Source of the DNA: Armatimonadota bacterium
GTDB lineage: Bacteria > Armatimonadota > Fimbriimonadia > Fimbriimonadales > Fimbriimonadaceae
DNA length: 64,000 nucleotides
Reading direction: 5' to 3'
Assembly (NCBI GenBank): GCA_016789105.1
Contig: JAEURN010000002.1
Span: 1-64,000 of the forward strand
Shown here one piece after another: positions 1 through 64,000 of this stretch. A program made the position numbers and the translations under genes. How positions within the stretch are numbered: position 1 is the stretch's first letter; the number at the start of each line of letters is the position of its first letter. Below the pieces are notes generated by a model. The model had not been told where the DNA came from. It was given only the letters and a program-made list of their open reading frames with translations, and did not search any database.

Positions 1-1
1 T

Positions 2-190
2 TCCAACCAAAAGCACGAACTGGTCGGATACATGTGTTCGAACTCGGTTTGGAGGGACGGAAAACTCGAAGTCGAGCTTCATGAGTTCTTTGATTTGATG
101 CTAAATACCGTGATTTCGGAGCTTCCGAAAGAAGAGCCGGAGGAGGAAAAACGGCTCGTTTTTGTCAAATCTGTAGAGTGGTGGAGATGA
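2..190 (+). CDS. C-terminal end of a probable serine recombinase (5' truncated by window edge)
   Basis: An open frame enters from the left edge and stops with TGA at 188-190, giving about 62 residues. The segment LVGYMCSNSVWRDGKLEVEL followed by a PFD-like HEFFDL resembles the C-terminal tail of large serine recombinases, where SN.xW.DG.L...PFD recurs; this is from memory of the family, so the call is tentative. The catalytic resolvase domain would lie outside the window. The stop codon overlaps the 3' end of the converging tRNA-Ala, an arrangement typical of integrases of elements inserted in tRNA genes. Base composition is more AT-rich than the neighbouring genes. Confidence 0.45.
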   Translation, partial: SNQKHELVGYMCSNSVWRDGKLEVELHEFFDLMLNTVISELPKEEPEEEKRLVFVKSVEWWR

Positions 191-254
191 TGGGGCTCGA
201 ACCCACGACCTGTTCGTTGCGAACGAACCGCTCTCCCAGCTGAGCTACATCCCC
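182..254 (-). tRNA. tRNA-Ala (anticodon CGC)
   Basis: Read on the minus strand this is a 73-nt cloverleaf. The acceptor stem GGGGATG pairs with CATCTCC (one G-U), the anticodon stem GTTCG/CGAAC holds the loop TTCGCAA with anticodon CGC, the T arm contains GGTTCGAGC, and the discriminator is A. No CCA is encoded. It reads GCG codons. The 3' end overlaps the last codons of the recombinase tail on the other strand, so it may be an element attachment site. Confidence 0.93.
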
Positions 255-351
255 GGATGAGAACAAGCAGTTTACCGCCGGCGGGCCTAATGAATCCCTG
301 TGGGCGGGCCGACCCTCCAATTGGGCGGGTATCTTATGCGTTCGCCCGAGT

Positions 352-424
352 GGGGGCTTAGCTCAGTTGGGAGAGCACCTGCCTTGCATGCAGGGGGTCA
401 GGGGTTCGAGTCCCCTAGCCTCCA
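352..424 (+). tRNA. tRNA-Ala (anticodon TGC)
   Basis: This is a 73-nt cloverleaf. The acceptor stem GGGGGCT pairs with AGCCTCC, the anticodon stem CCTGC/GCAGG holds the loop CTTGCAT with anticodon TGC, the T arm is GGGTTCGAGTCCC, and the discriminator is A; CCA is not encoded. A -10-like TATCTT lies at 330-335. It is transcribed divergently from the tRNA-Ala(CGC), so the two alanine isoacceptors are about 100 bp apart. Confidence 0.95.
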
Positions 425-428
425 CCAC

Positions 429-2021
429 TCATTTCGATGGATCCTGCCTGATGGCGACCGGCACATAGCCGACCTCCAATCCCTTCGGAGGCTTTACCAA
501 CAGCGCGGGGTCAAGCGACGCGATTTTCCCGGCCGATGGCGGCGCCATATAGTTTTTTTCGGGAGTCCAATGACGGTGTATCTGCTCGACCAGTCGTTGT
601 AAATCGGCCTTCTCGGTTACCGACAGCCCAGAATTCTGCATCGCGGGTTGATCCACAAACCGGTACCAGCTGTAAGTCACCACGCTCCCATCCGACAAAG
701 TCGCCCGCATGGGGGGAGAGGCAGGACCAGGAGTAGCCCAAACCCCTTGGCCGCCATCTGATGGAAGGTAGCTCCGCGTCAAATCGGGTGAAGAAAAAAT
801 AACCGCGCCAAGGCCGGTATTTTCTGGAACTGCCTCTTGCTTGACGGCTTCGAACCCATTACCGGTCCGGCGGAAATACGCCGGGAATCCAGCCCGATAA
901 AGCCCTTTCCCCCACGGCGAAAACGTCCCCGGCTTCCATTGCAAGCCAAAAGTGTAGGGATCGAGAGAGGCCGATTCGACCCACGACTCCACCCTGCTGA
1001 CCGGTTGCTGGGGCCCCATGTCCAACCTGATCGGATTGGCCCGGAGCTTTTGGATCCGCGCCCCTTTGCCGTCGAAGGCGCCGCTCGGGATCGGGCCGCC
1101 GGCCATCCAGCCCTCCACCTGGTTCCACAAGGCCGACTTGGAATAGGCCGTCAAATTGTGGATGAGGACGGTCTTGCCGTCCTTGTCCGCCGGGAACTGG
1201 AGTTGGGGAATTTTGGCATAGCGGTCGCCGGCCACCGAATCGGCCACAAACTTTGGCACCGTGTTGATTTCAATGGCCCCGCTCCCCGCAAAACCGGGCA
1301 ACGCATCCAAACCGCGCCCGACGGCCGGCGCATACCCGGCCGACATCTTCGACCACGCCGTTGGCAAATAGAAGGCCACCGGACCTCTGAAATTTGAGGT
1401 GTTGAAAAAGAGAGTCCAGCACTGGTTGCCGGTCTTGACCGGAACCTCCCGGGGGGCCACCAGCGGCAGGGCCATCCACGCGTAGCCCAGTAGCTCGCCC
1501 TTCGTCCTTTGAGAAAGGGTGACCCCATCAGGAGGGATCAGCATATGGGGGCTGAGTTGGACAATCCCCATCCATTCTGCCGGCAGGGCGCGGCCATAAA
1601 AATCCCAGCCGGGGGTCGATAGCTCGTGGTTGTAGCCGTCGACCGTGCCGTTGATTCGGAACTTGGCCGTGGGGGCGAGATAGCGGTTGCTTCCCCAAAA
1701 CCCTAAACCACCCTCTATGGTCTGGAAGACCGTCCAAAAACTGGGGCCACGTTCCGGCATGGAATCCCGCGCTACCGTCCCCTTTGGCACAAGCGGTTCT
1801 TTGAAATTACGGTTGTCGGGCAGGATCCAGGTCGAAGCCAAGCCGATTTGGAATCCAGAAACGGGCTTTTCGGTCAACGGCCAAGCCGCAGAATAAAGGC
1901 TAACTCCAAAGCCGTACCCATCCGGCGTTTCTTCCGCAGTCGCATTGATGTACCCATGCAGACCCGATCGTTCGAGTTTGGGGAGTTCGGCTGGCAGCAA
2001 CGCAACGAGCGCGGGGAGCAT
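429..2021 (-). CDS. Hypothetical protein, 530 aa
   Basis: I do not recognise this family. The N-terminus (MLPALVALLPAELPKLE) is weakly hydrophobic without a basic n-region, so secretion is uncertain. The body is rich in aromatic residues, Gly and Pro (for example GFWGSNRYLAP, PAYFRRTGNGFEAV) and has no obvious membrane segment, suggesting a beta-rich soluble or surface protein. ATG at 2021 is preferred because a TAACCT box lies six bases upstream, the leaderless spacing used by many genes here; an in-frame TTG at 2027 would overlap that region, and an in-frame stop lies just before it. It is downstream of terC on the same strand with a 78-bp gap. Confidence 0.72.
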   Translation of the reverse strand: MLPALVALLPAELPKLERSGLHGYINATAEETPDGYGFGVSLYSAAWPLTEKPVSGFQIGLASTWILPDNRNFKEPLVPKGTVARDSMPERGPSFWTVFQTIEGGLGFWGSNRYLAPTAKFRINGTVDGYNHELSTPGWDFYGRALPAEWMGIVQLSPHMLIPPDGVTLSQRTKGELLGYAWMALPLVAPREVPVKTGNQCWTLFFNTSNFRGPVAFYLPTAWSKMSAGYAPAVGRGLDALPGFAGSGAIEINTVPKFVADSVAGDRYAKIPQLQFPADKDGKTVLIHNLTAYSKSALWNQVEGWMAGGPIPSGAFDGKGARIQKLRANPIRLDMGPQQPVSRVESWVESASLDPYTFGLQWKPGTFSPWGKGLYRAGFPAYFRRTGNGFEAVKQEAVPENTGLGAVIFSSPDLTRSYLPSDGGQGVWATPGPASPPMRATLSDGSVVTYSWYRFVDQPAMQNSGLSVTEKADLQRLVEQIHRHWTPEKNYMAPPSAGKIASLDPALLVKPPKGLEVGYVPVAIRQDPSK

Positions 2022-2099
2022 CGGCAAAGGTTACCGGCGGAGCCGGATTGGGATCTCCCTCATCTGGAATTTCCCAACCCGGATCCCTCACTTACCGCC

Positions 2100-3092
2100 T
2101 TAGGCAGCCACAGATGGATGCCGTCGCTCATGGCGGACCGATGCCACAATGGCAACCGCCAGGATTGACGCGATGATGGCCAGCGACCAGACAACCGGGA
2201 ACTTGGGCCAATCGACAAACACCGCTTTCTCCAAATACCCATAGATCATCTTGCCCCCGACAAACACCAGGATCGCCGCGAGGCCATAGCCCAAGAACTT
2301 GAACATCTGCATCAATCCCGCCAGTGCAAAGAACAAGGCGCGGAGACCCAAGATGGCAAACACGTTGGACGTGAACACCAAGAACGGGTCGGATGTGATG
2401 GCAAAGATCGCTGGGATGGAATCAACGGCAAAAACGACGTCGGTGAACTCGATCACCAAAAGCACGACGAACAAAGGGGTGGCCCACAGCTTGCCGTTGA
2501 TCCGGGTGAAGAACTTCTGGCCGACATAGTCGTCGGTCACCGGCAAAATCCGCCTCAATCCCCGGACAAGCGGGTTCTTTTCAGGGTCGATTTTCTTGTC
2601 TTTGGCCAGGGCCATCTTGACCCCCGTCAAGATCAGGAACCCGCCGAAGAGGATCATCATCCAGAAGAACCGTTCCAAAAGGGCAGATCCGGCGGCAATG
2701 AAAACCGCGCGGAACAGCAGGGCCCCCAAAATCCCCCAGAACAACACCCGGTGCTGATACTTGTCGGGAACCGCAAAATAGCCGAACACCAACACGAACA
2801 CAAAGATGTTGTCGATGCTCAGAGCCTTTTCAACCAAGAAGCCGGCCAAAAAGGCCAATCCAGCCTCCTGGTTGCTAAGTGCGCTCCCCGGTTGGATCTT
2901 GTCCCAAGCCATGAATATCCCGGCATTAAAAGCCAAAGCAAGGGCGACCCACACAGCCGTCCAGCCGAGTGCCTCCTTCATTTCCACCTTGTGCGCCTTG
3001 CGGTGAAAGACCCCTAGGTCAAGGGCCAACATCAAGGCGACAAACCCAAGGAAGGATCCCCAAATCCAGATTGGGATGTTGGCAATCAGCAT
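2100..3092 (-). CDS. TerC/Alx family membrane protein, probable Mn2+ exporter
   Basis: This 330-residue integral membrane protein has about nine hydrophobic segments. It carries the two TerC-family acidic motifs: EKALSIDNIFVF near residue 88 and EFTDVVFAVDSIPA near residue 210. Family members such as Alx and YkoY-type TerC proteins export manganese or help metalate secreted proteins. The ATG shares one base with the TGA of the upstream zinc-ribbon gene (TGATG), so translation is probably coupled. The operon lies behind a yybP-ykoY riboswitch at 3381-3500, which independently supports a manganese role. Length and topology fit the family; the exact substrate is inferred. Confidence 0.9.
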   Translation of the reverse strand: MLIANIPIWIWGSFLGFVALMLALDLGVFHRKAHKVEMKEALGWTAVWVALALAFNAGIFMAWDKIQPGSALSNQEAGLAFLAGFLVEKALSIDNIFVFVLVFGYFAVPDKYQHRVLFWGILGALLFRAVFIAAGSALLERFFWMMILFGGFLILTGVKMALAKDKKIDPEKNPLVRGLRRILPVTDDYVGQKFFTRINGKLWATPLFVVLLVIEFTDVVFAVDSIPAIFAITSDPFLVFTSNVFAILGLRALFFALAGLMQMFKFLGYGLAAILVFVGGKMIYGYLEKAVFVDWPKFPVVWSLAIIASILAVAIVASVRHERRHPSVAA

Positions 3093-3346
3093 CAGAAGTC
3101 GAACAACTCCCCGAGCAGACCGCCCTTCTTCTTGCCCGGCTTGTGATGCCGGCTGCGGTCAAAACCGCGGTCGTCGTCGTCCCAGTCCCGGTGTTGGGGG
3201 CGGGCCTCCGCTTCCAAGTTCCGCTCGATGATTTTGTCGAGTTCCCCTCGGTCGAGCCAAACACCCCGGCACTGCGGGCAGTAATCGATCTCAATCCGCT
3301 GGCGCTCGGCCAGCAAAAGTTCCGTGTTGCATTTCGGGCACGTCAT
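3092..3346 (-). CDS. Zinc-ribbon (zf-TFIIB type) small protein
   Basis: This 84-residue cytoplasmic protein has two CxxC knuckles, CPKC at 3-6 and CPQC at 23-26, followed by GVWLDRGELDKI. That is the signature of the zf-TFIIB (PF13453) family. The C-terminal half is charged and low complexity (DWDDDDRG, HHKPGKKKGG). The family's function is unknown; zinc or another metal probably sits in the ribbon. ATG at 3346 is preferred over farther upstream in-frame starts because those would fall inside the riboswitch and terminator. It is the first gene of the riboswitch-controlled operon and overlaps terC by one base, suggesting the two products act in the same metal response. Confidence 0.85.
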   Translation of the reverse strand: MTCPKCNTELLLAERQRIEIDYCPQCRGVWLDRGELDKIIERNLEAEARPQHRDWDDDDRGFDRSRHHKPGKKKGGLLGELFDF

Positions 3347-3380
3347 CGTTTTCTCCACTGAGACCACTTGCCCGGCAACA

Positions 3381-3407
3381 AAAAACCTCCACTGCCAGGC
3401 AGTGAAG
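3381..3407 (-). terminator. Intrinsic terminator of the riboswitch expression platform
   Basis: On the minus strand CCTTCACTGCC pairs with GGCAGTGGAGG (one G-U pair, almost no loop beyond CCTGG), followed directly by TTTTTT. Its left arm is the 3' strand of riboswitch helix P1, which makes this the OFF state. Confidence 0.88.
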
Positions 3408-3500
3408 GTCTCGCTTTTGCCGGTTGGCTCCGGCCCGAATGGGCGTGATGACGAATCCAACCACCCGGACGCACCGGGTTGCTACTCCCCTTCAGGGACT
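3381..3500 (-). promoter_or_regulatory. yybP-ykoY manganese riboswitch
   Basis: On the minus strand the leader shows the class hallmarks in order: TGAAGGGGAGTAGC (3496-3481), a GC-rich P2 hairpin (ACCCGG...CCGGGT), ATTCGTCATCAC, and GCGAGACCTTCA closing helix P1 (3414-3402). P1 pairs TGAAGG (3496-3491) with CCTTCA (3407-3402). The same CCTTCA strand is also the left arm of a terminator hairpin, so aptamer folding and termination are mutually exclusive. The family binds Mn2+ and usually controls mntP, alx or terC genes. Here Mn2+ binding would favour antitermination and expression of the zinc-ribbon/terC operon. Confidence 0.92.
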
Positions 3501-3560
3501 CTCCCTGCTAAACGCAATCTGTTGCCAAAACGTTTCCCGGTCCCACCAGATTCTTGGGCC

Positions 3561-4376
3561 TCACTTGATCCCGCTCATCTGGATGCCCCGCACAAACCAT
3601 CTTTGGGCCAAAACAAACACTACGACCATCGGCATGAGTGTGACCACGGCCGCGGCCATTTGCAGAGGCCAGTTAGTGGCCCCGTAGCTGTTCTTGAAAA
3701 TTGACAAACCCACTTCCAGGGTTCGCATCCGCATGGAGTTGGTGGCCAGCAACGGCCAGAAAAAATCTGTCCAAACGGCAAAGAAGGTGAACGCCGCCGC
3801 AGTGGCCAGCGCGGGCTTGCACAGAGGCATCACGACCTGGGCATAAATGCGCAAATGTCCCGCCCCGTCGATCTGGGAAGCCTCGTCCAGTTCGCGCGGG
3901 ATCCCCACCATGAACTGGCGGAGCAAGAACACGTTGAAAGCGCTGGAGAGCCCCGGCACGACCAATGCCGCATAGGTGTCCAACCAGTGCAGATCCCGCA
4001 TCAACAGATAAACCGGGATCTGGGTCACAACACCGGCAAACATCATCGAAGCGACAAAGAGGAAAAACACGGCATCGGCGCCCGGGAACCGGATCCGCGC
4101 CAAACCATAAGCCGCCAACGAACATACCACCAACTGCCCCGACACCACACAGACGGCGACGAACACCGAATTCAGCGCGAACCGGGCCACCGGCACTTCC
4201 GAATTCGTCAGCACAAGCCAATAGTTCTGCCACTGGGCGTGCGCGGGAATCAATTCGCCGTAATCCGGGATCGGGGCCCTGGTGGGATGCAAGCTGACCA
4301 AGACCATCCAGGCAAAGGGGGCAACAAGGAATGCCGCCAATGCAATCAGTGCCGCATATGCCAGCGCCCGGCGCAT
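3561..4376 (-). CDS. Carbohydrate ABC transporter permease, MalG type
   Basis: This 271-residue permease has six hydrophobic segments, beginning MRRALAYAALIALAAFLVAPF. It contains the cytoplasmic EAA loop (EASQIDGAG near residue 180) that docks the ATPase. It is the second membrane subunit of a CUT1-type sugar importer. ATG at 4376 shares a base with the TGA of the upstream permease (TGATG), so translation is coupled; longer in-frame starts run back into that gene. No ATPase subunit is nearby, as in many CUT1 systems that share one MsmK/MalK-type ATPase. Confidence 0.93.
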   Translation of the reverse strand: MRRALAYAALIALAAFLVAPFAWMVLVSLHPTRAPIPDYGELIPAHAQWQNYWLVLTNSEVPVARFALNSVFVAVCVVSGQLVVCSLAAYGLARIRFPGADAVFFLFVASMMFAGVVTQIPVYLLMRDLHWLDTYAALVVPGLSSAFNVFLLRQFMVGIPRELDEASQIDGAGHLRIYAQVVMPLCKPALATAAAFTFFAVWTDFFWPLLATNSMRMRTLEVGLSIFKNSYGATNWPLQMAAAVVTLMPMVVVFVLAQRWFVRGIQMSGIK

Positions 4377-5248
4377 CAAAACACCCCCTCGGACTGCCGC
4401 CAAACCGTCCGCATCGGAATGAGGCTAAGCAACAACACCACTCCGAACAAAATCACCGACATCGCGCTGGCCTCACCGATTTGGAACCGCTCCCAAGCCG
4501 CCGAATAGATGTGATAACCCACCACGTCCGTCGTCCCTTCCGGGCCGCCCTTGGTCATCATGTAAATCGGGGTGAACACCTGCATGGCCCCGATCGTCCC
4601 GGTGAGCCCGACAAAAAACGTCGTTGGGGACAGCAGCGGCAAAGTCACCCGCGAGAACTGCTGCCAAGGACTGGCGCCATCCAGCTGGGCGGCCTCGTAA
4701 AAGGATTCCGGGATGTTCAGCAATCCCGAGACATAAAGGATCATCCGCGGACCAAGGCCAACCCAAATCCCCATGAACACCAACGCCGCCATCGCCCACC
4801 CCGGCGCACTCAGAAAGTCGGTGCCGTCCGGCAACCCCATCCAACCAAGGATCGCGTTCACCAGGCCTTTCTTGGGCAGGTAAATGTAAATCCAAACCAT
4901 GGCGATGGCGACTTGGCTGCAAACCGCCGGCAGATAAAAAACCGTCCGGAAAAACGTGATGCCCTTCAGCCTTTGCGAGACCAACAGGGCCACCCCCAGC
5001 GCCACCGCCATCCCCAAGGGGACACTCGCCGCCGTGTAAACAAAGCTATTCATCAACGAACGCAAAAATTGGCCGTCATCGAATATCCGGGCAAAATTGC
5101 CGGTTCCGGCAAACCTCGGTCCACCCTTCAAGATGTTCCAATCGGTAAACGACAGGATGACGGCATAGGCGATGGGGCCGATCGCAAAAACTGCCAGGTG
5201 AATCAGGGCCGGTGCCACAAAGAGCCAACCGGTGCGCCGGGACTTCAT
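4376..5248 (-). CDS. Carbohydrate ABC transporter permease, MalF type
   Basis: This 290-residue protein starts MKSRRTGWLFVAPALIHLAV and has six predicted transmembrane segments and an EAA loop (EAAQLDGASPWQQF near residue 185). It would pair with the MalG-type subunit to form the translocation channel. ATG at 5248 overlaps the stop of the binding-protein gene by four bases (ATGA), and the next permease starts on its own stop, so binding protein, MalF and MalG form one tightly coupled operon. The substrate is probably an oligosaccharide or glycoside, inferred from the divergent GH2 glycosidase. Confidence 0.93.
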   Translation of the reverse strand: MKSRRTGWLFVAPALIHLAVFAIGPIAYAVILSFTDWNILKGGPRFAGTGNFARIFDDGQFLRSLMNSFVYTAASVPLGMAVALGVALLVSQRLKGITFFRTVFYLPAVCSQVAIAMVWIYIYLPKKGLVNAILGWMGLPDGTDFLSAPGWAMAALVFMGIWVGLGPRMILYVSGLLNIPESFYEAAQLDGASPWQQFSRVTLPLLSPTTFFVGLTGTIGAMQVFTPIYMMTKGGPEGTTDVVGYHIYSAAWERFQIGEASAMSVILFGVVLLLSLIPMRTVWRQSEGVF

Positions 5249-6510
5249 GTCTTTCCCAATTGCCGGTCCACCCGCACGGCGAATTCGTGGAGGGCAGACC
5301 GGGTATCCCGGCCACTTTTGAGGATCCCATCCATGGCCTTTTGCCCTTCTGATTCCACAAAGTCGTAACCTTCGATGCTGGCCCCCCATGGCATCCGGCC
5401 CGACGGCACGATTTTCAAGAACTCCATTTCCAGATTGGTGTTGGCCCGTTCGCGGGCGATGTCTTTCCGCGCACAGATCCCCACGCCGCTGGACTGCACT
5501 TTCCGCTGGACCGGCTGGCTGGTGTAGTACTTGACAAATTCCCAGGCCAATCTTGGCTGCCGGCAATGTTTGCCAATCGCCCACCCAGATTCATAGATCA
5601 CGGTCACCGGCTTCTGGCCCGGCTCTTTCACCGGGATCGGCGCGACCCCGATTTCCGACAGTTTGATTTTTGGGGCGTTGGCCAACCCGGTCAAGTTCCA
5701 ATGGCCGCTCGTTTCCATCGCCGCCTCGGCATTTGCAAAAGGGGCCGCCCCCTCCGCCGCCATTTGGCTGAGCGAGGGCGCGACTTGGTGGCGGACGATC
5801 AAATCGCGCAACCAATCGACGGCGGCAACGGTCTTTGGCGAATCCGCCACCCCCACCGCCCGGCCATCCGGACCAAGCACGTCCCCGCCCCCGTTCCACA
5901 CCCAGGGCAGCCATCCCGGCATCCAATTCCCAAATGTGTAGCCGAACTTGCCATCCCGGGTCAAAGCCTTGGCAGACCGCAAAAATTCGGCCCACGTCCA
6001 TCCCGCCTTGGGGTAGCCGACCCCGGCTTCATCAAACAGCCGCTTGTTGTAGTAAACGACGAGCGGGGTGAAATCGACGGGAATCGCGTACACGGCATCG
6101 CCGCGACGGGCGATCTCCACTGTGTTCGGGAAAAACTCGTCCAAGTCGATTCCGTCCGGGCCCGCAATGTCGGTCGAGAGATCCCGTAGAACGCCGTTCT
6201 CGATGAACACCGCCGCGCTGCTGGCATCCAGGCGGATCACATCGGGTTCGGCCCCCGCCACAAAACTCAAGAGGAGTTTGCGGACATATTCTTGGCTACC
6301 GGGGATGTTCTCCATTTGAACCTCCACCCCGGGATGGAGGCGTTCGAACTCCTCGATCACCTCCCGCTCGATCCGGGCCGAATCGCTGTCGTCCCCCACG
6401 GCGTTCCAAACCGCGATCCGCAGCACCGTCTTAGGCTGCCCGGCGGGCTGGCACCCGGCAAGGCAAAGCACCAAGGCGACCGCCCCCCACTTGGGCCACG
6501 TTGCCTCCAC
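5245..6510 (-). CDS. Extracellular sugar-binding lipoprotein (SBP family 1)
   Basis: This 421-residue binding protein has a lipoprotein signal ending LCLAGC, with Cys20 as the lipidated residue. It then shows a bacterial family 1 solute-binding fold: YYNKRLFDEAG near 170, a Gly/Trp-rich ligand region (GNWMPGWLPWVWNGGG), and a C-terminal YYTSQPVQRK segment. It captures sugar outside the membrane and delivers it to the two permeases downstream. GTG at 6510 is chosen because it precedes the signal peptide directly and lies six bases after a TATAGT -10 box. Longer in-frame starts would run antisense into the glycosidase. It overlaps the malF-type gene by four bases. Confidence 0.92.
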   Translation of the reverse strand: MEATWPKWGAVALVLCLAGCQPAGQPKTVLRIAVWNAVGDDSDSARIEREVIEEFERLHPGVEVQMENIPGSQEYVRKLLLSFVAGAEPDVIRLDASSAAVFIENGVLRDLSTDIAGPDGIDLDEFFPNTVEIARRGDAVYAIPVDFTPLVVYYNKRLFDEAGVGYPKAGWTWAEFLRSAKALTRDGKFGYTFGNWMPGWLPWVWNGGGDVLGPDGRAVGVADSPKTVAAVDWLRDLIVRHQVAPSLSQMAAEGAAPFANAEAAMETSGHWNLTGLANAPKIKLSEIGVAPIPVKEPGQKPVTVIYESGWAIGKHCRQPRLAWEFVKYYTSQPVQRKVQSSGVGICARKDIARERANTNLEMEFLKIVPSGRMPWGASIEGYDFVESEGQKAMDGILKSGRDTRSALHEFAVRVDRQLGKT

Positions 6511-6552
6511 ACGGCCACTATACCGATCCACCTCAGTCAAAATGGCGATGCC
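6511..6552. promoter_or_regulatory. Divergent promoter between sugar importer and GH2 glycosidase
   Basis: Only 42 bp separate the two start codons. On the minus strand TATAGT lies six bases before the GTG of the binding protein. On the plus strand the same position reads CACTATACC, so a TATACC box could serve the glycosidase from overlapping bases. No clear -35 or operator repeat is visible. Confidence 0.5.
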
Positions 6553-8649
6553 ATGCCCTTGCAGTGGACGGTTGATTACGGCAACGGGGCGATCCCCGTG
6601 GAACTCCCCCATGTTTGGCACCTGCAGGTGCCGATCACGTGGGAAGGGCCGGCAATTTACCGGGCTACAGCCAAGGTGGATCCCGATACACCAATACTCC
6701 TTTTCCACGGGGCGAGCTACCTGGCCGAAGTCTTTGTCGAGAGCGAACCAGTGGCCGACCATCGGGGGATTTGGGACGCCTTCACCGTCGATCTGACCCC
6801 ATGGGCTAACCAACAGGTCGAAATCGAGGTCCGGATCACCAAAAATGGGGGCCGCCGGTTCCCGGTCAGGGATGTCGCCTCCGGATTCATCCCCTACGTC
6901 TTCCACACCTTTGGCGGACTGTTCCGGCCGGTCGAATTCGTAGGGCCGGGGTTCCAACTGCAAAAAGATGCGGCCCCGACCGGGGTCACCGTGGACAACG
7001 GGAGGATCCATATCAACGGCAAGCCGTTTTATGCCCGGGGCATCTTGACTTGGGGCTGGTATCCCCAATCCACCAACCCCCATGCCGACTTGGCAACCGT
7101 CCAGGCCGAGGCCGACCACATTCAGGACGCTGGCTTCAACCTAGTCAAATTCTGCCTCTGGCTCCCACCGCACCATTACCTGGAAGAACTCCATCGGCGC
7201 GGGATCTGGGCTTGGATCGAACTGCCGGTCTGGCTACCCAACCCAGATGCAACATGCCTCCACCAAATGGAGGAGGAATGCTTGCGGATTGTCGCCCAAT
7301 ACCGGCACCACCCAAACATTTTGGCATGGACGGCCGGTTGTGAACTCAGCGAGGGCATCGACCCCCAATGGCGCAAAGGGTTGGTCGAGAAAATTCAAGT
7401 TCTGACGGGGCATCCGCTGGTCAAAGACAATTCGGGCGGTGCAGAGATGTATGGCGGCCACCCGGATGAATTCGGCACGTTTGAAGATTTCCACCCCTAT
7501 TGCGAACCAATGGACTACCCCGGCGTATTGGCTTCCCTCGCTCCCGGACCGCGTCCCACGATGCCGGCCCTGCTGGGGGAGTTCAACGACTACGACCTCT
7601 TCCGCCCGCTCCACCAATGGGTGGATGACTGTCCTTATTGGGCCAGCGGGGATCCGCAACTCAACGACCAGGGGGTGAGGTGGCAACATGATCTGCCGGC
7701 CATCATCGCGAAATGCCGGGATTCGGAACTCGGCGAATGGCTAAAGCGACATGGCAACGAACTGTCCCTCAACTCGCAACTCCAATCCATATGGATGCGC
7801 CAGCGCGCCTTTGACGCCACCCGCCTCCAGCCTTGGATCGATGGATGGGTGCTCACCGGTCTCCGGCACACCCCGATTTCCAGCGCGGGGATTTGGGATG
7901 ACGGCGGTGAGCCAGCCTATCCGGTGCAAACCCTGCGCCAATGGACAGCCGATACGTCGCTTCTGCTCTTCCCGCGCCGGACTCCGCCTTGGGTCAATGG
8001 CGGAAACCGGGTGGGCTTTGAACCCGCGACCGTCCGGTTTGCTGGCAATTGCCGGTTCCATGCAGCCGTCCACAGTGTCGTTGAGCTCGAATCCACCTTA
8101 AGGTGGAAGATCGATGGCATTGGTAGCGGGGAATGCGCGACCACCCGGGTCAGGGCACTCGAAACTGTCGAAGTTGGCTCCTTCACCGCCGAACTCCCGG
8201 CTGGCCGGCACCGCTTGGAACTCTCGTTTGGCGACGCCGTCCGGGAATTCCCGATCCATGTCACCACTCCGCTCGACCGGTTTGATTTGAGCGTCACGCA
8301 CACGCCCATGGCCACGCTTTCCCGGCCGTTCTTCCGCGAGGCCTGCCTGCAGTACCAACACCCCGCGTGGGCCGAACACGGGTGGCAAAACGACTTTGAC
8401 CGGCTTGCGTTGGTCGCCTCAGACCAAGCCATCGACCCCCGCTGCCTACCCCAAGACGCAGAAATCCTGCTCACGCGGCTCGATACCCGCACATTTGAAC
8501 GACTGCCCCTCGCCGCCCGCATCGGAGACCGTTTCGTGACAACACTGTTGCCTGGCTGCCCGCGCGGCGACCAACCGCCCGACCCATCCAAAAACCCCGC
8601 CGCCCACGACTTTTTGCGACTAGCCCAAAGGATCTTGGAATCGGAGTAA
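6553..8649 (+). CDS. Glycoside hydrolase family 2-like glycosidase
   Basis: This 698-residue protein has GH2 architecture: an N-terminal jelly-roll sugar-binding domain (about 1-140, with WEGPAIYRA and FHGASYLAEVF), then a TIM barrel from about 147 (INGKPFYARGI). The acid/base region HHPNILAWTAGCELSEG puts Glu264 where GH2 enzymes have the NE pair, but Asn is replaced by Cys. LLGEF supplies a likely nucleophile, Glu343. The last 200 residues look like accessory beta domains. No signal peptide, so it is probably cytoplasmic and cleaves glycosides brought in by the divergent ABC importer. Specificity (galactosidase, mannosidase or glucuronidase) cannot be read from the sequence. Confidence 0.82.
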   Translation: MPLQWTVDYGNGAIPVELPHVWHLQVPITWEGPAIYRATAKVDPDTPILLFHGASYLAEVFVESEPVADHRGIWDAFTVDLTPWANQQVEIEVRITKNGGRRFPVRDVASGFIPYVFHTFGGLFRPVEFVGPGFQLQKDAAPTGVTVDNGRIHINGKPFYARGILTWGWYPQSTNPHADLATVQAEADHIQDAGFNLVKFCLWLPPHHYLEELHRRGIWAWIELPVWLPNPDATCLHQMEEECLRIVAQYRHHPNILAWTAGCELSEGIDPQWRKGLVEKIQVLTGHPLVKDNSGGAEMYGGHPDEFGTFEDFHPYCEPMDYPGVLASLAPGPRPTMPALLGEFNDYDLFRPLHQWVDDCPYWASGDPQLNDQGVRWQHDLPAIIAKCRDSELGEWLKRHGNELSLNSQLQSIWMRQRAFDATRLQPWIDGWVLTGLRHTPISSAGIWDDGGEPAYPVQTLRQWTADTSLLLFPRRTPPWVNGGNRVGFEPATVRFAGNCRFHAAVHSVVELESTLRWKIDGIGSGECATTRVRALETVEVGSFTAELPAGRHRLELSFGDAVREFPIHVTTPLDRFDLSVTHTPMATLSRPFFREACLQYQHPAWAEHGWQNDFDRLALVASDQAIDPRCLPQDAEILLTRLDTRTFERLPLAARIGDRFVTTLLPGCPRGDQPPDPSKNPAAHDFLRLAQRILESE

Positions 8650-8659
8650 CCTCACCACC

Positions 8660-9325
8660 ATGACGTTCGAAGAAGCGATGGCCCGCCTGGAAAGCCTAGG
8701 GTCCGACAAAGTCAAAAAACTCAATATCCGCAACGGGGCCGGAGGTGACCAATTCGGGGTCAAACTGGGCGATATCCGCAACCTTGCTAAGGAAATCAAA
8801 TCCGACCACACCCTAGCCCTCCAACTTTGGGATTCGGGCAACCTCGATGCCCGACTTCTTGGCCTGCTCGTGATGACGCCCAAACAAATCTCGGCCGAGC
8901 AACTCGATGAAATGGTTAAAGACGCCGGAAACGACCAAACCGCGGACTGGCTGATGACCAACATCGTCAAAAACCACCCGGCCGCGGAAGGGTTCCGCGA
9001 GCAATGGATGGCCGACCCGAACCCTTATGCCCGGCGGGCCGGGTGGAGCCTCACAACCCGGGGGGTCGCCAAACTTACCGACCCGGGTGCGCTCACCGCC
9101 CTCCTCGACCGGATCGAACGCGAGGCGCCAACGGCCCCCGCCCCCGCCCAATGGACGATGAACTATTGCCTCGCGGAAATCGGGATTACGTCACCAGAGC
9201 ACCGCGACCGAGCCATCGCACTCGGCGAGCAACTCGGGATGTTCCGGGACTACCCGGTCTCAAAGGGCTGCGTCTCGCCCTATGCCCCTATTTGGATCGC
9301 TGAAATGGTCAGGCGAAAAAGCTGA
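8660..9325 (+). CDS. DNA alkylation repair protein, AlkD-like HEAT-repeat family
   Basis: This 221-residue all-helical protein matches the DNA alkylation repair family (PF08713): RNGAGGDQFGVKLGDIRNLAKEI near the N-terminus, LWDSGNLDARLLGLLVM, and WLMTNIV. AlkD-type enzymes excise bulky cationic alkylated bases without flipping them. A TAACCT box that includes the glycosidase stop codon lies seven bases before the ATG, so this gene has its own leaderless start despite the ten-base gap. It heads a group that also includes a Fpg/Nei glycosylase, so a base-repair role fits. Some members of this family act on other substrates. Confidence 0.85.
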   Translation: MTFEEAMARLESLGSDKVKKLNIRNGAGGDQFGVKLGDIRNLAKEIKSDHTLALQLWDSGNLDARLLGLLVMTPKQISAEQLDEMVKDAGNDQTADWLMTNIVKNHPAAEGFREQWMADPNPYARRAGWSLTTRGVAKLTDPGALTALLDRIEREAPTAPAPAQWTMNYCLAEIGITSPEHRDRAIALGEQLGMFRDYPVSKGCVSPYAPIWIAEMVRRKS

Positions 9326-9350
9326 GCCGACAAAAGCCATAATCCCTGCT

Positions 9351-10310
9351 ATGGACAATTTGCCCGGGTGGGAGCCAACGCCCCTCGTCAAGGTTGACGG
9401 CATCTATGCCAAGGTCGAAATGGTCAACCCGTGTGGCAGCATTAAAGACCGCATTGCCCATTACATCATCTCGAGGAGCATGGAAACCGGGTGCCTGAAG
9501 CCCGGGATGGGGCTGATTGAAGCCACAAGCGGCAACACCGGCATCGCCCTCGCCTATTACGGCCAAAAGTATGGGTTCCCCGTGACCATTGTCATGCCCG
9601 AACACATGACGGAAGAGCGCAAGCAAATCATCCGCTCATTCGGGGCCGAACTCATCCTGTGTTCGCAAGAAGGCAGCTTTGCCGAAGCTGCCGAAATCCG
9701 CGACCGGATGGCCGCCGAGAATCCTGGCCTGTATTGCACCGACCAATTCAGCAACCCCCTCAATGTTGAATGCCACGAGCGCACCACCGGCCAAGAGCTT
9801 GCCACCCAAGTGCCGGGGCAGATCGACGCTTTTGTGGCGGGGGTAGGGACGGGGGGCACACTCATCGGGGTCGGCAACCGGCTGAGGCGCGACAACCCCC
9901 AAATCCACCTTGCCGCCGTGGAGCCCAAACAGGCGGCCGTCATGTCCGGGGGGCCGGAAAACAGTTCCCACCGGATTTTCGGCATCGGCGACGGGTTCAT
10001 CCCCGCCATTGCCGGAGACGGCGAAGGGGGACTCCACCCCATGATCGACGAAGTCATCGTCATCTCCGATTGCGAAGCCTTGGATGCCGCCAAATACTTG
10101 GCCCGGGAACATGGGCTGCACGTCGGTATTTCCAGCGGGGCCAACTTCCTTGCCGCCAAAAAACTCCAAGACCGGTTCAACACCGTGGCCACCGTCTTTT
10201 CCGACGGGGCCCGCAAGTACCTCAGCCACGGTCTCACCCTCTGCGACCCAGACACATGCCAGTTCGCCGAACTCTGCGCCCGCTGTGTGATCGACAGGGC
10301 CGACGGCTGA
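9351..10310 (+). CDS. cysK: Cysteine synthase (PLP-dependent, CysK/CysM type)
   Basis: This 319-residue fold-type II PLP enzyme converts O-acetylserine (or O-phosphoserine) and sulfide to cysteine. The PLP lysine is Lys32 in NPCGSIKDR, followed by the SGNTG substrate loop near 63 and the phosphate-binding GTGGT near 160. The C-terminus carries an unusual Cys-rich tail (CDPDTCQFAELCARC) that could bind metal; related enzymes with this tail are known. ATG at 9351 follows a CATAAT box by seven bases, so the transcript is probably leaderless. CysK versus CysM substrate preference is not decidable here. Confidence 0.9.
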   Translation: MDNLPGWEPTPLVKVDGIYAKVEMVNPCGSIKDRIAHYIISRSMETGCLKPGMGLIEATSGNTGIALAYYGQKYGFPVTIVMPEHMTEERKQIIRSFGAELILCSQEGSFAEAAEIRDRMAAENPGLYCTDQFSNPLNVECHERTTGQELATQVPGQIDAFVAGVGTGGTLIGVGNRLRRDNPQIHLAAVEPKQAAVMSGGPENSSHRIFGIGDGFIPAIAGDGEGGLHPMIDEVIVISDCEALDAAKYLAREHGLHVGISSGANFLAAKKLQDRFNTVATVFSDGARKYLSHGLTLCDPDTCQFAELCARCVIDRADG

Positions 10311-10311
10311 A

Positions 10312-11208
10312 ATGCCCGAACTCCCGGACATCGAGCTCTACATCGCTTGCTTGAGGCCGAGGGTAGTCGGCCAGTCCTTTTCCGAGTTCAAAACGTACAA
10401 CCCGTTTGCTCTGCGAACCGTCACGCCCAAGCCCGCCGACCTGATCGGAACCCCGATCACCGACCTATGGAGGATCGGCAAGAGGATTGCCTTCGGTTTT
10501 GAAGGGGGTGCCACCATGGTGATCCATTTGATGTTGGCGGGCCGCTTCCGCTGGACCGCCCCAGTGGCGGCAATCCAAAGAAAAGTCACCCACGCCTCCT
10601 GGCGGTTCGGCGAAGGGTCGCTCCTCCTCACCGAGGCGAGCACCAAAAAGCGCGCCGGCATCTGGCTTTTCCCTGATCGGGAATCAGCCCAAACCCTGGA
10701 TCCTGGCGGGCTTGAACCCCTGGCCTGCACGCCTGAGCAATTCGCCCGGGTGGTTGCCGAAGGGAACCACACCCTGAAACGGGCTCTGACTAACCCGTTC
10801 CAATTTTCCGGGATCGGCAACACGTTTTCCGATGAAATCCTCCATGCGGCCAAATTGAGCCCGTTCAAGCTCGGATCAAGCCTGAGCCCAGCGGAAATGG
10901 ATGCCCTCTACCGGGCTACGGTCGAAACTCTCACCAAGTGGCGGGATCGGCTAATCGCCGAATTTGATGGCGGCGAAAAATTCCCCGGCCCGGGCCAGGT
11001 CACGGCCTTCCGACCCGATTACGCCGCCCACGGCAGATTCAAAGAACCGTGCCCGGTCTGCGGCAAGCCGATCCAACGGGTGGTCTATGCAGAACGCGAG
11101 TTCAACTACTGCGCCGTTTGTCAAACCGGCGGACGCCTGTTAGCCGACCGGTCGCTCTCCCGGTTGCTTAAAGACGACTGGCCCCGCTCAATTACCGACG
11201 ACGAATAG
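10312..11208 (+). CDS. Fpg/Nei family DNA glycosylase
   Basis: This 298-residue base-excision repair glycosylase/AP lyase starts MPELPDIE; Pro2 is the catalytic amine and Glu3 the general acid. It has an H2TH region (FSGIGNTFSDEILHAA) and a C-terminal zinc finger CPVC...CAVCQTGGR. It removes oxidised bases such as formamidopyrimidines or oxidised pyrimidines. The start lies one base after the cysteine synthase stop, so the two are co-transcribed. The PELPDIE variant instead of PELPEVE and the long insert make a precise MutM or Nei label unsafe. Confidence 0.9.
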   Translation: MPELPDIELYIACLRPRVVGQSFSEFKTYNPFALRTVTPKPADLIGTPITDLWRIGKRIAFGFEGGATMVIHLMLAGRFRWTAPVAAIQRKVTHASWRFGEGSLLLTEASTKKRAGIWLFPDRESAQTLDPGGLEPLACTPEQFARVVAEGNHTLKRALTNPFQFSGIGNTFSDEILHAAKLSPFKLGSSLSPAEMDALYRATVETLTKWRDRLIAEFDGGEKFPGPGQVTAFRPDYAAHGRFKEPCPVCGKPIQRVVYAEREFNYCAVCQTGGRLLADRSLSRLLKDDWPRSITDDE

Positions 11209-11210
11209 TC

Positions 11211-12164
11211 CTATCTCATCCCGTCTGGGGGCAAAAGCGGCGGAATCACCGGCTTGCCAGACCGCGGCAATTTTGGCCGCATGATGGTTTTCAAATATTC
11301 CCACTTTTCGGCGTCGACAAACTCGCAATGGCTGTCGCAGAAACAAACCAAATAAGTTCCGTCGGGCCACGGTTTGGGGTCGTAGAGCAGGGGCATTTCC
11401 GTGATGTCTTCAATGACCGTGGCATTCAGGCCGGCAACCCCCACGTTGTAGCGGAAATCTCCCGGGCCGTTGGGATTCAAAGTCCGGAAAATCTCGCGGT
11501 TCTTGCAGTAGGGGTAGACCACGCTCTGGAAATACGGCGTACTTTCGACATAAGGGAATTCGTCGTCATAGTCCGCCAAATAAATCATCGTGGCCGTTCC
11601 CAGTTGCTTGATGTTGCTCATGCTGGTCGTCTTGGCCGACGCGGGGACAGCCGAAACCCCTTGCCCCCCACCAGAATTTGCCAATTCCCCCAACGCTTTG
11701 ACAAACGAAGCCCGGTCCAATCCCGGTACCGCCTCGATCGACGAGATGTTGGCCGGATTCACAAGCCGCAACGTCATCACAAGCGACTCGGGCTTCATTT
11801 CGCCCATCCCTTCGGTGGTGGTTCCCGGAGTGGGGGCGTACACGTAAGTCACCAACAGTTCTTGGCCATAAAGCTTGACCGTAGACCCATTCGTCCAACT
11901 CGTGGAAATCAGTTGATAGGCGGTGGCGACCGCCGTCGAGTCTTCGCCGTCCGTCATGGCGCCCATCATGGCCAGGGTCATGATGGAGGCCATCGACATC
12001 CCGTTCATCTCCCCGCCCAGCTCCTTGACTTTGACAGGATAGTAATCATCCGGCAATTGAGAGATGGGCACCGACGCTTTCAACTCCGTCCCCGGGAAAT
12101 TCTGGGCTAGGGCCGCCGGGACAACGGCAAACAGCAAGGCGGACAAAGCAAGCCAACGGGTCAT
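11211..12164 (-). CDS. Secreted protein with pilin-like (DUF1559-type) C-terminal domain
   Basis: This 317-residue protein has a classical signal peptide (MTRWLALSALLFAVVPAALAQ). The N-terminal half is not recognisable. From about residue 178 it carries SNIKQLGTATMIYLADYDDEFPY, then a DSHCEFVDAEKW segment. Both match the globular part of the type II pseudopilins encoded at 12453 and 13820 ([28 protein letters not shown]). It lacks the N-terminal prepilin methylation helix, so it appears to be a soluble secreted version of that fold. A TAGAAT box lies nine bases before the ATG. It converges on the Fpg/Nei gene with a 2-bp gap. Confidence 0.75.
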   Translation of the reverse strand: MTRWLALSALLFAVVPAALAQNFPGTELKASVPISQLPDDYYPVKVKELGGEMNGMSMASIMTLAMMGAMTDGEDSTAVATAYQLISTSWTNGSTVKLYGQELLVTYVYAPTPGTTTEGMGEMKPESLVMTLRLVNPANISSIEAVPGLDRASFVKALGELANSGGGQGVSAVPASAKTTSMSNIKQLGTATMIYLADYDDEFPYVESTPYFQSVVYPYCKNREIFRTLNPNGPGDFRYNVGVAGLNATVIEDITEMPLLYDPKPWPDGTYLVCFCDSHCEFVDAEKWEYLKTIMRPKLPRSGKPVIPPLLPPDGMR

Positions 12165-12452
12165 GACGGAACTATTCTAGTCGCAAGGACGGTGCTTTTG
12201 TTCATCCAAACAACCGCAATCCTCGAGCGGGTCTGAAATGCACTGGCATCTGTATCGCATACCGCGCCCGCCCCCCAAAGTCAGGTGTCACAGTCAATCC
12301 GTTCCGGTGGGCAGCCCAGGTGCTTGGCTCAAACCAGGTCTTGCCGACAACCGAGGTGCCCGGAGAGACTAATTGCAGTCTCGGCCAGCGAATATGCGGG
12401 AAAATCGATGTTTTCCAAATGCGCGACTAGGTGGCAATTGTATAATCAAACA
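12165..12452. other. 288-bp intergenic region between divergent genes
   Basis: This region separates the secreted protein on the minus strand from the pilin gene on the plus strand. It contains a perfect 6-bp hairpin GAGACT/AGTCTC at 12365-12382 and a consensus TATAAT at 12441-12446 six bases before the GTG of the pilin gene. I found no known riboswitch pattern or short gene in it. Confidence 0.5.
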
Positions 12453-13211
12453 GTGATTTCACGCCGCGGGGCCTTTACTTTGATCGAACTGCTCGTTGTG
12501 ATCGCAATCATCGCGATTTTGGCGGCGATCCTGTTCCCCGTCTTTGCCCAGGCCAAGGAATCTGCAAAGAAGACTGCCTGCCTCAGCAACAACAAGCAGA
12601 TCGGTATTGCCCTCTACCTTTACTTGAGCGACTATGACGATAGCCTCCCCATGGCCAATTACCCGGCCCCGCCGGCCTATATGGGCCCCCCCTGGACTGT
12701 CTTCCAATTCCATAACGGGGCCGGGATTTCCGAACTCTCTTGGGCTGACTTGCTCAACCCGTACGCCAAAAACATCCAAATTTTTGCCTGCCCCGACGAT
12801 GGGCAACAGGCCCGCACCTCGGGCGGGGCGGCAATCCCCGGCGAAAAACTCAGCTATGCCCTCAACTACTATTTTTACCGCCAGCCAAACGGCGTGTCCC
12901 GATTTGCCCTCACGGGAGGCAACATGTCGGAGATGACGGCTCCCGCTTCCAAAATCTTTATCGCCGAAACCGGAGTCGACGCAGCGGGTACCCGCCGGGA
13001 GATCGTCCGGCCCGACCGAGACGCCGGGATGCACCGCCACATCAACGGCGGCGCCAACTATGTTTATGCCGACACTCACGCCAAGAACCACACCGAGCCC
13101 AAGTGGTGGGCCACGGTGGCCCCCAGCGTGTGGGGCAATCCTGATATCGCCCAGGATCAACCCTGTCCGCAGTGGTTCCCTTGGGTTGAAGATACCGGCG
13201 AGAAGTGGTAA
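12453..13211 (+). CDS. Type II secretion/type IV pilin-like protein (prepilin)
   Basis: This 252-residue prepilin begins with a short basic leader (ISRRGA), then [19 protein letters not shown]: cleavage would occur before Phe and the fifth residue is the conserved Glu. The helix continues into [11 protein letters not shown], the form typical of Armatimonadota and Planctomycetes, followed by a DUF1559-like globular domain ([20 protein letters not shown]). The C-terminal ADTHAKNH is the usual family end. GTG at 12453 is chosen because TATAAT ends six bases upstream, indicating leaderless transcription. It would be processed by a prepilin peptidase and assembled into a pseudopilus or surface fibre; no assembly genes are nearby. 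Confidence 0.92.
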
Positions 13212-13220
13212 TCGGTCGGC

Positions 13221-13802
13221 TTAGTTGCCGAACTTGACACCGGTGCCCGGCATGAGCCGGGCACCGGTGCTCCCATTGGAACCCGACTTGCCAGATTTGC
13301 CCCAGCCGTAGAATCCGACTCCGGTGACCGTGACTGTTTCATCGACAGTTTTCTTCTCTGGGGTCGGGTGGTATTTCTCTTCCAGTTCTTTACGGGTGGC
13401 GGCGATCTGCCCCTCCAACGGCGAACCCTTGCAGATTGATGGGTCAGGGACTTCCACAACTGTGTGCCCGCCCTTTTCACCCCGGATGACCATGTAGAAG
13501 TCACCGTCCTTTTTGAGTTCGATCGATTCCAAACGCCCATGCACCCGGAAAGTGTAGCGTTCGAACGATCCCCGCCGCCCCCCCAGGTCTGCCGGAAGAT
13601 GCATCGCCATGAGCTCCTCCACGGTGATGTCTTTCGGGTTTAGGTCGATTTCGCTTGCCGCGGCATCCATCGTTGTCTTGACTAAGCGGCGCTCAGCGCG
13701 CAAATCCGTCTTGGGCTGGTGGGTTGCAGCCCAAATGCCAATCCCGGCCAAAACCAATAGCGAGCCGCCGATCACGATCTCTTTCGACTTGGCGTGTATC
13801 AT
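13221..13802 (-). CDS. Membrane-anchored hypothetical protein
   Basis: This 193-residue protein has one N-terminal hydrophobic segment (IVIGGSLLVLAGIGIWAA) and an extracytoplasmic domain with alternating beta-type segments (RYTFRVHGRLESIELKKDG, HTVVEVPDPSIC), then a Gly/Ser-rich tail. The family is not recognised. It is convergent with the first pilin gene and divergent from the second. ATG at 13802 is used; TTG at 13811, five bases after a CATAAT box, is an alternative leaderless start. Its location between two pilin genes hints at a surface role, but this is only context. Confidence 0.7.
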   Translation of the reverse strand: MIHAKSKEIVIGGSLLVLAGIGIWAATHQPKTDLRAERRLVKTTMDAAASEIDLNPKDITVEELMAMHLPADLGGRRGSFERYTFRVHGRLESIELKKDGDFYMVIRGEKGGHTVVEVPDPSICKGSPLEGQIAATRKELEEKYHPTPEKKTVDETVTVTGVGFYGWGKSGKSGSNGSTGARLMPGTGVKFGN

Positions 13803-13822
13803 GGGTCTCAAATCCAATTATG
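13797..13822. promoter_or_regulatory. Face-to-face overlapping -10 boxes and start codons
   Basis: The plus-strand TATCAT (13797-13802) contains the minus-strand ATG of the membrane protein. The minus-strand CATAAT (13822-13817) contains the plus-strand ATG of the pilin gene (13820). The two divergent start codons are only 17 bp apart, so transcription of one gene should exclude the other. Confidence 0.5.
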
Positions 13823-14551
13823 TCCGATCTGAAGTTCCGATGCGCCCGGAAACCATCTGGGTTTACGCTGGTCGAACTGCTTGTCGTCATCGCCCTGATC
13901 GCCATACTGGCCGCCATCATCTTTCCTGTATTCAGCCAAGCCAAAGAGGCCGGAAAGCGCAGCAGCTGCCTCAGCAATGTGAAAGAAACCGGAATGGCGG
14001 TCCAGCTCTATAACTCCGACTATGACAACACCTACTCTCAAACCCGTAAGTCCTCCAAAGATCCGGCAATTGACGATGCCGATGGCAGCCTGGAAGAGCC
14101 CGACTTCGGAAGTTTTTTCAACCGGTTGACACCCTACAAAGTCACTGGCGACATGCTTGGCAAGTGCCCCTCTGACCCCGACCCATTGGGCCGGGACTGC
14201 GACACTCCCGCCCCCGACCATCCCGATCTCCTGTCATATCTGGTGAACGGATATTTTGTGTTCGGCCTCGCCGAATCGGCGGTGGACAAACCAGCTGAAA
14301 CCATCCTTCTTGCCGAGCGGCGATCACAAGGGACGGCAACCGCCGACCCGTTTTGCAATTATCTCTATCGCCCGTGGTTCAACCCTGGCAATCCCGCCGC
14401 CCCGGCCAACGATATGGATGCCCGCAATGGTGCCATTGCCACCAAACGGCACGTCCGGGCCAATTACGGCTTTGCCGACACCCATGTTAAGGCCCTTTCG
14501 TTTGACCAGACTTTCCAGGTTTCAGGATCGCCGAACCTCCATCGCCCCTAG
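13820..14551 (+). CDS. Type II secretion/type IV pilin-like protein (prepilin)
   Basis: This 243-residue prepilin has a leader MSDLKFRCARKPSG followed by FTLVELLVVIALIAILAAI and IFPVFSQAKEAGKRSSCLSN; Glu5 of the mature form is present. The C-terminal domain has the same YNSDYD and GFADTHVKAL motifs as the pilin at 12453, so the two are paralogues separated by one opposite-strand gene. It probably forms minor fibre or pseudopilus subunits. Its TAG overlaps the stop of the convergent downstream gene (CTAG). Confidence 0.9.
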   Translation: MSDLKFRCARKPSGFTLVELLVVIALIAILAAIIFPVFSQAKEAGKRSSCLSNVKETGMAVQLYNSDYDNTYSQTRKSSKDPAIDDADGSLEEPDFGSFFNRLTPYKVTGDMLGKCPSDPDPLGRDCDTPAPDHPDLLSYLVNGYFVFGLAESAVDKPAETILLAERRSQGTATADPFCNYLYRPWFNPGNPAAPANDMDARNGAIATKRHVRANYGFADTHVKALSFDQTFQVSGSPNLHRP

Positions 14552-15024
14552 CCGCCGGTATTCCACACCGGAGCTTGGGCACTGATGTCTGCCGCCAGCT
14601 TGTCAACGCATTTCTTGAACCAGGCAGGGGTGACCCCGTGGTTTTCCAGCGCGTAGCCGCACATCAAAACATCTTTCGAGGTCACGTAGAACATCGTGGG
14701 TTGGATGGATCCATTGGCCTTGAGCAACCCGGCGTAATTGGTCTTGGCCGTGGCCGGCCCCAAGTTGGCGGTCAGCCAAACATAGTTTTTGCTCGGACTG
14801 ATCTCGGCCCCTACTGGCACATTAAAGGCATCCGTCTTGACCGTGAACGAGTACTTTTCTTTGCCGACCTCTTCATTCAAGACTTTAACTTCGTACCCGA
14901 GGTTTTCGACGAGTTTCTTGAGCTCAGGGGCGGTCAACGGCTCGGTTTCTGCCTGAGGCGATCCAATCCCGACCAATGAAGGCAAAGTGAGCGTGAGCCC
15001 AGCAAGGGCCATACCGATCTTCAT
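14548..15024 (-). CDS. Secreted YbjN-like small protein (hypothetical)
   Basis: This 158-residue protein has a signal peptide (MKIGMALAGLTLTLPSLVGIGSPQA) and a single alpha/beta domain. Features such as LTAPELKKLVENLGYEV and the late AWFKKCVDKLAADI helix are reminiscent of YbjN or type III chaperone-like folds. That resemblance is structural intuition, not a firm family match. There are single Cys residues in CGYALENHG and KKCVDK. No neighbour explains its role. Its stop overlaps the pilin gene stop, so the two transcripts converge. Confidence 0.65.
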   Translation of the reverse strand: MKIGMALAGLTLTLPSLVGIGSPQAETEPLTAPELKKLVENLGYEVKVLNEEVGKEKYSFTVKTDAFNVPVGAEISPSKNYVWLTANLGPATAKTNYAGLLKANGSIQPTMFYVTSKDVLMCGYALENHGVTPAWFKKCVDKLAADISAQAPVWNTGG

Positions 15025-15134
15025 ATCAGTAAGGACGCGGAATAGCCGGCGGAGAGTCCGAAAAGCCTGATTTTTTTCCCTTTCAATCGCATGTATGAGT
15101 GATACTGTCTTTTGCTTTTTTGACGGAACCGGCT

Positions 15135-15761
15135 ATGGAGAACCTCTACCCAATGCAAGTCGATGCGGTCACATTTAGTGATGAGCAACTCGCAGTTCTG
15201 GCATCAGCTCAGTGTAATGAGGTGTTTGAAGCCATCCCCTACGCTCATGCCTCATCAATTCGTGAAATTGCAAAGGAGGTCGATAAAAGCACTGCTTCAG
15301 TAGGAGAACATCTTGTCAAGCTTGTCGAAGCTGGGCTCGTTTTGGCTGTTGATTCTCGCAAAAGACGGGCACGAGAAGAGACTCTTTACGCACGATCCGC
15401 TTTTCGCTACAACCTTGACCCCCTCAAAATGAGCGATAAATCAAAGGAGCTCTATGTCACCAAGTTTCGATGTGAAATGAGGCAGATCGATCGACTGCAC
15501 GCTCTCGCACAAAAGGGGCTCAATAATGATGCGTCCCTCATCGATCACATGCTCTATAAAAACTTTGCTGGTTATTTGAGCCCAGAGGGTGCCACAAAGG
15601 TTAAAGAAGCCCTTGTTCAAGCCCTCAGGGTTTTTGTTGACAACATGGAAACAGATCCCGCAAAGCGCGAGTCCGGTCACTACGTCCGAGCCAAGTTTGC
15701 GGCCATCTTAATGCCAGCCCAGACCGAAAGCGAACGCCGAATCAGAAAGAAAAAGCCCTGA
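15135..15761 (+). CDS. ArsR-like winged-helix transcriptional regulator
   Basis: This 208-residue protein has a DNA-binding winged helix in its first 90 residues: IREIAKEVDKSTASVGEHLVKLVEAGLV is a helix-turn-helix, followed by a beta wing (VDSRKRRAREETLYARSA). The remainder is a helical domain with no recognised ligand site. ATG at 15135 is chosen; a GATACT box at 15101-15106 lies about 28 bases upstream, giving a short leader, while the upstream GTG at 15099 overlaps that box. Codon use and base composition are more AT-rich than neighbouring genes, suggesting recent acquisition. The target genes are unknown; the downstream PEP-CTERM gene is a candidate. Confidence 0.82.
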   Translation: MENLYPMQVDAVTFSDEQLAVLASAQCNEVFEAIPYAHASSIREIAKEVDKSTASVGEHLVKLVEAGLVLAVDSRKRRAREETLYARSAFRYNLDPLKMSDKSKELYVTKFRCEMRQIDRLHALAQKGLNNDASLIDHMLYKNFAGYLSPEGATKVKEALVQALRVFVDNMETDPAKRESGHYVRAKFAAILMPAQTESERRIRKKKP

Positions 15762-15827
15762 AACAAAAGCCCTATTTGCCGGAACAATTCACGAATCCGG
15801 TTATCATAGCGTTCGTTGAGGACACGT

Positions 15828-16907
15828 ATGACCCATTTCCAACGCTATCGCGCGCTCGCCCCCATAGCCCTGATGGCTTGTGCAGCTGTTGCCAATGCAG
15901 AACTGCACTACCATGTGACCGAAATCGGTGGTTTGCCCGGAGCCGACCACAGCTACATTTCGGCGATCAACAATTTGAACCACGTTGTCGGCACCAGTTA
16001 TGCTCCAGGAACGAGCCGAGGATTTATGTGGCGAGAAGATTGGGGCGTGCTTGAAGTCCACCTCTATCATGCGGACTCTAGCGTTGCCACCGACATCAAC
16101 GACAACGACGCCGTTGTTGGTTTCATGAGCGAGAACGGATTTGAGCATGGCTTTACAACCCACTATGGCGGTTGGTGGTTTAACGAAGGAATCGGCGGAG
16201 TATCCGGTGGTCACACTCAAGGGATCAACAACTTGAATCAAAGCGTAGGCGGCACCGGTTGGGCCGAAGACGTTCGGGCGACCGGGTGGCTTCTTGGTTC
16301 GCCAGGGTTTGGCTTGCCAAACTATGGGCCACAAGAACCATCAGTTGCATTCCGAATCAACGACTCTGGTGAGAGCGTTGGCTGGGCGAGACTCGCCGGA
16401 CTGACCCGCGCCACATGGTTCCGGAACAACAACACGGTGTTCGACCTCCACGGGATGTTGCCCGGCGGAACCACCTCTAGCATTGCCAAAGATATCAACA
16501 ACCTCGGGTGGGTCGTTGGTCATTTCCAAGATGGCAACAGTCACTCCTACGGTTTCGTTTTCAACCAAGAACTCGGTATGCAAGTGATAGACTATGGAAC
16601 CGTTGGGCTCAACCTAAACGCGATCAACAACAGCGGCATGGCGGTTGGTCGTAGCAACGGAAGCGAAGCGTTGATTTGGACTCAAAACACGGGACTAATC
16701 AACATGAATTCGCTGATCGACCCCAATGATGGTTGGGATCTTGTAAACGCGATTGACATTAACGATAACGGATGGATTACCGGCCACGGAGTGCACAACG
16801 GTGTCTATACGACTTTTGTTGCGCGGCCCGATTCGGTTCCCGAGCCGGCGAGCCTATCAATCATCGCCATTGGTCTTGGCACCTTGGTCGCTCGACGGCG
16901 GCGATAA
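15828..16907 (+). CDS. PEP-CTERM protein with HAF repeats
   Basis: This 359-residue secreted protein has a signal peptide (ALAPIALMACAAVANA). It contains about seven repeats of the pattern [AD]IN[ND]xGxxVG (AINNLNHVVG, DINDNDAVVG, GINNLNQSVG, RINDSGESVG, DINNLGWVVG, AINNSGMAVG, DINDNGWITG). These are the extracellular HAF-family repeats that form beta propellers. The C-terminus VPEPASLSIIAIG followed by VARRRR is a PEP-CTERM signal for sorting by an exosortase/archaeosortase-type enzyme. ATG at 15828 follows GAGGACAC, a usable Shine-Dalgarno; TATCAT at 15802-15807 is the probable -10. The binding partner is unknown. Confidence 0.9.
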   Translation: MTHFQRYRALAPIALMACAAVANAELHYHVTEIGGLPGADHSYISAINNLNHVVGTSYAPGTSRGFMWREDWGVLEVHLYHADSSVATDINDNDAVVGFMSENGFEHGFTTHYGGWWFNEGIGGVSGGHTQGINNLNQSVGGTGWAEDVRATGWLLGSPGFGLPNYGPQEPSVAFRINDSGESVGWARLAGLTRATWFRNNNTVFDLHGMLPGGTTSSIAKDINNLGWVVGHFQDGNSHSYGFVFNQELGMQVIDYGTVGLNLNAINNSGMAVGRSNGSEALIWTQNTGLINMNSLIDPNDGWDLVNAIDINDNGWITGHGVHNGVYTTFVARPDSVPEPASLSIIAIGLGTLVARRRR

Positions 16908-16924
16908 CGGTTCATAGTCGGGGC

Positions 16925-17134
16925 TTACCAATCCCAAAGACTGTAATGGTCAGGGTCGGTGAGCTCCCGCTCATTTTCCGGCAACGCTTGTTCAATCAAA
17001 GCTCGGTGATACGCCTCAAGCGCCGCGCAACCGCCAAAAAACGTCAAAGCCGGGTGTTTGGCCCGGCCCGGCAATCTGCACTCGCCAAAGTCGGCCACCA
17101 CTTTGCACACCTGGGGGTCATCTTTTAACTGCAA
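16925..17134 (-). pseudogene. Truncated DinB-family gene remnant
   Basis: The last 45 or so codons (GRAKHPALTFFGGCAALEAYHR onward to DPDHYSLWDW) closely match the C-terminus of the intact DinB protein at 18027-18485 (GRAKQPVLTFFAYCVAHEAYHR to DPDHYGLWEW), and the DNA matches well over about 200 bp. The upstream two thirds of the gene, including the first metal-binding His region, is absent and replaced by unrelated AT-rich sequence. It is therefore a duplicated and decayed fragment, in the same orientation as the intact copy about 1 kb away. Confidence 0.8.
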
Positions 17135-17179
17135 TAAAATTTCTTTAAAAAATCACAATGAATTATTTGTGCGAGATCC

Positions 17180-17208
17180 TTGAAAAATGCTCAGAAAACT
17201 GGCAAAAT
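17180..17208 (+). promoter_or_regulatory. Probable sigma-70-type promoter for the PEP-CTERM gene
   Basis: TTGAAA (17180-17185) and CAAAAT (17203-17208) are separated by 17 bp within an AT-rich stretch that contrasts with its surroundings. This gives a leader of about 30 nt containing the Shine-Dalgarno sequence of the gene at 17247. Confidence 0.5.
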
Positions 17209-17246
17209 TAGTTTTTCACCCAAATGGGTGGAGAGGAGCAAACAGC

Positions 17247-17990
17247 ATGGAATTCAAAACGACCTTGGCCGTCGGCATGATTGCCGTCGCCTCCTTGGCA
17301 CAGGCACAAAACATCACGTCCCGTAAGGGCGAAATGAGCTACACCTATGTTTACGGTGCGGGCGGAGACAGCCACTCGGACTCGTACTCAAACGTGAAGA
17401 CGGCAATTCTCGGTAGCGACTTTGACGACGCCTTTTTCACCGGTTCGACCAGCGGCGTGCTGCCGGGCGGAACCCCCTATGCCGCCGGCGTGGGCACCAA
17501 CCAGCATTACGAATATGCGGTCACCGGGCCGACCTCGTCCTTTAGCTCGATCTCGGCTTCCGGGTCGACAACCGTCACCACAACAACTTCTGGCGCAGGC
17601 ACGGCCCAAATGCTGTCCTCTAACCCGGGGAACGAACAGGTCATCGAATTCACGTTGGATTCGTCGGTCGACTACACGCTCTCCGGCATGATCGAAACAT
17701 CCCTCACCAACGCCGGAACGGCAAACTACGTTGACCTGAGGAGGTTCGATGGCATCACTTGGCAGATCGTTTACACGTCGATCTTCTTGCCCAACCAACA
17801 AGGCACGATTGCCTCGGCTGGGACTTTGACGGCCGGGCAGTACCGGTTGGGATCCGGCATCGCGCTCAATGCGTTTGGCAACCAAAATGAATCGGGGTCG
17901 TACAACTACCAGTTCGACGTCGTCCCCGAACCGGCCACGTGCCTGCTGGCCATCCCCGCATTGGCCCTTCTCCGGAAAAAGCGGAAATAA
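17247..17990 (+). CDS. PEP-CTERM sorting-domain secreted protein
   Basis: This 247-residue protein has a signal peptide (MEFKTTLAVGMIAVASLAQAQ), a Ser/Thr/Gly-rich beta-structured body with a low-complexity STTVTTTTSGAGTA segment, and a PEP-CTERM end: VVPEPATCLLAIPALALLRKKRK. ATG at 17247 is preceded by GAGAGGAG about eight bases upstream, a clear ribosome binding site unlike most neighbours. It is exported and then anchored or released after processing by an exosortase that is not encoded in this window. It sits between a truncated and an intact DinB gene. Confidence 0.9.
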   Translation: MEFKTTLAVGMIAVASLAQAQNITSRKGEMSYTYVYGAGGDSHSDSYSNVKTAILGSDFDDAFFTGSTSGVLPGGTPYAAGVGTNQHYEYAVTGPTSSFSSISASGSTTVTTTTSGAGTAQMLSSNPGNEQVIEFTLDSSVDYTLSGMIETSLTNAGTANYVDLRRFDGITWQIVYTSIFLPNQQGTIASAGTLTAGQYRLGSGIALNAFGNQNESGSYNYQFDVVPEPATCLLAIPALALLRKKRK

Positions 17991-18026
17991 CCTCTCGGAA
18001 TCCCGGTAGCTAGGCCGGGGATGTGC

Positions 18027-18485
18027 TCAATGGGCGGGAGTTTGCCATTCCCACAGGCCGTAATGGTCTGGGTCGGCAAGTTCTCGCCCGTTTTCCCGCA
18101 ACGCTTGTTCGATCAAAGCTCGGTGGTACGCCTCATGCGCCACGCAATAGGCAAAAAACGTCAAAACCGGTTGTTTGGCCCGGCCCGGAGACCCGGCCCT
18201 ATTCCGGATCAAAGTCTGCATGAGCCGGTTGGATTCCTCCAAACCCGCTTGGATCTCTTGCCTCTCAGCGGTTTTGGCGTTCAAAGGCTTGAAATCGAAT
18301 GCCGGCATCCCTTTAACCCCCTCGCACCACATGCCGCGCACTTTGACCAGGTGCACAAAGGCTGACCGCACCGTTTTGCCGCGCCCCGGTTTCAAATCAA
18401 AGGCATCATCGGGGATCAGAGCCAGCAATCGCTGGTTCACGTCGTTGTTTGCGTCCCAAGCGGCGACCAGGTCTTCTTGATCCAC
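18027..18485 (-). CDS. DinB/DUF664-like four-helix protein
   Basis: This 152-residue protein belongs to the DinB superfamily of metal-binding four-helix bundles. The pattern includes VRSAFVHLVKVRGMWCEG (first His helix) and AHEAYHRALIEQALRENGREL (HxxxH helix) and ends GLWEWQTPAH. Relatives include bacillithiol and mycothiol transferases and thiol-dependent detoxification enzymes; the substrate here is unknown. GTG at 18485 lies six bases downstream of TAGACT on the minus strand, indicating a leaderless mRNA. A partial duplicate lies at 16925-17134. Confidence 0.85.
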   Translation of the reverse strand: MDQEDLVAAWDANNDVNQRLLALIPDDAFDLKPGRGKTVRSAFVHLVKVRGMWCEGVKGMPAFDFKPLNAKTAERQEIQAGLEESNRLMQTLIRNRAGSPGRAKQPVLTFFAYCVAHEAYHRALIEQALRENGRELADPDHYGLWEWQTPAH

Positions 18486-18532
18486 CTCGGGAGTCTACCG
18501 AGGCCCAAAGCCCGCACAACCCATAATAGGGC
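18486..18532. promoter_or_regulatory. 47-bp divergent promoter region, both genes leaderless
   Basis: TAGACT (minus, 18497-18492) lies six bases before the GTG of the DinB gene. CATAAT (plus, 18522-18527) lies five bases before the GTG of dus. No Shine-Dalgarno fits between either box and its start codon. Confidence 0.7.
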
Positions 18533-19561
18533 GTGGCTGAACGGGATCGCCCTGCCTTGATCCTCGCCCCGATGGACGGCATCACCGATGCCGCCATGCG
18601 GGCGTTCCAGGGTGCCCAAGGGGCGTTCACCGGTGCCGTTAGCGAGTTTGTCCGGGTCAGCAATCAGCCGCTCCCGCGCAAAGTGTTTGCCCGGGATATC
18701 CCGGAGCTTGCAACCGGCTGCCGGACCGAAACCGGACTCCATGTTCAGGTTCAAATCTTGGGTGGCGATCCCGATTGCATGGCCGCCAGCGCCCTCAACG
18801 CCGTTTCTGCCGGAGCCGACTCGCTCGACATCAACTTTGGTTGCCCGGCCCCCACCGTCAACCGCAACGACGGAGGAGCCTCAATCCTCCGGTGCCCTAA
18901 CCGGGTTTTTGAAATCACCCGCGCGGTACGGCAAGCCGTCCCCCCCGAAATCCCGGTCAGCGTGAAAGTCCGGCTCGGTTGGGATACCATCGACGCCATC
19001 CACGCCAATGCCGAAATGGCAGAACGCGCCGGTGCCGCCTGGATCACCATCCACGCCCGGACTAAAACGCAAGGCTACTCCCCGCCCGTCTATTGGGAAC
19101 CCGTCGCGCAGGTGCGCCGGAGTGCTTCCATCCCCATTGTCGCCAATGGCGATATTTGGACATTGGATGACCTGGAGCGGTGCGAAAGCATGACCGGGTG
19201 CCGTCACTTCATGATCGGGAGGCCAGCCCTGGCCGATCCGAGGTTTCCCCACCTGGCCGCCCAACACCTTGGCCTGGCCAAACGATCCCCAATCCCCTCA
19301 ACCGACTGGGTTGCCTTGTTTGAGGGGTTGCTCGCCTTTTCAGACCGGTTTTATGGGCCAGGCAACCCCCATTCACTCAACCGCCTGAAACAGTGGTTGG
19401 CATTGGCTTCCCGATTCGGCCAATTCGAAGGATTCGACAACTTGAAGAGGATTCCAGACCGGCGAGGATTCCTGGATGCATTGAAAGCATCTCAAGCTCC
19501 GTCGGACTTCATTTCAGATCCATCAGCGGCGTCCCGCCGTCCAGTTTCCCCGGTCGGCTGA
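18533..19561 (+). CDS. dus: tRNA-dihydrouridine synthase
   Basis: This 342-residue FMN-dependent enzyme reduces specific uridines in the tRNA D-loop or elsewhere to dihydrouridine. The start region ILAPMDGITDAAMRAF binds FMN. The catalytic Cys lies in INFGCPAPTVNRNDGGASIL, and ITIHARTKTQGYSP carries the conserved His and phosphate contact. PTVNRNDGGA resembles the DusC subgroup more than DusA or DusB, though that is a light inference. GTG at 18533 is five bases after CATAAT, so the message is probably leaderless. Confidence 0.93.
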   Translation: MAERDRPALILAPMDGITDAAMRAFQGAQGAFTGAVSEFVRVSNQPLPRKVFARDIPELATGCRTETGLHVQVQILGGDPDCMAASALNAVSAGADSLDINFGCPAPTVNRNDGGASILRCPNRVFEITRAVRQAVPPEIPVSVKVRLGWDTIDAIHANAEMAERAGAAWITIHARTKTQGYSPPVYWEPVAQVRRSASIPIVANGDIWTLDDLERCESMTGCRHFMIGRPALADPRFPHLAAQHLGLAKRSPIPSTDWVALFEGLLAFSDRFYGPGNPHSLNRLKQWLALASRFGQFEGFDNLKRIPDRRGFLDALKASQAPSDFISDPSAASRRPVSPVG

Positions 19562-19631
19562 TCCTTTTCGACCGGCTCTGTCCCGCCCCGTGATTGCCCC
19601 AGCCGGGCCGATTCATGTAACCTGGCAAAAA

Positions 19632-20624
19632 TTGGCGATCCCCTTTTTCATCGCAACCTACACGGCTCCCAACGGATCACAGGGGATCTACAAATCCACC
19701 CTAGATCTGGAAACCGGTGCCCTTTCTCAGCCAATCCTGGCCGCTGCGACCCCCAACCCCAGTTACCTGGCCATTTCCCCGGATCGACGCTGGATTGCTT
19801 GCGTGAACGAACAGAACCCGGGCCAAATGACGCTTTTTTCGCTCTCGCCGGAGGATGAGCTCCATGATCCCCGCGTTTTGCCGTTGCAAGGCAAGGGGCC
19901 CTGCTTTCTGCAATTTTTGCCAGATTCCCAGAGCCTGCTAGCCGCAAGCTATGGCTCAGGAGATTTCGAGTGCGTCTCCTTGGCCGGCAAACCGCTGTGG
20001 GGTTGGAACAACGTCCAAGCTGGACAATCACCGCCCCACGCCCACTGTCTCCAACCCCTGCCAAATTCTCCGTTCGCCGTCGGCACAGACCTCGGGCGGG
20101 ACTTGGTCTTGACCTTTCGAGATGGGCGGCCGGTGCAAGCGCATGTTTTGGCCGCCGGCTCTCCTCGCCACTTCGCTTTCGACCCGACGGGGAAGCGGCT
20201 TTATGTCGGCAGCGAGCACGGCAACTCCGTCACAACCCTTGAAATCGACCGGGAATCGGGGGCCATGACCGAAACCCAAACGCTCAGCACCTTGCCCATG
20301 GATTTCCAGGGCAACAACACGACAGCGGAGGTCTTGCTCCACCCTTCTGGCAAGTGGCTGTATGTCTCCAACCGGGGACACGATTCCATCGCGTGCTTCC
20401 CCCGTTTGCCAAACGGGGTTTTGGCGAAGCCGTCCATTGCCACCATCGCCGCCAAAACCCCGCGCGGCATGGCGATCGACCCCTCTGGCCGTTACCTTTT
20501 GGTTGCCGGGCAGGAGAACGGAATCGTCACCAGCCTCAAGATCGACGGATCGACCGGCCTCCCATCGCCGACAGGGTTCGAAATCAAACTGTCAAAGCCT
20601 GTGCATATGCTTTTCCTGGACTAA
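19632..20624 (+). CDS. Lactonase family beta-propeller protein (6-phosphogluconolactonase-like)
   Basis: This 330-residue seven-bladed propeller of the YbhE/Pgl lactonase family (PF10282) starts MAIPFFIATYTAPNGSQGIY, matching the usual FYVGTYT...GIY opening. Family-typical motifs follow: SPDRRWIACVNE, PRHFAFDPTGKRLYVGSEHGNSV, HPSGKWLYVSNRGHDSIACF and KTPRGMAIDPSGRYLLVAGQE. Such proteins hydrolyse 6-phosphogluconolactone or other lactones. TTG at 19632 is chosen because the N-terminus then matches the family and a TAACCT box lies eight bases upstream; GTG at 19590 would add 14 unexplained residues. It is convergent with the M14 peptidase gene and abuts it exactly. Confidence 0.87.
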   Translation: MAIPFFIATYTAPNGSQGIYKSTLDLETGALSQPILAAATPNPSYLAISPDRRWIACVNEQNPGQMTLFSLSPEDELHDPRVLPLQGKGPCFLQFLPDSQSLLAASYGSGDFECVSLAGKPLWGWNNVQAGQSPPHAHCLQPLPNSPFAVGTDLGRDLVLTFRDGRPVQAHVLAAGSPRHFAFDPTGKRLYVGSEHGNSVTTLEIDRESGAMTETQTLSTLPMDFQGNNTTAEVLLHPSGKWLYVSNRGHDSIACFPRLPNGVLAKPSIATIAAKTPRGMAIDPSGRYLLVAGQENGIVTSLKIDGSTGLPSPTGFEIKLSKPVHMLFLD

Positions 20625-23141
20625 CTACCCTGGGCCGAGAACTATGGCGTTCAAAACCATTTTCCAAAGGCCCGGCCATTGAGCGCGTTCCGTCGGGTCG
20701 TCTGCAAACCAAGTCACCCGACCCCGGCCAAGCTCAACCGATTCGCACCAGGACGTCCCTTCCAATGTCTTTGGCGAATCATCCCAGGCCCAGCCGCTAA
20801 GAAACCCATTGGGCACAACTTTGGCCGCCGATTGCCCGTCGCCCTTGAAAAATCGGGTGCCAGAAATCGGCACCGCCAACTTGACCTTCCCATCTTTGTC
20901 CCGTGGGTAGCCGTATGAAATCACACTGGAGGAATCCAGTTCAGCGCGGAACAAGGTGCCCGGGATCTCGTCTTCCCCATCGACGCCTTTGAGGTCAAAG
21001 AACCCATCCCCTCCCATGGCCCAATCGCCGCCACCCAGCAAAACAAGCGACCCGCCCTCCGAAACCCATTCCCGCAGAGATTCGTCCAGCTTGAGGCTGA
21101 CTCCGGCCGGGATCACCAAAGCCGTCACGTCTGGGAGTGCGGCTTTCCAGCCCCGGCTGGTCAGCGATCGGAACGGGAGTTGGAATTCCCTCTCCATTAA
21201 GTACCACAGCGAACCTCCACTCAGACTCCCGGCATCGCCCAAGACCACTCCGATTTCCGGTTTGCGCAAGTATTGGATGGTCTCGCTCCCGGGTCCCTGC
21301 CGACCGACGTCAGGGAAACTCGTGGACAACGGGAGCCACCCGTTCCGCCGATCCGCAAACCGCGACAAATCCGCCTCCGGGTTGCGCTGCCTGAGAACCA
21401 AGAACGAGCCGGGCAGGACCCCCTGCCCTTGGACGACCATCTTTTTGCGAACCAACGAGACCCGGATCCCCGACCTCATGGCCGCAACCGCTTCGAACAT
21501 GTCGTCCCGGTCGCGATAGGGCAGGTAATAGCCGACAACCGGGCCATCGACGGCGAAGGACGGGTCGCCGATCATGGACATCCCGAATCCAGGCGTGTCT
21601 TCGCACCACCAGGCGTCGATTCCATAGGCGTATGGCAGGCTCCAACCCGTCAGGTCGTAAAACTCGAAATTGTCGATCTCATCAAACGGCTGACCATCCT
21701 TGCGGGCCTGGGCGAGCTTCTTCTGCCGTTCGACGAACTCCGGTTCAAAATCACTTCCGGGCTCTAACATCGCCTTGGCGAGCGGACCTTGGCTTTGCGC
21801 CATGTCAACTACGAGGCTTGGGCCGCTGAACTCGCGCCGACCCGATTCTCTCGACCAATAGTCGTGAGATTTGGCTTGTGTCCAGACCCCTTCGGTATAC
21901 GTGCTTTCGACACCCATCCGGCCTAGATGGGTTTGCAAACGGAGCAGCTCCCGCCGGTCGCCTTGGAGCACGACCCGCTTGAAATCACCTGCGAATTCCC
22001 CGCTATTCGCCGCCATTTTGAAGTCGGCGTAATCCGACATAAGCCCCTCAGCTTGGGTGGCGGCACCCTGGATCACGGCCAATGCGCTGACCATGTGCTT
22101 TTCAATGCCCTCGCGCAAGGTCACCGTGAACCCGTCCCGGTCTTCGGAATTGATGACCCGGCCGCCATTGGTTTCGTGCGTCATACCGATCGCCCCCGTC
22201 AAGGTGGCAAATGAATCGAGATAGCACGGCGCATACAAGTCAAAACTGTCGCGCACAAAATAGCTCCAACCCTGGCCGTCGAACGCTTGGGCCGTTGCCC
22301 GGCCGAAGATTTCCGTCCACTTGACATACCGATCCCGGCCGACGTTGACGTTGATGCTTTGCTGGACAGGCGGCATAAAGTAGTTTTCGACCTGGCCATG
22401 TTGGTCTGCATAGACCTGGGGGTTCCAGGAAAGCATGAATACCACTTCTTGGCGGGTTTCCAGCTGGCTCATCGCAATCCGGTCGCGGTTCATATCGAAC
22501 CGGTAATGGTTCGCGCGGCCCAAAAATGCGGAAGGGATAGCCCGGTCGTAGCTCCCCTCTTTGCCATTGCCGTTGGGGATGGAATTGTAGGCCACCACAT
22601 ACCGTTCGTGACCATCAGGGTTGTAGCAGGGGTTGACCATGACCACGACCTTTTCCAAGGCCCCCACAATCGCCGGGTCGTTGCTGGCCGCCAGGTTGTA
22701 GATAAGGGCCATTGCACTTTCAAAACTCGCCGTTTCGTCGCCATGGATGCATTCGTTGACCCAGACGATCGGCGGCGTGCTTTCCAATCCGCGCAAGCTG
22801 TCGCCCTTCTTTGCTTTAGCCAGTCGGGCATGGGCCGCCCGGATTTCGTCGAGGCGGGCGATGTTCCCCGGGGAACTAATGGCGACCACCCGCAACGGCC
22901 TCCCTTCGGTGCTGGTGCCATAGGGCAAGTACTTGGTCCGAGCGCTCGAATCCACAATCGCGCGCACCACCCTTTCCTGATCCATCAACACGGTGTGGCG
23001 CGTGCCAAGTCGATAGCCTAAGACTTGTTCGGGTTCGGGGATCGAGTCCTCGTAGGGCGCATGCGCGCGCAGCCGATCCCCATCGGCGATTGCCGGGCGG
23101 GAAAGCACGGCCGCAAGACCCAGGGAAAACGCTCCAAGCAT
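20625..23141 (-). CDS. Secreted M14 family zinc carboxypeptidase
   Basis: This 838-residue exported peptidase has a signal peptide (MLGAFSLGLAAVLSRPAIA) and an M14 catalytic domain from about 60 to 370. Zinc ligands are His and Glu in NECIHGDE and a later His in VYADQHGQVENYF; MTHETNGG supplies the likely catalytic Glu. The long C-terminal part includes a type 1 glutamine amidotransferase-like region (VTALVIPAGVSL...EWVSEGGSLVLLGGGDWA) seen in other large M14 proteins. It should trim peptides outside the membrane. TATACT lies six bases before the ATG, so the mRNA is probably leaderless. Confidence 0.9.
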   Translation of the reverse strand: MLGAFSLGLAAVLSRPAIADGDRLRAHAPYEDSIPEPEQVLGYRLGTRHTVLMDQERVVRAIVDSSARTKYLPYGTSTEGRPLRVVAISSPGNIARLDEIRAAHARLAKAKKGDSLRGLESTPPIVWVNECIHGDETASFESAMALIYNLAASNDPAIVGALEKVVVMVNPCYNPDGHERYVVAYNSIPNGNGKEGSYDRAIPSAFLGRANHYRFDMNRDRIAMSQLETRQEVVFMLSWNPQVYADQHGQVENYFMPPVQQSINVNVGRDRYVKWTEIFGRATAQAFDGQGWSYFVRDSFDLYAPCYLDSFATLTGAIGMTHETNGGRVINSEDRDGFTVTLREGIEKHMVSALAVIQGAATQAEGLMSDYADFKMAANSGEFAGDFKRVVLQGDRRELLRLQTHLGRMGVESTYTEGVWTQAKSHDYWSRESGRREFSGPSLVVDMAQSQGPLAKAMLEPGSDFEPEFVERQKKLAQARKDGQPFDEIDNFEFYDLTGWSLPYAYGIDAWWCEDTPGFGMSMIGDPSFAVDGPVVGYYLPYRDRDDMFEAVAAMRSGIRVSLVRKKMVVQGQGVLPGSFLVLRQRNPEADLSRFADRRNGWLPLSTSFPDVGRQGPGSETIQYLRKPEIGVVLGDAGSLSGGSLWYLMEREFQLPFRSLTSRGWKAALPDVTALVIPAGVSLKLDESLREWVSEGGSLVLLGGGDWAMGGDGFFDLKGVDGEDEIPGTLFRAELDSSSVISYGYPRDKDGKVKLAVPISGTRFFKGDGQSAAKVVPNGFLSGWAWDDSPKTLEGTSWCESVELGRGRVTWFADDPTERAQWPGLWKMVLNAIVLGPG

Positions 23142-23237
23142 CGCCGGAGTATAACGCGCCCGGGCAGGCAGAAGCCTCTGAGATCGTCAATCATCCGTTG
23201 GTCAGCCGACAAACGGGTCAGGCAAATGCCGGTTCCC

Positions 23238-23549
23238 CTAAACCTCAAGGACTGACAGTTCGAATCCGTCGGCAGACTCGCCCAACATGCCCTGTATGGC
23301 TCCCACCAGTCCCTCTGGATCGCAATCGGCCAACCAAGGAACCTGGAGCACGTGCGAAACCGATTCCGGGTCGGGCCCGTTGATCTCGCAATATTCGAAG
23401 TCAAACGAAACCACCCCGCTTCGTCCCGCCGAACGGAGTTCGGAAATCAGTGATCCGACATCAGCCGCCAGTTCTTCCACCGAACCCGCCGTGCTGGCCG
23501 CCACAAACAGGTTGCCGAATTGATCCGTTGCTTCCCACTGAACCGCCAT
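23238..23549 (-). CDS. Hypothetical protein, 103 aa
   Basis: This small soluble acidic protein (MAVQWEATDQFGNLFVAAST) has a possible alpha/beta fold and no recognised family. ATG at 23549 lies one base after the TGA of hisC, so it is co-transcribed and perhaps translationally coupled. The longer in-frame start would overlap the hisC end. There are no motifs suggesting catalysis; two Cys residues are present (YCEI, ADCD). Confidence 0.6.
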   Translation of the reverse strand: MAVQWEATDQFGNLFVAASTAGSVEELAADVGSLISELRSAGRSGVVSFDFEYCEINGPDPESVSHVLQVPWLADCDPEGLVGAIQGMLGESADGFELSVLEV

Positions 23550-23550
23550 A

Positions 23551-24657
23551 TCAGACCCCCGCCCCCAACACCACTTGGGCAAACGCCCTCAGGAACACCT
23601 CGATTTCTTCGGACGTCCCGATGCTCACCCGGATATGGCCCGGCATGCCGAGCGGGCCCCCGCTCCGCACGATCACCCCCAGTTTGAGCAGTTCTTGGAA
23701 CACGTCCTGGCCCGGACGCTTGACATCGATGCAAATGAAGTTGGCCCGCGATGGCACCGTTGGGAAGCCCCACTCCGCCATCTGCTTTTCGATGCGAAGG
23801 ATTCCAGCTTTATTGGATTCCACCGATTGGTGGAGAAATTCGCTGTCGCCCAGTGCCGCAATCGCCGCCGACTGGGCCAAAGAATTCACATTGAACGGTT
23901 CTCGCGCACGGTCCATGGCATCGGCGAGGTCAGCCGGCACCAACCCGAACCCGATCCTGATCCCGGCCAACCCATACGCCTTGGAAAACGTCCGCAACAC
24001 CGAGACGTTCGCCCCGGACTTCAACAAGTCCACCGACCGCACCGGGTCATCGACATCTTGTCCGAACTCAAAATAGGCCTCATCCAAAACAAGCATCGCC
24101 GAAGCCGGCAACTGGCGACAAAATTCCGCAACCTCGGCGTGCGCCAACACGGTCCCGGTCGGATTGTGGGGATTGGCGATAAAGACAAGCTTGGTGTGGT
24201 CGTCGCAAGCCTCCAGCATGCGGCCCAGGTCGTGCCGCCATTCGGCGTCCAAAGGGACCCGCCGGTGTTCGGCTCCCGACAACCCGGCGGCGGCATCGTA
24301 GCGGACAAAGCTCGGGGAACCCGTCACGATGTCGTCGCCCGGTTCCAGATAAACGAGCCCGAGCAAATGGATCAATTCATCGCTCCCGTTGCCCAACACC
24401 ACCTGGTTCATCGGCAAGCCGAACCGGTCGGCGACCGCCTCTTTCAGCACATGGCCACTGGCATCCGGATAAAGGTGCAGCTGGCTGGCCGCTTGCCGCA
24501 CCGCTTCCACAGCCCGGGGGCTCGGGCCAAGTGGGTTTTCGTTGCTTGCCAGCTTGACCACGTCGGTAAGGCCGAGCTCGCGCTTCACCTCGTCGATCGG
24601 TTTGCCCGGGACGTAAGGCGTCATCCGCAAGACGTCGGCGCGGATCTTCGGGGACAT
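23551..24657 (-). CDS. hisC: Histidinol-phosphate aminotransferase
   Basis: This 368-residue fold-type I PLP enzyme makes histidinol phosphate from imidazole-acetol phosphate and glutamate in histidine synthesis. It has the HisC pattern VVKLASNENPLGPSP near the N-terminus, NPHNPTG near 160, LDEAYFEF near 195, and the PLP lysine in RTFSKAYGLAGIRIGF near 222; the C-terminal GGPLGMPGHIRVSIGT places the phosphate-binding Arg. It stands outside any his operon. TAGACT lies six bases before the ATG, so it is probably leaderless. Some HisC-like enzymes also act on aromatic amino acids. Confidence 0.93.
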   Translation of the reverse strand: MSPKIRADVLRMTPYVPGKPIDEVKRELGLTDVVKLASNENPLGPSPRAVEAVRQAASQLHLYPDASGHVLKEAVADRFGLPMNQVVLGNGSDELIHLLGLVYLEPGDDIVTGSPSFVRYDAAAGLSGAEHRRVPLDAEWRHDLGRMLEACDDHTKLVFIANPHNPTGTVLAHAEVAEFCRQLPASAMLVLDEAYFEFGQDVDDPVRSVDLLKSGANVSVLRTFSKAYGLAGIRIGFGLVPADLADAMDRAREPFNVNSLAQSAAIAALGDSEFLHQSVESNKAGILRIEKQMAEWGFPTVPSRANFICIDVKRPGQDVFQELLKLGVIVRSGGPLGMPGHIRVSIGTSEEIEVFLRAFAQVVLGAGV

Positions 24658-24697
24658 GTTGGCAGTCTACCGGTCTCCGGTCGGGCTCCGGCCGACT

Positions 24698-25357
24698 TCA
24701 GGCCAATGCCATTTCCCGCAAACCGGGGCTCACCGAGAACCGGGCTTCTGTTTTTGCGGCGATCTCTTCTTGGCTGACCCCGGGGGCGAGCTCTTTCAAA
24801 ATCAATTCGCCCTTGCCCACCTCAAAGACGCACAGGTCGGTGATGACCATGTTGACGCAGGCCTTGCCCGTCAACGGCAGAGTGCATTCCGGCAAGATCT
24901 TGCTCTCCCCCGCCTTGTTGGTGTGCTCCATCACAACCACGACCTTTTTGACCCCGGCAACCAAGTCCATGGCCCCGCCCATCCCTTTGACCATCTTGCC
25001 GGGGATCATCCAGTTGGCGAGGTCGCCGTTTTCGCTGACCTCCATCGCCCCCAAAATCGAAAGGTCGATGTGCCCACCCCGGATCATGGCAAAGCTATCG
25101 GCACTCGAGAAATAGGCGGTTCCTGGAATCTCGGTAATCGTCTGCTTGCCCGCATTGATCAAATCCGGGTCGGCTTCACCCTCATAGGGAAAGGGGCCCA
25201 TGCCCAGCATCCCGTTCTCGCTTTGGAGGATGACCTCCACGCCGGCCGGAATGAAGTTGGCCACCAAGGTCGGGATGCCGATCCCCAAGTTCACATAAAA
25301 GCCGTCTTGGAGTTCTTGCGCCGCTCGTTGCGCCATCTGATCCCGCGTCAAAGCCAT
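24698..25357 (-). CDS. scoB: 3-oxoacid CoA-transferase subunit B
   Basis: This 219-residue beta subunit moves CoA between succinyl-CoA and acetoacetate-type 3-oxoacids. The catalytic Glu lies in [10 protein letters not shown] near residue 47, preceded by [24 protein letters not shown] and the C-terminal [10 protein letters not shown] are typical of ScoB/AtoA. TAAACT lies six bases upstream of ATG, so it has its own leaderless transcript. Its alpha partner is at 27535, but a 653-codon chemoreceptor gene separates them, which is unusual because scoA and scoB normally overlap or abut. Confidence 0.93.
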
Positions 25358-25393
25358 GCCCAGAGTTTACACACAATAATGGGTTCAACATGG

Positions 25394-25428
25394 CTGCGGG
25401 CTCCCCGGCAGAACCGGGGAGCCCGCAG
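25394..25428. terminator. 15-bp perfect hairpin, probable terminator without U-tract
   Basis: CTGCGGGCTCCCCGG (25394-25408) pairs perfectly with 25414-25428 around the loop CAGAA. It lies between the chemoreceptor stop and the scoB promoter on the same strand, where transcription from the chemoreceptor should end. Neither strand has a T-run after it. Confidence 0.6.
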
Positions 25429-25446
25429 ATTTGGCCATCGTGGCCG

Positions 25447-27405
25447 TCAGGCAGCCAGCCGAGGTTGCTCGACTGGCGCCGGCGTCGAACCCATGTCGTA
25501 CTGGAACCGGCTGACCATGATCTTCAGGCTTTCCGCAGTCGAAGAAAGCTCTTGGCTCATCCCGCTGATCTGGCCGATCAAATCGACCTGCTCACGGACG
25601 GTCCGGCTGACTTCTTCCACGCTCGCCGTCATTTCTTCGCTGCTCGCGCTAAGTTCTTCGGCACCAGCCGCGGTTTCTTGGCTGATCGCCGCCACTTGGC
25701 TGACGGTCCCTTGCACGGCCTCGGCGTTCCGCGACATCGACTCCACGAGTTTGGTGTTCTGCTTGGCCGACTCTTGCACCCGCGCCACTGACGAGATGAT
25801 GCCTTCCAGCGCGGTGCGGGCCTCGCTGCTGAAGCTGGTGCCGTCCGCCACCTTGGCCATGCTCTCGTCCATCGCCACGATGGATTGCTGGACACCCGCG
25901 CTCACCGTTCCGATCAGTTCGCTAATTTCTTGAGTGGCATTGGCGCACCGTTCGGCCAGCTTGCGGACTTCTTCGGCAACCACGGCAAAACCTTTGCCAT
26001 GCTCGCCTGCCCGGGCCGCTTCGATGGCCGCATTGAGGGCCAACAGGTTGGTTTGGGCTGCGATGTCGTCGATGGTCTGCACGATCGTGCCAATCTGGGC
26101 CTGCTTTTCGCCAAGGTCTTGGATGACCGCCGAACACTCGCCGACCTTGCTTTCGATTTCCGCCATGCTGGAGATGGTCCGCCTGACGGCTTCGCCGCCT
26201 TGGCCTGCAATGTTGGCCGCTTCTTCGGTGATCGCCCCTTGTTCTTGGGTCGAAGCCATCACGCCTTCAATGGCGCGGGAGAGCGAATCCACCGCTCCGG
26301 CCGCGTCTTGGGCTTCGCCGGCAAGCCGTTGGGCCCCTTGGGCAATCTGCTCGCTGGTCGAACTCGTCTCGTTCACCGCATAACCAACTTGGTTCATCGT
26401 CTCACCGGTGGAGTTAGCCAGCCTCTCAGTGGAGGATGCGCTTGCCGAAAGCTGTTGGCTCGCAGCCGCCACCCCGTTCGATTGGGCGTCGATCTCGGCC
26501 ATCACGCCGCGGAGGGTCCTCAGGCAGTCGTTGTAACCCAAAATTGCTGATTGGGCGGTTTTCAGCGTCGTGTCGAAACTCTGGCAGATTTCGCCGATCT
26601 CGTCCTTGGCGTCATAACCGACCGGGTTCGTCACCGGGGTGACTTCCAGACACAGATTGCCGTTTTGCAGGCCGGCAATGCTATTGGACAAGTTGGTGAC
26701 ACAGTTAGCCCCCAAAGAATGGAGTTGGGCCTTGAGCTTGTTCAGTGGGAGGACAACCGACCGGGAGACCAACCGACCAAAGAAGCCGGCAACCCCAAGG
26801 CAGAACACGGCAACGGCAATCGAAACAACCCTCTGGGACGCAAAAAAGTTGGATGTCTCCTTGTTGCGGCGTCCGCCCTGCTCAATATTCCATTGCACCA
26901 TCTTTTCAAGCTGGGGTTTGACCTCGGCATAGTAGGTCTCGGTCACCGGGCCCATTGTTTGGGCCAGGGCTTCTTTGCCCTTTCCGGCGGCCATCATCTT
27001 TTCCGCTTCCTCCGAAAATCCAACGTACTTATCGTAAGAAGCCTTCAACTGATCCCAATTCTTCTTGTCTTCCGGAAGGACGACGGTGTCGCCATACTCT
27101 TTAAAGAGGTTGTCCCGTTGAACATCCAAGTCGTCCATTCGCTTTTGCACGGCTTCCGGGATTTCTTTTCCGCCGACCTGGTACGAGGCCATCTCGATCA
27201 ATAGCCCGCGGTCTTGCGCCAGGTTGGCATAGAGTTGGGTGATGCTTCCCGTACCCAAGACGCCATCCCGATAAAGGTTGTCGACGTGTCCGGTTGCTTC
27301 ATTCTGACCCAGAAGCGTCACGGCGATGAACAGGACGATTGCCCCACAGACCGCTCCAAACGAAACCACGAGTTTTTTTCCGACGCTCAGGTTTTTGAAC
27401 CACAT
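25447..27405 (-). CDS. Methyl-accepting chemotaxis protein
   Basis: This 652-residue receptor has an N-terminal transmembrane helix (residues 10-32), a periplasmic four-helix-bundle sensor (about 33-190), a second membrane helix (about 190-212), a linker and a cytoplasmic coiled coil. The highly conserved signalling tip reads [20 protein letters not shown] near residue 460. It would bind CheW/CheA and control flagellar or pilus-based behaviour. No che genes are nearby. A promoter pair TTGAAA/TAAGAA lies upstream, giving a short leader with GGGA before ATG. It interrupts the scoA/scoB pair. Confidence 0.95.
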
Positions 27406-27430
27406 ATCTCGAATTCCCTGACCCTGGCAG

Positions 27431-27458
27431 TTCTTACAGCCAGCTGATCACGTTTCAA
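27431..27458 (-). promoter_or_regulatory. Probable promoter of the chemoreceptor gene
   Basis: TTGAAA (27458-27453) and TAAGAA (27436-27431) are spaced by 16 bp on the minus strand, with the start codon about 25 bases downstream. No FliA-type (GCCGATAA) box was seen. Confidence 0.4.
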
Positions 27459-27534
27459 TGGTCGGATTCCCCGTCGGCCGTCTTCAGCAGACGCCAATAC
27501 AATCTTGTCAAGTTTGCGGCAACAACGGTAGCTG

Positions 27535-28242
27535 TCAGCCCGAATCGCGGGAGCGGGTCGTCAGGCGTTCGATCCGCTTTTCGTAATGTGGCCCTTGCAG
27601 CAGCCGATCCACGTAGATCCCCGGCGTGTGGATCTGGTCGGCGTCAAGCTCGCCGATTTCGACGATCTCTTCAACCTCCGCAACACAGAACTTCCCGGCC
27701 GCCGCCATCATCGGGTTGAAGTTGCGGGCCGTCTTGCGGAACTGCAAGTTGCCCCACCGATCCGCGCGCCAAGCCTTGACGATGCTGAGGTCGGCCCTGA
27801 GCGCACTTTCCATCACATACATTTCGCCGTCGAACTCCCGGGTCTCTTTGCCTTCGGCGACCAATGTCCCGTAACCGGTTTTGACAAAGAATGCCGGAAT
27901 CCCCGCCCCGCCCGCGCGGATCCGTTCCGCCAAGGTGCCTTGAGGGTTGAACTCCAATTCGAGCTCGCCGCTAAGGTATTGCCGCTCGAACTCGGCATTT
28001 TCGCCCACGTAACTGCTGACCATCTTCTTGATCTGCTTGGTCTGCAGCAAAAGCCCGAGCCCAAAATCGTCAACCCCGCAGTTGTTGCTGATGACCGTGA
28101 TCCCACTCACGCCGCTGTCGCGCAAGGCAACAATCAGGTTTTCGGCAATTCCGCACAAACCAAAGCCCCCGCTCATCACCGTCATCCCGTCGAAAAGCAA
28201 ACCATCGAGGGCCTGGGCTGCCGTGGCGACCACTTTGTCCAT
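27535..28242 (-). CDS. scoA: 3-oxoacid CoA-transferase subunit A
   Basis: This 235-residue alpha subunit has the nucleotide-binding glycine motif [15 protein letters not shown] near residue 23 and [15 protein letters not shown] near 52, then the characteristic [16 protein letters not shown]. It pairs with ScoB (24698-25357) to form the active transferase, which activates 3-oxoacids such as acetoacetate for thiolysis. TAGAAT lies six bases before the ATG, so it is leaderless and independently transcribed. Transcription would run through the chemoreceptor gene before reaching scoB. Confidence 0.93.
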
Positions 28243-28273
28243 GCCTGGATTCTACTGAATCGAACGACGACAC

Positions 28274-28307
28274 AAGAAAAAGACCGAGCCATGGGCACGA
28301 CTCGGTC
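28274..28307 (-). terminator. Intrinsic terminator
   Basis: On the minus strand GACCGAG (28307-28301) pairs with CTCGGTC (28288-28282) around a 12-nt loop, followed by TTTTTCTT. It ends the transcript of the receiver-like gene before the scoA promoter. Confidence 0.75.
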
Positions 28308-28412
28308 GACTGGATCTGAATGTTGCTCCAAAGAAAAGGGCCAAGGGCCCTCAATCCCTGAGAATGAGCCCAACCCCAAATTGTTCCCTCATCTGTCAGA
28401 ACACTGGCATTT

Positions 28413-28748
28413 TTACGGGGAGGAAACTTCCGACAAGATCCTTTCTAACTTGAATGTGAGTTCCCCGTTGCTGACAATGCGGTCCACTCCTGCTGCCCGC
28501 CCCGATTGCAAGATCGCTTTTTCTTTGTGACCCGCATGGGCAATCAAAAAAATCCCGCTTTGTTTAAGGCGTGCCGCAAGTTCGGGGCTCCAAAGTTTGG
28601 GGTGGGTCAAATTTAAGATCGCGGCTTCGGCTTTGGGCACCTCATCGGGAATCCGGCCCAACACCACCGGCACATGACCCAACGCAGCAACCGATTTCCG
28701 CAGGCGCTCGCTCCAAATCAGGTTGTCTTCAAATATCAAAACCGTCAT
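28413..28748 (-). CDS. Degenerate receiver-like protein
   Basis: This 111-residue protein has the size and order of a CheY fold: an acidic pair after strand 1 (MTVLIFEDNLIWSERL), a third strand ILNLTHP where the phospho-acceptor Asp would be Asn (AAILNLT), IAHAGHKEK at the Thr/Ser position, and a Lys-poor end. If it is a receiver it probably cannot be phosphorylated normally. ATG at 28748 is chosen because the fold starts there; a longer in-frame reading to 28898 adds 50 residues of no recognisable structure. No histidine kinase is nearby. Confidence 0.62.
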   Translation of the reverse strand: MTVLIFEDNLIWSERLRKSVAALGHVPVVLGRIPDEVPKAEAAILNLTHPKLWSPELAARLKQSGIFLIAHAGHKEKAILQSGRAAGVDRIVSNGELTFKLERILSEVSSP

Positions 28749-28958
28749 CGCAACCCATCCGGGGGCTTCCACTCCCTTTGTGGAGACCCCACTGGCTCCA
28801 GTTCCAGCCGATCCCAACTTGATGGAATCCGTCCCGGACGCCTCATCTTGACTCCAATCCTGGTCATGCAGTGAGCCTCGCCCGCAGTTTTCCAACACTC
28901 CCTTGGCAATTGGTTACCCCCAATGCAGGCCATCGCCGGCAGGTACGCTCATTGACGC

Positions 28959-29936
28959 ATGGCCGATTCCCTGCGCTGCATCCGGTTCGAGGGCGGGCAG
29001 CTCCACCTGCTCGACCAGAGGGTCTTGCCTTCAAAAACCGTGTGGATCACGCACTCAAAACCAGCGGAAGTCGCGGAATCGATCCGCAACATGGCCGTGA
29101 GGGGGGCCCCTGCCATCGGAGTTGCTGCCGCCTATGGCATGGCCCTTGCCGCGGCCGGCGGCGAAGACTGGGAATCGGCACGGGCCGTGCTGGCTGCAAG
29201 CCGCCCAACGGCGGTCAACCTCTTTTGGGCCCTCGACCGGCTGGACCGCCTAGACGACAAATCACCAGGATCCGTTCTTGCCGAAGCGATCGCCATAGAA
29301 GCCGAAGATCTCCGGATGAATCGGCAAATCGCCGAGCTCGGTGCCGGGCTTGTCCCAGATGAGGCGGGGATCTTGACGATTTGCAACACCGGGTCTTTGG
29401 CCACCGCGGGGCATGGCACGGCCCTCGGCATCATCCGGACGGCCCACGCGACGGGGAAAGTCCGTCACGTCTATTCCTGCGAAACCCGGCCCCGGCAACA
29501 AGGGCTCCGCCTGACCGCGTATGAGCTCCTACACGACGGCATTCCATTCCATTCCATTGCCGACGGGGCCGCCGCTTCGCTGATGCAGGACGGGAAAATC
29601 GACTTCGTGGTCGCCGGTGCCGACCGGATAGCTGCCAACGGCGACACTGCCAACAAGATCGGCACCTTGATGGTGGCGGTTCTAGCCCGCCACTTCGGCA
29701 TCCCGTTCGTCATCGCCGCGCCTTCATCGACATTGGATCCGACGATTCCCGATGGCAAGGGCATCCCGATCGAAGAGCGCGACCCCCAAGAACTCACGCA
29801 TTGCGAAGGCATCCCCGTGGCACCGGAGGGGTGTCCCGTGTTCAACCCGGCATTCGACGTCACACCCGGCGCATTGATCTCGGCCATTGTCACGGAACGC
29901 CAGGTTTTCACCGCCCCTTATCGATTCCAGTCATGA
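28959..29936 (+). CDS. mtnA: S-methyl-5-thioribose-1-phosphate isomerase
   Basis: This 325-residue enzyme of the methionine salvage pathway converts methylthioribose-1-phosphate to methylthioribulose-1-phosphate. Family motifs are NMAVRGAPAIGVAAAYGMAL near 45, the catalytic Cys in ILTICNTGSLATAGHGT near 147, SCETRPRQQG, and the catalytic Asp in VVAGADRIAANGDTANKIGT near 225. TACGCT at 28944-28949 lies nine bases before ATG, so the mRNA has essentially no leader. A pyrimidine-nucleoside phosphorylase follows 121 bp downstream, giving a small nucleoside-salvage grouping. Confidence 0.94.
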   Translation: MADSLRCIRFEGGQLHLLDQRVLPSKTVWITHSKPAEVAESIRNMAVRGAPAIGVAAAYGMALAAAGGEDWESARAVLAASRPTAVNLFWALDRLDRLDDKSPGSVLAEAIAIEAEDLRMNRQIAELGAGLVPDEAGILTICNTGSLATAGHGTALGIIRTAHATGKVRHVYSCETRPRQQGLRLTAYELLHDGIPFHSIADGAAASLMQDGKIDFVVAGADRIAANGDTANKIGTLMVAVLARHFGIPFVIAAPSSTLDPTIPDGKGIPIEERDPQELTHCEGIPVAPEGCPVFNPAFDVTPGALISAIVTERQVFTAPYRFQS

Positions 29937-30057
29937 TTTGCGTCCCCTTTTGCCCCTTGTTGCCGCTCGATCCGCTTGAGGGTGGTTTGCCGCTTTGCCA
30001 GATCCGGCAGATCCAGAACCGTGGGCCACGGCAAATGGGCCACGAGGCCCCAACGCT

Positions 30058-31332
30058 ATGACCGTCATCGACATCATCGCCAAAACCCGCGACCGCGCGC
30101 CGCTCAGCCGGGCCGAATTCGACTTTTTGGCCCGGGGGGCCGCCAATGCCACGATTCCCGACTACCAACTCGCCGCCTGGCTCATGGCGGCGTACCTCAA
30201 TGGCCTCTCCGACCAGGAGACCGCCAATCTGACCCTGGCCATGGCCGATTCCGGCGAACGGGTCGACCTTGCCGGACTGCCCAAACCATGGGTTGACAAA
30301 CACAGCACCGGAGGGGTTGGCGACAAAACGACTCTGGTCCTGCTCCCGCTCCTTGCGGCCTGTGGGCTGACCGTGGTCAAGATGTCGGGGCCGGGACTCG
30401 GGAAAACCGGCGGCACGATTGACAAGCTCGCCAGCATCCCGGGATTTAGAACAGACCTCTCGCCGGACCAAATGAAGGAGCAAGCCGGCGCAATCGGCAT
30501 CGCCCTCACCGGGCAAACCCCCGCCCTAGCCCCGGCCGACAAGGTGCTTTACGCTTTGCGCGACGTCACCGCCACCGTCCCCAGCTTGCCGCTCATCGTC
30601 AGTAGCATCCTCAGCAAAAAAATTGCCGGCGGAGCAGAAACCGTCATCCTCGACGTCAAGTGTGGCCGTGGCGCTTTCATGCCAGACCTAGAGCGGGCCA
30701 CGGAGCTTTCGGCCGCCCTCGAACGGGTTGGGTCTCAGGCCGGACTTCGCGTCAAAACCGTCGTGACCGACATGGATCAACCGTTAGGCCGGACCGCTGG
30801 AAACGCCCTGGAGGTCAAAGAGGCGATCCGGGTGCTGAAGGGAATGGAGTCGGGACGGTTCACCCAATTGTGCCTGCATCTGGCCCATGCCATGTTGGCC
30901 ACGGTAGGGATGGATGCCGACCCCTCCGAGGCCATCCGGTCGGGCAAGGCCATCGCAAAAATGGAGCAGTGGGTTGCCGCCCAAGGAGGGTCGGCTGAAG
31001 TGTTCACAAGCGAGAATTGGCAAGTCGCCCCCTCCCACACCGAAGTCACCCATACCGGAGGATCAGCCTGGGTCGAATCCATCGACGCCGAAACGGTTGG
31101 GCTCGCCGTCGTCGGTTTGGGAGGCGGACGCAAAATCAAGTCCGACACGATCGACCCCCGGGTTGGGGTGGAGACCCTGATCGAAGTTGGCGACGCGGTC
31201 ACCCCCGGCCAAACCCTGTTCCACGTCCATGCCGCAGACCACCATGCGGCAGAAGCCGCAGGCCAATCCCTCGCCGGCGCAACCCGGTTTTCAGCGGTCC
31301 CGGTCAGCCCTCGGCCGGTCATCTTGAGCTAA
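30058..31332 (+). CDS. Pyrimidine-nucleoside phosphorylase / thymidine phosphorylase
   Basis: This 424-residue enzyme cleaves thymidine, and possibly uridine, with phosphate to base plus (deoxy)ribose-1-phosphate. Diagnostic segments are VDKHSTGGVGDKTTLVLLP near 78, the family signature SGPGLGKTGGTIDKLASIPG near 107, DVKCGRGAFM near 200, and DPRVGVETLIEVGDAV in the C-terminal domain. With DeoC and the aldehyde dehydrogenase at 48265-51594 it could complete a deoxynucleoside catabolic route, though the genes are 17 kb apart. GAGG about ten bases before ATG may serve as ribosome binding site. Confidence 0.92.
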   Translation: MTVIDIIAKTRDRAPLSRAEFDFLARGAANATIPDYQLAAWLMAAYLNGLSDQETANLTLAMADSGERVDLAGLPKPWVDKHSTGGVGDKTTLVLLPLLAACGLTVVKMSGPGLGKTGGTIDKLASIPGFRTDLSPDQMKEQAGAIGIALTGQTPALAPADKVLYALRDVTATVPSLPLIVSSILSKKIAGGAETVILDVKCGRGAFMPDLERATELSAALERVGSQAGLRVKTVVTDMDQPLGRTAGNALEVKEAIRVLKGMESGRFTQLCLHLAHAMLATVGMDADPSEAIRSGKAIAKMEQWVAAQGGSAEVFTSENWQVAPSHTEVTHTGGSAWVESIDAETVGLAVVGLGGGRKIKSDTIDPRVGVETLIEVGDAVTPGQTLFHVHAADHHAAEAAGQSLAGATRFSAVPVSPRPVILS

Positions 31333-31439
31333 AAGCCCGCGCCCCATGGGATCCCCAAGTTTTCGATGTCTGCACGGGCACAGTCATGCCGTTTCGGGAC
31401 ATCGCTAGTCCCACGGAACATGCCGACCGAATGGCAAAG

Positions 31440-33026
31440 TCACTTTTTCCGGGTTGAAAAGAAGTTTGAGGAATCCCCGACGGTGACAGCGTTGACCGGG
31501 ACATTGAGGTCGTCTTCCAAAACCACGACCCGCTCGCCATCCGGAAACACCACCACCCCGGTCACCCGGTAAACATAGTCTTTCGGTTTGTATCCATCGC
31601 CTTGGTCATAGGAAGTCCAGTGGCAGGTCAGCAGGTCGCCTTTGAGAGACCAGGTCCCAGCCCCTTTCGCCCCGCGGAACGTTGTGGCCCCCACGGCACC
31701 GGAAGCACTTGAAAACGTGTACTCGAACTTCCCATCCGGCTTGAGGAACAAACTGCCGCCGTAGCTGACGAACGTCATCGATGTCGAACCCGTGAACACG
31801 TTGACCCACTGCTGGCTCGCCCCACTCCCAAACCAATAGTCCCCCACCATCGCCTCGCGGTCGATCAAGGCCGCGCCTTTTGTATAGGGGCACCGGATCC
31901 CCGCCAAGAACTCTTCCCCGATCGGGGCAGAACTGCTAAACGTCAACCCCGCCGTCATCGAAGCCCCCACCGGGTATTGAGAATTGGGATCCCAATACGT
32001 TTGGGCGATGATGAGGGGTTGCCAATAGGGCCCGCAATCCACAATGTAGAGGGAGTAAAGCGCGTCCCACTTCACCCCGTCTTCAGGACCCCGGCCAAAC
32101 ATAAAGAAAGCCGGGACGCCGTCGCCCACATACCGGCGGAACACCATGCCCGTGCCCCGGTCTTTGAGCCCGGCGGGGACGTTTTCAGCCCAAAGTTTCC
32201 GCAGGGAGGCCCCCAAATCGCTGGATGCCGGGATGGCCGGGAGGAGCCGAACGCTTGCCGCCATCATCTCGCTGTAATACGGCTTGGCGCCGACAAGCCA
32301 ACCGGAGTTTTCAGTCCATCCAGATGGCAGCGAGTAGCTGAACCCTTCGGCCAGTCCACCCTTGGAAGCTTCTGCCCCCCCGCCAGACTTTGGTTTGCCG
32401 GCGATGGTGAGTTTGCCCCCCTTAAACGTGGCCTGGTCCGGCATGGCCCCAGTGAGAACCGCAAACTGGGCGGCGACCAAAGCGGGCAGCTGATCTTTGG
32501 AATCCCCATCCGCCAATGCCGCATAAATGCCCACGGTGCTGAAGCACACACTCAATGACCACTCGTAAAACTCTTGCTTTTCCCGGTCGGTGGCCTTGAC
32601 TGATTTCAGCGCGTACCGGATTTGGCCCGTTGTTGCCAAAATCGCCTCATCTCCGATTTCCATTTCGCCCTTCTGCGTGAGCGAATAGACGGTCAAAGCC
32701 GCAACGGCATAGGCGGCCGCCCCGTCATTCTCCATCTTTTGGTTTTTTGCCTCGTCTTCGTAACCTTTGATCCCTTCTTCGATGACTTGCTTGATGGCCT
32801 CTTTCAGCTCTTTGCTGTCATCGTAGATTTTCAAGTACTCGTCAATGTAGATCCGATTGCCGGTCGATTTGAACACCAAGTTGCCGTTCAGATCGGTTTG
32901 ACCGCCCAATCCTTTTTCGCCGAAAGCCTGGACCGCCTTGACCAACGGGTTCTTTTCGGGGAACTGGGCAAAGGCCGGGCAAACAACAACCACAGCCGCC
33001 AACAATGCAAAGAGCCTTGTCAACAC
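31440..33026 (-). CDS. Secreted hypothetical protein (DUF6683-like N-terminal region)
   Basis: This 528-residue protein has a signal peptide (LTRLFALLAAVVVVCPAFAQ). The first half is helical (KGYEDEAKNQKMENDGAAAYAVAALTVYSLTQ in part) and recalls DUF6683-type proteins. The second half is beta-rich and ends with a lipocalin-like module (FEYTFSSASG, GTWSLKGDLL, VVVFPDGERVVVLEDD). Neither part has a known activity. TACAAT lies six bases before GTG at 33026, so it is probably leaderless. No operon partner is apparent. Confidence 0.7.
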   Translation of the reverse strand: MLTRLFALLAAVVVVCPAFAQFPEKNPLVKAVQAFGEKGLGGQTDLNGNLVFKSTGNRIYIDEYLKIYDDSKELKEAIKQVIEEGIKGYEDEAKNQKMENDGAAAYAVAALTVYSLTQKGEMEIGDEAILATTGQIRYALKSVKATDREKQEFYEWSLSVCFSTVGIYAALADGDSKDQLPALVAAQFAVLTGAMPDQATFKGGKLTIAGKPKSGGGAEASKGGLAEGFSYSLPSGWTENSGWLVGAKPYYSEMMAASVRLLPAIPASSDLGASLRKLWAENVPAGLKDRGTGMVFRRYVGDGVPAFFMFGRGPEDGVKWDALYSLYIVDCGPYWQPLIIAQTYWDPNSQYPVGASMTAGLTFSSSAPIGEEFLAGIRCPYTKGAALIDREAMVGDYWFGSGASQQWVNVFTGSTSMTFVSYGGSLFLKPDGKFEYTFSSASGAVGATTFRGAKGAGTWSLKGDLLTCHWTSYDQGDGYKPKDYVYRVTGVVVFPDGERVVVLEDDLNVPVNAVTVGDSSNFFSTRKK

Positions 33027-33072
33027 ATTTCGATTGTATCGCTAACGCCAGGATGCAAGAGCATTCCGCGCC

Positions 33073-33657
33073 CTAATTCCTGATTTCTTTAAGAGCTTCC
33101 CTAACCCGCCCGACCGGCAACCCGATCACGCTATCGGCGTCGCCCCGGATTTGGGTGACATACTGGCGTGCCCCGCCTTGGAGACCATAAGCCCCCGCTT
33201 TGTCCATGGGTTCACCGGTTGCGATGTAGGATCGGATCTGGCCGTCCGTCATCGGGGCAAACGTCACCTCGCTTCGTTCGACGAAGCTGGAGATCCCTTT
33301 TGGCCATTTGATGCAGATCCCAGTCAGGACTTCATGGGTTTTCCCGCTCAGCAGACCCAGCATCCGGGCGGCGTCCCCTTCATCCACCGGCTTGGACAGT
33401 TGCGTCATGACACCCTCAATCTCGATCGCGACAACCGTGTCGCCCCCGATCACAATCGAATCTGGATGCCGGGCAAAAACCTCCAGTGCCTTTTCCCGGG
33501 CGAGGATTTTCGCCGTCTGCCAGGGATCCTCGACCGTTAAGGCGTCTTCATCCACGTCCGCCGGATCGACCAAGAAGCCATCGACCAGTTGGGAGAGCAA
33601 TTCCTGGCGGCGGGGGCTGCCGCTTGCCAGGACGACGGGGTAATCCAACTGCAACAC
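33073..33657 (-). CDS. maf: Maf family nucleoside triphosphate pyrophosphatase
   Basis: This 194-residue house-cleaning pyrophosphatase has LASGSPRRQELLSQL (phosphate-binding SxSPRR motif) near the N-terminus, VIGGDTVVAIE with the catalytic Asp near 72, and DKAGAYGLQGGA near 155. It hydrolyses non-canonical or modified NTPs such as dTTP/UTP/m7GTP depending on subgroup. GTG at 33657 gives the usual start. No good -10 box at leaderless spacing was seen; AAAAGGGCGGG precedes the start. The gene is divergent from a DegT aminotransferase. Confidence 0.93.
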   Translation of the reverse strand: MLQLDYPVVLASGSPRRQELLSQLVDGFLVDPADVDEDALTVEDPWQTAKILAREKALEVFARHPDSIVIGGDTVVAIEIEGVMTQLSKPVDEGDAARMLGLLSGKTHEVLTGICIKWPKGISSFVERSEVTFAPMTDGQIRSYIATGEPMDKAGAYGLQGGARQYVTQIRGDADSVIGLPVGRVREALKEIRN

Positions 33658-33736
33658 CCCGCCCTTTTACCCAACGATCGGGGCCCACTCCCCGGTGCCC
33701 CGCCCCCCGGCCCGCCAACCATGTAGAATCTCTCCC

Positions 33737-34861
33737 GTGAACGTCCCGTTCATTGACCTCAAATCCCAGTACGAAGAAGTGCGGGAAACCCTTGACCCGG
33801 CCATTGCCGAGGTTCTCTCCTCCGGTGCCTATGTGCTAGGCAAGCACAACGCCGAACTCGAACGCATCATCAGCGAGCGGCACGGTGTCAAACATGCCGT
33901 TTGCGTTAACAGCGGCACCGACGCCTTGCGCATCATGCTCCAAGCCGCCGACATCGGGCCCGGTGACGAAGTCATCACCACGGCGTTTACCTTTGTGGCA
34001 ACGGCCGAAGTCGTTGCCCAACTCGGCGCCACCCCCGTTTTCGTCGATATTGACCGAGAAACGATGTGCATTGACCCGGCCAAGATCGAAGCAGCCATCA
34101 CCCCAAAGACCAAGGCCATCATGCCGGTTCACCTGTTTGGGCAAATGGCGGATATCGCGGCCATCCAGGCCATTGCCGACAAACACAACCTATTTATCTT
34201 TGAAGATTCGGCGCAAAACATCTTTAGCCACTACAACGGCACCTACACCGGCAACTTCGGGGTCGCCGCCGGAATCAGCTTCTATGTTACAAAGAACTTG
34301 GGGGCCGCCGGCGATGGCGGCATGATCCTCACCAACGACGACGAAATCAAACGCCGCTCCCTCAGCCTGCGCATCCACGGGATGGGCCGCGAGCGGTACT
34401 ACTACGACGAAATCGGCTACACAAGCCGATTGCCCGAACTCCAAGCCGCCGTCCTTGTCGCAAAAATCGCCAAGCTCGACGAGTGGAACGCCCAGAGGGT
34501 CAAAGTCGCCGAATACTACTTGGAGGAACTCGCCAACGCCAACGTGATCCTTCCCCGCACTTACCCGGGCAACAACCACGTTTGGCACCAGTTCACCATC
34601 CAAGCCCAAGACCGCGATGGCCTCATGGAGCACCTGAAAACCAAAGGCATCGCCAGTGCCATCTTCTATCCGGTGCCGTTGCACTTGCATGCACCCTACG
34701 CCAAGTTTGGAGGGGGCGAAGGTTCACTCCCCGTCACCGAAACCGTGTGCAAGCAATGCCTCTCCATCCCTGTGCACCAACATATGCGCATGGAGCAGGC
34801 TGCCCTGGTCGCCCAAGAAATCAAGGCGTATGTGGGGACAAAACAAACTTCTCCGGCATAA
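33737..34861 (+). CDS. DegT/DnrJ/EryC1/StrS family sugar aminotransferase
   Basis: This 374-residue PLP enzyme transaminates nucleotide-linked keto sugars for surface polysaccharides. It opens VPFIDLKSQYEEVRETLDPAI, has VNSGTDALRIML near 54, TAFTFVATAEVV near 78, and the PLP Lys186 in SFYVTKNLGAAGDGGM. The C-terminal YPVPLHLHAPYAKFG is typical. TAGAAT lies seven bases before GTG at 33737, so it is probably leaderless. No glycosyltransferase or nucleotide-sugar gene lies beside it, so the sugar product cannot be named. Confidence 0.93.
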   Translation: MNVPFIDLKSQYEEVRETLDPAIAEVLSSGAYVLGKHNAELERIISERHGVKHAVCVNSGTDALRIMLQAADIGPGDEVITTAFTFVATAEVVAQLGATPVFVDIDRETMCIDPAKIEAAITPKTKAIMPVHLFGQMADIAAIQAIADKHNLFIFEDSAQNIFSHYNGTYTGNFGVAAGISFYVTKNLGAAGDGGMILTNDDEIKRRSLSLRIHGMGRERYYYDEIGYTSRLPELQAAVLVAKIAKLDEWNAQRVKVAEYYLEELANANVILPRTYPGNNHVWHQFTIQAQDRDGLMEHLKTKGIASAIFYPVPLHLHAPYAKFGGGEGSLPVTETVCKQCLSIPVHQHMRMEQAALVAQEIKAYVGTKQTSPA

Positions 34862-34986
34862 CCGCCTGGGACCCAAGTCCGGGATCAGTGAACAATCGCC
34901 GGGGAAATCCGGTCAACATAGGTGCGGAACGGGAAAGATTCGAAATTATTTTTGAATCCCCGGACTGCAGTCTCCAGTAGAACAAT

Positions 34987-35051
34987 AAAGAGAGGCGGCC
35001 ATTTCCTCACGCTTGCGGTCCCTGTTGAGGTTACGGCCTGTCTCTCTTTTT
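34987..35051 (+). terminator. Large nested hairpin with U-tract between convergent genes
   Basis: AAAGAGAG (34987-34994) pairs with CTCTCTTT (35042-35049). Inside, GGCC (34997-35000) pairs with GGCC (35035-35038), and CCTCA (35005-35009) pairs with TGAGG (35026-35030). TTTTT follows on the plus strand. It ends the aminotransferase transcript; the outer stem would also form on the minus strand for the Ogt gene. The internal structure is more elaborate than a simple terminator. Confidence 0.7.
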
Positions 35052-35054
35052 AGC

Positions 35055-35600
35055 CTAAAACAGTCCTCTTTGGCCGCTCTCCAAACCCAACAGGTGCTGT
35101 TTGCGCCAAAGGCCGCCCGCATAACCGCACAACTGACCATCGGCTTGAACAACCCGGTGGCAGGGGACGACGACCGCGACGGGGTTCACTCGATTGGCCA
35201 TCCCCACCGCCCGTTGCCCGTTTTTCACCCCAAGCCTTTCGGCCAGCTCTGAATAACAGACCGTCTTGCCGAAGGGGATCGCCAAAAGGGCCTTCCAGAC
35301 CCGGACTTGGAACGGTGTCCCCATCAGGCGCAACGGGATTTCGAAACCCTGCCTCGTCCCGGCAAAGTATTCGCCAAGCTGGACTCCGAGGTTCCGGCCG
35401 ACCGGATCTGCGGGGCCGATGATGGGGGTGCCAGAACCCAGTTCGGGGCAAAATTCCAAGCTCAAGAGGCTGTCCCGGTCGGTTAACGCCCTCATGAGGC
35501 CGATCGGCGTGCGATGCAAAGACTCGAATGTGGTTGGTGCCGCCCGCTCTGGCAATGGGGCCCCAGAAGGTGCTTCAATATCAAAGAGCGAGCTCTGCAT
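35055..35600 (-). CDS. ogt: Methylated-DNA-protein cysteine methyltransferase
   Basis: This 181-residue suicide enzyme transfers O6-alkyl groups from guanine to its own Cys. It has GTPFQVRVWKALLAIPFGKT, the helix-turn-helix AVGMANRVNP with the Arg finger, and the active site VVPCHRVV near residue 150, followed by GYAGGLWRKQHLL. The acceptor Cys is intact, unlike the ATL-like protein at 58976. ATG at 35600 is preferred; a TTG four codons upstream is possible. No strong promoter box was seen. Confidence 0.94.
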   Translation of the reverse strand: MQSSLFDIEAPSGAPLPERAAPTTFESLHRTPIGLMRALTDRDSLLSLEFCPELGSGTPIIGPADPVGRNLGVQLGEYFAGTRQGFEIPLRLMGTPFQVRVWKALLAIPFGKTVCYSELAERLGVKNGQRAVGMANRVNPVAVVVPCHRVVQADGQLCGYAGGLWRKQHLLGLESGQRGLF

Positions 35601-35695
35601 CCTGACGCTCAAACAGACGGATCATGAAGCTCAACCGGTGCGGCGTCCCATCCCGGCATACTCCTTGCAGGGGAGAAGGCACGTCTAACCCCTTG

Positions 35696-36841
35696 GTGAC
35701 CCAACTGATGGCCCTCGTCCCCGCCCTCCTCGCATTGGCCTGTGTGGCCGGCTGCCAGCCGCAACAAGACGACATCCTTTATCCGAAATCGACAACGGGG
35801 ACAAGCAACCCCGCACCCGTTGTGGCACCCCCGCCAACGCCGGAAGAGGACGCCAAACGGGTGATGCTGGTCATCAACGCTGCCAGCCCGGAAAGCCGGG
35901 ATATCGGTGCCTATTACCGGGCAAAAAGGCAGATCCCGCGGGAAAACGTCGTCATCGTGAACGTGAGCACCTCCGACAATGTCGGCGACGCCGAATTCGT
36001 CTCCGGGATCCAAAAACCGATCCAAGATGCCATCAAAGCGTCCAAAAACCAAATCGACTTCATCGTCCTCACCTCGGGTTTGCCCATCCGGCTCAACGAC
36101 GGCGGCGGGAACTCCGTCGACGGCGCCTTGAGCACCATGAATTTAAGCCTGCCGCCGATCCCGGAACTGAAAAAGGAAGGCATCACGTGCTCGATGAACC
36201 CCTATTACAAGGCAACCGACCACTTTTCCAGCAAGAAATACAATATGTACTTGGTCACGAGGTTGATTGGATACACGCCAGAAGACGCCAAAAGGCTCGT
36301 CGACAACGCCTTGGCTGCCAAGCCTCTCAAGGGCCCGTTCTTTTTGGATAAGGCCGGCAACCGCAACGACGGAGGCTACGGTGCCATGCAAAAGCTCATG
36401 GACGACGCCGACGCCAAGCTCAAATCAAAGGGGTACGACTCCAGCCTGGACACTTCGGACGAGTACATCCTTCCACCAAACCCGCTCATGGGGTACGTGA
36501 CCTGGGGCAGCAACGACGCCGGGTTCAAGGCCGACCGCTACAAGGGCGTCAAATTCCTTCCGGGGGCCTTGTGCGAAACATTTGTTTCTACCAGCGGCCG
36601 GACGTTCCACCCCACCGAAGGCGGGCAATCGCTCATCGCCGACCTCATCGCCAACGGCGTGACCGGTGTCAAGGGGTATGTCAGCGAACCCTATACATTC
36701 GCCCTGGCCCAACCGGACATTCTGTTCGATCGGTACACCGACGGGTTCAATTTGGCCGAAAGCTTTTATGCCGCAAGCCTCGTGTGCAAATGGAAGGACA
36801 TCGTGGTCGGCGATCCGCTCTGCAATCCCTACGCCAAATAA
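35696..36841 (+). CDS. TIGR03790-like lipoprotein of unknown function
   Basis: This protein of about 381 residues has a lipobox LALACVAGC, followed by a Pro/Thr-rich spacer. The globular part starts VMLVINAASPESRDIGAYYRAKRQIPRENVVIVNVST and ends with NLAESFYAASLVCKWKDIVVGDPLCNPYAK. Those features match my memory of the TIGR03790 family found in environmental bacteria with complex envelopes; its function is unknown. GTG at 35696 is chosen because it precedes the signal peptide; an ATG at 35624 in the same frame would give a long unusual n-region, and ATG at 35708 is also possible. It is convergent with the permease downstream, one base apart. Confidence 0.75.
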   Translation: MTQLMALVPALLALACVAGCQPQQDDILYPKSTTGTSNPAPVVAPPPTPEEDAKRVMLVINAASPESRDIGAYYRAKRQIPRENVVIVNVSTSDNVGDAEFVSGIQKPIQDAIKASKNQIDFIVLTSGLPIRLNDGGGNSVDGALSTMNLSLPPIPELKKEGITCSMNPYYKATDHFSSKKYNMYLVTRLIGYTPEDAKRLVDNALAAKPLKGPFFLDKAGNRNDGGYGAMQKLMDDADAKLKSKGYDSSLDTSDEYILPPNPLMGYVTWGSNDAGFKADRYKGVKFLPGALCETFVSTSGRTFHPTEGGQSLIADLIANGVTGVKGYVSEPYTFALAQPDILFDRYTDGFNLAESFYAASLVCKWKDIVVGDPLCNPYAK

Positions 36842-36842
36842 G

Positions 36843-37838
36843 TCACACCCGGTACACGTTCCGGCGGAGCAACACCAACAACACCGGCGAACCCAGCACC
36901 GCCGTCACCGCCCCAACCGGGAGTTCGGTTCCCGGCACGGCCTTTTGGGCGACGAAGTCGGAGACCAACAAGACCACCGCCCCAACCGCCGAGCTCAATC
37001 CCAGCATCCGCCGCAGGTCCGGCCCAACCAGGCTCCGCGCGATGTGGGGGGCAACCAGCCCAACAAAGCCGATGATCCCCGCCGAGCCAACCACTGAGCC
37101 GACTGCCGCCGTCCCTAAAGCCAAGTGGAGGGCCACCTCCTTTTGCGTGTCCACGCCCAACCGGCCCGCCAATTCCCCGCCAAAAGCAAAGGCGTTCAAT
37201 TCGCGGGCTTTGAACCACCCATAACCGAGGGCCAGCAATCCGAACCCAGCCATCAGGGCCACCCGCTCCAAATACATCGGAGTCAGGCTCCCCAAAAGCC
37301 ACCGGAGCACGACGTTGGTGTCTTTGCCGATCAAAAGGAGCATCACCGTGGCCAGCGAGGCCAGCATCGATCCGGCCACAACCCCGGCGAGGATCAACCG
37401 GACGACATCGCGGTGGCGGAACCAGCCGCCCAAAGCCAAAACGGCTGCCAAGGCCGCCAATCCGCCGGCAACCCCACCGGCCACCGTCAAGGCGCCACCG
37501 GCGGCCATCCCCAATCCCGTGGCTAAAACGGCCGTGCCGCCGACCCCTGCCCCGGCACTCACGCCCATCACATACGGTTCAGCAAGCGGGTTTCGCAGCA
37601 AAGTTTGGAACACCGCTCCGACCCCGCCCAAAACCGATCCCGCAACCAAGGCCGCCAAAAGGCGGGGCAAACGCAACTGCCACACCACGGTCGATGCCAC
37701 CTCGCCGCCTTTGCCCAAAATGGCGGAAAAAATTTCGGCCGGTGTGAGGGGCACAGACCCAGAACAAAACAAATATCCGGCCGATAGAGCCACCAGAAGC
37801 AGAACCACACCCAACAACCAACCGCGGGCCGGAATCAC
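36843..37838 (-). CDS. FecCD/BtuC-type ABC transporter permease
   Basis: This 331-residue permease of the iron-siderophore/vitamin B12 class has about ten membrane helices. Typical motifs are LRLPRLLAALVAGSVLGGVGA near 65, QTLLRNPLAEPYVMGVSAGAG near 85, and GIIGFVGLVAPHIARSLVGPD near 265. GTG at 37838 lies six bases after TATGCT, so it is probably leaderless; an upstream in-frame ATG would overlap the promoter. It should pair with a periplasmic binding protein and an ATPase, but neither is adjacent, so it is an orphan here. Confidence 0.92.
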   Translation of the reverse strand: MIPARGWLLGVVLLLVALSAGYLFCSGSVPLTPAEIFSAILGKGGEVASTVVWQLRLPRLLAALVAGSVLGGVGAVFQTLLRNPLAEPYVMGVSAGAGVGGTAVLATGLGMAAGGALTVAGGVAGGLAALAAVLALGGWFRHRDVVRLILAGVVAGSMLASLATVMLLLIGKDTNVVLRWLLGSLTPMYLERVALMAGFGLLALGYGWFKARELNAFAFGGELAGRLGVDTQKEVALHLALGTAAVGSVVGSAGIIGFVGLVAPHIARSLVGPDLRRMLGLSSAVGAVVLLVSDFVAQKAVPGTELPVGAVTAVLGSPVLLVLLRRNVYRV

Positions 37839-37887
37839 ACGGCCAGCATACACGCGGGCCAACCCAGCAGGCCGGTACAATCCCAGA
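37839..37887. promoter_or_regulatory. 49-bp divergent promoter region, both genes leaderless
   Basis: TATGCT (minus, 37850-37845) lies six bases before the permease GTG. TACAAT (plus, 37876-37881) lies six bases before the aminotransferase GTG. Neither gene has space for a Shine-Dalgarno downstream of its -10 box. Confidence 0.7.
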
Positions 37888-39075
37888 GTGCTCCTCGCCC
37901 AGCTCAGTTCGCGCTGCCGGAAAATTCAGCCTTCGCCCACCTTGGCGATGACGGCAAGGGCCAGAGAAATGAAAGCAAGGGGGATCGACGTGCTTTCATT
38001 TGCCGTCGGAGAACCCGACTTCAACACCCCGGAACCGATCATCGAGGCAGCAAAAAAGGCACTGGATCAGGGCATGACCAAATATGCCCCTTCCCGAGGA
38101 CTGCCGCTCCTCATCGAGGCAATCCAGCGGAAAACCGAGCGGGAAAACGGATTCTCCTGCCAGGCCAACCAAGTTGTCGTTTCATGCGGGGCAAAGCATT
38201 GCCTTTACAACGCGTTCCAAGTTTTGCTCAACCCGGGTGACGAAGCGATTCTGTTCGCCCCGTTCTGGATGACCTATGCCGACCAAGTGGCCCTCGCCGA
38301 TGGGATCCCGGTCATTGTCCCGACTTCGGCGGAAAATGGGTTCCAGCCTGAACCCGCCGCCATCGAATCCGCCATTACCCCCCGAACCAAAGTCATTGTT
38401 TGCAACTCGCCCAGCAACCCGACCGGCGGGGCATGGGATCGGGCGACCGTGGAAGCCGTGGCCGCGATCGCCGAGCGGCACAACCTGACCATCGTCAGCG
38501 ACGAAATTTATGAACACCTGACCTACGATGGCCACCAACACACCGGGTTTGCCCAACTCGGCCCGGAAACGGCCTCGCGGACGGTGACGATTTTGGGAGT
38601 AAGCAAAACTTATTCCATGACCGGGTGGAGGATCGGGTTCGCCATTTCCCCTCCGGAGATTGCGACCGCGATGGCCAACATCCAAGACCAGGTCACCAGC
38701 AACGCCACGACTTTTGCGCAGGCTGGGGCTGCGGCGGCCCTGGATTCTGACCCCGCCTTGGTTCAAAAAATGGCGGCAACCTTTGCCGAACGTCGCGCGT
38801 TTGGGATGCAACAGTTGAGGAAGATCGACGGTTTAGGGGTGCCATCACCCAAAGGCGCCTTCTATTTCTTTCTGGACGTCTCCCGGTTCTTGGGCGGGGA
38901 AATCGCCGACGATTGCGCCTTGGCCGAGCACCTCCTCGACAAAGCACACATCGCCACCGTCCCCGGATCGGTCTTCCATGCTCCGGGGCATATCCGGTTC
39001 AGCTACGCCGCGGGGCTGGACACCATTGCCGAAGGGGCCCGGCGATTGGGCGACGCCCTCAAGGGACTCCAATGA
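37888..39075 (+). CDS. Class I/II aminotransferase (aspartate aminotransferase-like)
   Basis: This 395-residue PLP enzyme of the AAT I-gamma/beta group starts LSSRCRKIQPSPTLAMTARA, with VLSFAVGEPDFNTPEPI near 38, SPSNPTGGAWD near 175, and PLP Lys240 in GVSKTYSMTGWRIGF. It probably makes aspartate or glutamate-linked amino acids; broader prephenate or aromatic activity is possible in this subgroup. GTG at 37888 lies six bases after TACAAT. Its TGA overlaps the ATG of the RNase III gene (ATGA), coupling the two. Confidence 0.92.
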   Translation: MLLAQLSSRCRKIQPSPTLAMTARAREMKARGIDVLSFAVGEPDFNTPEPIIEAAKKALDQGMTKYAPSRGLPLLIEAIQRKTERENGFSCQANQVVVSCGAKHCLYNAFQVLLNPGDEAILFAPFWMTYADQVALADGIPVIVPTSAENGFQPEPAAIESAITPRTKVIVCNSPSNPTGGAWDRATVEAVAAIAERHNLTIVSDEIYEHLTYDGHQHTGFAQLGPETASRTVTILGVSKTYSMTGWRIGFAISPPEIATAMANIQDQVTSNATTFAQAGAAAALDSDPALVQKMAATFAERRAFGMQQLRKIDGLGVPSPKGAFYFFLDVSRFLGGEIADDCALAEHLLDKAHIATVPGSVFHAPGHIRFSYAAGLDTIAEGARRLGDALKGLQ

Positions 39076-39779
39076 TTCCCAAACAAATCCCCCTCAAAAG
39101 CGAGCAACTTTTCCGATTGGCGATGTGCCACCGGTCGGCGGCAGAAGACTCGGTGACCGACAGCTACGAGAGGTTGGAATTTTATGGCGACGCCGTTCTC
39201 GGGCTCGTTGTGGCCCAGTATTTCTACGAGCACCATCCCGATTGGGATCAAGGGATGATGTCAAAGGCCCGTTCTTCGGTCGTTCAAGAAGCCCCGCTGG
39301 CGGAAAGGGCCCTCGTGCTCGGGCTAGACCAACACCTCCTTCTTGGACCTGGGGAAGAACAATCTGGCGGGCGGCAGCGGCCCGGGATCCTTTGTGACAT
39401 CTTGGAAAGCGTCATCGGAGCGATCTACATCGAATCCGGGCTGGAAAAAGCGCGATGGTTTATCTTGGAACAGCTTGACCCCTACCTGATGCAAGTCAGC
39501 GCCGGAGACGTCTCCCCCAATGACTTCAAAAGCCGCCTCCAAGAAGTGAGCCAGGCCCTGTGGCGCAAAACCCCGACTTACAAAGTGGCGTCTGAAAACG
39601 GCAGCGCGCACGACCGCCGGTTCACGGTTCAAGTTTTGTTCGACAACGAAGCGATCGCCGATGGGCAGGGGCGATCCAAGAAAGAAGCCGAACAGGCCGC
39701 CGCCCGAGAAGCCCTGGAAATCATCAGCCGCGCCCAAAACAGCCGCAAACTTGCGGCAGAAGCCGGAACGATTGACTAA
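39072..39779 (+). CDS. rnc: Ribonuclease III
   Basis: This 235-residue double-strand-specific endoribonuclease has the catalytic signature ERLEFYGDAVLGLVV near residue 32 (Glu and Asp ligands) and DILESVIGAIYIESG near 110. Its C-terminal double-stranded RNA-binding domain, from about 152, ends GQGRSKKEAEQAAAREAL. It processes rRNA precursors and structured mRNAs. ATG overlaps the aminotransferase stop by four bases, so its expression is coupled to that gene. Confidence 0.95.
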   Translation: MIPKQIPLKSEQLFRLAMCHRSAAEDSVTDSYERLEFYGDAVLGLVVAQYFYEHHPDWDQGMMSKARSSVVQEAPLAERALVLGLDQHLLLGPGEEQSGGRQRPGILCDILESVIGAIYIESGLEKARWFILEQLDPYLMQVSAGDVSPNDFKSRLQEVSQALWRKTPTYKVASENGSAHDRRFTVQVLFDNEAIADGQGRSKKEAEQAAAREALEIISRAQNSRKLAAEAGTID

Positions 39780-39933
39780 GGAATTTTGAGGGTTTCTGCC
39801 TCATTTTGCCGATCTATCCGGAACATTTGGTCTCCAAACCAGTACTATGTATCCAGGCTCGCAAAGTATTTTTTTTGCGATGAAAGGCGTATTGGCACGG
39901 TTGGTGCCCAATCGTCAATTCCGGAGTGGGTTT

Positions 39934-40671
39934 ATGAACAGCAGAACCATCAAAGCTGTGGCTGTCTTTGCCGCAGTCGTGTGCGTCGCCTTCGCGACGG
40001 CACGGACTGAACCAAATAGCTTCCTCAACAAGCCGGCGGCAACGCACGAGCAACTGATGAAGCAAATCCAAAACGACGACCAGGTCATGAACCGCTATAT
40101 GCGGCATTTTGGGATGACGAGGCCACAAGTCATCGAATACTTCAACGGCCTCAAACTCGATACCTTGACCGCAGACGGCGTTTACCTCGTCTACAACGTC
40201 CCCGAATCCGAAGAGCTGCGGGCCAAAGCCATTTTCTACAAAGCAGGCACCAAAGTCTGGGTTGACGGAGAAGGCACCATCGTCCTTAAAGCCTCTTGCG
40301 GCAACCCGATGAAGCGCGGGACCGACGAAACCTCGATCGAAGTCGAGCAACCCGTCACCGCCGACCTCATTCGACCTGAACCGACAGTCGTGGCTCCGCA
40401 AGGAACCCCTGCCGAACTCGTTGTCGGCACCATGCCATCATCCATCGAATCTTCGGCGCTGCCCTTCCCGGCCGCTGCCCCTGCCGACATCACCGAAATC
40501 ATTCGCACGGGCGGTGCTTCGTTCAATCCGGGCTTCTTGGCCCCGCTGGCAATCGTCCCGTTTATCATCAAAGACAATCCCAAAGAACCGGTGCCCGAAC
40601 CGGCAACTTTTGCCGCCCTTGCGGCCGGAGCGGCCATCGTCGCCCGCAAACGCAAGTCGGCCAAAAAGTAA
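39934..40671 (+). CDS. PEP-CTERM sorting-domain secreted protein
   Basis: This 245-residue exported protein has a signal peptide (TIKAVAVFAAVVCVAFATA), an unrecognised helical N-terminal part (HEQLMKQIQNDDQVMNRYMR), a Pro-rich middle, and a C-terminal VPEPATFAALAAG followed by VARKRKSAKK. ATG at 39934 has GGAG about eight bases upstream. TACTAT at 39842-39847 is the probable -10, leaving a leader of about 80 nt. A strong intrinsic terminator follows the gene. Confidence 0.85.
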   Translation: MNSRTIKAVAVFAAVVCVAFATARTEPNSFLNKPAATHEQLMKQIQNDDQVMNRYMRHFGMTRPQVIEYFNGLKLDTLTADGVYLVYNVPESEELRAKAIFYKAGTKVWVDGEGTIVLKASCGNPMKRGTDETSIEVEQPVTADLIRPEPTVVAPQGTPAELVVGTMPSSIESSALPFPAAAPADITEIIRTGGASFNPGFLAPLAIVPFIIKDNPKEPVPEPATFAALAAGAAIVARKRKSAKK

Positions 40672-40692
40672 GCATCGAGTCGGAACCCATTG

Positions 40693-40737
40693 ATTTGGCC
40701 CGGGAGCGCACTGGCGCACCGGGCCAAATTTTGTTTT
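40693..40737 (+). terminator. Intrinsic terminator
   Basis: ATTTGGCCCGG (40693-40703) pairs with CCGGGCCAAAT (40719-40729), with a small inner GCGC/GCGC stem, followed by TTTTGTTTT. It separates the two tandem PEP-CTERM genes. Confidence 0.9.
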
Positions 40738-40845
40738 AAGCTTGCGTTAAAGGGACGGATCCTTAACCGCGCCACTACATTCTCATGAGATTTTGAATCA
40801 GTCGTTCCCTTTGTGGAGCGGCTTGCTTTGTAGCAGAGGAAACCC

Positions 40846-41526
40846 ATGAAAAATCTGATCCCGGCGCTTGCCGTCTTGGCCATCGCATCCATCGCCCCCG
40901 CTCAATCCTTGTTCGGCGGCAACATCATCAAAAACGGTAGCTTCGAAGCCGGAGCCACGTCTGTTGACGGGGCCAGCGTCGCAGTTCCCGACTGGAACGG
41001 CACCACCACCGTTGGTGAGTACGGAGCGACAAACTGGTGGGAAGTCCCCGCCGGCCCATGGTCCGACGGAATCAAGTTTGCCGGCGGCGGGAACTTTGCC
41101 TCCAATTCCATCAACCAAACCTTCACCATCGACGCCGCCGACTTTGCCACCGTTGACGCCGGCCAGGCCGCCTTCACCGTCGATGGTTGGTTCGGCGGGT
41201 GGTCATCCAACAATGACAACGCCATCCTCAACGTCACCTTCAAGAACAGTGTCGGCGGAGATTTCCGGACCATCCAGATCGGCGGGGTCACCGCCACCGA
41301 CCGCAACAATGTGACCAGCATGTTGTTCCGGTCGGCCACCGGCGTCCTCGATTCGGGAACCCGCTCCATCGTGTTCAACTTGGTGTTCACCCGCACCAAC
41401 GGAACCTATAGCGACGGCAGCGCGGAAAACCTCCGGTTCAACGCAAACGCGGTTCCGGAACCCGTATCCATGGTTGCCCTCTTCCTCGGTGCCGGACTCC
41501 TGGCCCGGCGGAAGCGGTCGGCCTAA
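40846..41526 (+). CDS. PEP-CTERM sorting-domain secreted protein (choice-of-anchor type)
   Basis: This 226-residue protein has a signal peptide (MKNLIPALAVLAIASIAPAQ), then NIIKNGSFEAG, the usual opening of DUF642/galactose-binding-like domains in PEP-CTERM proteins. A beta-sandwich body follows. It ends [30 protein letters not shown] lies five bases before ATG. It probably binds carbohydrate or sits in the exopolysaccharide layer, by analogy with related domains. Its TAA overlaps the stop of the convergent M24 gene. Confidence 0.9.
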   Translation: MKNLIPALAVLAIASIAPAQSLFGGNIIKNGSFEAGATSVDGASVAVPDWNGTTTVGEYGATNWWEVPAGPWSDGIKFAGGGNFASNSINQTFTIDAADFATVDAGQAAFTVDGWFGGWSSNNDNAILNVTFKNSVGGDFRTIQIGGVTATDRNNVTSMLFRSATGVLDSGTRSIVFNLVFTRTNGTYSDGSAENLRFNANAVPEPVSMVALFLGAGLLARRKRSA

Positions 41527-42605
41527 CCGACCCGAACCAATTCGGCAGACGGCTCGGCATTAAAGCTGCGGTGGCCGTCTGCCGTGCAGGTCACGATGTT
41601 CTCGATGCGCACTCCAAACCGGCCCGGCAAATAGATCCCGGGCTCGATGCTGAAGCAGTCTCCTTCTTGGATCATCTCATCGCTGCCAGGCATGATATAG
41701 GGTTCCTCGTGGACCCTCATCCCCAAGCCATGGCCCGTGCGGTGAACGAAAAACTCGCCGTAACCGGCATCGGAAATAACCCGACGGGCTGCCCCATCAA
41801 CCTCTCCTGCCGTCACTCCGGGCCGGATCACCTCGCGGGCCACCATATGGGCGTCGTAAACAACCCTGTAAACCTTGTCCGCCTCCGGGTCAGGCTCACC
41901 GACCGCAACCGTCCGAGTGATGTCGCTCATGTAGCCACCCGTTTCACAACCAAAGTCCATGATGAGCACTTCCCCTTCTTTCAGGATCGTCTCATCTGTG
42001 TGGTGATGGGGCTCGGCCCCATTGGCACCCGTGGCGACGATGGCAAACATCGGTTTGCCTCCTTGTGCCGCCATCGCTGTTTCCAGCCGGCCCCCGACCG
42101 CTGATTCCGATTCACCGGCGCGGATTGTCGAAACGACATCGCGATAAGCTGCATCCGCCATTCCCCCGGCGCGGAAGAGAATTTCAAGCTCGTCGGCACT
42201 TTTGCACCGCATCACCTGGCCGGCCAATCGGCTCCCGGCGATGAACTCCACATCCGGCAACCAGCCCTGGAACCGGAGCAAGATGCTTGCCAGCATTTCG
42301 TCTTCCACCGCCACCGTGCCGCGCAGACCAGAGGCGCGGATCGCATCGGAGGGGTCTTCTCCATCGGCAAAGCCTTGCACGCACTCGATCCCACACCGCC
42401 GCGCTTGGTTGACGCTCAATGCAGGGCAGAACAACCGGACGCCTTGGTCGCGGTCGAGGATCAGGGCCATCAAACGCTCACCCCCGCCTTCGGAAAAACC
42501 CGCGAAGTAGCCCATGGTCACGGGGGTTGTGGCGATGAATGCGGTTGCGCCTTCCGCCTTGAGGACTGCGGCCAAAAGCCGCTGGCGATCCAAATATCCG
42601 GGCAT
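41523..42605 (-). CDS. M24 family Xaa-Pro peptidase
   Basis: This 360-residue metallopeptidase has a creatinase-like N-terminal domain and a pita-bread catalytic domain. The dinuclear metal ligands are visible: two Asp in LIMDFGCETGGYMSDITRTV, His in FVHRTGHGLGMRVHE, Glu in FSIEPGIYLPG and Glu in RIENIV. It cleaves the bond before proline in short peptides. TAAACT lies six bases before ATG, so the mRNA is probably leaderless. There is no signal peptide. Confidence 0.93.
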   Translation of the reverse strand: MPGYLDRQRLLAAVLKAEGATAFIATTPVTMGYFAGFSEGGGERLMALILDRDQGVRLFCPALSVNQARRCGIECVQGFADGEDPSDAIRASGLRGTVAVEDEMLASILLRFQGWLPDVEFIAGSRLAGQVMRCKSADELEILFRAGGMADAAYRDVVSTIRAGESESAVGGRLETAMAAQGGKPMFAIVATGANGAEPHHHTDETILKEGEVLIMDFGCETGGYMSDITRTVAVGEPDPEADKVYRVVYDAHMVAREVIRPGVTAGEVDGAARRVISDAGYGEFFVHRTGHGLGMRVHEEPYIMPGSDEMIQEGDCFSIEPGIYLPGRFGVRIENIVTCTADGHRSFNAEPSAELVRVG

Positions 42606-42691
42606 ACCGCCAGTTTATCCCGACCCGGAGACCATTGCGACCAGACCCAGGCTCCGGGGCAAACCGCTCTGGTATAGTGCCCCTTGGCTTT

Positions 42692-42764
42692 GCCGGATCG
42701 TCCAATGGCAGGACAGCGGTTTTTGGTGCCGTTAATCTAGGTTCGAATCCTAGTCCGGCAGCCA
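42692..42764 (+). tRNA. tRNA-Gln (anticodon TTG)
   Basis: The 73 bases include an encoded CCA. The acceptor stem TGCCGGA/TCCGGCA is perfect, the anticodon loop TTTTGGT carries TTG, and the T arm is TAGGTTCGAATCCTA. The U1-A72 pair and G discriminator fit bacterial tRNA-Gln. A TATAGT -10 box lies at 42674-42679. Confidence 0.95.
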
Positions 42765-42791
42765 GAGCCTCCATTTAAAGCGCGGGGAATG

Positions 42792-42828
42792 GCCAAAAGC
42801 CCCCGCACCTTGAGCGGGGGTCTTTGGC
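42792..42828. terminator. Bidirectional hairpin terminator
   Basis: GCCAAAAGCCCCCGC (42792-42806) pairs with 42814-42828 across a 7-nt loop with one mismatch and one G-U. On the minus strand the core GCGGGGG is followed by CTTTT, serving the phosphatase gene. On the plus strand it follows the tRNA-Gln. Confidence 0.75.
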
Positions 42829-42898
42829 ATCGCACCGATACTTTATTGTTTCCCCAATCAGCAACTGGGGCACCTCATCGGCCTGATCTTGCGGGTTC

Positions 42899-44527
42899 TC
42901 AATTGCCCGGCAGGGATTCGAACAGAGGCTCGCCAATGTTCCCGTTCGGATATTCGATGCCCAACAGCGTGCACAAGGTGCTCGCGATGTCGTGGGTGTA
43001 AACGCGCCGGGCAACCTTGCGCGGCTTTTGGCCACCCCAGCGGGTCATGATCGGCACGTGGGTGTCGTAAGCCCAAATCGCACCGTGTGATGTCCCAGTG
43101 GCCCCCGTCTCCACATAATCCGGCTTGAAGATAACAACGACGTCTCCGCCATTGATGGGATTCAATCCGTTGGTGATCCACTCCCGCAATGGGAGGTCTG
43201 GGATGAGGCCTTTGAGGACGTTTGTGCGCGTATAGGCTTGCCAAACACCGTCAGCGGTCATGGCGGCCTCCGCCGCCGCTTCTTCGACATCCGAGCGGTT
43301 GAGACCCTTCGCCGCGATCGCCTCGCGGTTCAAATACAGGTTGAACCCGTTGAAACTTGGAGCCCAATCTGCATCCCCGAACTGCTGATCCAAGGCCGAA
43401 TCGACAGCCTTCAGGATATCAGCCCCGCTGACCCTTCCGGCATCCAGTTTGAACGTGTCCCGTGCCTCAGCCGGGATTGGGGCGACCCCGTGGTCGGCCG
43501 TCAAAATAATCGCGACATTGTCGATCCCGCCGGGGACGGCTTTGTTCAAATGATTGAAAAACTCCGACAGGAGCTTATCGGTGACAACCGTGATATCCAT
43601 GACCTCCGGGCTGTTGGGGCCATAAGCGTGGCCTACGTAGTCGTTGGTCGCCAGATTCACCACCAAAATGTCCGGAGTCTCGTGGGATCCCAATTTCTCG
43701 GTATCAACGGCTCGAGTTGCCAAGTCGAAGATCGCCCGTTGGCCCGCCTCGCTGGCCGCGACCGCCGAATAGTAGGAGCTTTTAACCTCGGTGCCATAGG
43801 GGTGAGAAAAGTTCTTGGGCTGGTTCGCCACATGTGGGGCATTGCGAGCATTGGCATAGGCGGAAGCCGGCATCGAGGCATTCCAGCTTTTGCCGACGAA
43901 CGAATCCATGAACCCACTCTTGTTGAAATCCTCGGCCCACTTGGGCACAGAGGTGCCGTAGTAGGTGCTGGTCACGAACTTGCCGACCCCGTTGTCGAAC
44001 CAGACCACTTGGTCGGCCGCATGGCCCGCCATTAAGATCCCCGCTCGGTCTTTGAACGAGATCCCAACGACCTTGCTCCGCCCGTTGGTTGCCATCTTGA
44101 GCTCGTCGCCAACGGTGCTCACCAGCAGAGGCCGGCAAGACATCCCGTCCATCGTCCCGCCAACCGTCTGATAAGCATCCTTGTCTTCGGTGGAGTAATG
44201 GACTTTCCCTGTTTTTCGGTCGTACCACTCGTTCCCGATTACCCCATTGATCGCGGGAACCGAGCCCGTCGTCAAAATCGCGTGGCCCGCCGCCGTATAA
44301 GTGGGAACGTGGTGATGGTGGGCGTCTGTGTAGCGGACACCGGTCTCGCCTAGCCACTGGTAACCACCCAACTTTCCACCCGCCTTCGCCGGAAGGAAAT
44401 GATCCGAAAATCGGTCGACATAATCCGCACGCCCCTGGTCGACTGAAATCAAAAGCACCAACTTCGGGGCTGACTTCGGAAGGGCCGCGGTGGGCGCAAG
44501 CGCCGCCAAAGCAATCATGCTGAGCAT
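42899..44527 (-). CDS. PafA-like alkaline phosphatase (type I phosphodiesterase family)
   Basis: This 542-residue secreted phosphatase has a signal peptide (MLSMIALAALAPTAALPKSA). Metal and catalytic motifs in order: LLISVDQGRADY (Asp), the Thr nucleophile in VPTYTAAGHAILTTGS, ATNDYVGHAYGP (Asp, His), LTADHGVAP (Asp, His) and YDTHVPIM (His). This order matches calcium- or zinc-dependent PafA-type alkaline phosphatases that release phosphate from organic esters. ATG at 44527 lies seven bases after TAATCT; the longer in-frame start adds 31 residues lacking signal character. Confidence 0.9.
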   Translation of the reverse strand: MLSMIALAALAPTAALPKSAPKLVLLISVDQGRADYVDRFSDHFLPAKAGGKLGGYQWLGETGVRYTDAHHHHVPTYTAAGHAILTTGSVPAINGVIGNEWYDRKTGKVHYSTEDKDAYQTVGGTMDGMSCRPLLVSTVGDELKMATNGRSKVVGISFKDRAGILMAGHAADQVVWFDNGVGKFVTSTYYGTSVPKWAEDFNKSGFMDSFVGKSWNASMPASAYANARNAPHVANQPKNFSHPYGTEVKSSYYSAVAASEAGQRAIFDLATRAVDTEKLGSHETPDILVVNLATNDYVGHAYGPNSPEVMDITVVTDKLLSEFFNHLNKAVPGGIDNVAIILTADHGVAPIPAEARDTFKLDAGRVSGADILKAVDSALDQQFGDADWAPSFNGFNLYLNREAIAAKGLNRSDVEEAAAEAAMTADGVWQAYTRTNVLKGLIPDLPLREWITNGLNPINGGDVVVIFKPDYVETGATGTSHGAIWAYDTHVPIMTRWGGQKPRKVARRVYTHDIASTLCTLLGIEYPNGNIGEPLFESLPGN

Positions 44528-44662
44528 GCCGAGAAGATTACCGTCCGAGGGGTCTTTCCCCTGCCGGCCGGCAAGACATTCCCAATGAGGTTTAACAACC
44601 GTTAACAACTGCCCGAGCAAGATTCAGGGGAGGGGGAAGAACCCCCCTTCCCAAAACCCGTC

Positions 44663-45052
44663 TCAATTGGTGACGGTCAGCTTTGCGCTCGGGATCGATG
44701 CCCCCCAGGCCCCGTTGCCCGAAAACTGGGCGGCCCAACGATAGCTGCCGGCATTGATGTTGTAGTTGGCAGGGCGGAAAGAAATGCTCGCCACACCGGA
44801 ATTGTTTGTGTAGGCCACGCCAATTTGCTGCGAATAGCTTGGGTATTGGGCATAGAATTCGACCCGGTAACCCGCCAGGGCTTGACCATTCGTGCTCGTC
44901 AACCGGGCCGAAACCGTAGCCGTGTTTGTCCGCTTTACGGCCAAATCCCCAATTTGGAGCCAACTCGGGCGAGTACCACCCATTTGGGCGGTAACGATGC
45001 CGACAAGGGCGACACTGGCCAGAGTTGCAAGAAGTATCTGCGTTTTTTTCAT
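44663..45052 (-). CDS. Secreted Ig-like domain protein
   Basis: This 129-residue protein is a signal peptide (MKKTQILLATLASVALVGIVTAQ) followed by one beta-sandwich of the bacterial Ig-like type (VSARLTSTNGQALAGYRVEFYAQ in part, then GVASISFRPANYNINAGSYRW and LTVTN). The pattern NGQALAGY...GVA...AGSY is typical of Ig-like repeats in adhesins. It has no PEP-CTERM signal. A stable hairpin lies nine bases before ATG and could hold the start region closed. Confidence 0.75.
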   Translation of the reverse strand: MKKTQILLATLASVALVGIVTAQMGGTRPSWLQIGDLAVKRTNTATVSARLTSTNGQALAGYRVEFYAQYPSYSQQIGVAYTNNSGVASISFRPANYNINAGSYRWAAQFSGNGAWGASIPSAKLTVTN

Positions 45053-45060
45053 AGTAATCT

Positions 45061-45085
45061 CAGCCGTCCCGCTTGGCGGGGGCTG
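45061..45085 (-). promoter_or_regulatory. 5' leader hairpin upstream of Ig-like gene
   Basis: On the minus strand CAGCC-CCCGC-CAA-GCGGG-AC-GGCTG forms a ten-pair hairpin with a 2-nt bulge, ending nine bases before ATG. It has no U-tract, so it may affect translation or mRNA stability, not termination. Confidence 0.45.
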
Positions 45086-45287
45086 GTAGATGTGACGCAC
45101 GGGTGGGGCCGGGGTTTTGCCGACCACTAGGACTTTTCCGGGCAGGCAGCCAACTTGGGGCGGGTGTTTTTCCCCCGGTTCCCGCGCGTCGATTTGGCCG
45201 TGCCCTTCCGCACAACGCAGGTGACCCTTGGCAACGGCATGGTTCTGAACAATCGCATACACGAATCCATGCAGGCATAATGCCAGC

Positions 45288-46346
45288 GTGACGATGGCCG
45301 CCTTTGCATTCTTGGTTTCCGCTCCCACCGTCGTTTTCCAAAGCCCATCAGATGGATTCGACACATTCAGGATCCCGGCCCTCATCAAGGCTGGCCCGGG
45401 AACACTCCTGGCATTTGCCGAAGGCCGGCAATCCCAGGCCGATGCCGCCGGCAACCGCATCGTCTTGCGGCGGTCTTCCGACAACGGCCGAAGTTGGGGG
45501 CCCTTGCAAGTCATCGCCGTCCCAGAAGGCGGGTCGTTCAACAATCCGACGGCGGTGGTTTCCGAGCGAGGGCGGTTGCTGCTCCACTTCCAGCACTACC
45601 CCCAAGGAACCCACGAATATGATGTCGAAGCGGGGTTGACCGGCCCAAAGTCCGTCCAGAGCTATCAGATGGTGAGCCTTGACGGCGGCCAGTCATGGTC
45701 GGAGCCGGTAAACATCACGAGCCAGGTCAAGCATCCAGAGGCCCAAACCCTAGCCTCTGGTCCGGGGGTCGGGATCACGCTCCGCCACCTGCCCCACAAG
45801 GGTCGGGTCGTCGTCCCCTATAACCAGCGTATCGGGCAACGGTGGTCTGTTTACATGGCCTACAGCGACGATGGAGGCACCACGTGGGCCAGAGGATCAA
45901 CGGTTCCTGCCAGCCCCGAATACCAACCCAACGAAGTCCAGGTCGCCGAGCTGGCTGACGGTCGGATTTTGATGAACTGCCGCAACCAGGCCAAAGGGAA
46001 GTTCCGCCTCAGCGCCTCCAGCACCGACCAAGGCCGGACATGGGATTCCGCTCACCCCGTACCCGACCTCCCCGACCCGACCTGCCAAGGATCGCTCTTG
46101 AGCCTTGCGGGGAAACAACCAACACAGGCCTTTTCGAACCCGGCCGACACCAAAGACCGCGTCCGAGGCACTTTCCGGCTCAGTTTTGATAGCGGCGCAA
46201 CATGGAGCCAATCCGTGGGGATCGAAAGCGGGTCGTTCCAATACTCGTGCCTGACCGAACTGGCCGACGGGCTGATCGGCATTCTTTACGAGCACACGGA
46301 ATCAGGCCGATACCAAATCCGCTTCCGGCGGATCTCCTGGCGTTAG
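45288..46346 (+). CDS. Exo-alpha-sialidase (BNR/Asp-box family)
   Basis: This 352-residue six-bladed propeller has the FRIP motif (TFRIPALI near residue 27) that holds the catalytic Arg. It has five Asp boxes of the form SxDxGxxW: RRSSDNGRSWG, SLDGGQSWS, SDDGGTTWA, STDQGRTWD and SFDSGATWS. It releases terminal sialic acids or a related sugar. The N-terminus (MTMAAFAFLVSAPTVVF) may be a short signal. GTG at 45288 lies six bases after CATAAT, so it is probably leaderless. Confidence 0.88.
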   Translation: MTMAAFAFLVSAPTVVFQSPSDGFDTFRIPALIKAGPGTLLAFAEGRQSQADAAGNRIVLRRSSDNGRSWGPLQVIAVPEGGSFNNPTAVVSERGRLLLHFQHYPQGTHEYDVEAGLTGPKSVQSYQMVSLDGGQSWSEPVNITSQVKHPEAQTLASGPGVGITLRHLPHKGRVVVPYNQRIGQRWSVYMAYSDDGGTTWARGSTVPASPEYQPNEVQVAELADGRILMNCRNQAKGKFRLSASSTDQGRTWDSAHPVPDLPDPTCQGSLLSLAGKQPTQAFSNPADTKDRVRGTFRLSFDSGATWSQSVGIESGSFQYSCLTELADGLIGILYEHTESGRYQIRFRRISWR

Positions 46347-46425
46347 CGGACCACAAAGGGCACCAAAGGCCCCCTAAGTGCCATTCGACTAGGGCGCGGC
46401 AGTCTGCTCCCGCACAATCTTAAAT

Positions 46426-47097
46426 ATGGCCGCAGGTTCGGTCCAGTTCTTCCTCACGGCCTTTGCGGCCATATTCGCGGTGCTCAACCCGTTCAGCATC
46501 GTTCCAGTCTTCCTCGCCGTCAACGAAAACGCCAAACCGGGAGTTCGGCGGTCTATGGCCGCCGTCATTGGAATCTTCGTCGTCGTCGCCCTCTCGATCT
46601 GCCTCATCGGGGGCGAGGCGGTGCTGGATTTCTTTGGGATTTCGATCCCTGCGTTCCAGATTGCCGGAGGGATCCTGCTGTTTAGCACCGGGCTTGCCAT
46701 GATCCAAGGCACTACCAGGTTTGTCGACCGGTTTGTGGCATCCCACGAAAACTTGTCTTCGTTCGAAGAAGCCAGGGCTCGGTTCCGCGACCTCGTCGTC
46801 CCCATCGGGACGCCGTTGTTCGTTGGGCCCGGATCTATTTCAACCGTGATTCTGTTCGGCAGCCGGGCCAAAGCCTTTGAACCGACGGTCGCCGGCTATG
46901 GGCTGGTTTTGGCCGCCTGCGTGGCGTGCGCTGTCGCTTCCTACGTGATATTGTTGAGTTCGTCCGCGCTTCTGCGGATCCTCAAAGACACCGGTATTGC
47001 GATTTTTTCGCGATTGATGGGGCTGCTGCTCTGCGCGCTCGCCGTCCAATTCGTTGTCAGTGCAGCCAAAACGCTGATGCCCACTTTGTTCACGTGA
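46426..47097 (+). CDS. MarC family membrane protein
   Basis: This 223-residue protein has six membrane helices and the MarC signature AAIFAVLNPFSIVPVFLAV near residue 14 and LVVPIGTPLFVGPGSISTVI near 122. The function is unsettled; MarC was once linked to antibiotic resistance but is now simply a conserved inner membrane family, possibly a transporter. A weak CACAAT box lies seven bases before ATG. Its 3' end overlaps the convergent DUF6265-like gene by eight bases. Confidence 0.9.
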   Translation: MAAGSVQFFLTAFAAIFAVLNPFSIVPVFLAVNENAKPGVRRSMAAVIGIFVVVALSICLIGGEAVLDFFGISIPAFQIAGGILLFSTGLAMIQGTTRFVDRFVASHENLSSFEEARARFRDLVVPIGTPLFVGPGSISTVILFGSRAKAFEPTVAGYGLVLAACVACAVASYVILLSSSALLRILKDTGIAIFSRLMGLLLCALAVQFVVSAAKTLMPTLFT

Positions 47098-47506
47098 GGC
47101 GATAGGTGAAGACCCCGGCAACGGGGGGTCGGCCAGATTCGCTTTCGAACCAGGTCCGCAGATCCGAACCCTTCCGTTCGATCATCAACAGCGGGCCATC
47201 GGCCTTGTTGGTTTGGCGGAACGCGGCCTTCATGTCCGCCAACGATTCCAGCGTGAACTCTGTCCAGGCATCTTTTTCTTCCCATCCGCAGGCATCGGGG
47301 TTGAAGTGCTTCAACCGCATCTGGATCTTGCCATTAAACTCCCCGAGCAAAATCCACTCATAAAGCCAGGGTTTCCCGGACTTGAGCCATCGGAAGGTCG
47401 CCGTCATCTGGCCAGCAACGGCGGGGCTCCAATGCTCCTCCACGGGGTCTCCATCGATTTCGCCGACCCACCGTCCCTCCAGCCACTTGAATGTTTCCAA
47501 ATTCAT
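47090..47506 (-). CDS. DUF6265-like protein
   Basis: This 138-residue soluble protein starts MNLETFKWLEGRWVGEID and continues VEEHWSPAVAGQMTATFRW. The opening W-L-x-G-x-W with E-x-W-S is the pattern of DUF6265 and related lipocalin-like beta barrels, often involved in binding small hydrophobic molecules. ATG at 47506 lies five bases after TACATT on the minus strand. Longer in-frame reading to 47584 adds an unlikely 26 residues. Confidence 0.78.
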   Translation of the reverse strand: MNLETFKWLEGRWVGEIDGDPVEEHWSPAVAGQMTATFRWLKSGKPWLYEWILLGEFNGKIQMRLKHFNPDACGWEEKDAWTEFTLESLADMKAAFRQTNKADGPLLMIERKGSDLRTWFESESGRPPVAGVFTYRLT

Positions 47507-47618
47507 GATCGAATGTATGACGCCTGCCTTTTCCGGTTGCCGACAAACCGGGTCATGCCTACCCCAATTCAAATCTGGGAACATCGCGAATCCATGTCGC
47601 TGACGGTTGGCTACTTGC

Positions 47619-47644
47619 CTTGTGGCTCACCATCTGGCCACAAG
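47619..47644. repeat. 8-bp perfect inverted repeat
   Basis: CTTGTGGC (47619-47626) and GCCACAAG (47637-47644) are separated by 10 bases in the 196-bp region between divergent genes. There is no U-tract on either strand. It could be an operator for the downstream flavodoxin gene or an mRNA hairpin. Confidence 0.45.
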
Positions 47645-47702
47645 ATTAATCTTCACTGATTTTGCATTATTCGCCGGCCCGGATTGCTTCTATCCTCTAA
47701 TC

Positions 47703-48245
47703 ATGAAGCCCCTGCTGATCGTTTATGCCACGACTGAGGGTCAGACCCGGAAGATCGCCTTTTTCGCTCAAGATGCCGTCATGTCGACCGGGCGCCCCGC
47801 CGAGGTGTTCGATGCGGCCCACATCCCTCCGGATCTGGACATCGACGACTTTGCCGGTGCCATCCTTGCCGGTTCGCTCCACCAAGGCAAACACCAAGCA
47901 GCCCTCGCCCACTTTGCCCGGCGCAACGCAACGGCCCTCAATGCCCTGCCGACCCTTTTCCTCAGCGTCAGCCTTTCGGCCGTTGTGGACGACGAATCCC
48001 ATCGGGCCGATTGCCAGGACTGCATCGACACCTTTCTCCAAGAAACCGGATTGAGGCCCACCGAATGCCATGCCGTTGCCGGGGCCCTCAAATATGTCCA
48101 ATATGATTGGGTGAAACGAATGATCATGAGGTCGATCAGCCAACACGAAAACCGGGAAACTGACACCAGCCGAGACTACGAGTACACCGACTGGGTCGGA
48201 CTCAAGGAACTCGTCGTTCGGTTCGTGGCCTCAATTCCAAGCTGA
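47703..48245 (+). CDS. HemG-like flavodoxin domain protein
   Basis: This 180-residue flavodoxin starts MKPLLIVYATTEGQTRKIA; the TTEGQT phosphate loop binds FMN. The AILAGSLHQGKHQ segment, FLSVSLSA, and C-terminal HAVAGALKYVQYDWVKRMIM resemble the menaquinone-dependent protoporphyrinogen IX dehydrogenase HemG, especially ALKY...K..IM. It may oxidise protoporphyrinogen, or be another HemG-type electron carrier. TATCCT lies six bases before ATG, so it is probably leaderless. Confidence 0.82.
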   Translation: MKPLLIVYATTEGQTRKIAFFAQDAVMSTGRPAEVFDAAHIPPDLDIDDFAGAILAGSLHQGKHQAALAHFARRNATALNALPTLFLSVSLSAVVDDESHRADCQDCIDTFLQETGLRPTECHAVAGALKYVQYDWVKRMIMRSISQHENRETDTSRDYEYTDWVGLKELVVRFVASIPS

Positions 48246-48264
48246 GATATACTCGCGGCTCCCC

Positions 48265-49290
48265 GTGGCCCAATCCGAATCCCAAACCGTTGCGGCCCAC
48301 AACGCAACAATGCCGGCAGCAGATCCCACCCAGAACCTGCCAGTGCCCGCCCAACGCAACCCAGGCCAACCTCTCGACCTGGATTGGGTGCAATCCTTGA
48401 CCGTTAACCGCTCCGCCATCGACCGCCGGGCCGAAACGTTTGCCAAGCGACGGACTGTCAAAAAGGAATACCAGGCCGCCTATTTAATCCGCGCCATCGA
48501 GTGCATCGACCTGACGACCCTCAGCGGCGACGATACGCCTGGCAACGTCCACCGGCTCTGCGCAAAGGCCAAACAACCCCTTCCGTTGCCGGTGGTTCGC
48601 GGGTTGGGGATCGCTCCGATCCACGTGGGAGCCGTCTGCGTTTACCATGCCTATGTTGCGGATGCCGTGCGGTTCCTTTCCGGATCGGGCATCCCCGTCG
48701 CTGCCGTCAGCACCGGTTTCCCGGCCGGGTTAAGCCCACTACGCCAAAAGGTCGAAGAAATCCGCGAATCGGTCAAGGCCGGGGCGCACGAAATCGACAT
48801 CGTCATCACCCGGGCCCATGCCCTCCGTCAAGATTGGAAATCCCTCTATGAGGAAATGAGCCTTTACCGGGAAGCTTGTGGTGCCGCCCATGTCAAAGCG
48901 ATCCTTGCCACTGGTGAACTGGGGACCTATACCAACGTGGCCAGGGCTTCTGCCGTCTGCATGATGGCCGGAGCCGATTTCATCAAGACCTCCACCGGTA
49001 AAGAACCCGTCAATGCCACCCTGCCCTTTGCCCTGGTGATGGCCAGGCTCATCCGGGAATACCACGGCCGCAACGGATGCCAAATCGGTTTCAAACCCGC
49101 CGGAGGGATCCGAACGGCCAAACAAGCCGCCGAATACCTGATGCTGATGCGAGACGAACTTGGCCCCGAGTGGCTCTCGCCCCACTTGTTCCGCATCGGG
49201 GCCTCAACCCTCCTCGCCGATATCGAGCGCCAGTTGGAACACTTCCTCACTGGCCGCTACAGTGCCTACAACCGACACCCGATGGGCTGA
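48265..49290 (+). CDS. deoC: Deoxyribose-phosphate aldolase
   Basis: This 341-residue class I aldolase splits 2-deoxyribose-5-phosphate into glyceraldehyde-3-phosphate and acetaldehyde. The Schiff-base Lys241 lies in ADFIKTSTGKEP, and a second conserved Lys is in GFKPAGGIRT. The N-terminal 60 residues are extra relative to short bacterial DeoC. TATACT at 48248-48253 lies 11 bases before GTG, so the leader is very short. The aldehyde dehydrogenase gene begins six bases after its stop, giving an operon that can oxidise the acetaldehyde produced. Confidence 0.94.
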   Translation: MAQSESQTVAAHNATMPAADPTQNLPVPAQRNPGQPLDLDWVQSLTVNRSAIDRRAETFAKRRTVKKEYQAAYLIRAIECIDLTTLSGDDTPGNVHRLCAKAKQPLPLPVVRGLGIAPIHVGAVCVYHAYVADAVRFLSGSGIPVAAVSTGFPAGLSPLRQKVEEIRESVKAGAHEIDIVITRAHALRQDWKSLYEEMSLYREACGAAHVKAILATGELGTYTNVARASAVCMMAGADFIKTSTGKEPVNATLPFALVMARLIREYHGRNGCQIGFKPAGGIRTAKQAAEYLMLMRDELGPEWLSPHLFRIGASTLLADIERQLEHFLTGRYSAYNRHPMG

Positions 49291-49296
49291 ACCCTT

Positions 49297-51594
49297 ATGC
49301 CGAAAATCACCGAACTCCTCCCCGACTTGCCTTATGGCCCGGCTCCCGAAGATGCCGCTGCCGCCCTCACATGGCTTGATGCGCACAACCGGGTATTCAG
49401 CGCTTATGTCGGGGGCCAATGGGTGGCCTGCCCTTCCACTTTCGCCACGATAAACCCGGCCGACGGCACCGAACTCGCTCAAATTGGCCAATCGGATGCG
49501 GCAATTGTCAACCAAGCGGTTGAATCTGCCCAGGCGGCCTTGCCGATCTGGCAGGCCTTGGGGACGCAGCGCAGGGCGGAACTTCTTTATGCGTTGGCTC
49601 GGCAAATCCAGAAAAATTCAAGGCTGTTTGCCGTGCTCGAAACCCTTGACAACGGCAAGCCGATCCGGGAAACCCGGGACATCGACATCCCCTTGGTTTC
49701 CCGGCATTTTTACTACCATGCCGGGTTTGCCAAAATCGCCGAATCGGAACGGTTTGCCGGATACGGCCCGGTGGGCGTCTGCGGACAGATCATCCCCTGG
49801 AACTTTCCACTGTTGATGCTGGCCTGGAAAATCGCCCCCGCCCTCGCCGCCGGCAATACCGTTGTCCTTAAGCCAGCCGAATTCACGTCCTTGACGGCCC
49901 TGCTCTTTGCCGAGACCTGCACGGCTGTTGGCATCCCCCCCGGCACCGTGAACATTGTGACGGGAGACGGATCCACCGGGGCCGCGCTTGTTGACCACCC
50001 TTTGGTGGATAAGATTGCATTTACCGGATCCACAGAGGTTGGGCGGATCATCCGCAGAGCAACCGCTGGCACGCCCAAAAAGCTCAGCCTTGAGCTTGGC
50101 GGCAAATCCCCGTTCATTGTTTTCGACGACGCCGACCTCGATTCCGCCGTCGAAGGGCTGGTCGATGCCATTTGGTTCAACCAAGGCCAAGTGTGCTGTG
50201 CTGGGTCCCGCCTTTTGGTGCAAGAATCCATCGCGGATGCCTTTTATGCAAAAATCCGCACCCGCATGACCACGCTGAGGACTGGGAATCCCCTCGACAA
50301 GGCCGTCGATTTAGGGGCGATCGTCGATCGGACTCAGCTGGAACGCATCGGGCACCTGGTCTACCAAGGGGTTGAAGAAGGAGCGACGATCTTCCAATCC
50401 GAATGCGACCTGCCATCCAATGGGTTCTATTTCCCGCCAACCCTCCTCACAAACGTGGAGCCCGCCTCCACAGTGGCCCAGGAAGAGATCTTCGGCCCCG
50501 TACTGGTCGCCATGACCTTTCGCACGCCTGCAGAAGCCGTTGTCCTAGCCAACAACACCGCTTATGGACTTGCCGGCTCCGTTTGGACTCAAAACATCGA
50601 CACCGCCCACGATATTGCCGCCCAAATCAAGGCTGGGGCGATTTGGATCAACTGCACCAACCAATTTGATGCCTCGGCCGGATTCGGCGGGTACCGCGAA
50701 TCCGGGTTTGGCCGCGAAGGCGGGCAAGAAGGCCTGTACGAATACCTTAAACCCCTGATGCCAACCGCCCTCGGCGTGCAAGGGGCAAGCCTGCCCAAAG
50801 CCCCCAACCAAGATCGGACGCACAAACTGTACATCGGCGGCAAACAGGTTCGCCCAGATGGTGGATATTCGTTTTCTGCGGCCGGACACGAATTTGCCCT
50901 TGCCAACCGCAAAGACGTCCGCAATGCTGTCGAGGCGGCCGCCGCCGCCCAACCGGCATGGGCAAACCAGTCGGCATTTTTGCGAACCCAAATCCTCTAC
51001 TACTTGGCCGAAAACCTCCGGGCCGCCCACGGGCAGCTTGCCGACGCCGGGATCTCCCAGCAAGAGTTCGAAGACTCCATTGGCCTCATCACCCACTATG
51101 CGGCGGTTGCCGACAAATACGATGGGGCGGTGCACCAGGTGCCGCTCCGCGCTTTGGTCTACACCCGCAACGAACCGATCGGAATTTGTGCCAGCTTTGC
51201 CCCGCATGGCCAACCGCTTTTGGGTCTGCTTGCCGCCACCATGCCGCTCATCGCCATGGGCAACGCGGTAATCGCCATCCCCAGTGCCGAAAACCCCCTC
51301 CCCGCCCTAGAACTCGTCCGGATCATTGAGGCCTCCGATGTCCCGGCAGGCGTTTTCAACCTGCTCACAGCACCCCACGCCGACCTCGAAAAGACCGTCG
51401 CCGAACACTTGGGGATCGACTCTGTGTGGCACTTTTCTGGCACCCAAGGCGCAATGGCCATCCAAGAGCTCAGCGCCGGCAACCTCAAACAAACATGGTG
51501 CCTGGGAGATGGGCAACGGTTTGATGAGCCCCACCCAGAATTCTTGCGCCGGGCCGTGCAAGTCAAGAACATCTGGACACCCTACGGGGCATAG
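49297..51594 (+). CDS. Two-module aldehyde dehydrogenase, ALDH16-like
   Basis: This 765-residue protein has a complete N-terminal ALDH module with catalytic Cys300 (NQGQVCCAGSR) and Glu266 (LELGGKSPF), and FGPVLVAMTF near 405. It is followed, from about 510, by a second partial ALDH-like module (YIGGKQVRPDGGYSF...). The second module lacks a catalytic Cys and the usual NAD site. This order matches the ALDH16 class, whose bacterial members have a C-terminal degenerate domain. Its position directly after deoC suggests it oxidises acetaldehyde or a related aldehyde from deoxyribose breakdown. Confidence 0.88.
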   Translation: MPKITELLPDLPYGPAPEDAAAALTWLDAHNRVFSAYVGGQWVACPSTFATINPADGTELAQIGQSDAAIVNQAVESAQAALPIWQALGTQRRAELLYALARQIQKNSRLFAVLETLDNGKPIRETRDIDIPLVSRHFYYHAGFAKIAESERFAGYGPVGVCGQIIPWNFPLLMLAWKIAPALAAGNTVVLKPAEFTSLTALLFAETCTAVGIPPGTVNIVTGDGSTGAALVDHPLVDKIAFTGSTEVGRIIRRATAGTPKKLSLELGGKSPFIVFDDADLDSAVEGLVDAIWFNQGQVCCAGSRLLVQESIADAFYAKIRTRMTTLRTGNPLDKAVDLGAIVDRTQLERIGHLVYQGVEEGATIFQSECDLPSNGFYFPPTLLTNVEPASTVAQEEIFGPVLVAMTFRTPAEAVVLANNTAYGLAGSVWTQNIDTAHDIAAQIKAGAIWINCTNQFDASAGFGGYRESGFGREGGQEGLYEYLKPLMPTALGVQGASLPKAPNQDRTHKLYIGGKQVRPDGGYSFSAAGHEFALANRKDVRNAVEAAAAAQPAWANQSAFLRTQILYYLAENLRAAHGQLADAGISQQEFEDSIGLITHYAAVADKYDGAVHQVPLRALVYTRNEPIGICASFAPHGQPLLGLLAATMPLIAMGNAVIAIPSAENPLPALELVRIIEASDVPAGVFNLLTAPHADLEKTVAEHLGIDSVWHFSGTQGAMAIQELSAGNLKQTWCLGDGQRFDEPHPEFLRRAVQVKNIWTPYGA

Positions 51595-51598
51595 ATCT

Positions 51599-52540
51599 AT
51601 GCCGTATTTAGTCCGATCAGTATTTGAGTTTATAGATGGACAAGGTTTGTCGTTTGACGAAGGTGAGATTCGCTTTGAAATTTTGGGTTACCCTTCAATG
51701 CTTTCACTTGAATCTCCTATCGATGGTCAGACCTCCGGATGCAATGTAGTCTTGTCAATTGAAGTACCAACTTTGAAAAATGCGCAGGAAATTTTGATGT
51801 TAACTCAAAATGCTCTCCATCACTATATAGTCACCAATAAAGTTGGCTTAAATTTGGGCCGTTTTCAGCGAACCGGCGGTATATCACCGTGGTTTGCAAG
51901 AGTGATGCAGGAAGCCGATGGCCGGCCTAGGCTGAATGCATATTTTGGAAGCAAGTTGTTTGAGGTACCGCCAAGACCGATATTTGTTGATTTTTCTGCG
52001 AAGGTTTCTGTGATCCGTCAGGCAAAACTATTTTGTGAAGAAATTACTTCATACTATGAAGAAAGCAACTATTCAATGACCGTGCTACAAGCGATCGATA
52101 TCTACTCTACGTCCAAGTTCGAAAAAACTATCGAGGCGAAGTTTCTAACTTTGATTTATGCTATTGAGTCTTTAGCAAATACACAGCCGGTTGATGACGA
52201 TCAAATGCGAATCATTGATGAATGCGTAGAATGTGTCCGAAAGTCCTCGCTCGACACGGATACCCAAAAATTGCTGATGAGTAGACTAGGCTCCCTCAAA
52301 AGAGAATCCATCTCTGCTGCGGTGAAGCGGGTAATTCGCGATTATGTTCCGAGGGACACGGTCATCATGGGAGTCGATCCGCAAAGACTTTTCTCCGATC
52401 TGTACAATATACGGAGTAAGTATGTGCATGGCGACTTTGCTGAGTCAATGGAGCAGATGACAAAGTACTACCAAGGTGCTGAAGAACTGTTTCTGTCACT
52501 AATAATCAACCTTCCTAAGGCGAGTCCTTTGGCAGAATAG
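51599..52540 (+). CDS. HEPN domain protein (ApeA-like), AT-rich
   Basis: This 313-residue protein has a beta-rich N-terminal half and a helical C-terminal domain: IEAKFLTLIYAIESLA, then LYNIRSKYVHGD carrying an R-x4-H motif. This motif defines HEPN ribonucleases, and the arrangement resembles ApeA-like HEPN proteins linked to abortive infection. The DNA is strikingly more AT-rich than the flanking genes, with different codon choice, suggesting recent acquisition. ATG at 51599 begins four bases after the aldehyde dehydrogenase stop. No antitoxin or MNT partner is adjacent, so a stand-alone defence role is only an inference. Confidence 0.75.
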   Translation: MPYLVRSVFEFIDGQGLSFDEGEIRFEILGYPSMLSLESPIDGQTSGCNVVLSIEVPTLKNAQEILMLTQNALHHYIVTNKVGLNLGRFQRTGGISPWFARVMQEADGRPRLNAYFGSKLFEVPPRPIFVDFSAKVSVIRQAKLFCEEITSYYEESNYSMTVLQAIDIYSTSKFEKTIEAKFLTLIYAIESLANTQPVDDDQMRIIDECVECVRKSSLDTDTQKLLMSRLGSLKRESISAAVKRVIRDYVPRDTVIMGVDPQRLFSDLYNIRSKYVHGDFAESMEQMTKYYQGAEELFLSLIINLPKASPLAE

Positions 52541-52563
52541 TCAACCGGGCATAATCATTCCCA

Positions 52564-53655
52564 ATGCTCCAAGCCGGAATCGTCGGGCTCCCCAACGTCG
52601 GGAAGTCAACCCTCTTTAACGCCGTGGTCGCCAACGCCCAGGCACAAGCGGCCAACTTCCCCTTTTGCACGATTGAGCCAAATGTGGGAATGGTCAGCGT
52701 CCCCGATGCCCGATTAGAAGTCCTCGCCAAGATTTCAGGTTCCGAAAACATTCTGCCTGCACGGGTGGAATTCGTCGATATCGCTGGGCTGGTCAAAGGT
52801 GCATCCAAGGGCGAGGGACTCGGCAACCAGTTCCTGGCCAACATCCGCGAAGTCGACGCCATCGTCCATGTCGTCCGGTGCTTTGTCAACGATGACATTA
52901 CCCACGTCCACGGATCCGTCGATCCTCTGCGGGACATCGACGTCATCAACTTGGAACTCGTCCTCGCCGATTTGGCCCAGGTCGAAAAGCGCATTGAGCG
53001 CGCCCGCAAAGATGCCAAAACCAACAAAGACGCCAAACCCGAAGTCGAGGCCCTCGAAAAAATTCTGCCCCTGCTGGAAGATGGCAAACCCGCCCGCCAA
53101 GCCCAACTCGATGAGGAGCAAGCCTCAGCCATCCGGCACTTGGGACTGCTCAGCCTCAAACCCGTCATCTATGCCGCCAATGTGAACGAAGAGGACATCG
53201 CCACCGGGAACAGCCTCACCCAATTGGTTGAACAATTCGCCAAAGCAGAAGGGAACGACATGATCGTCATCTCGGCACAAATCGAAGCCGAACTCATCGA
53301 ATTGCCCGAAGAAGACCGAGGCGAATTCTTGGAAAGCCTCGGGATCACGGAATCTGGACTCCAGAACCTCATCCGCCACACCTATGACCTCCTGGGGCTG
53401 CAAACGTACTTCACAACCGGGCCCAAAGAAACCCGGGCGTGGACCATCACTAAAGGCATGAAGGCCCCCCAAGCCGCCGCCGTCATCCACACGGATTTTG
53501 AAAAGGGGTTCATCCGGGCCGAAACGGTCGCCTATGCCGATTTGGTTGAAAATGGCTCGATGGCCAACGCTAAAGCCAAAGGAAAGGTGAGATCCGAAGG
53601 AAAGGAGTACGTCGTCCAAGAAGGCGACGTCCTCCACTTCCTGTTCAACGTTTGA
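52564..53655 (+). CDS. ychF: Redox-regulated ATPase/GTPase YchF
   Basis: This 363-residue Obg-family P-loop protein has G1 [14 protein letters not shown] near the N-terminus, FCTIEPNVG (switch), [20 protein letters not shown] (G3), and a C-terminal TGS domain ending in [15 protein letters not shown]. YchF binds ATP more than GTP and associates with ribosomes. CATAAT lies eight bases before ATG. The 3' end overlaps the convergent PEP-CTERM gene by 11 bp. Confidence 0.95.
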
Positions 53656-54370
53656 CCGATCGGCGGCGGATCAACGCCAACCCGGCAACCGCCAGGCCGA
53701 CCATTGAAACCGGTTCTGGCACGGCTGCCACTTGCATCGAGTCAAAAAATACCGGATTCGAAACCGGGCCGAACAGCGCCGTGCTCTGGAACCCCCAGTT
53801 GTTCAGAACGGCCGTCGGGTCATAGGTGTCAGATCCGATCAGGACGTTGTCCGCGTACATTTTGGTTGAAAAGTTGACCGTGTCCACATCCAGTCGCATC
53901 AGGTGCCAAGTGTTCATTGTTGCGGCCGGGCCAGTGAAAAGATTGCTCCCAGATCCATAAACGAAACTGTTGTTGGCAATCCCGGCAAAACCCATGCGGG
54001 TTGCCCCCGAGCCTCCAAGTCCGAGAACCTGGATGATTGCCGAACCGAGGTTTTGGGTTCCGGCCGTGACATAAATCGCTCCAGACATGCTCAGAATGTC
54101 ATTCCCTACCGTGCGGCCCGACCAACCCGTCGGCAAGTGGATCCCTGCCGCGCTTCCGGTTGTTGGCTGCTGGGTGGCCATCCTCGTGCCCGAAAACGGC
54201 GAGACAATGCCCACCGTCCCAACAATGTTGGTTGCAGAACCGCTTTCGGACCAACCGCCTTGCCCGTTTAGGCTTCCCAGGCTCATGGAATCAAAGTTGT
54301 CTGTCCACACCACTTGGCCAAACGCGGCAAACGGCAACACGGCGAAAATCAGTGAAAGTGCTCGTTTCAT
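53645..54370 (-). CDS. PEP-CTERM sorting-domain secreted protein
   Basis: This 241-residue exported protein has a signal peptide ([19 protein letters not shown]), then [21 protein letters not shown], an opening seen in concanavalin-like jelly-roll PEP-CTERM proteins. It ends [28 protein letters not shown] at 54370 is preferred over a start three codons earlier because GGGGAGTGGAG forms the ribosome binding site for it. The jelly-roll fold would suit polysaccharide binding. Confidence 0.88.
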
Positions 54371-54485
54371 GTGCTCCACTCCCCAGATGCCAATTGCATC
54401 TTTGCAACATTAATCTACCAGAAGGAGGAGAAAATAAGTTGAGAAATCTACACGGTTTAAGAGTTCAACCAGTACACTGCCAAAT

Positions 54486-55028
54486 ATGAAAAGAGTTGCC
54501 CTCGTCGCGTCATTGCTCGTGCTTGCCGCCGCTTCGTTCGCCGCCGAATCCGCGGACACTATCATGGCCAAGGCCAAACAGCAGGCCGCCAAAGAGAACA
54601 AAAACATCCTCGTCAAATTCAGCGCGAGCTGGTGTGGGTGGTGCCACCGCATGGATGACTGGATGCACGACACCGAGGCGGGAAAGCTCGTCGCCAAACA
54701 GTACGTTGTGGTCGTCCTGATAGTGGACGAAGATGACAAACACAAAGCTGACGAAAACCCCGGAGCCGACGACCTGAGGCATCGGATGGGGGGCGACCAA
54801 GTCGGGATCCCGTTCTTTGGGATGCTCGATAAGACCGGGAAAGTTTTGGCGACCAGTAACCCCAACAAAGAAAAGCCCGGCAATATCGGGTTCCCGGTGG
54901 AAGATAGCGAAATCGAACACTTCCTCAAAATGGTTGCCGACACCTCCAAGCTCACCAAAGCCCAGATCGAACAGGTTCGCGCTTCTCTGAAAGAAAGCGC
55001 CAAGAAAATAAAAGGAGGCGGGCTCTAA
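54486..55028 (+). CDS. Secreted thioredoxin-family protein (CGWC)
   Basis: This 180-residue protein has a signal peptide (MKRVALVASLLVLAAASFA) and one thioredoxin fold. The active site ASWCGWCHRMDDWM matches thiol oxidoreductases of the thioredoxin_7/DsbD-gamma type. GIPFFGMLDKTGKVL carries the cis-Pro. It should act on disulfides outside the membrane. TACACT at 54473-54478 lies seven bases before ATG. It converges on a probable selenoprotein of the same superfamily; the stop codon sits in a hairpin loop. Confidence 0.88.
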   Translation: MKRVALVASLLVLAAASFAAESADTIMAKAKQQAAKENKNILVKFSASWCGWCHRMDDWMHDTEAGKLVAKQYVVVVLIVDEDDKHKADENPGADDLRHRMGGDQVGIPFFGMLDKTGKVLATSNPNKEKPGNIGFPVEDSEIEHFLKMVADTSKLTKAQIEQVRASLKESAKKIKGGGL

Positions 55029-55036
55029 GCCCGCCT
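55016..55036. terminator. 9-bp hairpin containing the stop codon
   Basis: AGGCGGGCT (55016-55024) pairs with AGCCCGCCT (55028-55036) around the loop CTA. The TAA of the CGWC thioredoxin gene (55026-55028) straddles the loop and the right arm. It lies between convergent genes and has no U-tract. Confidence 0.55.
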
Positions 55037-55053
55037 GCAATTCGCATTGCCGA

Positions 55054-55674
55054 CTACTTGTCGGCTTCGATGAGCGCTTTTAAAGTGTCTTTGTCGATGA
55101 AGTTGTCGATGTAGAGGACGTTCCCATTCTTTCCAATCACAACCTTGGTCGGGAAGGCGTCAACTGCATAGTCCTTGTTCATTTTTGAGTTGGGGCCCAT
55201 TTTGCCTTGACGCCAATTGACGTTTGACTTTTTGAGTTCGGAAACAAACTCCTCGGCCGTCATGTCGTCATCGTTGTTCATGCCGATCAAGACAAAGCCT
55301 TTGTCCTTGCCGCCGAACTCGTCGTTCCATTCGCGGAGCTCACCGAGCTCCGAAACGCATGAGCTTCACCAAAACGCCCAGAAGTCCAACAGGATGGTTT
55401 TGCCTTTGTAGTCGGAAAGGTGCCACTCCTGACCCTTTTCGTCCTTAATGGCAAAATCGGGGGCTGGTTTGCCTACGGCCACCGTCTCCGAAAGTTTTGC
55501 CATCGGCGACTTGGGCATAGCCGCGCCCGCGGACGGAGCGGGAGCGCCGGAAGGCGAAGCCGAGGAAATCGCTCCCTTAGGCTCCGGTTTGGGCATGGGC
55601 TCTGGATCTTTGGCACACCCGGCAACGGAAAGGACCAATCCGAGGGAGAGGGCGCTAATCCAAATTCTGTCCAT
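55054..55674 (-). CDS. TlpA/redoxin-family lipoprotein, probable selenoprotein (UxxC)
   Basis: The 207-codon frame has one internal TGA at 55368-55366 (codon 103). Reading through it gives a complete redoxin: lipobox SVAGC, a Pro-rich spacer, GKPAPDFAIKDEKGQEWHL, GKTILLDFWAFW, then TGA-Ser-Ser-Cys, VLIGMNNDDD, and FPTKVVIGKNGNVLYI with the cis-Pro. The neighbouring paralogue at 55701 reads GKTVLLDFWGFWCPYC, so the TGA aligns with the attacking Cys. Both halves stay in the same frame and conserve the family. A bacterial SECIS-like hairpin follows the TGA. ATG at 55674 lies seven bases after TACAAT; the ATG at 55683 sits on that box. The alternative is a pseudogene with a nonsense mutation. Confidence 0.85.
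55334..55368 (-). promoter_or_regulatory. Probable bacterial SECIS element downstream of UGA codon
   Basis: After TGA (55368-55366) come 21 nt, of which the last eight (CGGAGCTC, 55352-55345) form a stem with GAGCTCCG (55341-55334) around the loop GGT. The apical loop distance (about 21 nt), stem length and G at the first loop positions agree with the published bacterial SECIS consensus (loop 16-37 nt after UGA, G in the first two loop bases). All of it lies within the coding sequence, as expected in bacteria. Confidence 0.8.
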
Positions 55675-55700
55675 GGTTGCCATTGTATATCAAAGGCCGC

Positions 55701-56234
55701 TTACAAATACGGTTCGATGGCCTCTTTGGTGATCGTGTTGCCGATGTACACAACCGTCCCCTTTTTGTCAATCAGAACCTTGGTCGGGAATTCGCTCACC
55801 TGGTAATCCGCATGCATCGGGGCCTTATCCGGGATCAGGCCCTGCCGCCAATCCACCGGGCTCTTTGCCAATTGCTTCTTGATCTGGCCTGCATCGGCTG
55901 CATCGGTGTTGATCCCAAGAAGAACGAAGTCCCGCCCTTTCAGCGAGTCGTTAATCTTCCGCAGGTCGGGCAACTCTTGAACGCAGTAAGGACACCAGAA
56001 TCCCCAAAAATCCAGCAAGACGGTCTTGCCGCGATAGTCGCTCAGCTTCCACATGACCCCAGATTCGTCGGGAAGTTCAAAATCCGGGGCCGGCGAACCG
56101 ACCTTGACCGTCCCGGACAGTTGGCCCGGTTTGCTTTGTGCGGGCGGGGCTGGGGCCGCGGCTTTGGCCGGGAGGGACGGAGAGCATCCGGAAAAGGTCA
56201 GCGCCGTGGCGGCCAGCATGAGAGGAATCTTCAC
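55701..56234 (-). CDS. TlpA-type thiol-disulfide lipoprotein (CPYC)
   Basis: This redoxin of about 177 residues has a lipoprotein signal ending LTFSGC, an Ala/Pro-rich linker, GSPAPDFELPDESG, and active site DFWGFWCPYCVQEL. FPTKVLIDKKGTVVYIG carries the cis-Pro. It is the Cys-containing paralogue of the selenoprotein 26 bp downstream on the same strand; the two share DWRQG, DYAV/DYQV and FPTKV segments. GTG at 56234 is chosen because it directly precedes the signal peptide; longer in-frame reading to 56297 is possible. It would reduce disulfides or peroxides at the membrane surface. Confidence 0.9.
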   Translation of the reverse strand: MKIPLMLAATALTFSGCSPSLPAKAAAPAPPAQSKPGQLSGTVKVGSPAPDFELPDESGVMWKLSDYRGKTVLLDFWGFWCPYCVQELPDLRKINDSLKGRDFVLLGINTDAADAGQIKKQLAKSPVDWRQGLIPDKAPMHADYQVSEFPTKVLIDKKGTVVYIGNTITKEAIEPYL

Positions 56235-56329
56235 AAACAAGGGAATTCCGCGTCCCGCCCGAATGTTCCAACCGCCATCCGGCAGGGGACGATTCACCCA
56301 GCGAAGGTACCCTGAACCTTCCTCCCCCT

Positions 56330-57976
56330 ATGTCCCTTTTCAAAATCATCCCCCTGGGCGGCACCGGCGAAATAGGCAAGAACTGCACCGTCGTTGAATC
56401 GGCCGACGATATCGTCGTGGTCGACTGTGGCATCTCCTTCCCCCACGAAGAACATTACGGCGTCGACATCGTCATCCCCGATTTCACTTACCTGCTGGAA
56501 AACCGCGAGAAAGTCCGGGGCATTGTTCTCACCCATGCCCACGAAGACCATGTCGGGGCCCTCAGCTATCTGCTCACCGAACTCAACGTCCCGCTTTACT
56601 GTTCACCCCTCACCGAAGCGCTGGTCGGCATGAAACTGGAAGAACGGGCCCGCAACATCGAGCCCAAGTTCGTCCGGATGACCCCAGGGGAAAAGTTCAT
56701 ACTTGGTGGCTTTGAAATCGAGCCCGTCCGCGTCACGCACTCGATCCCCGAAACGAGCGCTATCGCCTTCCACACATCAGAAGGGGTCATCCTGTTCACC
56801 GCCGATTTCAAATTCGACAAAGCACCCGTCGACAAACTCCTTTCCGATGAATCCCGGCTCAAAGAACTCGGGGAGGAAGGCGTCCTCCTGCTCTTGTGCG
56901 ACACCACCAACGTGGACCGCCCCGGGTGGAGCAACTCAGAATCCGAAGTCGGACCGTCGCTCAAAGAAATTTTCTCCGCCGCCGAAAGCCGGGTTTTTGT
57001 CACCCAATTCAGCTCCAACATCCACCGGATGCAGCAAATCTGCGATTCGGCCAAAGCCGCCGGCCGCAAAGTGAGCATCGCCGGGAGGCGGATGGAGCAG
57101 ACCTTCAACTTGTGTCGGCGTCTGGGCTACCTCAATGTGGCCCGCGAGGACACCGTCCCCATCGAGGATTCCACCAAACTCCCCAACGACCAGGTCGTCA
57201 TCATCGTCACCGGCTCGCAAGGGGAGCCCAATGCCGCCCTCAGCCAGATGTCCCGCCGGGAATACAACCGGGTCAAAGTCCGCAAAGGCGATACCATCGT
57301 CTATTCCGCCCGGCCGATCCCGGGCAACGAAGGCGGAATCTGGAGGGTTGTCAACAACCTGATCCGGCAAGGGGCAAAGGTCATCACCGACTACCCCACC
57401 CCCGTCCACACCAGCGGCCACGCCAGCCAGGACGAAATCAAACAGATGTACGAACTGACCAAGCCGTTCTACTTTGCCCCCGTCCACGGCGAACCCAGGC
57501 ACCAACGAAAAATGGCTGACCTTTTGGTGGAGTGGGGACATGCGCCGCACCGGATCTACACTCTGGAAAACGGTCAGACCCTTAACATCGGGCCGGAAAG
57601 CGCCTGGGTTGAAGAAGGTGCGCCCTTTGGTGAGGTTTTCATCGACCAGAATTCGCACGTCCCAGTCTCGGAATCCGTGCTTCGGCACCGTCACACTTTG
57701 GCGCACGATGGGGTGTTCGTCATCACAGTCGTCGTCGACCGGCAGCATGGCGAACTGGCGACCCGCCCCCGGGCGGATGTCCGCGGGCTCAATGCCGAAG
57801 CTGGTGCCGTCGAAGACGTGATGGACGACCTGAGCAGCATCTTGGCCAAACTCTCGCCTTCCGAGCTGACCGTTCCGGACTATTTGTCGGCGCAGATCCT
57901 CGAAGCCTCAGGAAAGCTCATTTGGCGATCCACCCGGCAACGGCCCCTCGTCATCCCGATTGTCGAGCTGATTTAG
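56330..57976 (+). CDS. rnj: Ribonuclease J
   Basis: This 548-residue metallo-beta-lactamase/beta-CASP ribonuclease has [10 protein letters not shown] (zinc motif HxHxDH), [20 protein letters not shown], and [16 protein letters not shown] near 365, then a C-terminal domain. It degrades and processes RNA by 5'-to-3' exo- and endonuclease activity. In organisms with many leaderless messages a 5' exonuclease of this type is of interest. ATG at 56330 has no clear Shine-Dalgarno. The 3' end overlaps the uvrA C-terminal gene by 26 bp on the opposite strand. Confidence 0.95.
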
Positions 57977-58979
57977 CCGTTTCACCCAAGATCCGCTTCA
58001 AAAACGCCCCGGTGTGGCTCCCTGTCACGGCCGCGACCTCTTCGGGGGTTCCGGTGGCCACGACCGTGCCGCCGCCAGAGCCTCCTTCCGGTCCCATGTC
58101 GATCAACCAATCCGCCGTTTTGATCACATCCAGGTTGTGCTCGATGACCAAAACCGTGTTCCCTTGATCCACCAACTGGTGGAGAACAGAAAGCAGCAAC
58201 TTCACGTCGGCAAAGTGCAGGCCCGTGGTCGGCTCATCCAGAATATAAAGCGTCCGGCCCGTCGACCGTTTGGAAAGTTCGGTTGCCAACTTGACGCGCT
58301 GGGCCTCGCCTCCCGATAGGGTGGTGGCCGCTTGGCCCATTCGAATGTAGCCCAACCCGACCTGTAACAAGGTCTCCAGCTTTTTGAAGATTCGAGGGAT
58401 CGGCTTGAAGAATTCACACGCTTCCTCCACCGTCATTTCCAAAACATCGGCAATGGATTTGCCCTTGTATTTGACCTCTAGCGTTTCGCGGTTGTAGCGC
58501 CGGCCTTTGCAGGTTTCGCACGGCACATACACATCCGGCAAAAAGTGCATCTCGATCTTGATGATCCCATCGCCCCGGCACACTTCGCACCGTCCGCCCT
58601 TCACATTGAAGCTGAACCTCCCCTGTTTGTATCCGCGGAGCTTGGCATCCTGGGTTTTGCTAAACAGGTCGCGGATGATGTCGAATGTCCCGGTATAGGT
58701 CGCCGGATTGCTGCGCGGGGTCCGCCCGATCGGCCCTTGGTCGATGTCGATCACCTTGTCGATCTCTTCGTGACCTAACAATTCGTCATGCGGTTCCCAA
58801 ACCCCTCGTGTGCCGTGTAGCTCGTACATCAACCGGGGGAACAACGTGTCTTGAATCAAGGTGGATTTGCCGCTCCCGCTCACCCCGGTGACACAGGTCA
58901 GGCATCCCAGGGGGATCGCGGCATCGACCCCCTGTAAGTTATGCCCCCGCGCATTCTTCAAAACCAGCCAGTCGCTCAA
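57951..58979 (-). CDS. uvrA: UvrA C-terminal half (ABC module II), split gene
   Basis: This 342-residue protein corresponds to the second ATPase of UvrA. It starts [18 protein letters not shown] with Walker [11 protein letters not shown] near residue 36, then [14 protein letters not shown], the zinc module CEVCRGDG...[10 protein letters not shown] near 130-160, signature [14 protein letters not shown] near 220, and Walker [12 protein letters not shown]. Such a unit normally follows module I in one chain of about 950 residues. Here TTG at 58979 overlaps the stop of the ATL-like gene by four bases (TTGA), so translation is probably coupled. No residues of the linker are missing. Confidence 0.93.
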
Positions 58980-59383
58980 GCCGCCTCCCTCGCCCGCATC
59001 TCAGCCAAAAACTCCTGCCCGCACCGGAGCTTCTTAGCCAGGGGCGACTTTGGGTCAACAACCCGCCAAAAGGGAGTGACGGAATCCAACGGCGCCCCCG
59101 CCAGGTGCTCGTCCCAGGCCGCCTCGCTCACAATGCGCAGGAATATGCCAACCGTCAGCGGGCAGGTCATGTCCGCGCCGTACTCTCCGGCCCACTCCTC
59201 GCGCAGCTCGGCCGGGGTTTTGAATTCGCCCACGCCAAGCTTGGCCACCCGGTCCCGGACGATGCGCGGATTCAAAATCAAAATCCTCGTCCCGGCCTTC
59301 ACCCAGCTGAAATCTTTTGCAGCGGTTTCGATCTCCGGATCTCCGCCCGACTCCATCTTTTGCGCCCAAGTTTTCTTTGCCAT
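58976..59383 (-). CDS. MGMT/ATL-like protein encoded between the two uvrA halves
   Basis: This 135-residue soluble protein contains [20 protein letters not shown], then [18 protein letters not shown] and [13 protein letters not shown]. From memory these match the MGMT-family proteins annotated with a DNA-binding domain of O6-alkylguanine methyltransferases (GAD.TCP.T.GIF.RI..EAA and TPYWRVV). Where Ogt has PCHRVV this protein has PFWRVV, so no acceptor Cys, as in alkyltransferase-like (ATL) proteins that bind damage and recruit UvrA. ATG at 59383 shares a base with the stop of uvrA module I (TGATG); its stop overlaps module II's start. The family call is moderately certain. Confidence 0.72.
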
Positions 59384-61254
59384 CACTTTTTCCCCTGCTT
59401 GCCGAGCGGGTTGGCCGAACGCGGTTTCCGGCGCTGCTTGGGAACCTCGATCCGGTCGGCTCCGGTCAGGTAGCGCGACGTCGGCGAATCGCGCTTCACA
59501 AAGTCTTCATACGGACCTTCGTTCACAATCTTCCCGCCATGTTCTCCGGCCGCGGGCCCGATGTCGATTAGCCAGTCGGCAGCCCGCATCGTGTCTTCGT
59601 CGTGCTCGACGACAATCACCGTATTACCCAAATCACGCAGCCTCACCAGGGTTTCGATGAGCTTGGCGTTGTCGCGTTGGTGCAAGCCGATCGAAGGTTC
59701 GTCTAGGACATAAAGGCACCCCATCAACCCGCTCCCGATCTGCGTGGCCAGGCGGATCCGCTGGGCTTCCCCCCCGGCCAAGGTATTTGCCGACCGGCTG
59801 AGATTCAAGTAACTCAAGCCCACATCGTTCAAAAATCCCAGGCGTTCCCGGATCTCTTTCACTGCCCGCTCGCCGATCGTCCGCTGGCGCTCATTGAGTT
59901 TTTCCCACAGACCTTCAAAGAATTGGAAGGCGTCGCCCACGCTCATGTCTGTGATTTCGCTGATGTCGCGCATCGCCAATTTCACGCAAAGACTCTCCGG
60001 CTTCAGTCGCTTGCCACCGCATGCCGGGCAAGGACGGGTCCGCATGTATTGCGCCAGGTCGGCTTTGACCCATTCGCTTTCGGTCTGCTCATATTTCTTT
60101 TTGAGCACGTTCAACACGCCATCCCACTTGGTATTGAACTCCCGGGTCGTCTTGGCATACTGCATTTGAACGGTGATCGGCTTGCCCAACCCGTGCAAAA
60201 CCGCATCCAACTGCTCTTCCGTGAGGGCGCTGACCGGCCCCTCCGCATCGAACCCCATCGCCCGGCCGACCCCATCTAAAACCTGCGGCCACCACTCTTT
60301 GACTTCGCCCGATTTGTAGACAAACGGCACAATTGCCCCGTCTCGGACCGGCTTCGACCGATCCGGAATGCACAAGTCCGCATCGAACTCGGTTTTGGTC
60401 CCCAAGCCGGTGCATTCCGGACAAGCCCCATAGGGCGAGTTGAACGAGAACATCCGGGGCTCCAGTTCCGGCATCGTGAACCCGCTTTCCGGGCACGAAT
60501 AGAATTCGCTAAACAGCACATCCACCCATTCGCCAGACGATTCATGGCTAACCGTGACGAGCCCTTTTCCCATTTTTAGCGCGGTCTCAACCGAATCCGC
60601 CAACCGCCTCTCAATCCCTTCCTTGACCACCAACCGGTCAATCACAACCTCGATCGTGTGCTGCTTGTATCGGTCCATCGGGATGTCGTCGGTGACTTCG
60701 TACATCTCGCCATCCACCCGTACCCGGACAAACCCGGCCTTGCCGATGTCCTCCAATTCCTTTTGGTAGACCCCTTTGCGGCCGCGCACCACCGGGGCCA
60801 AAACCTGGATTTTCGCGCCGTCGCCCAATGCCATCGTGGCATCCACAACCATTTCCGGGCTCGACCGCTCAATGGGTTTCCCCGTAGCCGGCGAATAGGG
60901 GATCCCGATCCGGGCATAAAGGATCCGGAGGTAGTCATAGATCTCCGTCACGGTGCCCACCGTCGAGCGAGGGTTCCGGCTCGTGCTCTTCTGATCGATG
61001 GAGATGGCCGGGCTCAAACCCTCCACGCTATCCACGTCCGGTTTGTCCATCTGGCCCAAAAATTGGCGGGCGTAGGCGCTCAGGCTTTCGACATACCGCC
61101 GCTGCCCTTCCGCATAGATCGTGTCAAAGGCCAGGCTGCTCTTGCCGCTGCCGCTCAACCCCGTGATGACCACCAGCTTGTCCCGGGGGATTTCCACCGT
61201 GATATCTTTGAGGTTGTTTTCACGCGCGCCGCGGACAACGATTTTCTCGCTCAT
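59383..61254 (-). CDS. uvrA: UvrA N-terminal half (ABC module I with UvrB-binding domain), split gene
   Basis: This 623-residue excision nuclease subunit starts [19 protein letters not shown]. It has Walker [15 protein letters not shown], the UvrB-binding and insertion domains, signature [16 protein letters not shown] near 510 and Walker [14 protein letters not shown] near 540. It ends with a basic tail ([18 protein letters not shown]) exactly where the inter-module linker lies. In the first zinc module CPESGF replaces the usual CP.CGF, so one ligand is Ser; the paired CPEC and the later CPAC are intact. It overlaps the ATL-like gene and is the first gene of a three-gene operon. TAGAAT lies 11 bases before ATG. 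Confidence 0.95.
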
Positions 61255-61422
61255 GGCCAGCGGCCATTCTACTCCGGGGATGTAGACATGATGCTACCTA
61301 TGCCCATCGGAATCGGCCCCATTATTGACAAAACATTTACAGAAACATCCCCTATTTGGACGGTGGTTTGATACAATGTGGGTGTTCGCCGGGCAGTGGT
61401 TCGGCAATTGGAGTGGATGCAA

Positions 61423-62175
61423 ATGAATATCAAACCAGCATTGGCCTTTTTGGCCCTTCTTGCAACGGCAGTTGCCAGCGCCCAACTCAGCTATCACGGC
61501 GCAATGAACGATCGACTGACTATTGGCGGCACGGCGGTGGGGAACTACCCCCTCTTCATCGACTCCAATTTCGGGACGCCGGTAGCCACGTTCACCTCGG
61601 ATGGCATCGATTCCATGCAGGTCACACCGAGCGCAAACGTTGGCGCTTTCGACAGCCGGAATGTCTATTACAGCTTCTCCACCGACAACACGCCGGTGCG
61701 GTTCAATTCCCTGGAAGCCACATTCGACGGCAAATTCGTTTACGGCGGGGGGGCGGGAACGGATAGCCTGGATGCCTCGCTTTATGGGGCCGTGCTCCTC
61801 TACCAATTCGAAGACGCCAACAACAACAACACTTACGAGTTTGGGGAAACCAGTTTCCTCGCCCTTTCAACCGGGGCCGTCCAGCTGGCCCATCTCACCG
61901 GCAACGGCCTGCAGGTTTACAACCACACAATCGCCACGACTCCCAACTACATCCTTGGTGCCAATTCCCACTGGTTTGTTTTGCTGCAATCGTTTGTCCA
62001 AGCGAGTGGGTCAGTCGGCGCATCTAGCCCGGCCGTCGTGCTGACAAATGAATACAACAAGAACACATGGGACGGCAACACCGTCACCATCAACCACGAG
62101 GCGGTGCCCGAACCAGCTACCCTTGCCTTGGCGCTCCCCGCTTTGGCATTCTTGAAGCGGCGCAAAAAGTCCTGA
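61423..62175 (+). CDS. PEP-CTERM sorting-domain secreted protein
   Basis: This 250-residue exported protein has a signal peptide (MNIKPALAFLALLATAVASAQ), a beta-rich body of unknown family, and a C-terminus VPEPATLALALPALAFLKRRKKS. ATG at 61423 has GGAGTGG upstream as ribosome binding site; TACAAT at 61372-61377 is the probable -10, so the leader is about 40 nt. Like the other PEP-CTERM genes here it does not follow the leaderless pattern. Confidence 0.88.
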   Translation: MNIKPALAFLALLATAVASAQLSYHGAMNDRLTIGGTAVGNYPLFIDSNFGTPVATFTSDGIDSMQVTPSANVGAFDSRNVYYSFSTDNTPVRFNSLEATFDGKFVYGGGAGTDSLDASLYGAVLLYQFEDANNNNTYEFGETSFLALSTGAVQLAHLTGNGLQVYNHTIATTPNYILGANSHWFVLLQSFVQASGSVGASSPAVVLTNEYNKNTWDGNTVTINHEAVPEPATLALALPALAFLKRRKKS

Positions 62176-62180
62176 CAGCT

Positions 62181-62208
62181 CATGTGGGGCCAGGTCTCCC
62201 TGGCCCCA
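62181..62208. terminator. 10-bp perfect hairpin between convergent genes, no U-tract
   Basis: GTGGGGCCAG pairs with CTGGCCCCAC around GTCTCC, starting a few bases after the PEP-CTERM stop and just before the stop of the convergent M56 gene. No T-run follows on either strand. Confidence 0.6.
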
Positions 62209-62212
62209 CCCG

Positions 62213-63997
62213 TCATTGCGCACAGGGCAAACCGGAAATGTCCAGCCGCAGAACGGGGCGTTCTTCCATCACAACCGCGGCCACATCCTTCCCGTCAACA
62301 TAGGCGCGCCAAGTTTCCCGCATCGAAGCCCGCTGATCCACCATGAACTGTCGTGTGGCTTCCCGGCGACCATCTTTCATCACAAACACGACCCTCCGGT
62401 CCGTTGCCCCCCTGTCGATCACTTGCCAATCGTAACTGAACTCGAATGGCGGGGTGCTCGGTACCATGATCTGCCCGTAATCGACCAAGAACTCATGTTC
62501 CGCCAAGTCGTTGCGGCTGATTTGATCCATTTGCCGGAACTTCAATCCTTTGAATCCGGCGATCCGCCCTTGTGGCACCCCGCCCAACTCCATCCGGCCA
62601 ACCTCTTGCCACGGCGAACGCGAATACACGAGGTCTGTCAGCCCCCGAGCGACGTTCAGGCTGTAAATCATCGTGGAAACCCGGCCATCCCAGGCGACCG
62701 CATTCCCATTTGAGAGGGAGTACGCCCGGTCGCCCTCGATCGACGGCCATCCGTCGATTTTCGCCGTCAATAACACGTTGCCGGATTCGATGCTCCCCTG
62801 GTAGAGGCCCAGTTCCTCGGTGTTCTGAACCCAGCCTCCAGCAGGGGTCCACCTCATCAGCTTTCCATCCCTCATCTGGACGAGGCTCTCAACCTGGCAG
62901 GTGAACCCGTCCCGATCTTTGGCCCGGAACCTGTTTTGGGGCGTCAATTCCAGAATCCGCTGGTAAGGCTTTGTTCCCGCCACAGATTGCATCCCATAGC
63001 TACGCGCGCTCAACCCGATCATCAGGCCGAGCAGGGACGCGAGAAAAATGCCGGCCACCACGCCGCGCCGCCCCCAATCCTTGCTCTCGAGGCGGCCATG
63101 CAAGATTTGCGAGACCCGGGATTTGAGCCCGCCCGATTCAACCATGGGCAGGGCGGTTCGGGGAACCCCCGAGACTTCCCGGCCCAGCCGCAGGAGCAGC
63201 TCGGCATAAGCGATCCGGTCGCCGCCGTGCGCCAACACAGATTCGTCGGCGGCGCGCTCTGCCAGGTTGCGGATCAATCGGGGCAGAGGCCACATCCAAG
63301 GGAAGCACCAACCCAAGCAGGCCAGCAGGGCAGCACCCAACGTAGCAAAGCCGTGACCCTTGCGCAAGTGGGCGACCTCATGCCTCAAAGCCAAGCGCAC
63401 CTCTTGCTCCGGCCAATCGATGGCCGCAGATGGCAATACGATCCACTTCGGAGCCAAAGACCACGGCACCGTCGCCGAGTCAGACAAAGCCAAGAGGCAT
63501 TCCCGACCCTTCGCCGGCGACTGGTCGACTTCGCCTAGAATTTCCAAAATCCAATCAGGGGCGACGCGCGAACATCCAAGGGCCTTGCGGGCTCTCAGGG
63601 CAAATGCCGCGACGGAGAGAACCCCCACTGCCATCCCGCCGATGTAGAACCAGGTCGCGTCTCTTGGCGGCAAGTATTTGGCCCGCTCCGCATCGGTTGC
63701 CCGCATCCAATCACCGGGGCTCTTCACGGCCTGCGCGTCCGATAACGCCCACACGCGTGCCGAAACTTTGTCGTCGATTTCGGCGCGGCTGGGACCGTAT
63801 TTGAATACCGGTGGCCCTGGGACGAAACTGGCATTCCCCACTATTCCCACGACCTGCGATCCAAAAACCCCGCAACCAACCAAACCCAAGGCCAAACCCA
63901 TCTTCCCGCGGGCGGAAATGCCAGGCAAGGCCAACGCAACCCACAAAAGCAAGCCGACCGCACCGGCAAACAGCCCCATCGCAGGAACGGCCTCCAT
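62213..63997 (-). CDS. M56 family (BlaR1-type) membrane metallopeptidase, possibly 5' truncated
   Basis: At least 594 residues. Several membrane helices in the first 120 residues flank a domain with the zinc motif RHEVAHLRKGH near residue 207 and a later Glu in ERAADESVLAHG. This is the BlaR1/MecR1 peptidase arrangement. The C-terminal half is extracytoplasmic and not a recognisable penicillin-binding domain. BlaR1-type proteins sense an external signal and cleave a BlaI-like repressor; a BlaI-type gene would lie beyond the window edge if present. The ATG at 63997 is three bases from the edge, so the true start may be farther upstream. Confidence 0.85.
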   Translation of the reverse strand: MEAVPAMGLFAGAVGLLLWVALALPGISARGKMGLALGLVGCGVFGSQVVGIVGNASFVPGPPVFKYGPSRAEIDDKVSARVWALSDAQAVKSPGDWMRATDAERAKYLPPRDATWFYIGGMAVGVLSVAAFALRARKALGCSRVAPDWILEILGEVDQSPAKGRECLLALSDSATVPWSLAPKWIVLPSAAIDWPEQEVRLALRHEVAHLRKGHGFATLGAALLACLGWCFPWMWPLPRLIRNLAERAADESVLAHGGDRIAYAELLLRLGREVSGVPRTALPMVESGGLKSRVSQILHGRLESKDWGRRGVVAGIFLASLLGLMIGLSARSYGMQSVAGTKPYQRILELTPQNRFRAKDRDGFTCQVESLVQMRDGKLMRWTPAGGWVQNTEELGLYQGSIESGNVLLTAKIDGWPSIEGDRAYSLSNGNAVAWDGRVSTMIYSLNVARGLTDLVYSRSPWQEVGRMELGGVPQGRIAGFKGLKFRQMDQISRNDLAEHEFLVDYGQIMVPSTPPFEFSYDWQVIDRGATDRRVVFVMKDGRREATRQFMVDQRASMRETWRAYVDGKDVAAVVMEERPVLRLDISGLPCAQ

Positions 63998-64000
63998 AAT

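Follow-up and report, generated by a model that had tools for sequence, protein, structure and literature searches.

The window, by which we mean the whole stretch of 64,000 nucleotides analyzed, carries on its forward strand a gene (P0001, positions 51599 to 52540) for a protein of 313 residues, which we call the HEPN gene on the basis of its open frame, relatives, and fold. It starts with an ATG at 51599 and ends with a TAG stop at 52538 to 52540, and the frame of 313 codons is intact. Pfam identifies its neighbors as the genes for DeoC, an aldehyde dehydrogenase (ALDH), and YchF. The ALDH gene lies directly upstream on the same strand (49297 to 51594; Pfam Aldedh, 1.6e-190) and encodes 765 residues; its stop codon occupies 51592 to 51594 and the HEPN gene starts 4 nt further on, so that the boundaries and the spacing given in the first-pass annotation were exact. 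Downstream, after 23 nt, follows ychF (52564 to 53655, forward strand; Pfam YchF-GTPase_C, 9e-39). No defense gene adjoins positions 51599 to 52540 and a protein search of its own genome found no second copy, which agrees with the earlier description of the gene as an orphan.

The ALDH gene begins 6 nt behind deoC, and the HEPN gene follows ALDH on the same strand after only 4 nt, which makes co-expression likely. A consensus scan found no promoter between the last two. The suggestion that the gene uses a host operon is thus upheld as regards position, strand, and the lack of a consensus promoter, and transcription from the ALDH operon is probable. The same arrangement, 4 nt behind ALDH, would also suit an RNase of metabolism or the stress response that the operon has recruited and that is linked to aldehyde or deoxyribose metabolism. 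We consider this quite unlikely, since the relatives of the protein are found in unrelated contexts and the junction of ALDH and ychF is retained in four congeners, none of which has the HEPN gene there.

Both ends of the gene have small elements of their own. A perfect palindrome of 16 nt, GGCATAGATCTATGCC (51588 to 51603), extends over the stop codon of ALDH and the start codon of the HEPN gene, and it is possible that it acts as a start-codon hairpin or an operator. Three perfect palindromes of this length were observed in the 64 kb, against 1.5 expected, and the region folds as RNA no better than its shuffles (z of -0.77). At the other end, 8 nt 5' of ychF, sequence comparison revealed a CATAAT element (52550 to 52555, forward strand) that recurs at about the same place before ychF in G003, G005, G006, and G007. 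It is likely the -10 box of ychF, left intact next to the insert, and its position suggests that the ychF message is nearly leaderless. In G007, G005, and G006 there are also G+C-rich palindromic repeats, some 70 to 80 nt long, before ychF (loci L051, L055, and L056). These repeats are similar to one another and are perhaps a mobile repeat element.

The sharp shift in composition noticed in the first pass coincides with the gene. A maximum-likelihood split of positions 49300 to 54300 into two compositions delimits an AT-rich segment from 51591 to 52565; its GC content is 0.428, against 0.587 for the remainder of that stretch, and the log-likelihood gain is 40. When all 942-nt sliding windows were considered (step of 50), the one at 51601 had the lowest GC of the 64 kb. 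The HEPN gene itself has a GC content of 0.429, whereas 54 other non-overlapping open reading frames average 0.587 (standard deviation of 0.027, minimum of 0.486), in a list that was chosen by length and hence contains some shadow frames. The minimum belongs to the reading frames at 15099 to 15761 and 15816 to 16907; the former encodes a protein of 220 residues with weak helix-turn-helix matches, and the latter a DUF3466/PEP-CTERM protein.

At the insert we found no transposase, integrase, or clear flanking repeat that would show its route of arrival, and the direct repeats flanking it did not exceed chance-level pairs. We then turn to the relatives of the host. A protein search of 101 genomes (that of the host and those of 100 relatives, including 7 congeners) revealed no close homologue in the relatives, the sole match being the copy in the window. 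The gene ychF is present in all eight genomes of the genus (own genome counted) and a clear ALDH orthologue in seven of them; in G002 the best ALDH match is only 44% identical. The two genes are adjacent in five of these genomes, i.e., in its own and in G001, G003, G004, and G007, whose junctions we compared (loci L051 to L054). Two of these junctions are free of genes, with about 34 nt in G004 and about 105 nt in G007. The other two hold one AT-rich gene each on the same strand, encoding an M48 peptidase of 378 residues in G003 and a PEP-CTERM protein of 365 residues in G001, which ends in the same kind of motif as the protein encoded at 15816 to 16907 in the window. In G005 and G006 ALDH and ychF are separated, and in G002 ychF is at the end of a contig. 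Within the genus, the junction between ALDH and ychF is a variable site of small size, which holds different single genes in different species. The empty junctions in congeners, the lack of a close homologue in the 100 relatives, and the shift in composition together establish a horizontal gain of the HEPN gene, as had been proposed, and place it, by these comparisons, after the origin of the genus.

What does the gene encode? HEPN RNases are described as ending helix 3 with an R-x4-6-H motif, whose arginine is followed by a polar residue, and as having an acidic residue in helix 2 (PMC3710099). The R-x4-H motif of the 313-residue protein is R272-S-K-Y-V-H277 (52412 to 52429, forward strand), with the arginine in a predicted helix (residues 261 to 276), the histidine just behind it, and a polar serine after the arginine. 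The acidic residue of the second HEPN helix is Glu190 (codon at 52166 to 52168, forward strand), in a predicted helix spanning residues 178 to 190. A structure model built from 7 sequences (mean pLDDT of 74, pTM of 0.71) divides the protein into two parts. The N-terminal region, approximately residues 1 to 140 (51599 to 52018, forward strand), has a small strand-helix domain (strands 3-11, 23-28, 31-38, and 48-56; helix 59-80) and a low-confidence stretch (87-139). The C-terminal part, approximately residues 141 to 305 (52019 to 52513, forward strand), is a well-modeled helical domain.

The comparison of this model with solved structures points in the same direction. Foldseek gave no match in the PDB at an E value of 0.001 or less. 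When its 1000 highest chains were aligned with VIA-align, the eight best rows were all HEPN toxins or HEPN-type nucleotidyltransferase partners (Z of 9.7 to 6.8, model residues 155 to 310); the following row drops to 4.8, and the HEPN RNase RnlA is found at 4.2. The tool itself cautions that Z values below about 13 can arise by chance for helical bundles, yet an unbroken series of HEPN rows on top, with a gap below, would not be expected by chance. We also modeled a second family member (L014), which was compared with the PDB via the VIA list only. Its best row is the HEPN RNase Csm6 (PDB 6tug; Z of 7.7, 135 residues, rmsd of 5.5), and the second is an unrelated helical protein (Z of 6.8). Searches of a viral library with both models gave no Foldseek match at an E value of 0.001 or less. 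Motif, helix order, and fold (the latter as predicted in the two models, not from a solved structure) lead us to regard the 313-residue protein as a HEPN protein. The earlier assignment to HEPN is therefore strengthened by the motif, the acidic residue, the fold match, and the conservation in the relatives described below.

The N-terminal region is a putative sensor. Its counterpart in L014 matches folds that we take to be ACT/ferredoxin-like alpha/beta, which may suggest such a domain; these rows have Z values of 4 to 6, below the level that is meaningful alone.

Searches of the usual libraries returned little. No model of Pfam, NCBIfam, or PADLOC (PADLOC-DB 2.0.0) matched the 313-residue protein at an E value of 10 or less. 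PHROGs gave two chance-level matches, and tblastn against phages one chance match (E value of 1). Among viral contigs, none matched the protein or query A3, and profile A2 matched one locus, which was kept out of the family. Among PDB sequences, the family profile found none and the single protein found chance matches only. We did find 12 relatives, spread over several phyla, with 17 to 27% identity to the protein (10 measured). The first is encoded by an Arthrobacter plasmid; 231 columns of the pair align, with 25% identity and an E value of 2e-20. The others are G021 and G229 from the window's own phylum, an Alteromonas plasmid, six loci (L011 to L016) from one scan of bacterial genomes, and G870 and G1025 from a search in the phylum of a Planctomycetales member. 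G229 was included in profile A2, and its score with that profile is by construction. With PADLOC-DB 2.0.0, neither G021 nor G229 had a match, and the Arthrobacter relative had a single one at chance level (E value of 0.055). The family is thus undescribed in the sense that it is absent from Pfam, NCBIfam, PADLOC, and the literature searched.

Several candidates were considered and kept out of the family. These are a Clostridia locus (L017), two genomes with E values of about 0.003 (G099 and G210), and four with weak single-sequence matches (G035, G045, G083, and G260). A further one, L018, was left out because its hhalign match (E value of 1.9e-5) covers just 46 columns around the motif used for its retrieval. 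It is a gene for a protein of 330 residues (4209 to 5201 of its contig, motif AYNIRSKYVHGD), located between tail and endolysin genes of a tailed-phage contig, a placement that might fit a phage-borne HEPN gene.

In the alignment of the family, Glu190, Ser237, Tyr269, Arg272, His277, and Gly278 are invariant in 13 of 13 members. The loci L011 to L016 were retrieved with a pattern containing RS..VH and have the motif by construction, so that conservation of its arginine and histidine counts independently only in the 313-residue protein and the six relatives found without the pattern (the Arthrobacter and Alteromonas plasmids, G021, G229, G870, and G1025). The motif is retained throughout these homologues. 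Because the active site is conserved, the protein is very likely an RNase. The conservation also bears on whether the gene is a functionless passenger, brought in by a chance transfer and now decaying. Such a passenger would be consistent with the protein's long branch, of 3.39 changes per column, in the tree of the family and with a junction that varies within the genus. We think it very unlikely, for the open frame is full-length and all six family-invariant residues are retained. The tree of the 13 members gives no firm placement of the 313-residue protein.

The family is rare. In the window's phylum, 5 of 291 genomes have a match at an E value of 0.01 or less (one is the genome of the window, and two have weak matches), which is not the pattern of a gene conserved vertically across the phylum. 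With the motif also kept in the homologues, neither of the outcomes that would have refuted the first-pass annotation was observed. In the class of L014, the only match in 369 genomes is the seed itself, and in the phylum of L012 there are three in 392, seed counted. Each of the six genomes behind L011 to L016 has a single copy.

How does the family relate to known HEPN systems? The first-pass annotation called the protein ApeA-like, and this holds only in part. Like ApeA, it has its HEPN domain with an R-x4-H at the C-terminal end, and hhalign of the family against four proteins of HEPN_Apea (PF18739), taken from the window's phylum, gave a weak link, with an E value of 4.2e-4 and a probability of 34%, over the HEPN domain only and motif on motif (a control with YchF gave 0.6). 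On the other hand, PF18739 does not match the 313-residue protein; it places none of the 13 members over its cut-off of 24.4 bits and one below it, at 18.7 bits. The residue after the arginine is a serine in 12 of the 13 members (asparagine in one), whereas it is an asparagine in the four aligned PF18739 proteins. The N-terminal part differs too, with about 140 residues, from ApeA-NTD1, which is described as a mostly beta N-terminal domain of about 300 residues (PMC3710099). With scores below the Pfam cut-off and the long beta-rich N-terminal domain absent, we do not classify it as ApeA; the protein is a HEPN protein in a family of its own.

The closest layout is that of Tha. Tha-1 is described as a protein of 301 residues with a C-terminal HEPN domain (R265NSIMH270), a non-specific RNase set off by phage tail proteins (PMC11087260). 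Both are single proteins of similar length (301 and 313 residues) with an unrecognized N-terminal half and a C-terminal HEPN domain whose R-x4-H is near the end. They differ in that Tha is borne on Staphylococcus aureus prophages (PMC11087260), whereas our gene lies between housekeeping genes. Similarity of sequence was not found by hhalign (E value of 0.52, with a single Tha-1 sequence and hence low power).

Csm6, the best row for L014, is a ligand-activated HEPN RNase in which a sensor domain, of the CARF type, precedes the HEPN, and its context is type III CRISPR. Neither a CARF sensor nor a type III CRISPR context was found for our family.

The closest solved folds to the C-terminal domain are the HEPN toxins of HEPN-MNT pairs (PDB 8yuf, 8xdj, 8xeh, and 6m6u; Z of 8.4 to 9.7 over 100 to 109 residues). 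The protein could accordingly be conceived as the toxin of a toxin-antitoxin pair, silenced by a separate antitoxin. This is improbable for several reasons. The HEPN-MNT toxins consist of the HEPN domain alone and have the gene of a nucleotidyltransferase antitoxin alongside, whereas no such gene is present at the ALDH and ychF flanks, where gaps of 4 and 23 nt leave no room for it, and no such partner is common to the 13 loci. The protein is also more than twice as long as the listed solo HEPN toxins (130 to 135 residues). When all reading frames within 6 kb were compared with one another, no neighbor family proved to be shared among the 13 loci, except HsdM in two of them. Hence, no fixed antitoxin or partner travels with the gene at these loci.

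The neighborhoods of the relatives bear on the function. The Arthrobacter plasmid relative adjoins a Tn3 transposase and SIR2, and the Alteromonas plasmid relative an integrase, a reverse transcriptase, and type I restriction. The family member in L013 overlaps at its start with an upstream AbiV gene; the two (290 to 2105) are possibly a pair of HEPN proteins. The L014 relative adjoins Tn7-like transposition genes. G021 has a large serine recombinase and a set of type I restriction genes, and its HEPN gene comes immediately after hsdS, at a distance of 2 nt. Neighbors of the defense or mobile-element kind (restriction, AbiV, SIR2, transposon genes) are thus found in 5 of the 12 relatives, a plain count, so that an enrichment is an impression and not a statistic. 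Neighbors that are at most suggestive were found in L012 (an FtsK-like ATPase) and L016 (an ion-channel protein), and none recognized as of this kind in L011, L015, G229, G870, and G1025. The earlier proposal of a defense gene is therefore plausible from the five relatives, with the reservation that the other seven, and the window gene itself, have no recognized defense gene alongside.

The restriction loci raise the possibility of a PrrC-like accessory that fires when the restriction system is disabled, the copy in the window having lost its former partner. The two relatives in type I restriction loci, one of them right behind hsdS, and the known links of HEPN genes with restriction operons (PMC3710099) speak for it. 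We find it unlikely, since 11 of the 13 loci, window counted, have no restriction genes in the stretch that was read, which is short in several contigs.

We consider it reasonably probable, from these neighbors and the layout of Tha, that the protein is a self-contained HEPN RNase, which is triggered by infection and works through abortive infection. Its HEPN domain, at the C-terminal end, would dimerize and form an RNA-cutting site from Arg272 and His277, with the assistance of Glu190. The N-terminal region would keep the RNase latent until infection is signaled to it, e.g., by a phage protein or a nucleotide freed during infection. The active dimer would then cut cellular RNA, halting both the cell and the phage. 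The gene would have arrived by horizontal transfer directly behind ALDH, and would probably be transcribed from its operon. We hold more tentatively to a further reading, in which the protein and its relatives make up an undescribed and rare family of anti-phage proteins, each encoded by one gene. In these, the C-terminal HEPN RNase would be under the direct control of an alpha/beta sensor at the N-terminal end, perhaps a ligand-binding domain of the ACT or ferredoxin type, and would answer to a trigger of its own. Such a family could have reached different phyla on plasmids and on Tn3- and Tn7-like elements, and also through isolated insertions into chromosomes.

The self-contained HEPN RNase proposed here belongs to a well-known kind of effector, of which the family is an unlisted variant: useful for defense finders, but no surprise in kind. 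Since it escapes Pfam, NCBIfam, and PADLOC, defense finders based on such models will miss it. The gene in the window is a lone gene of the defense type, located between housekeeping genes and outside any island, and, being one small gene, it lends itself to testing in isolation. Few effectors are used as widely in bacterial immunity as HEPN RNases, and each new family with a sensor half of its own can reveal a new signal of infection.
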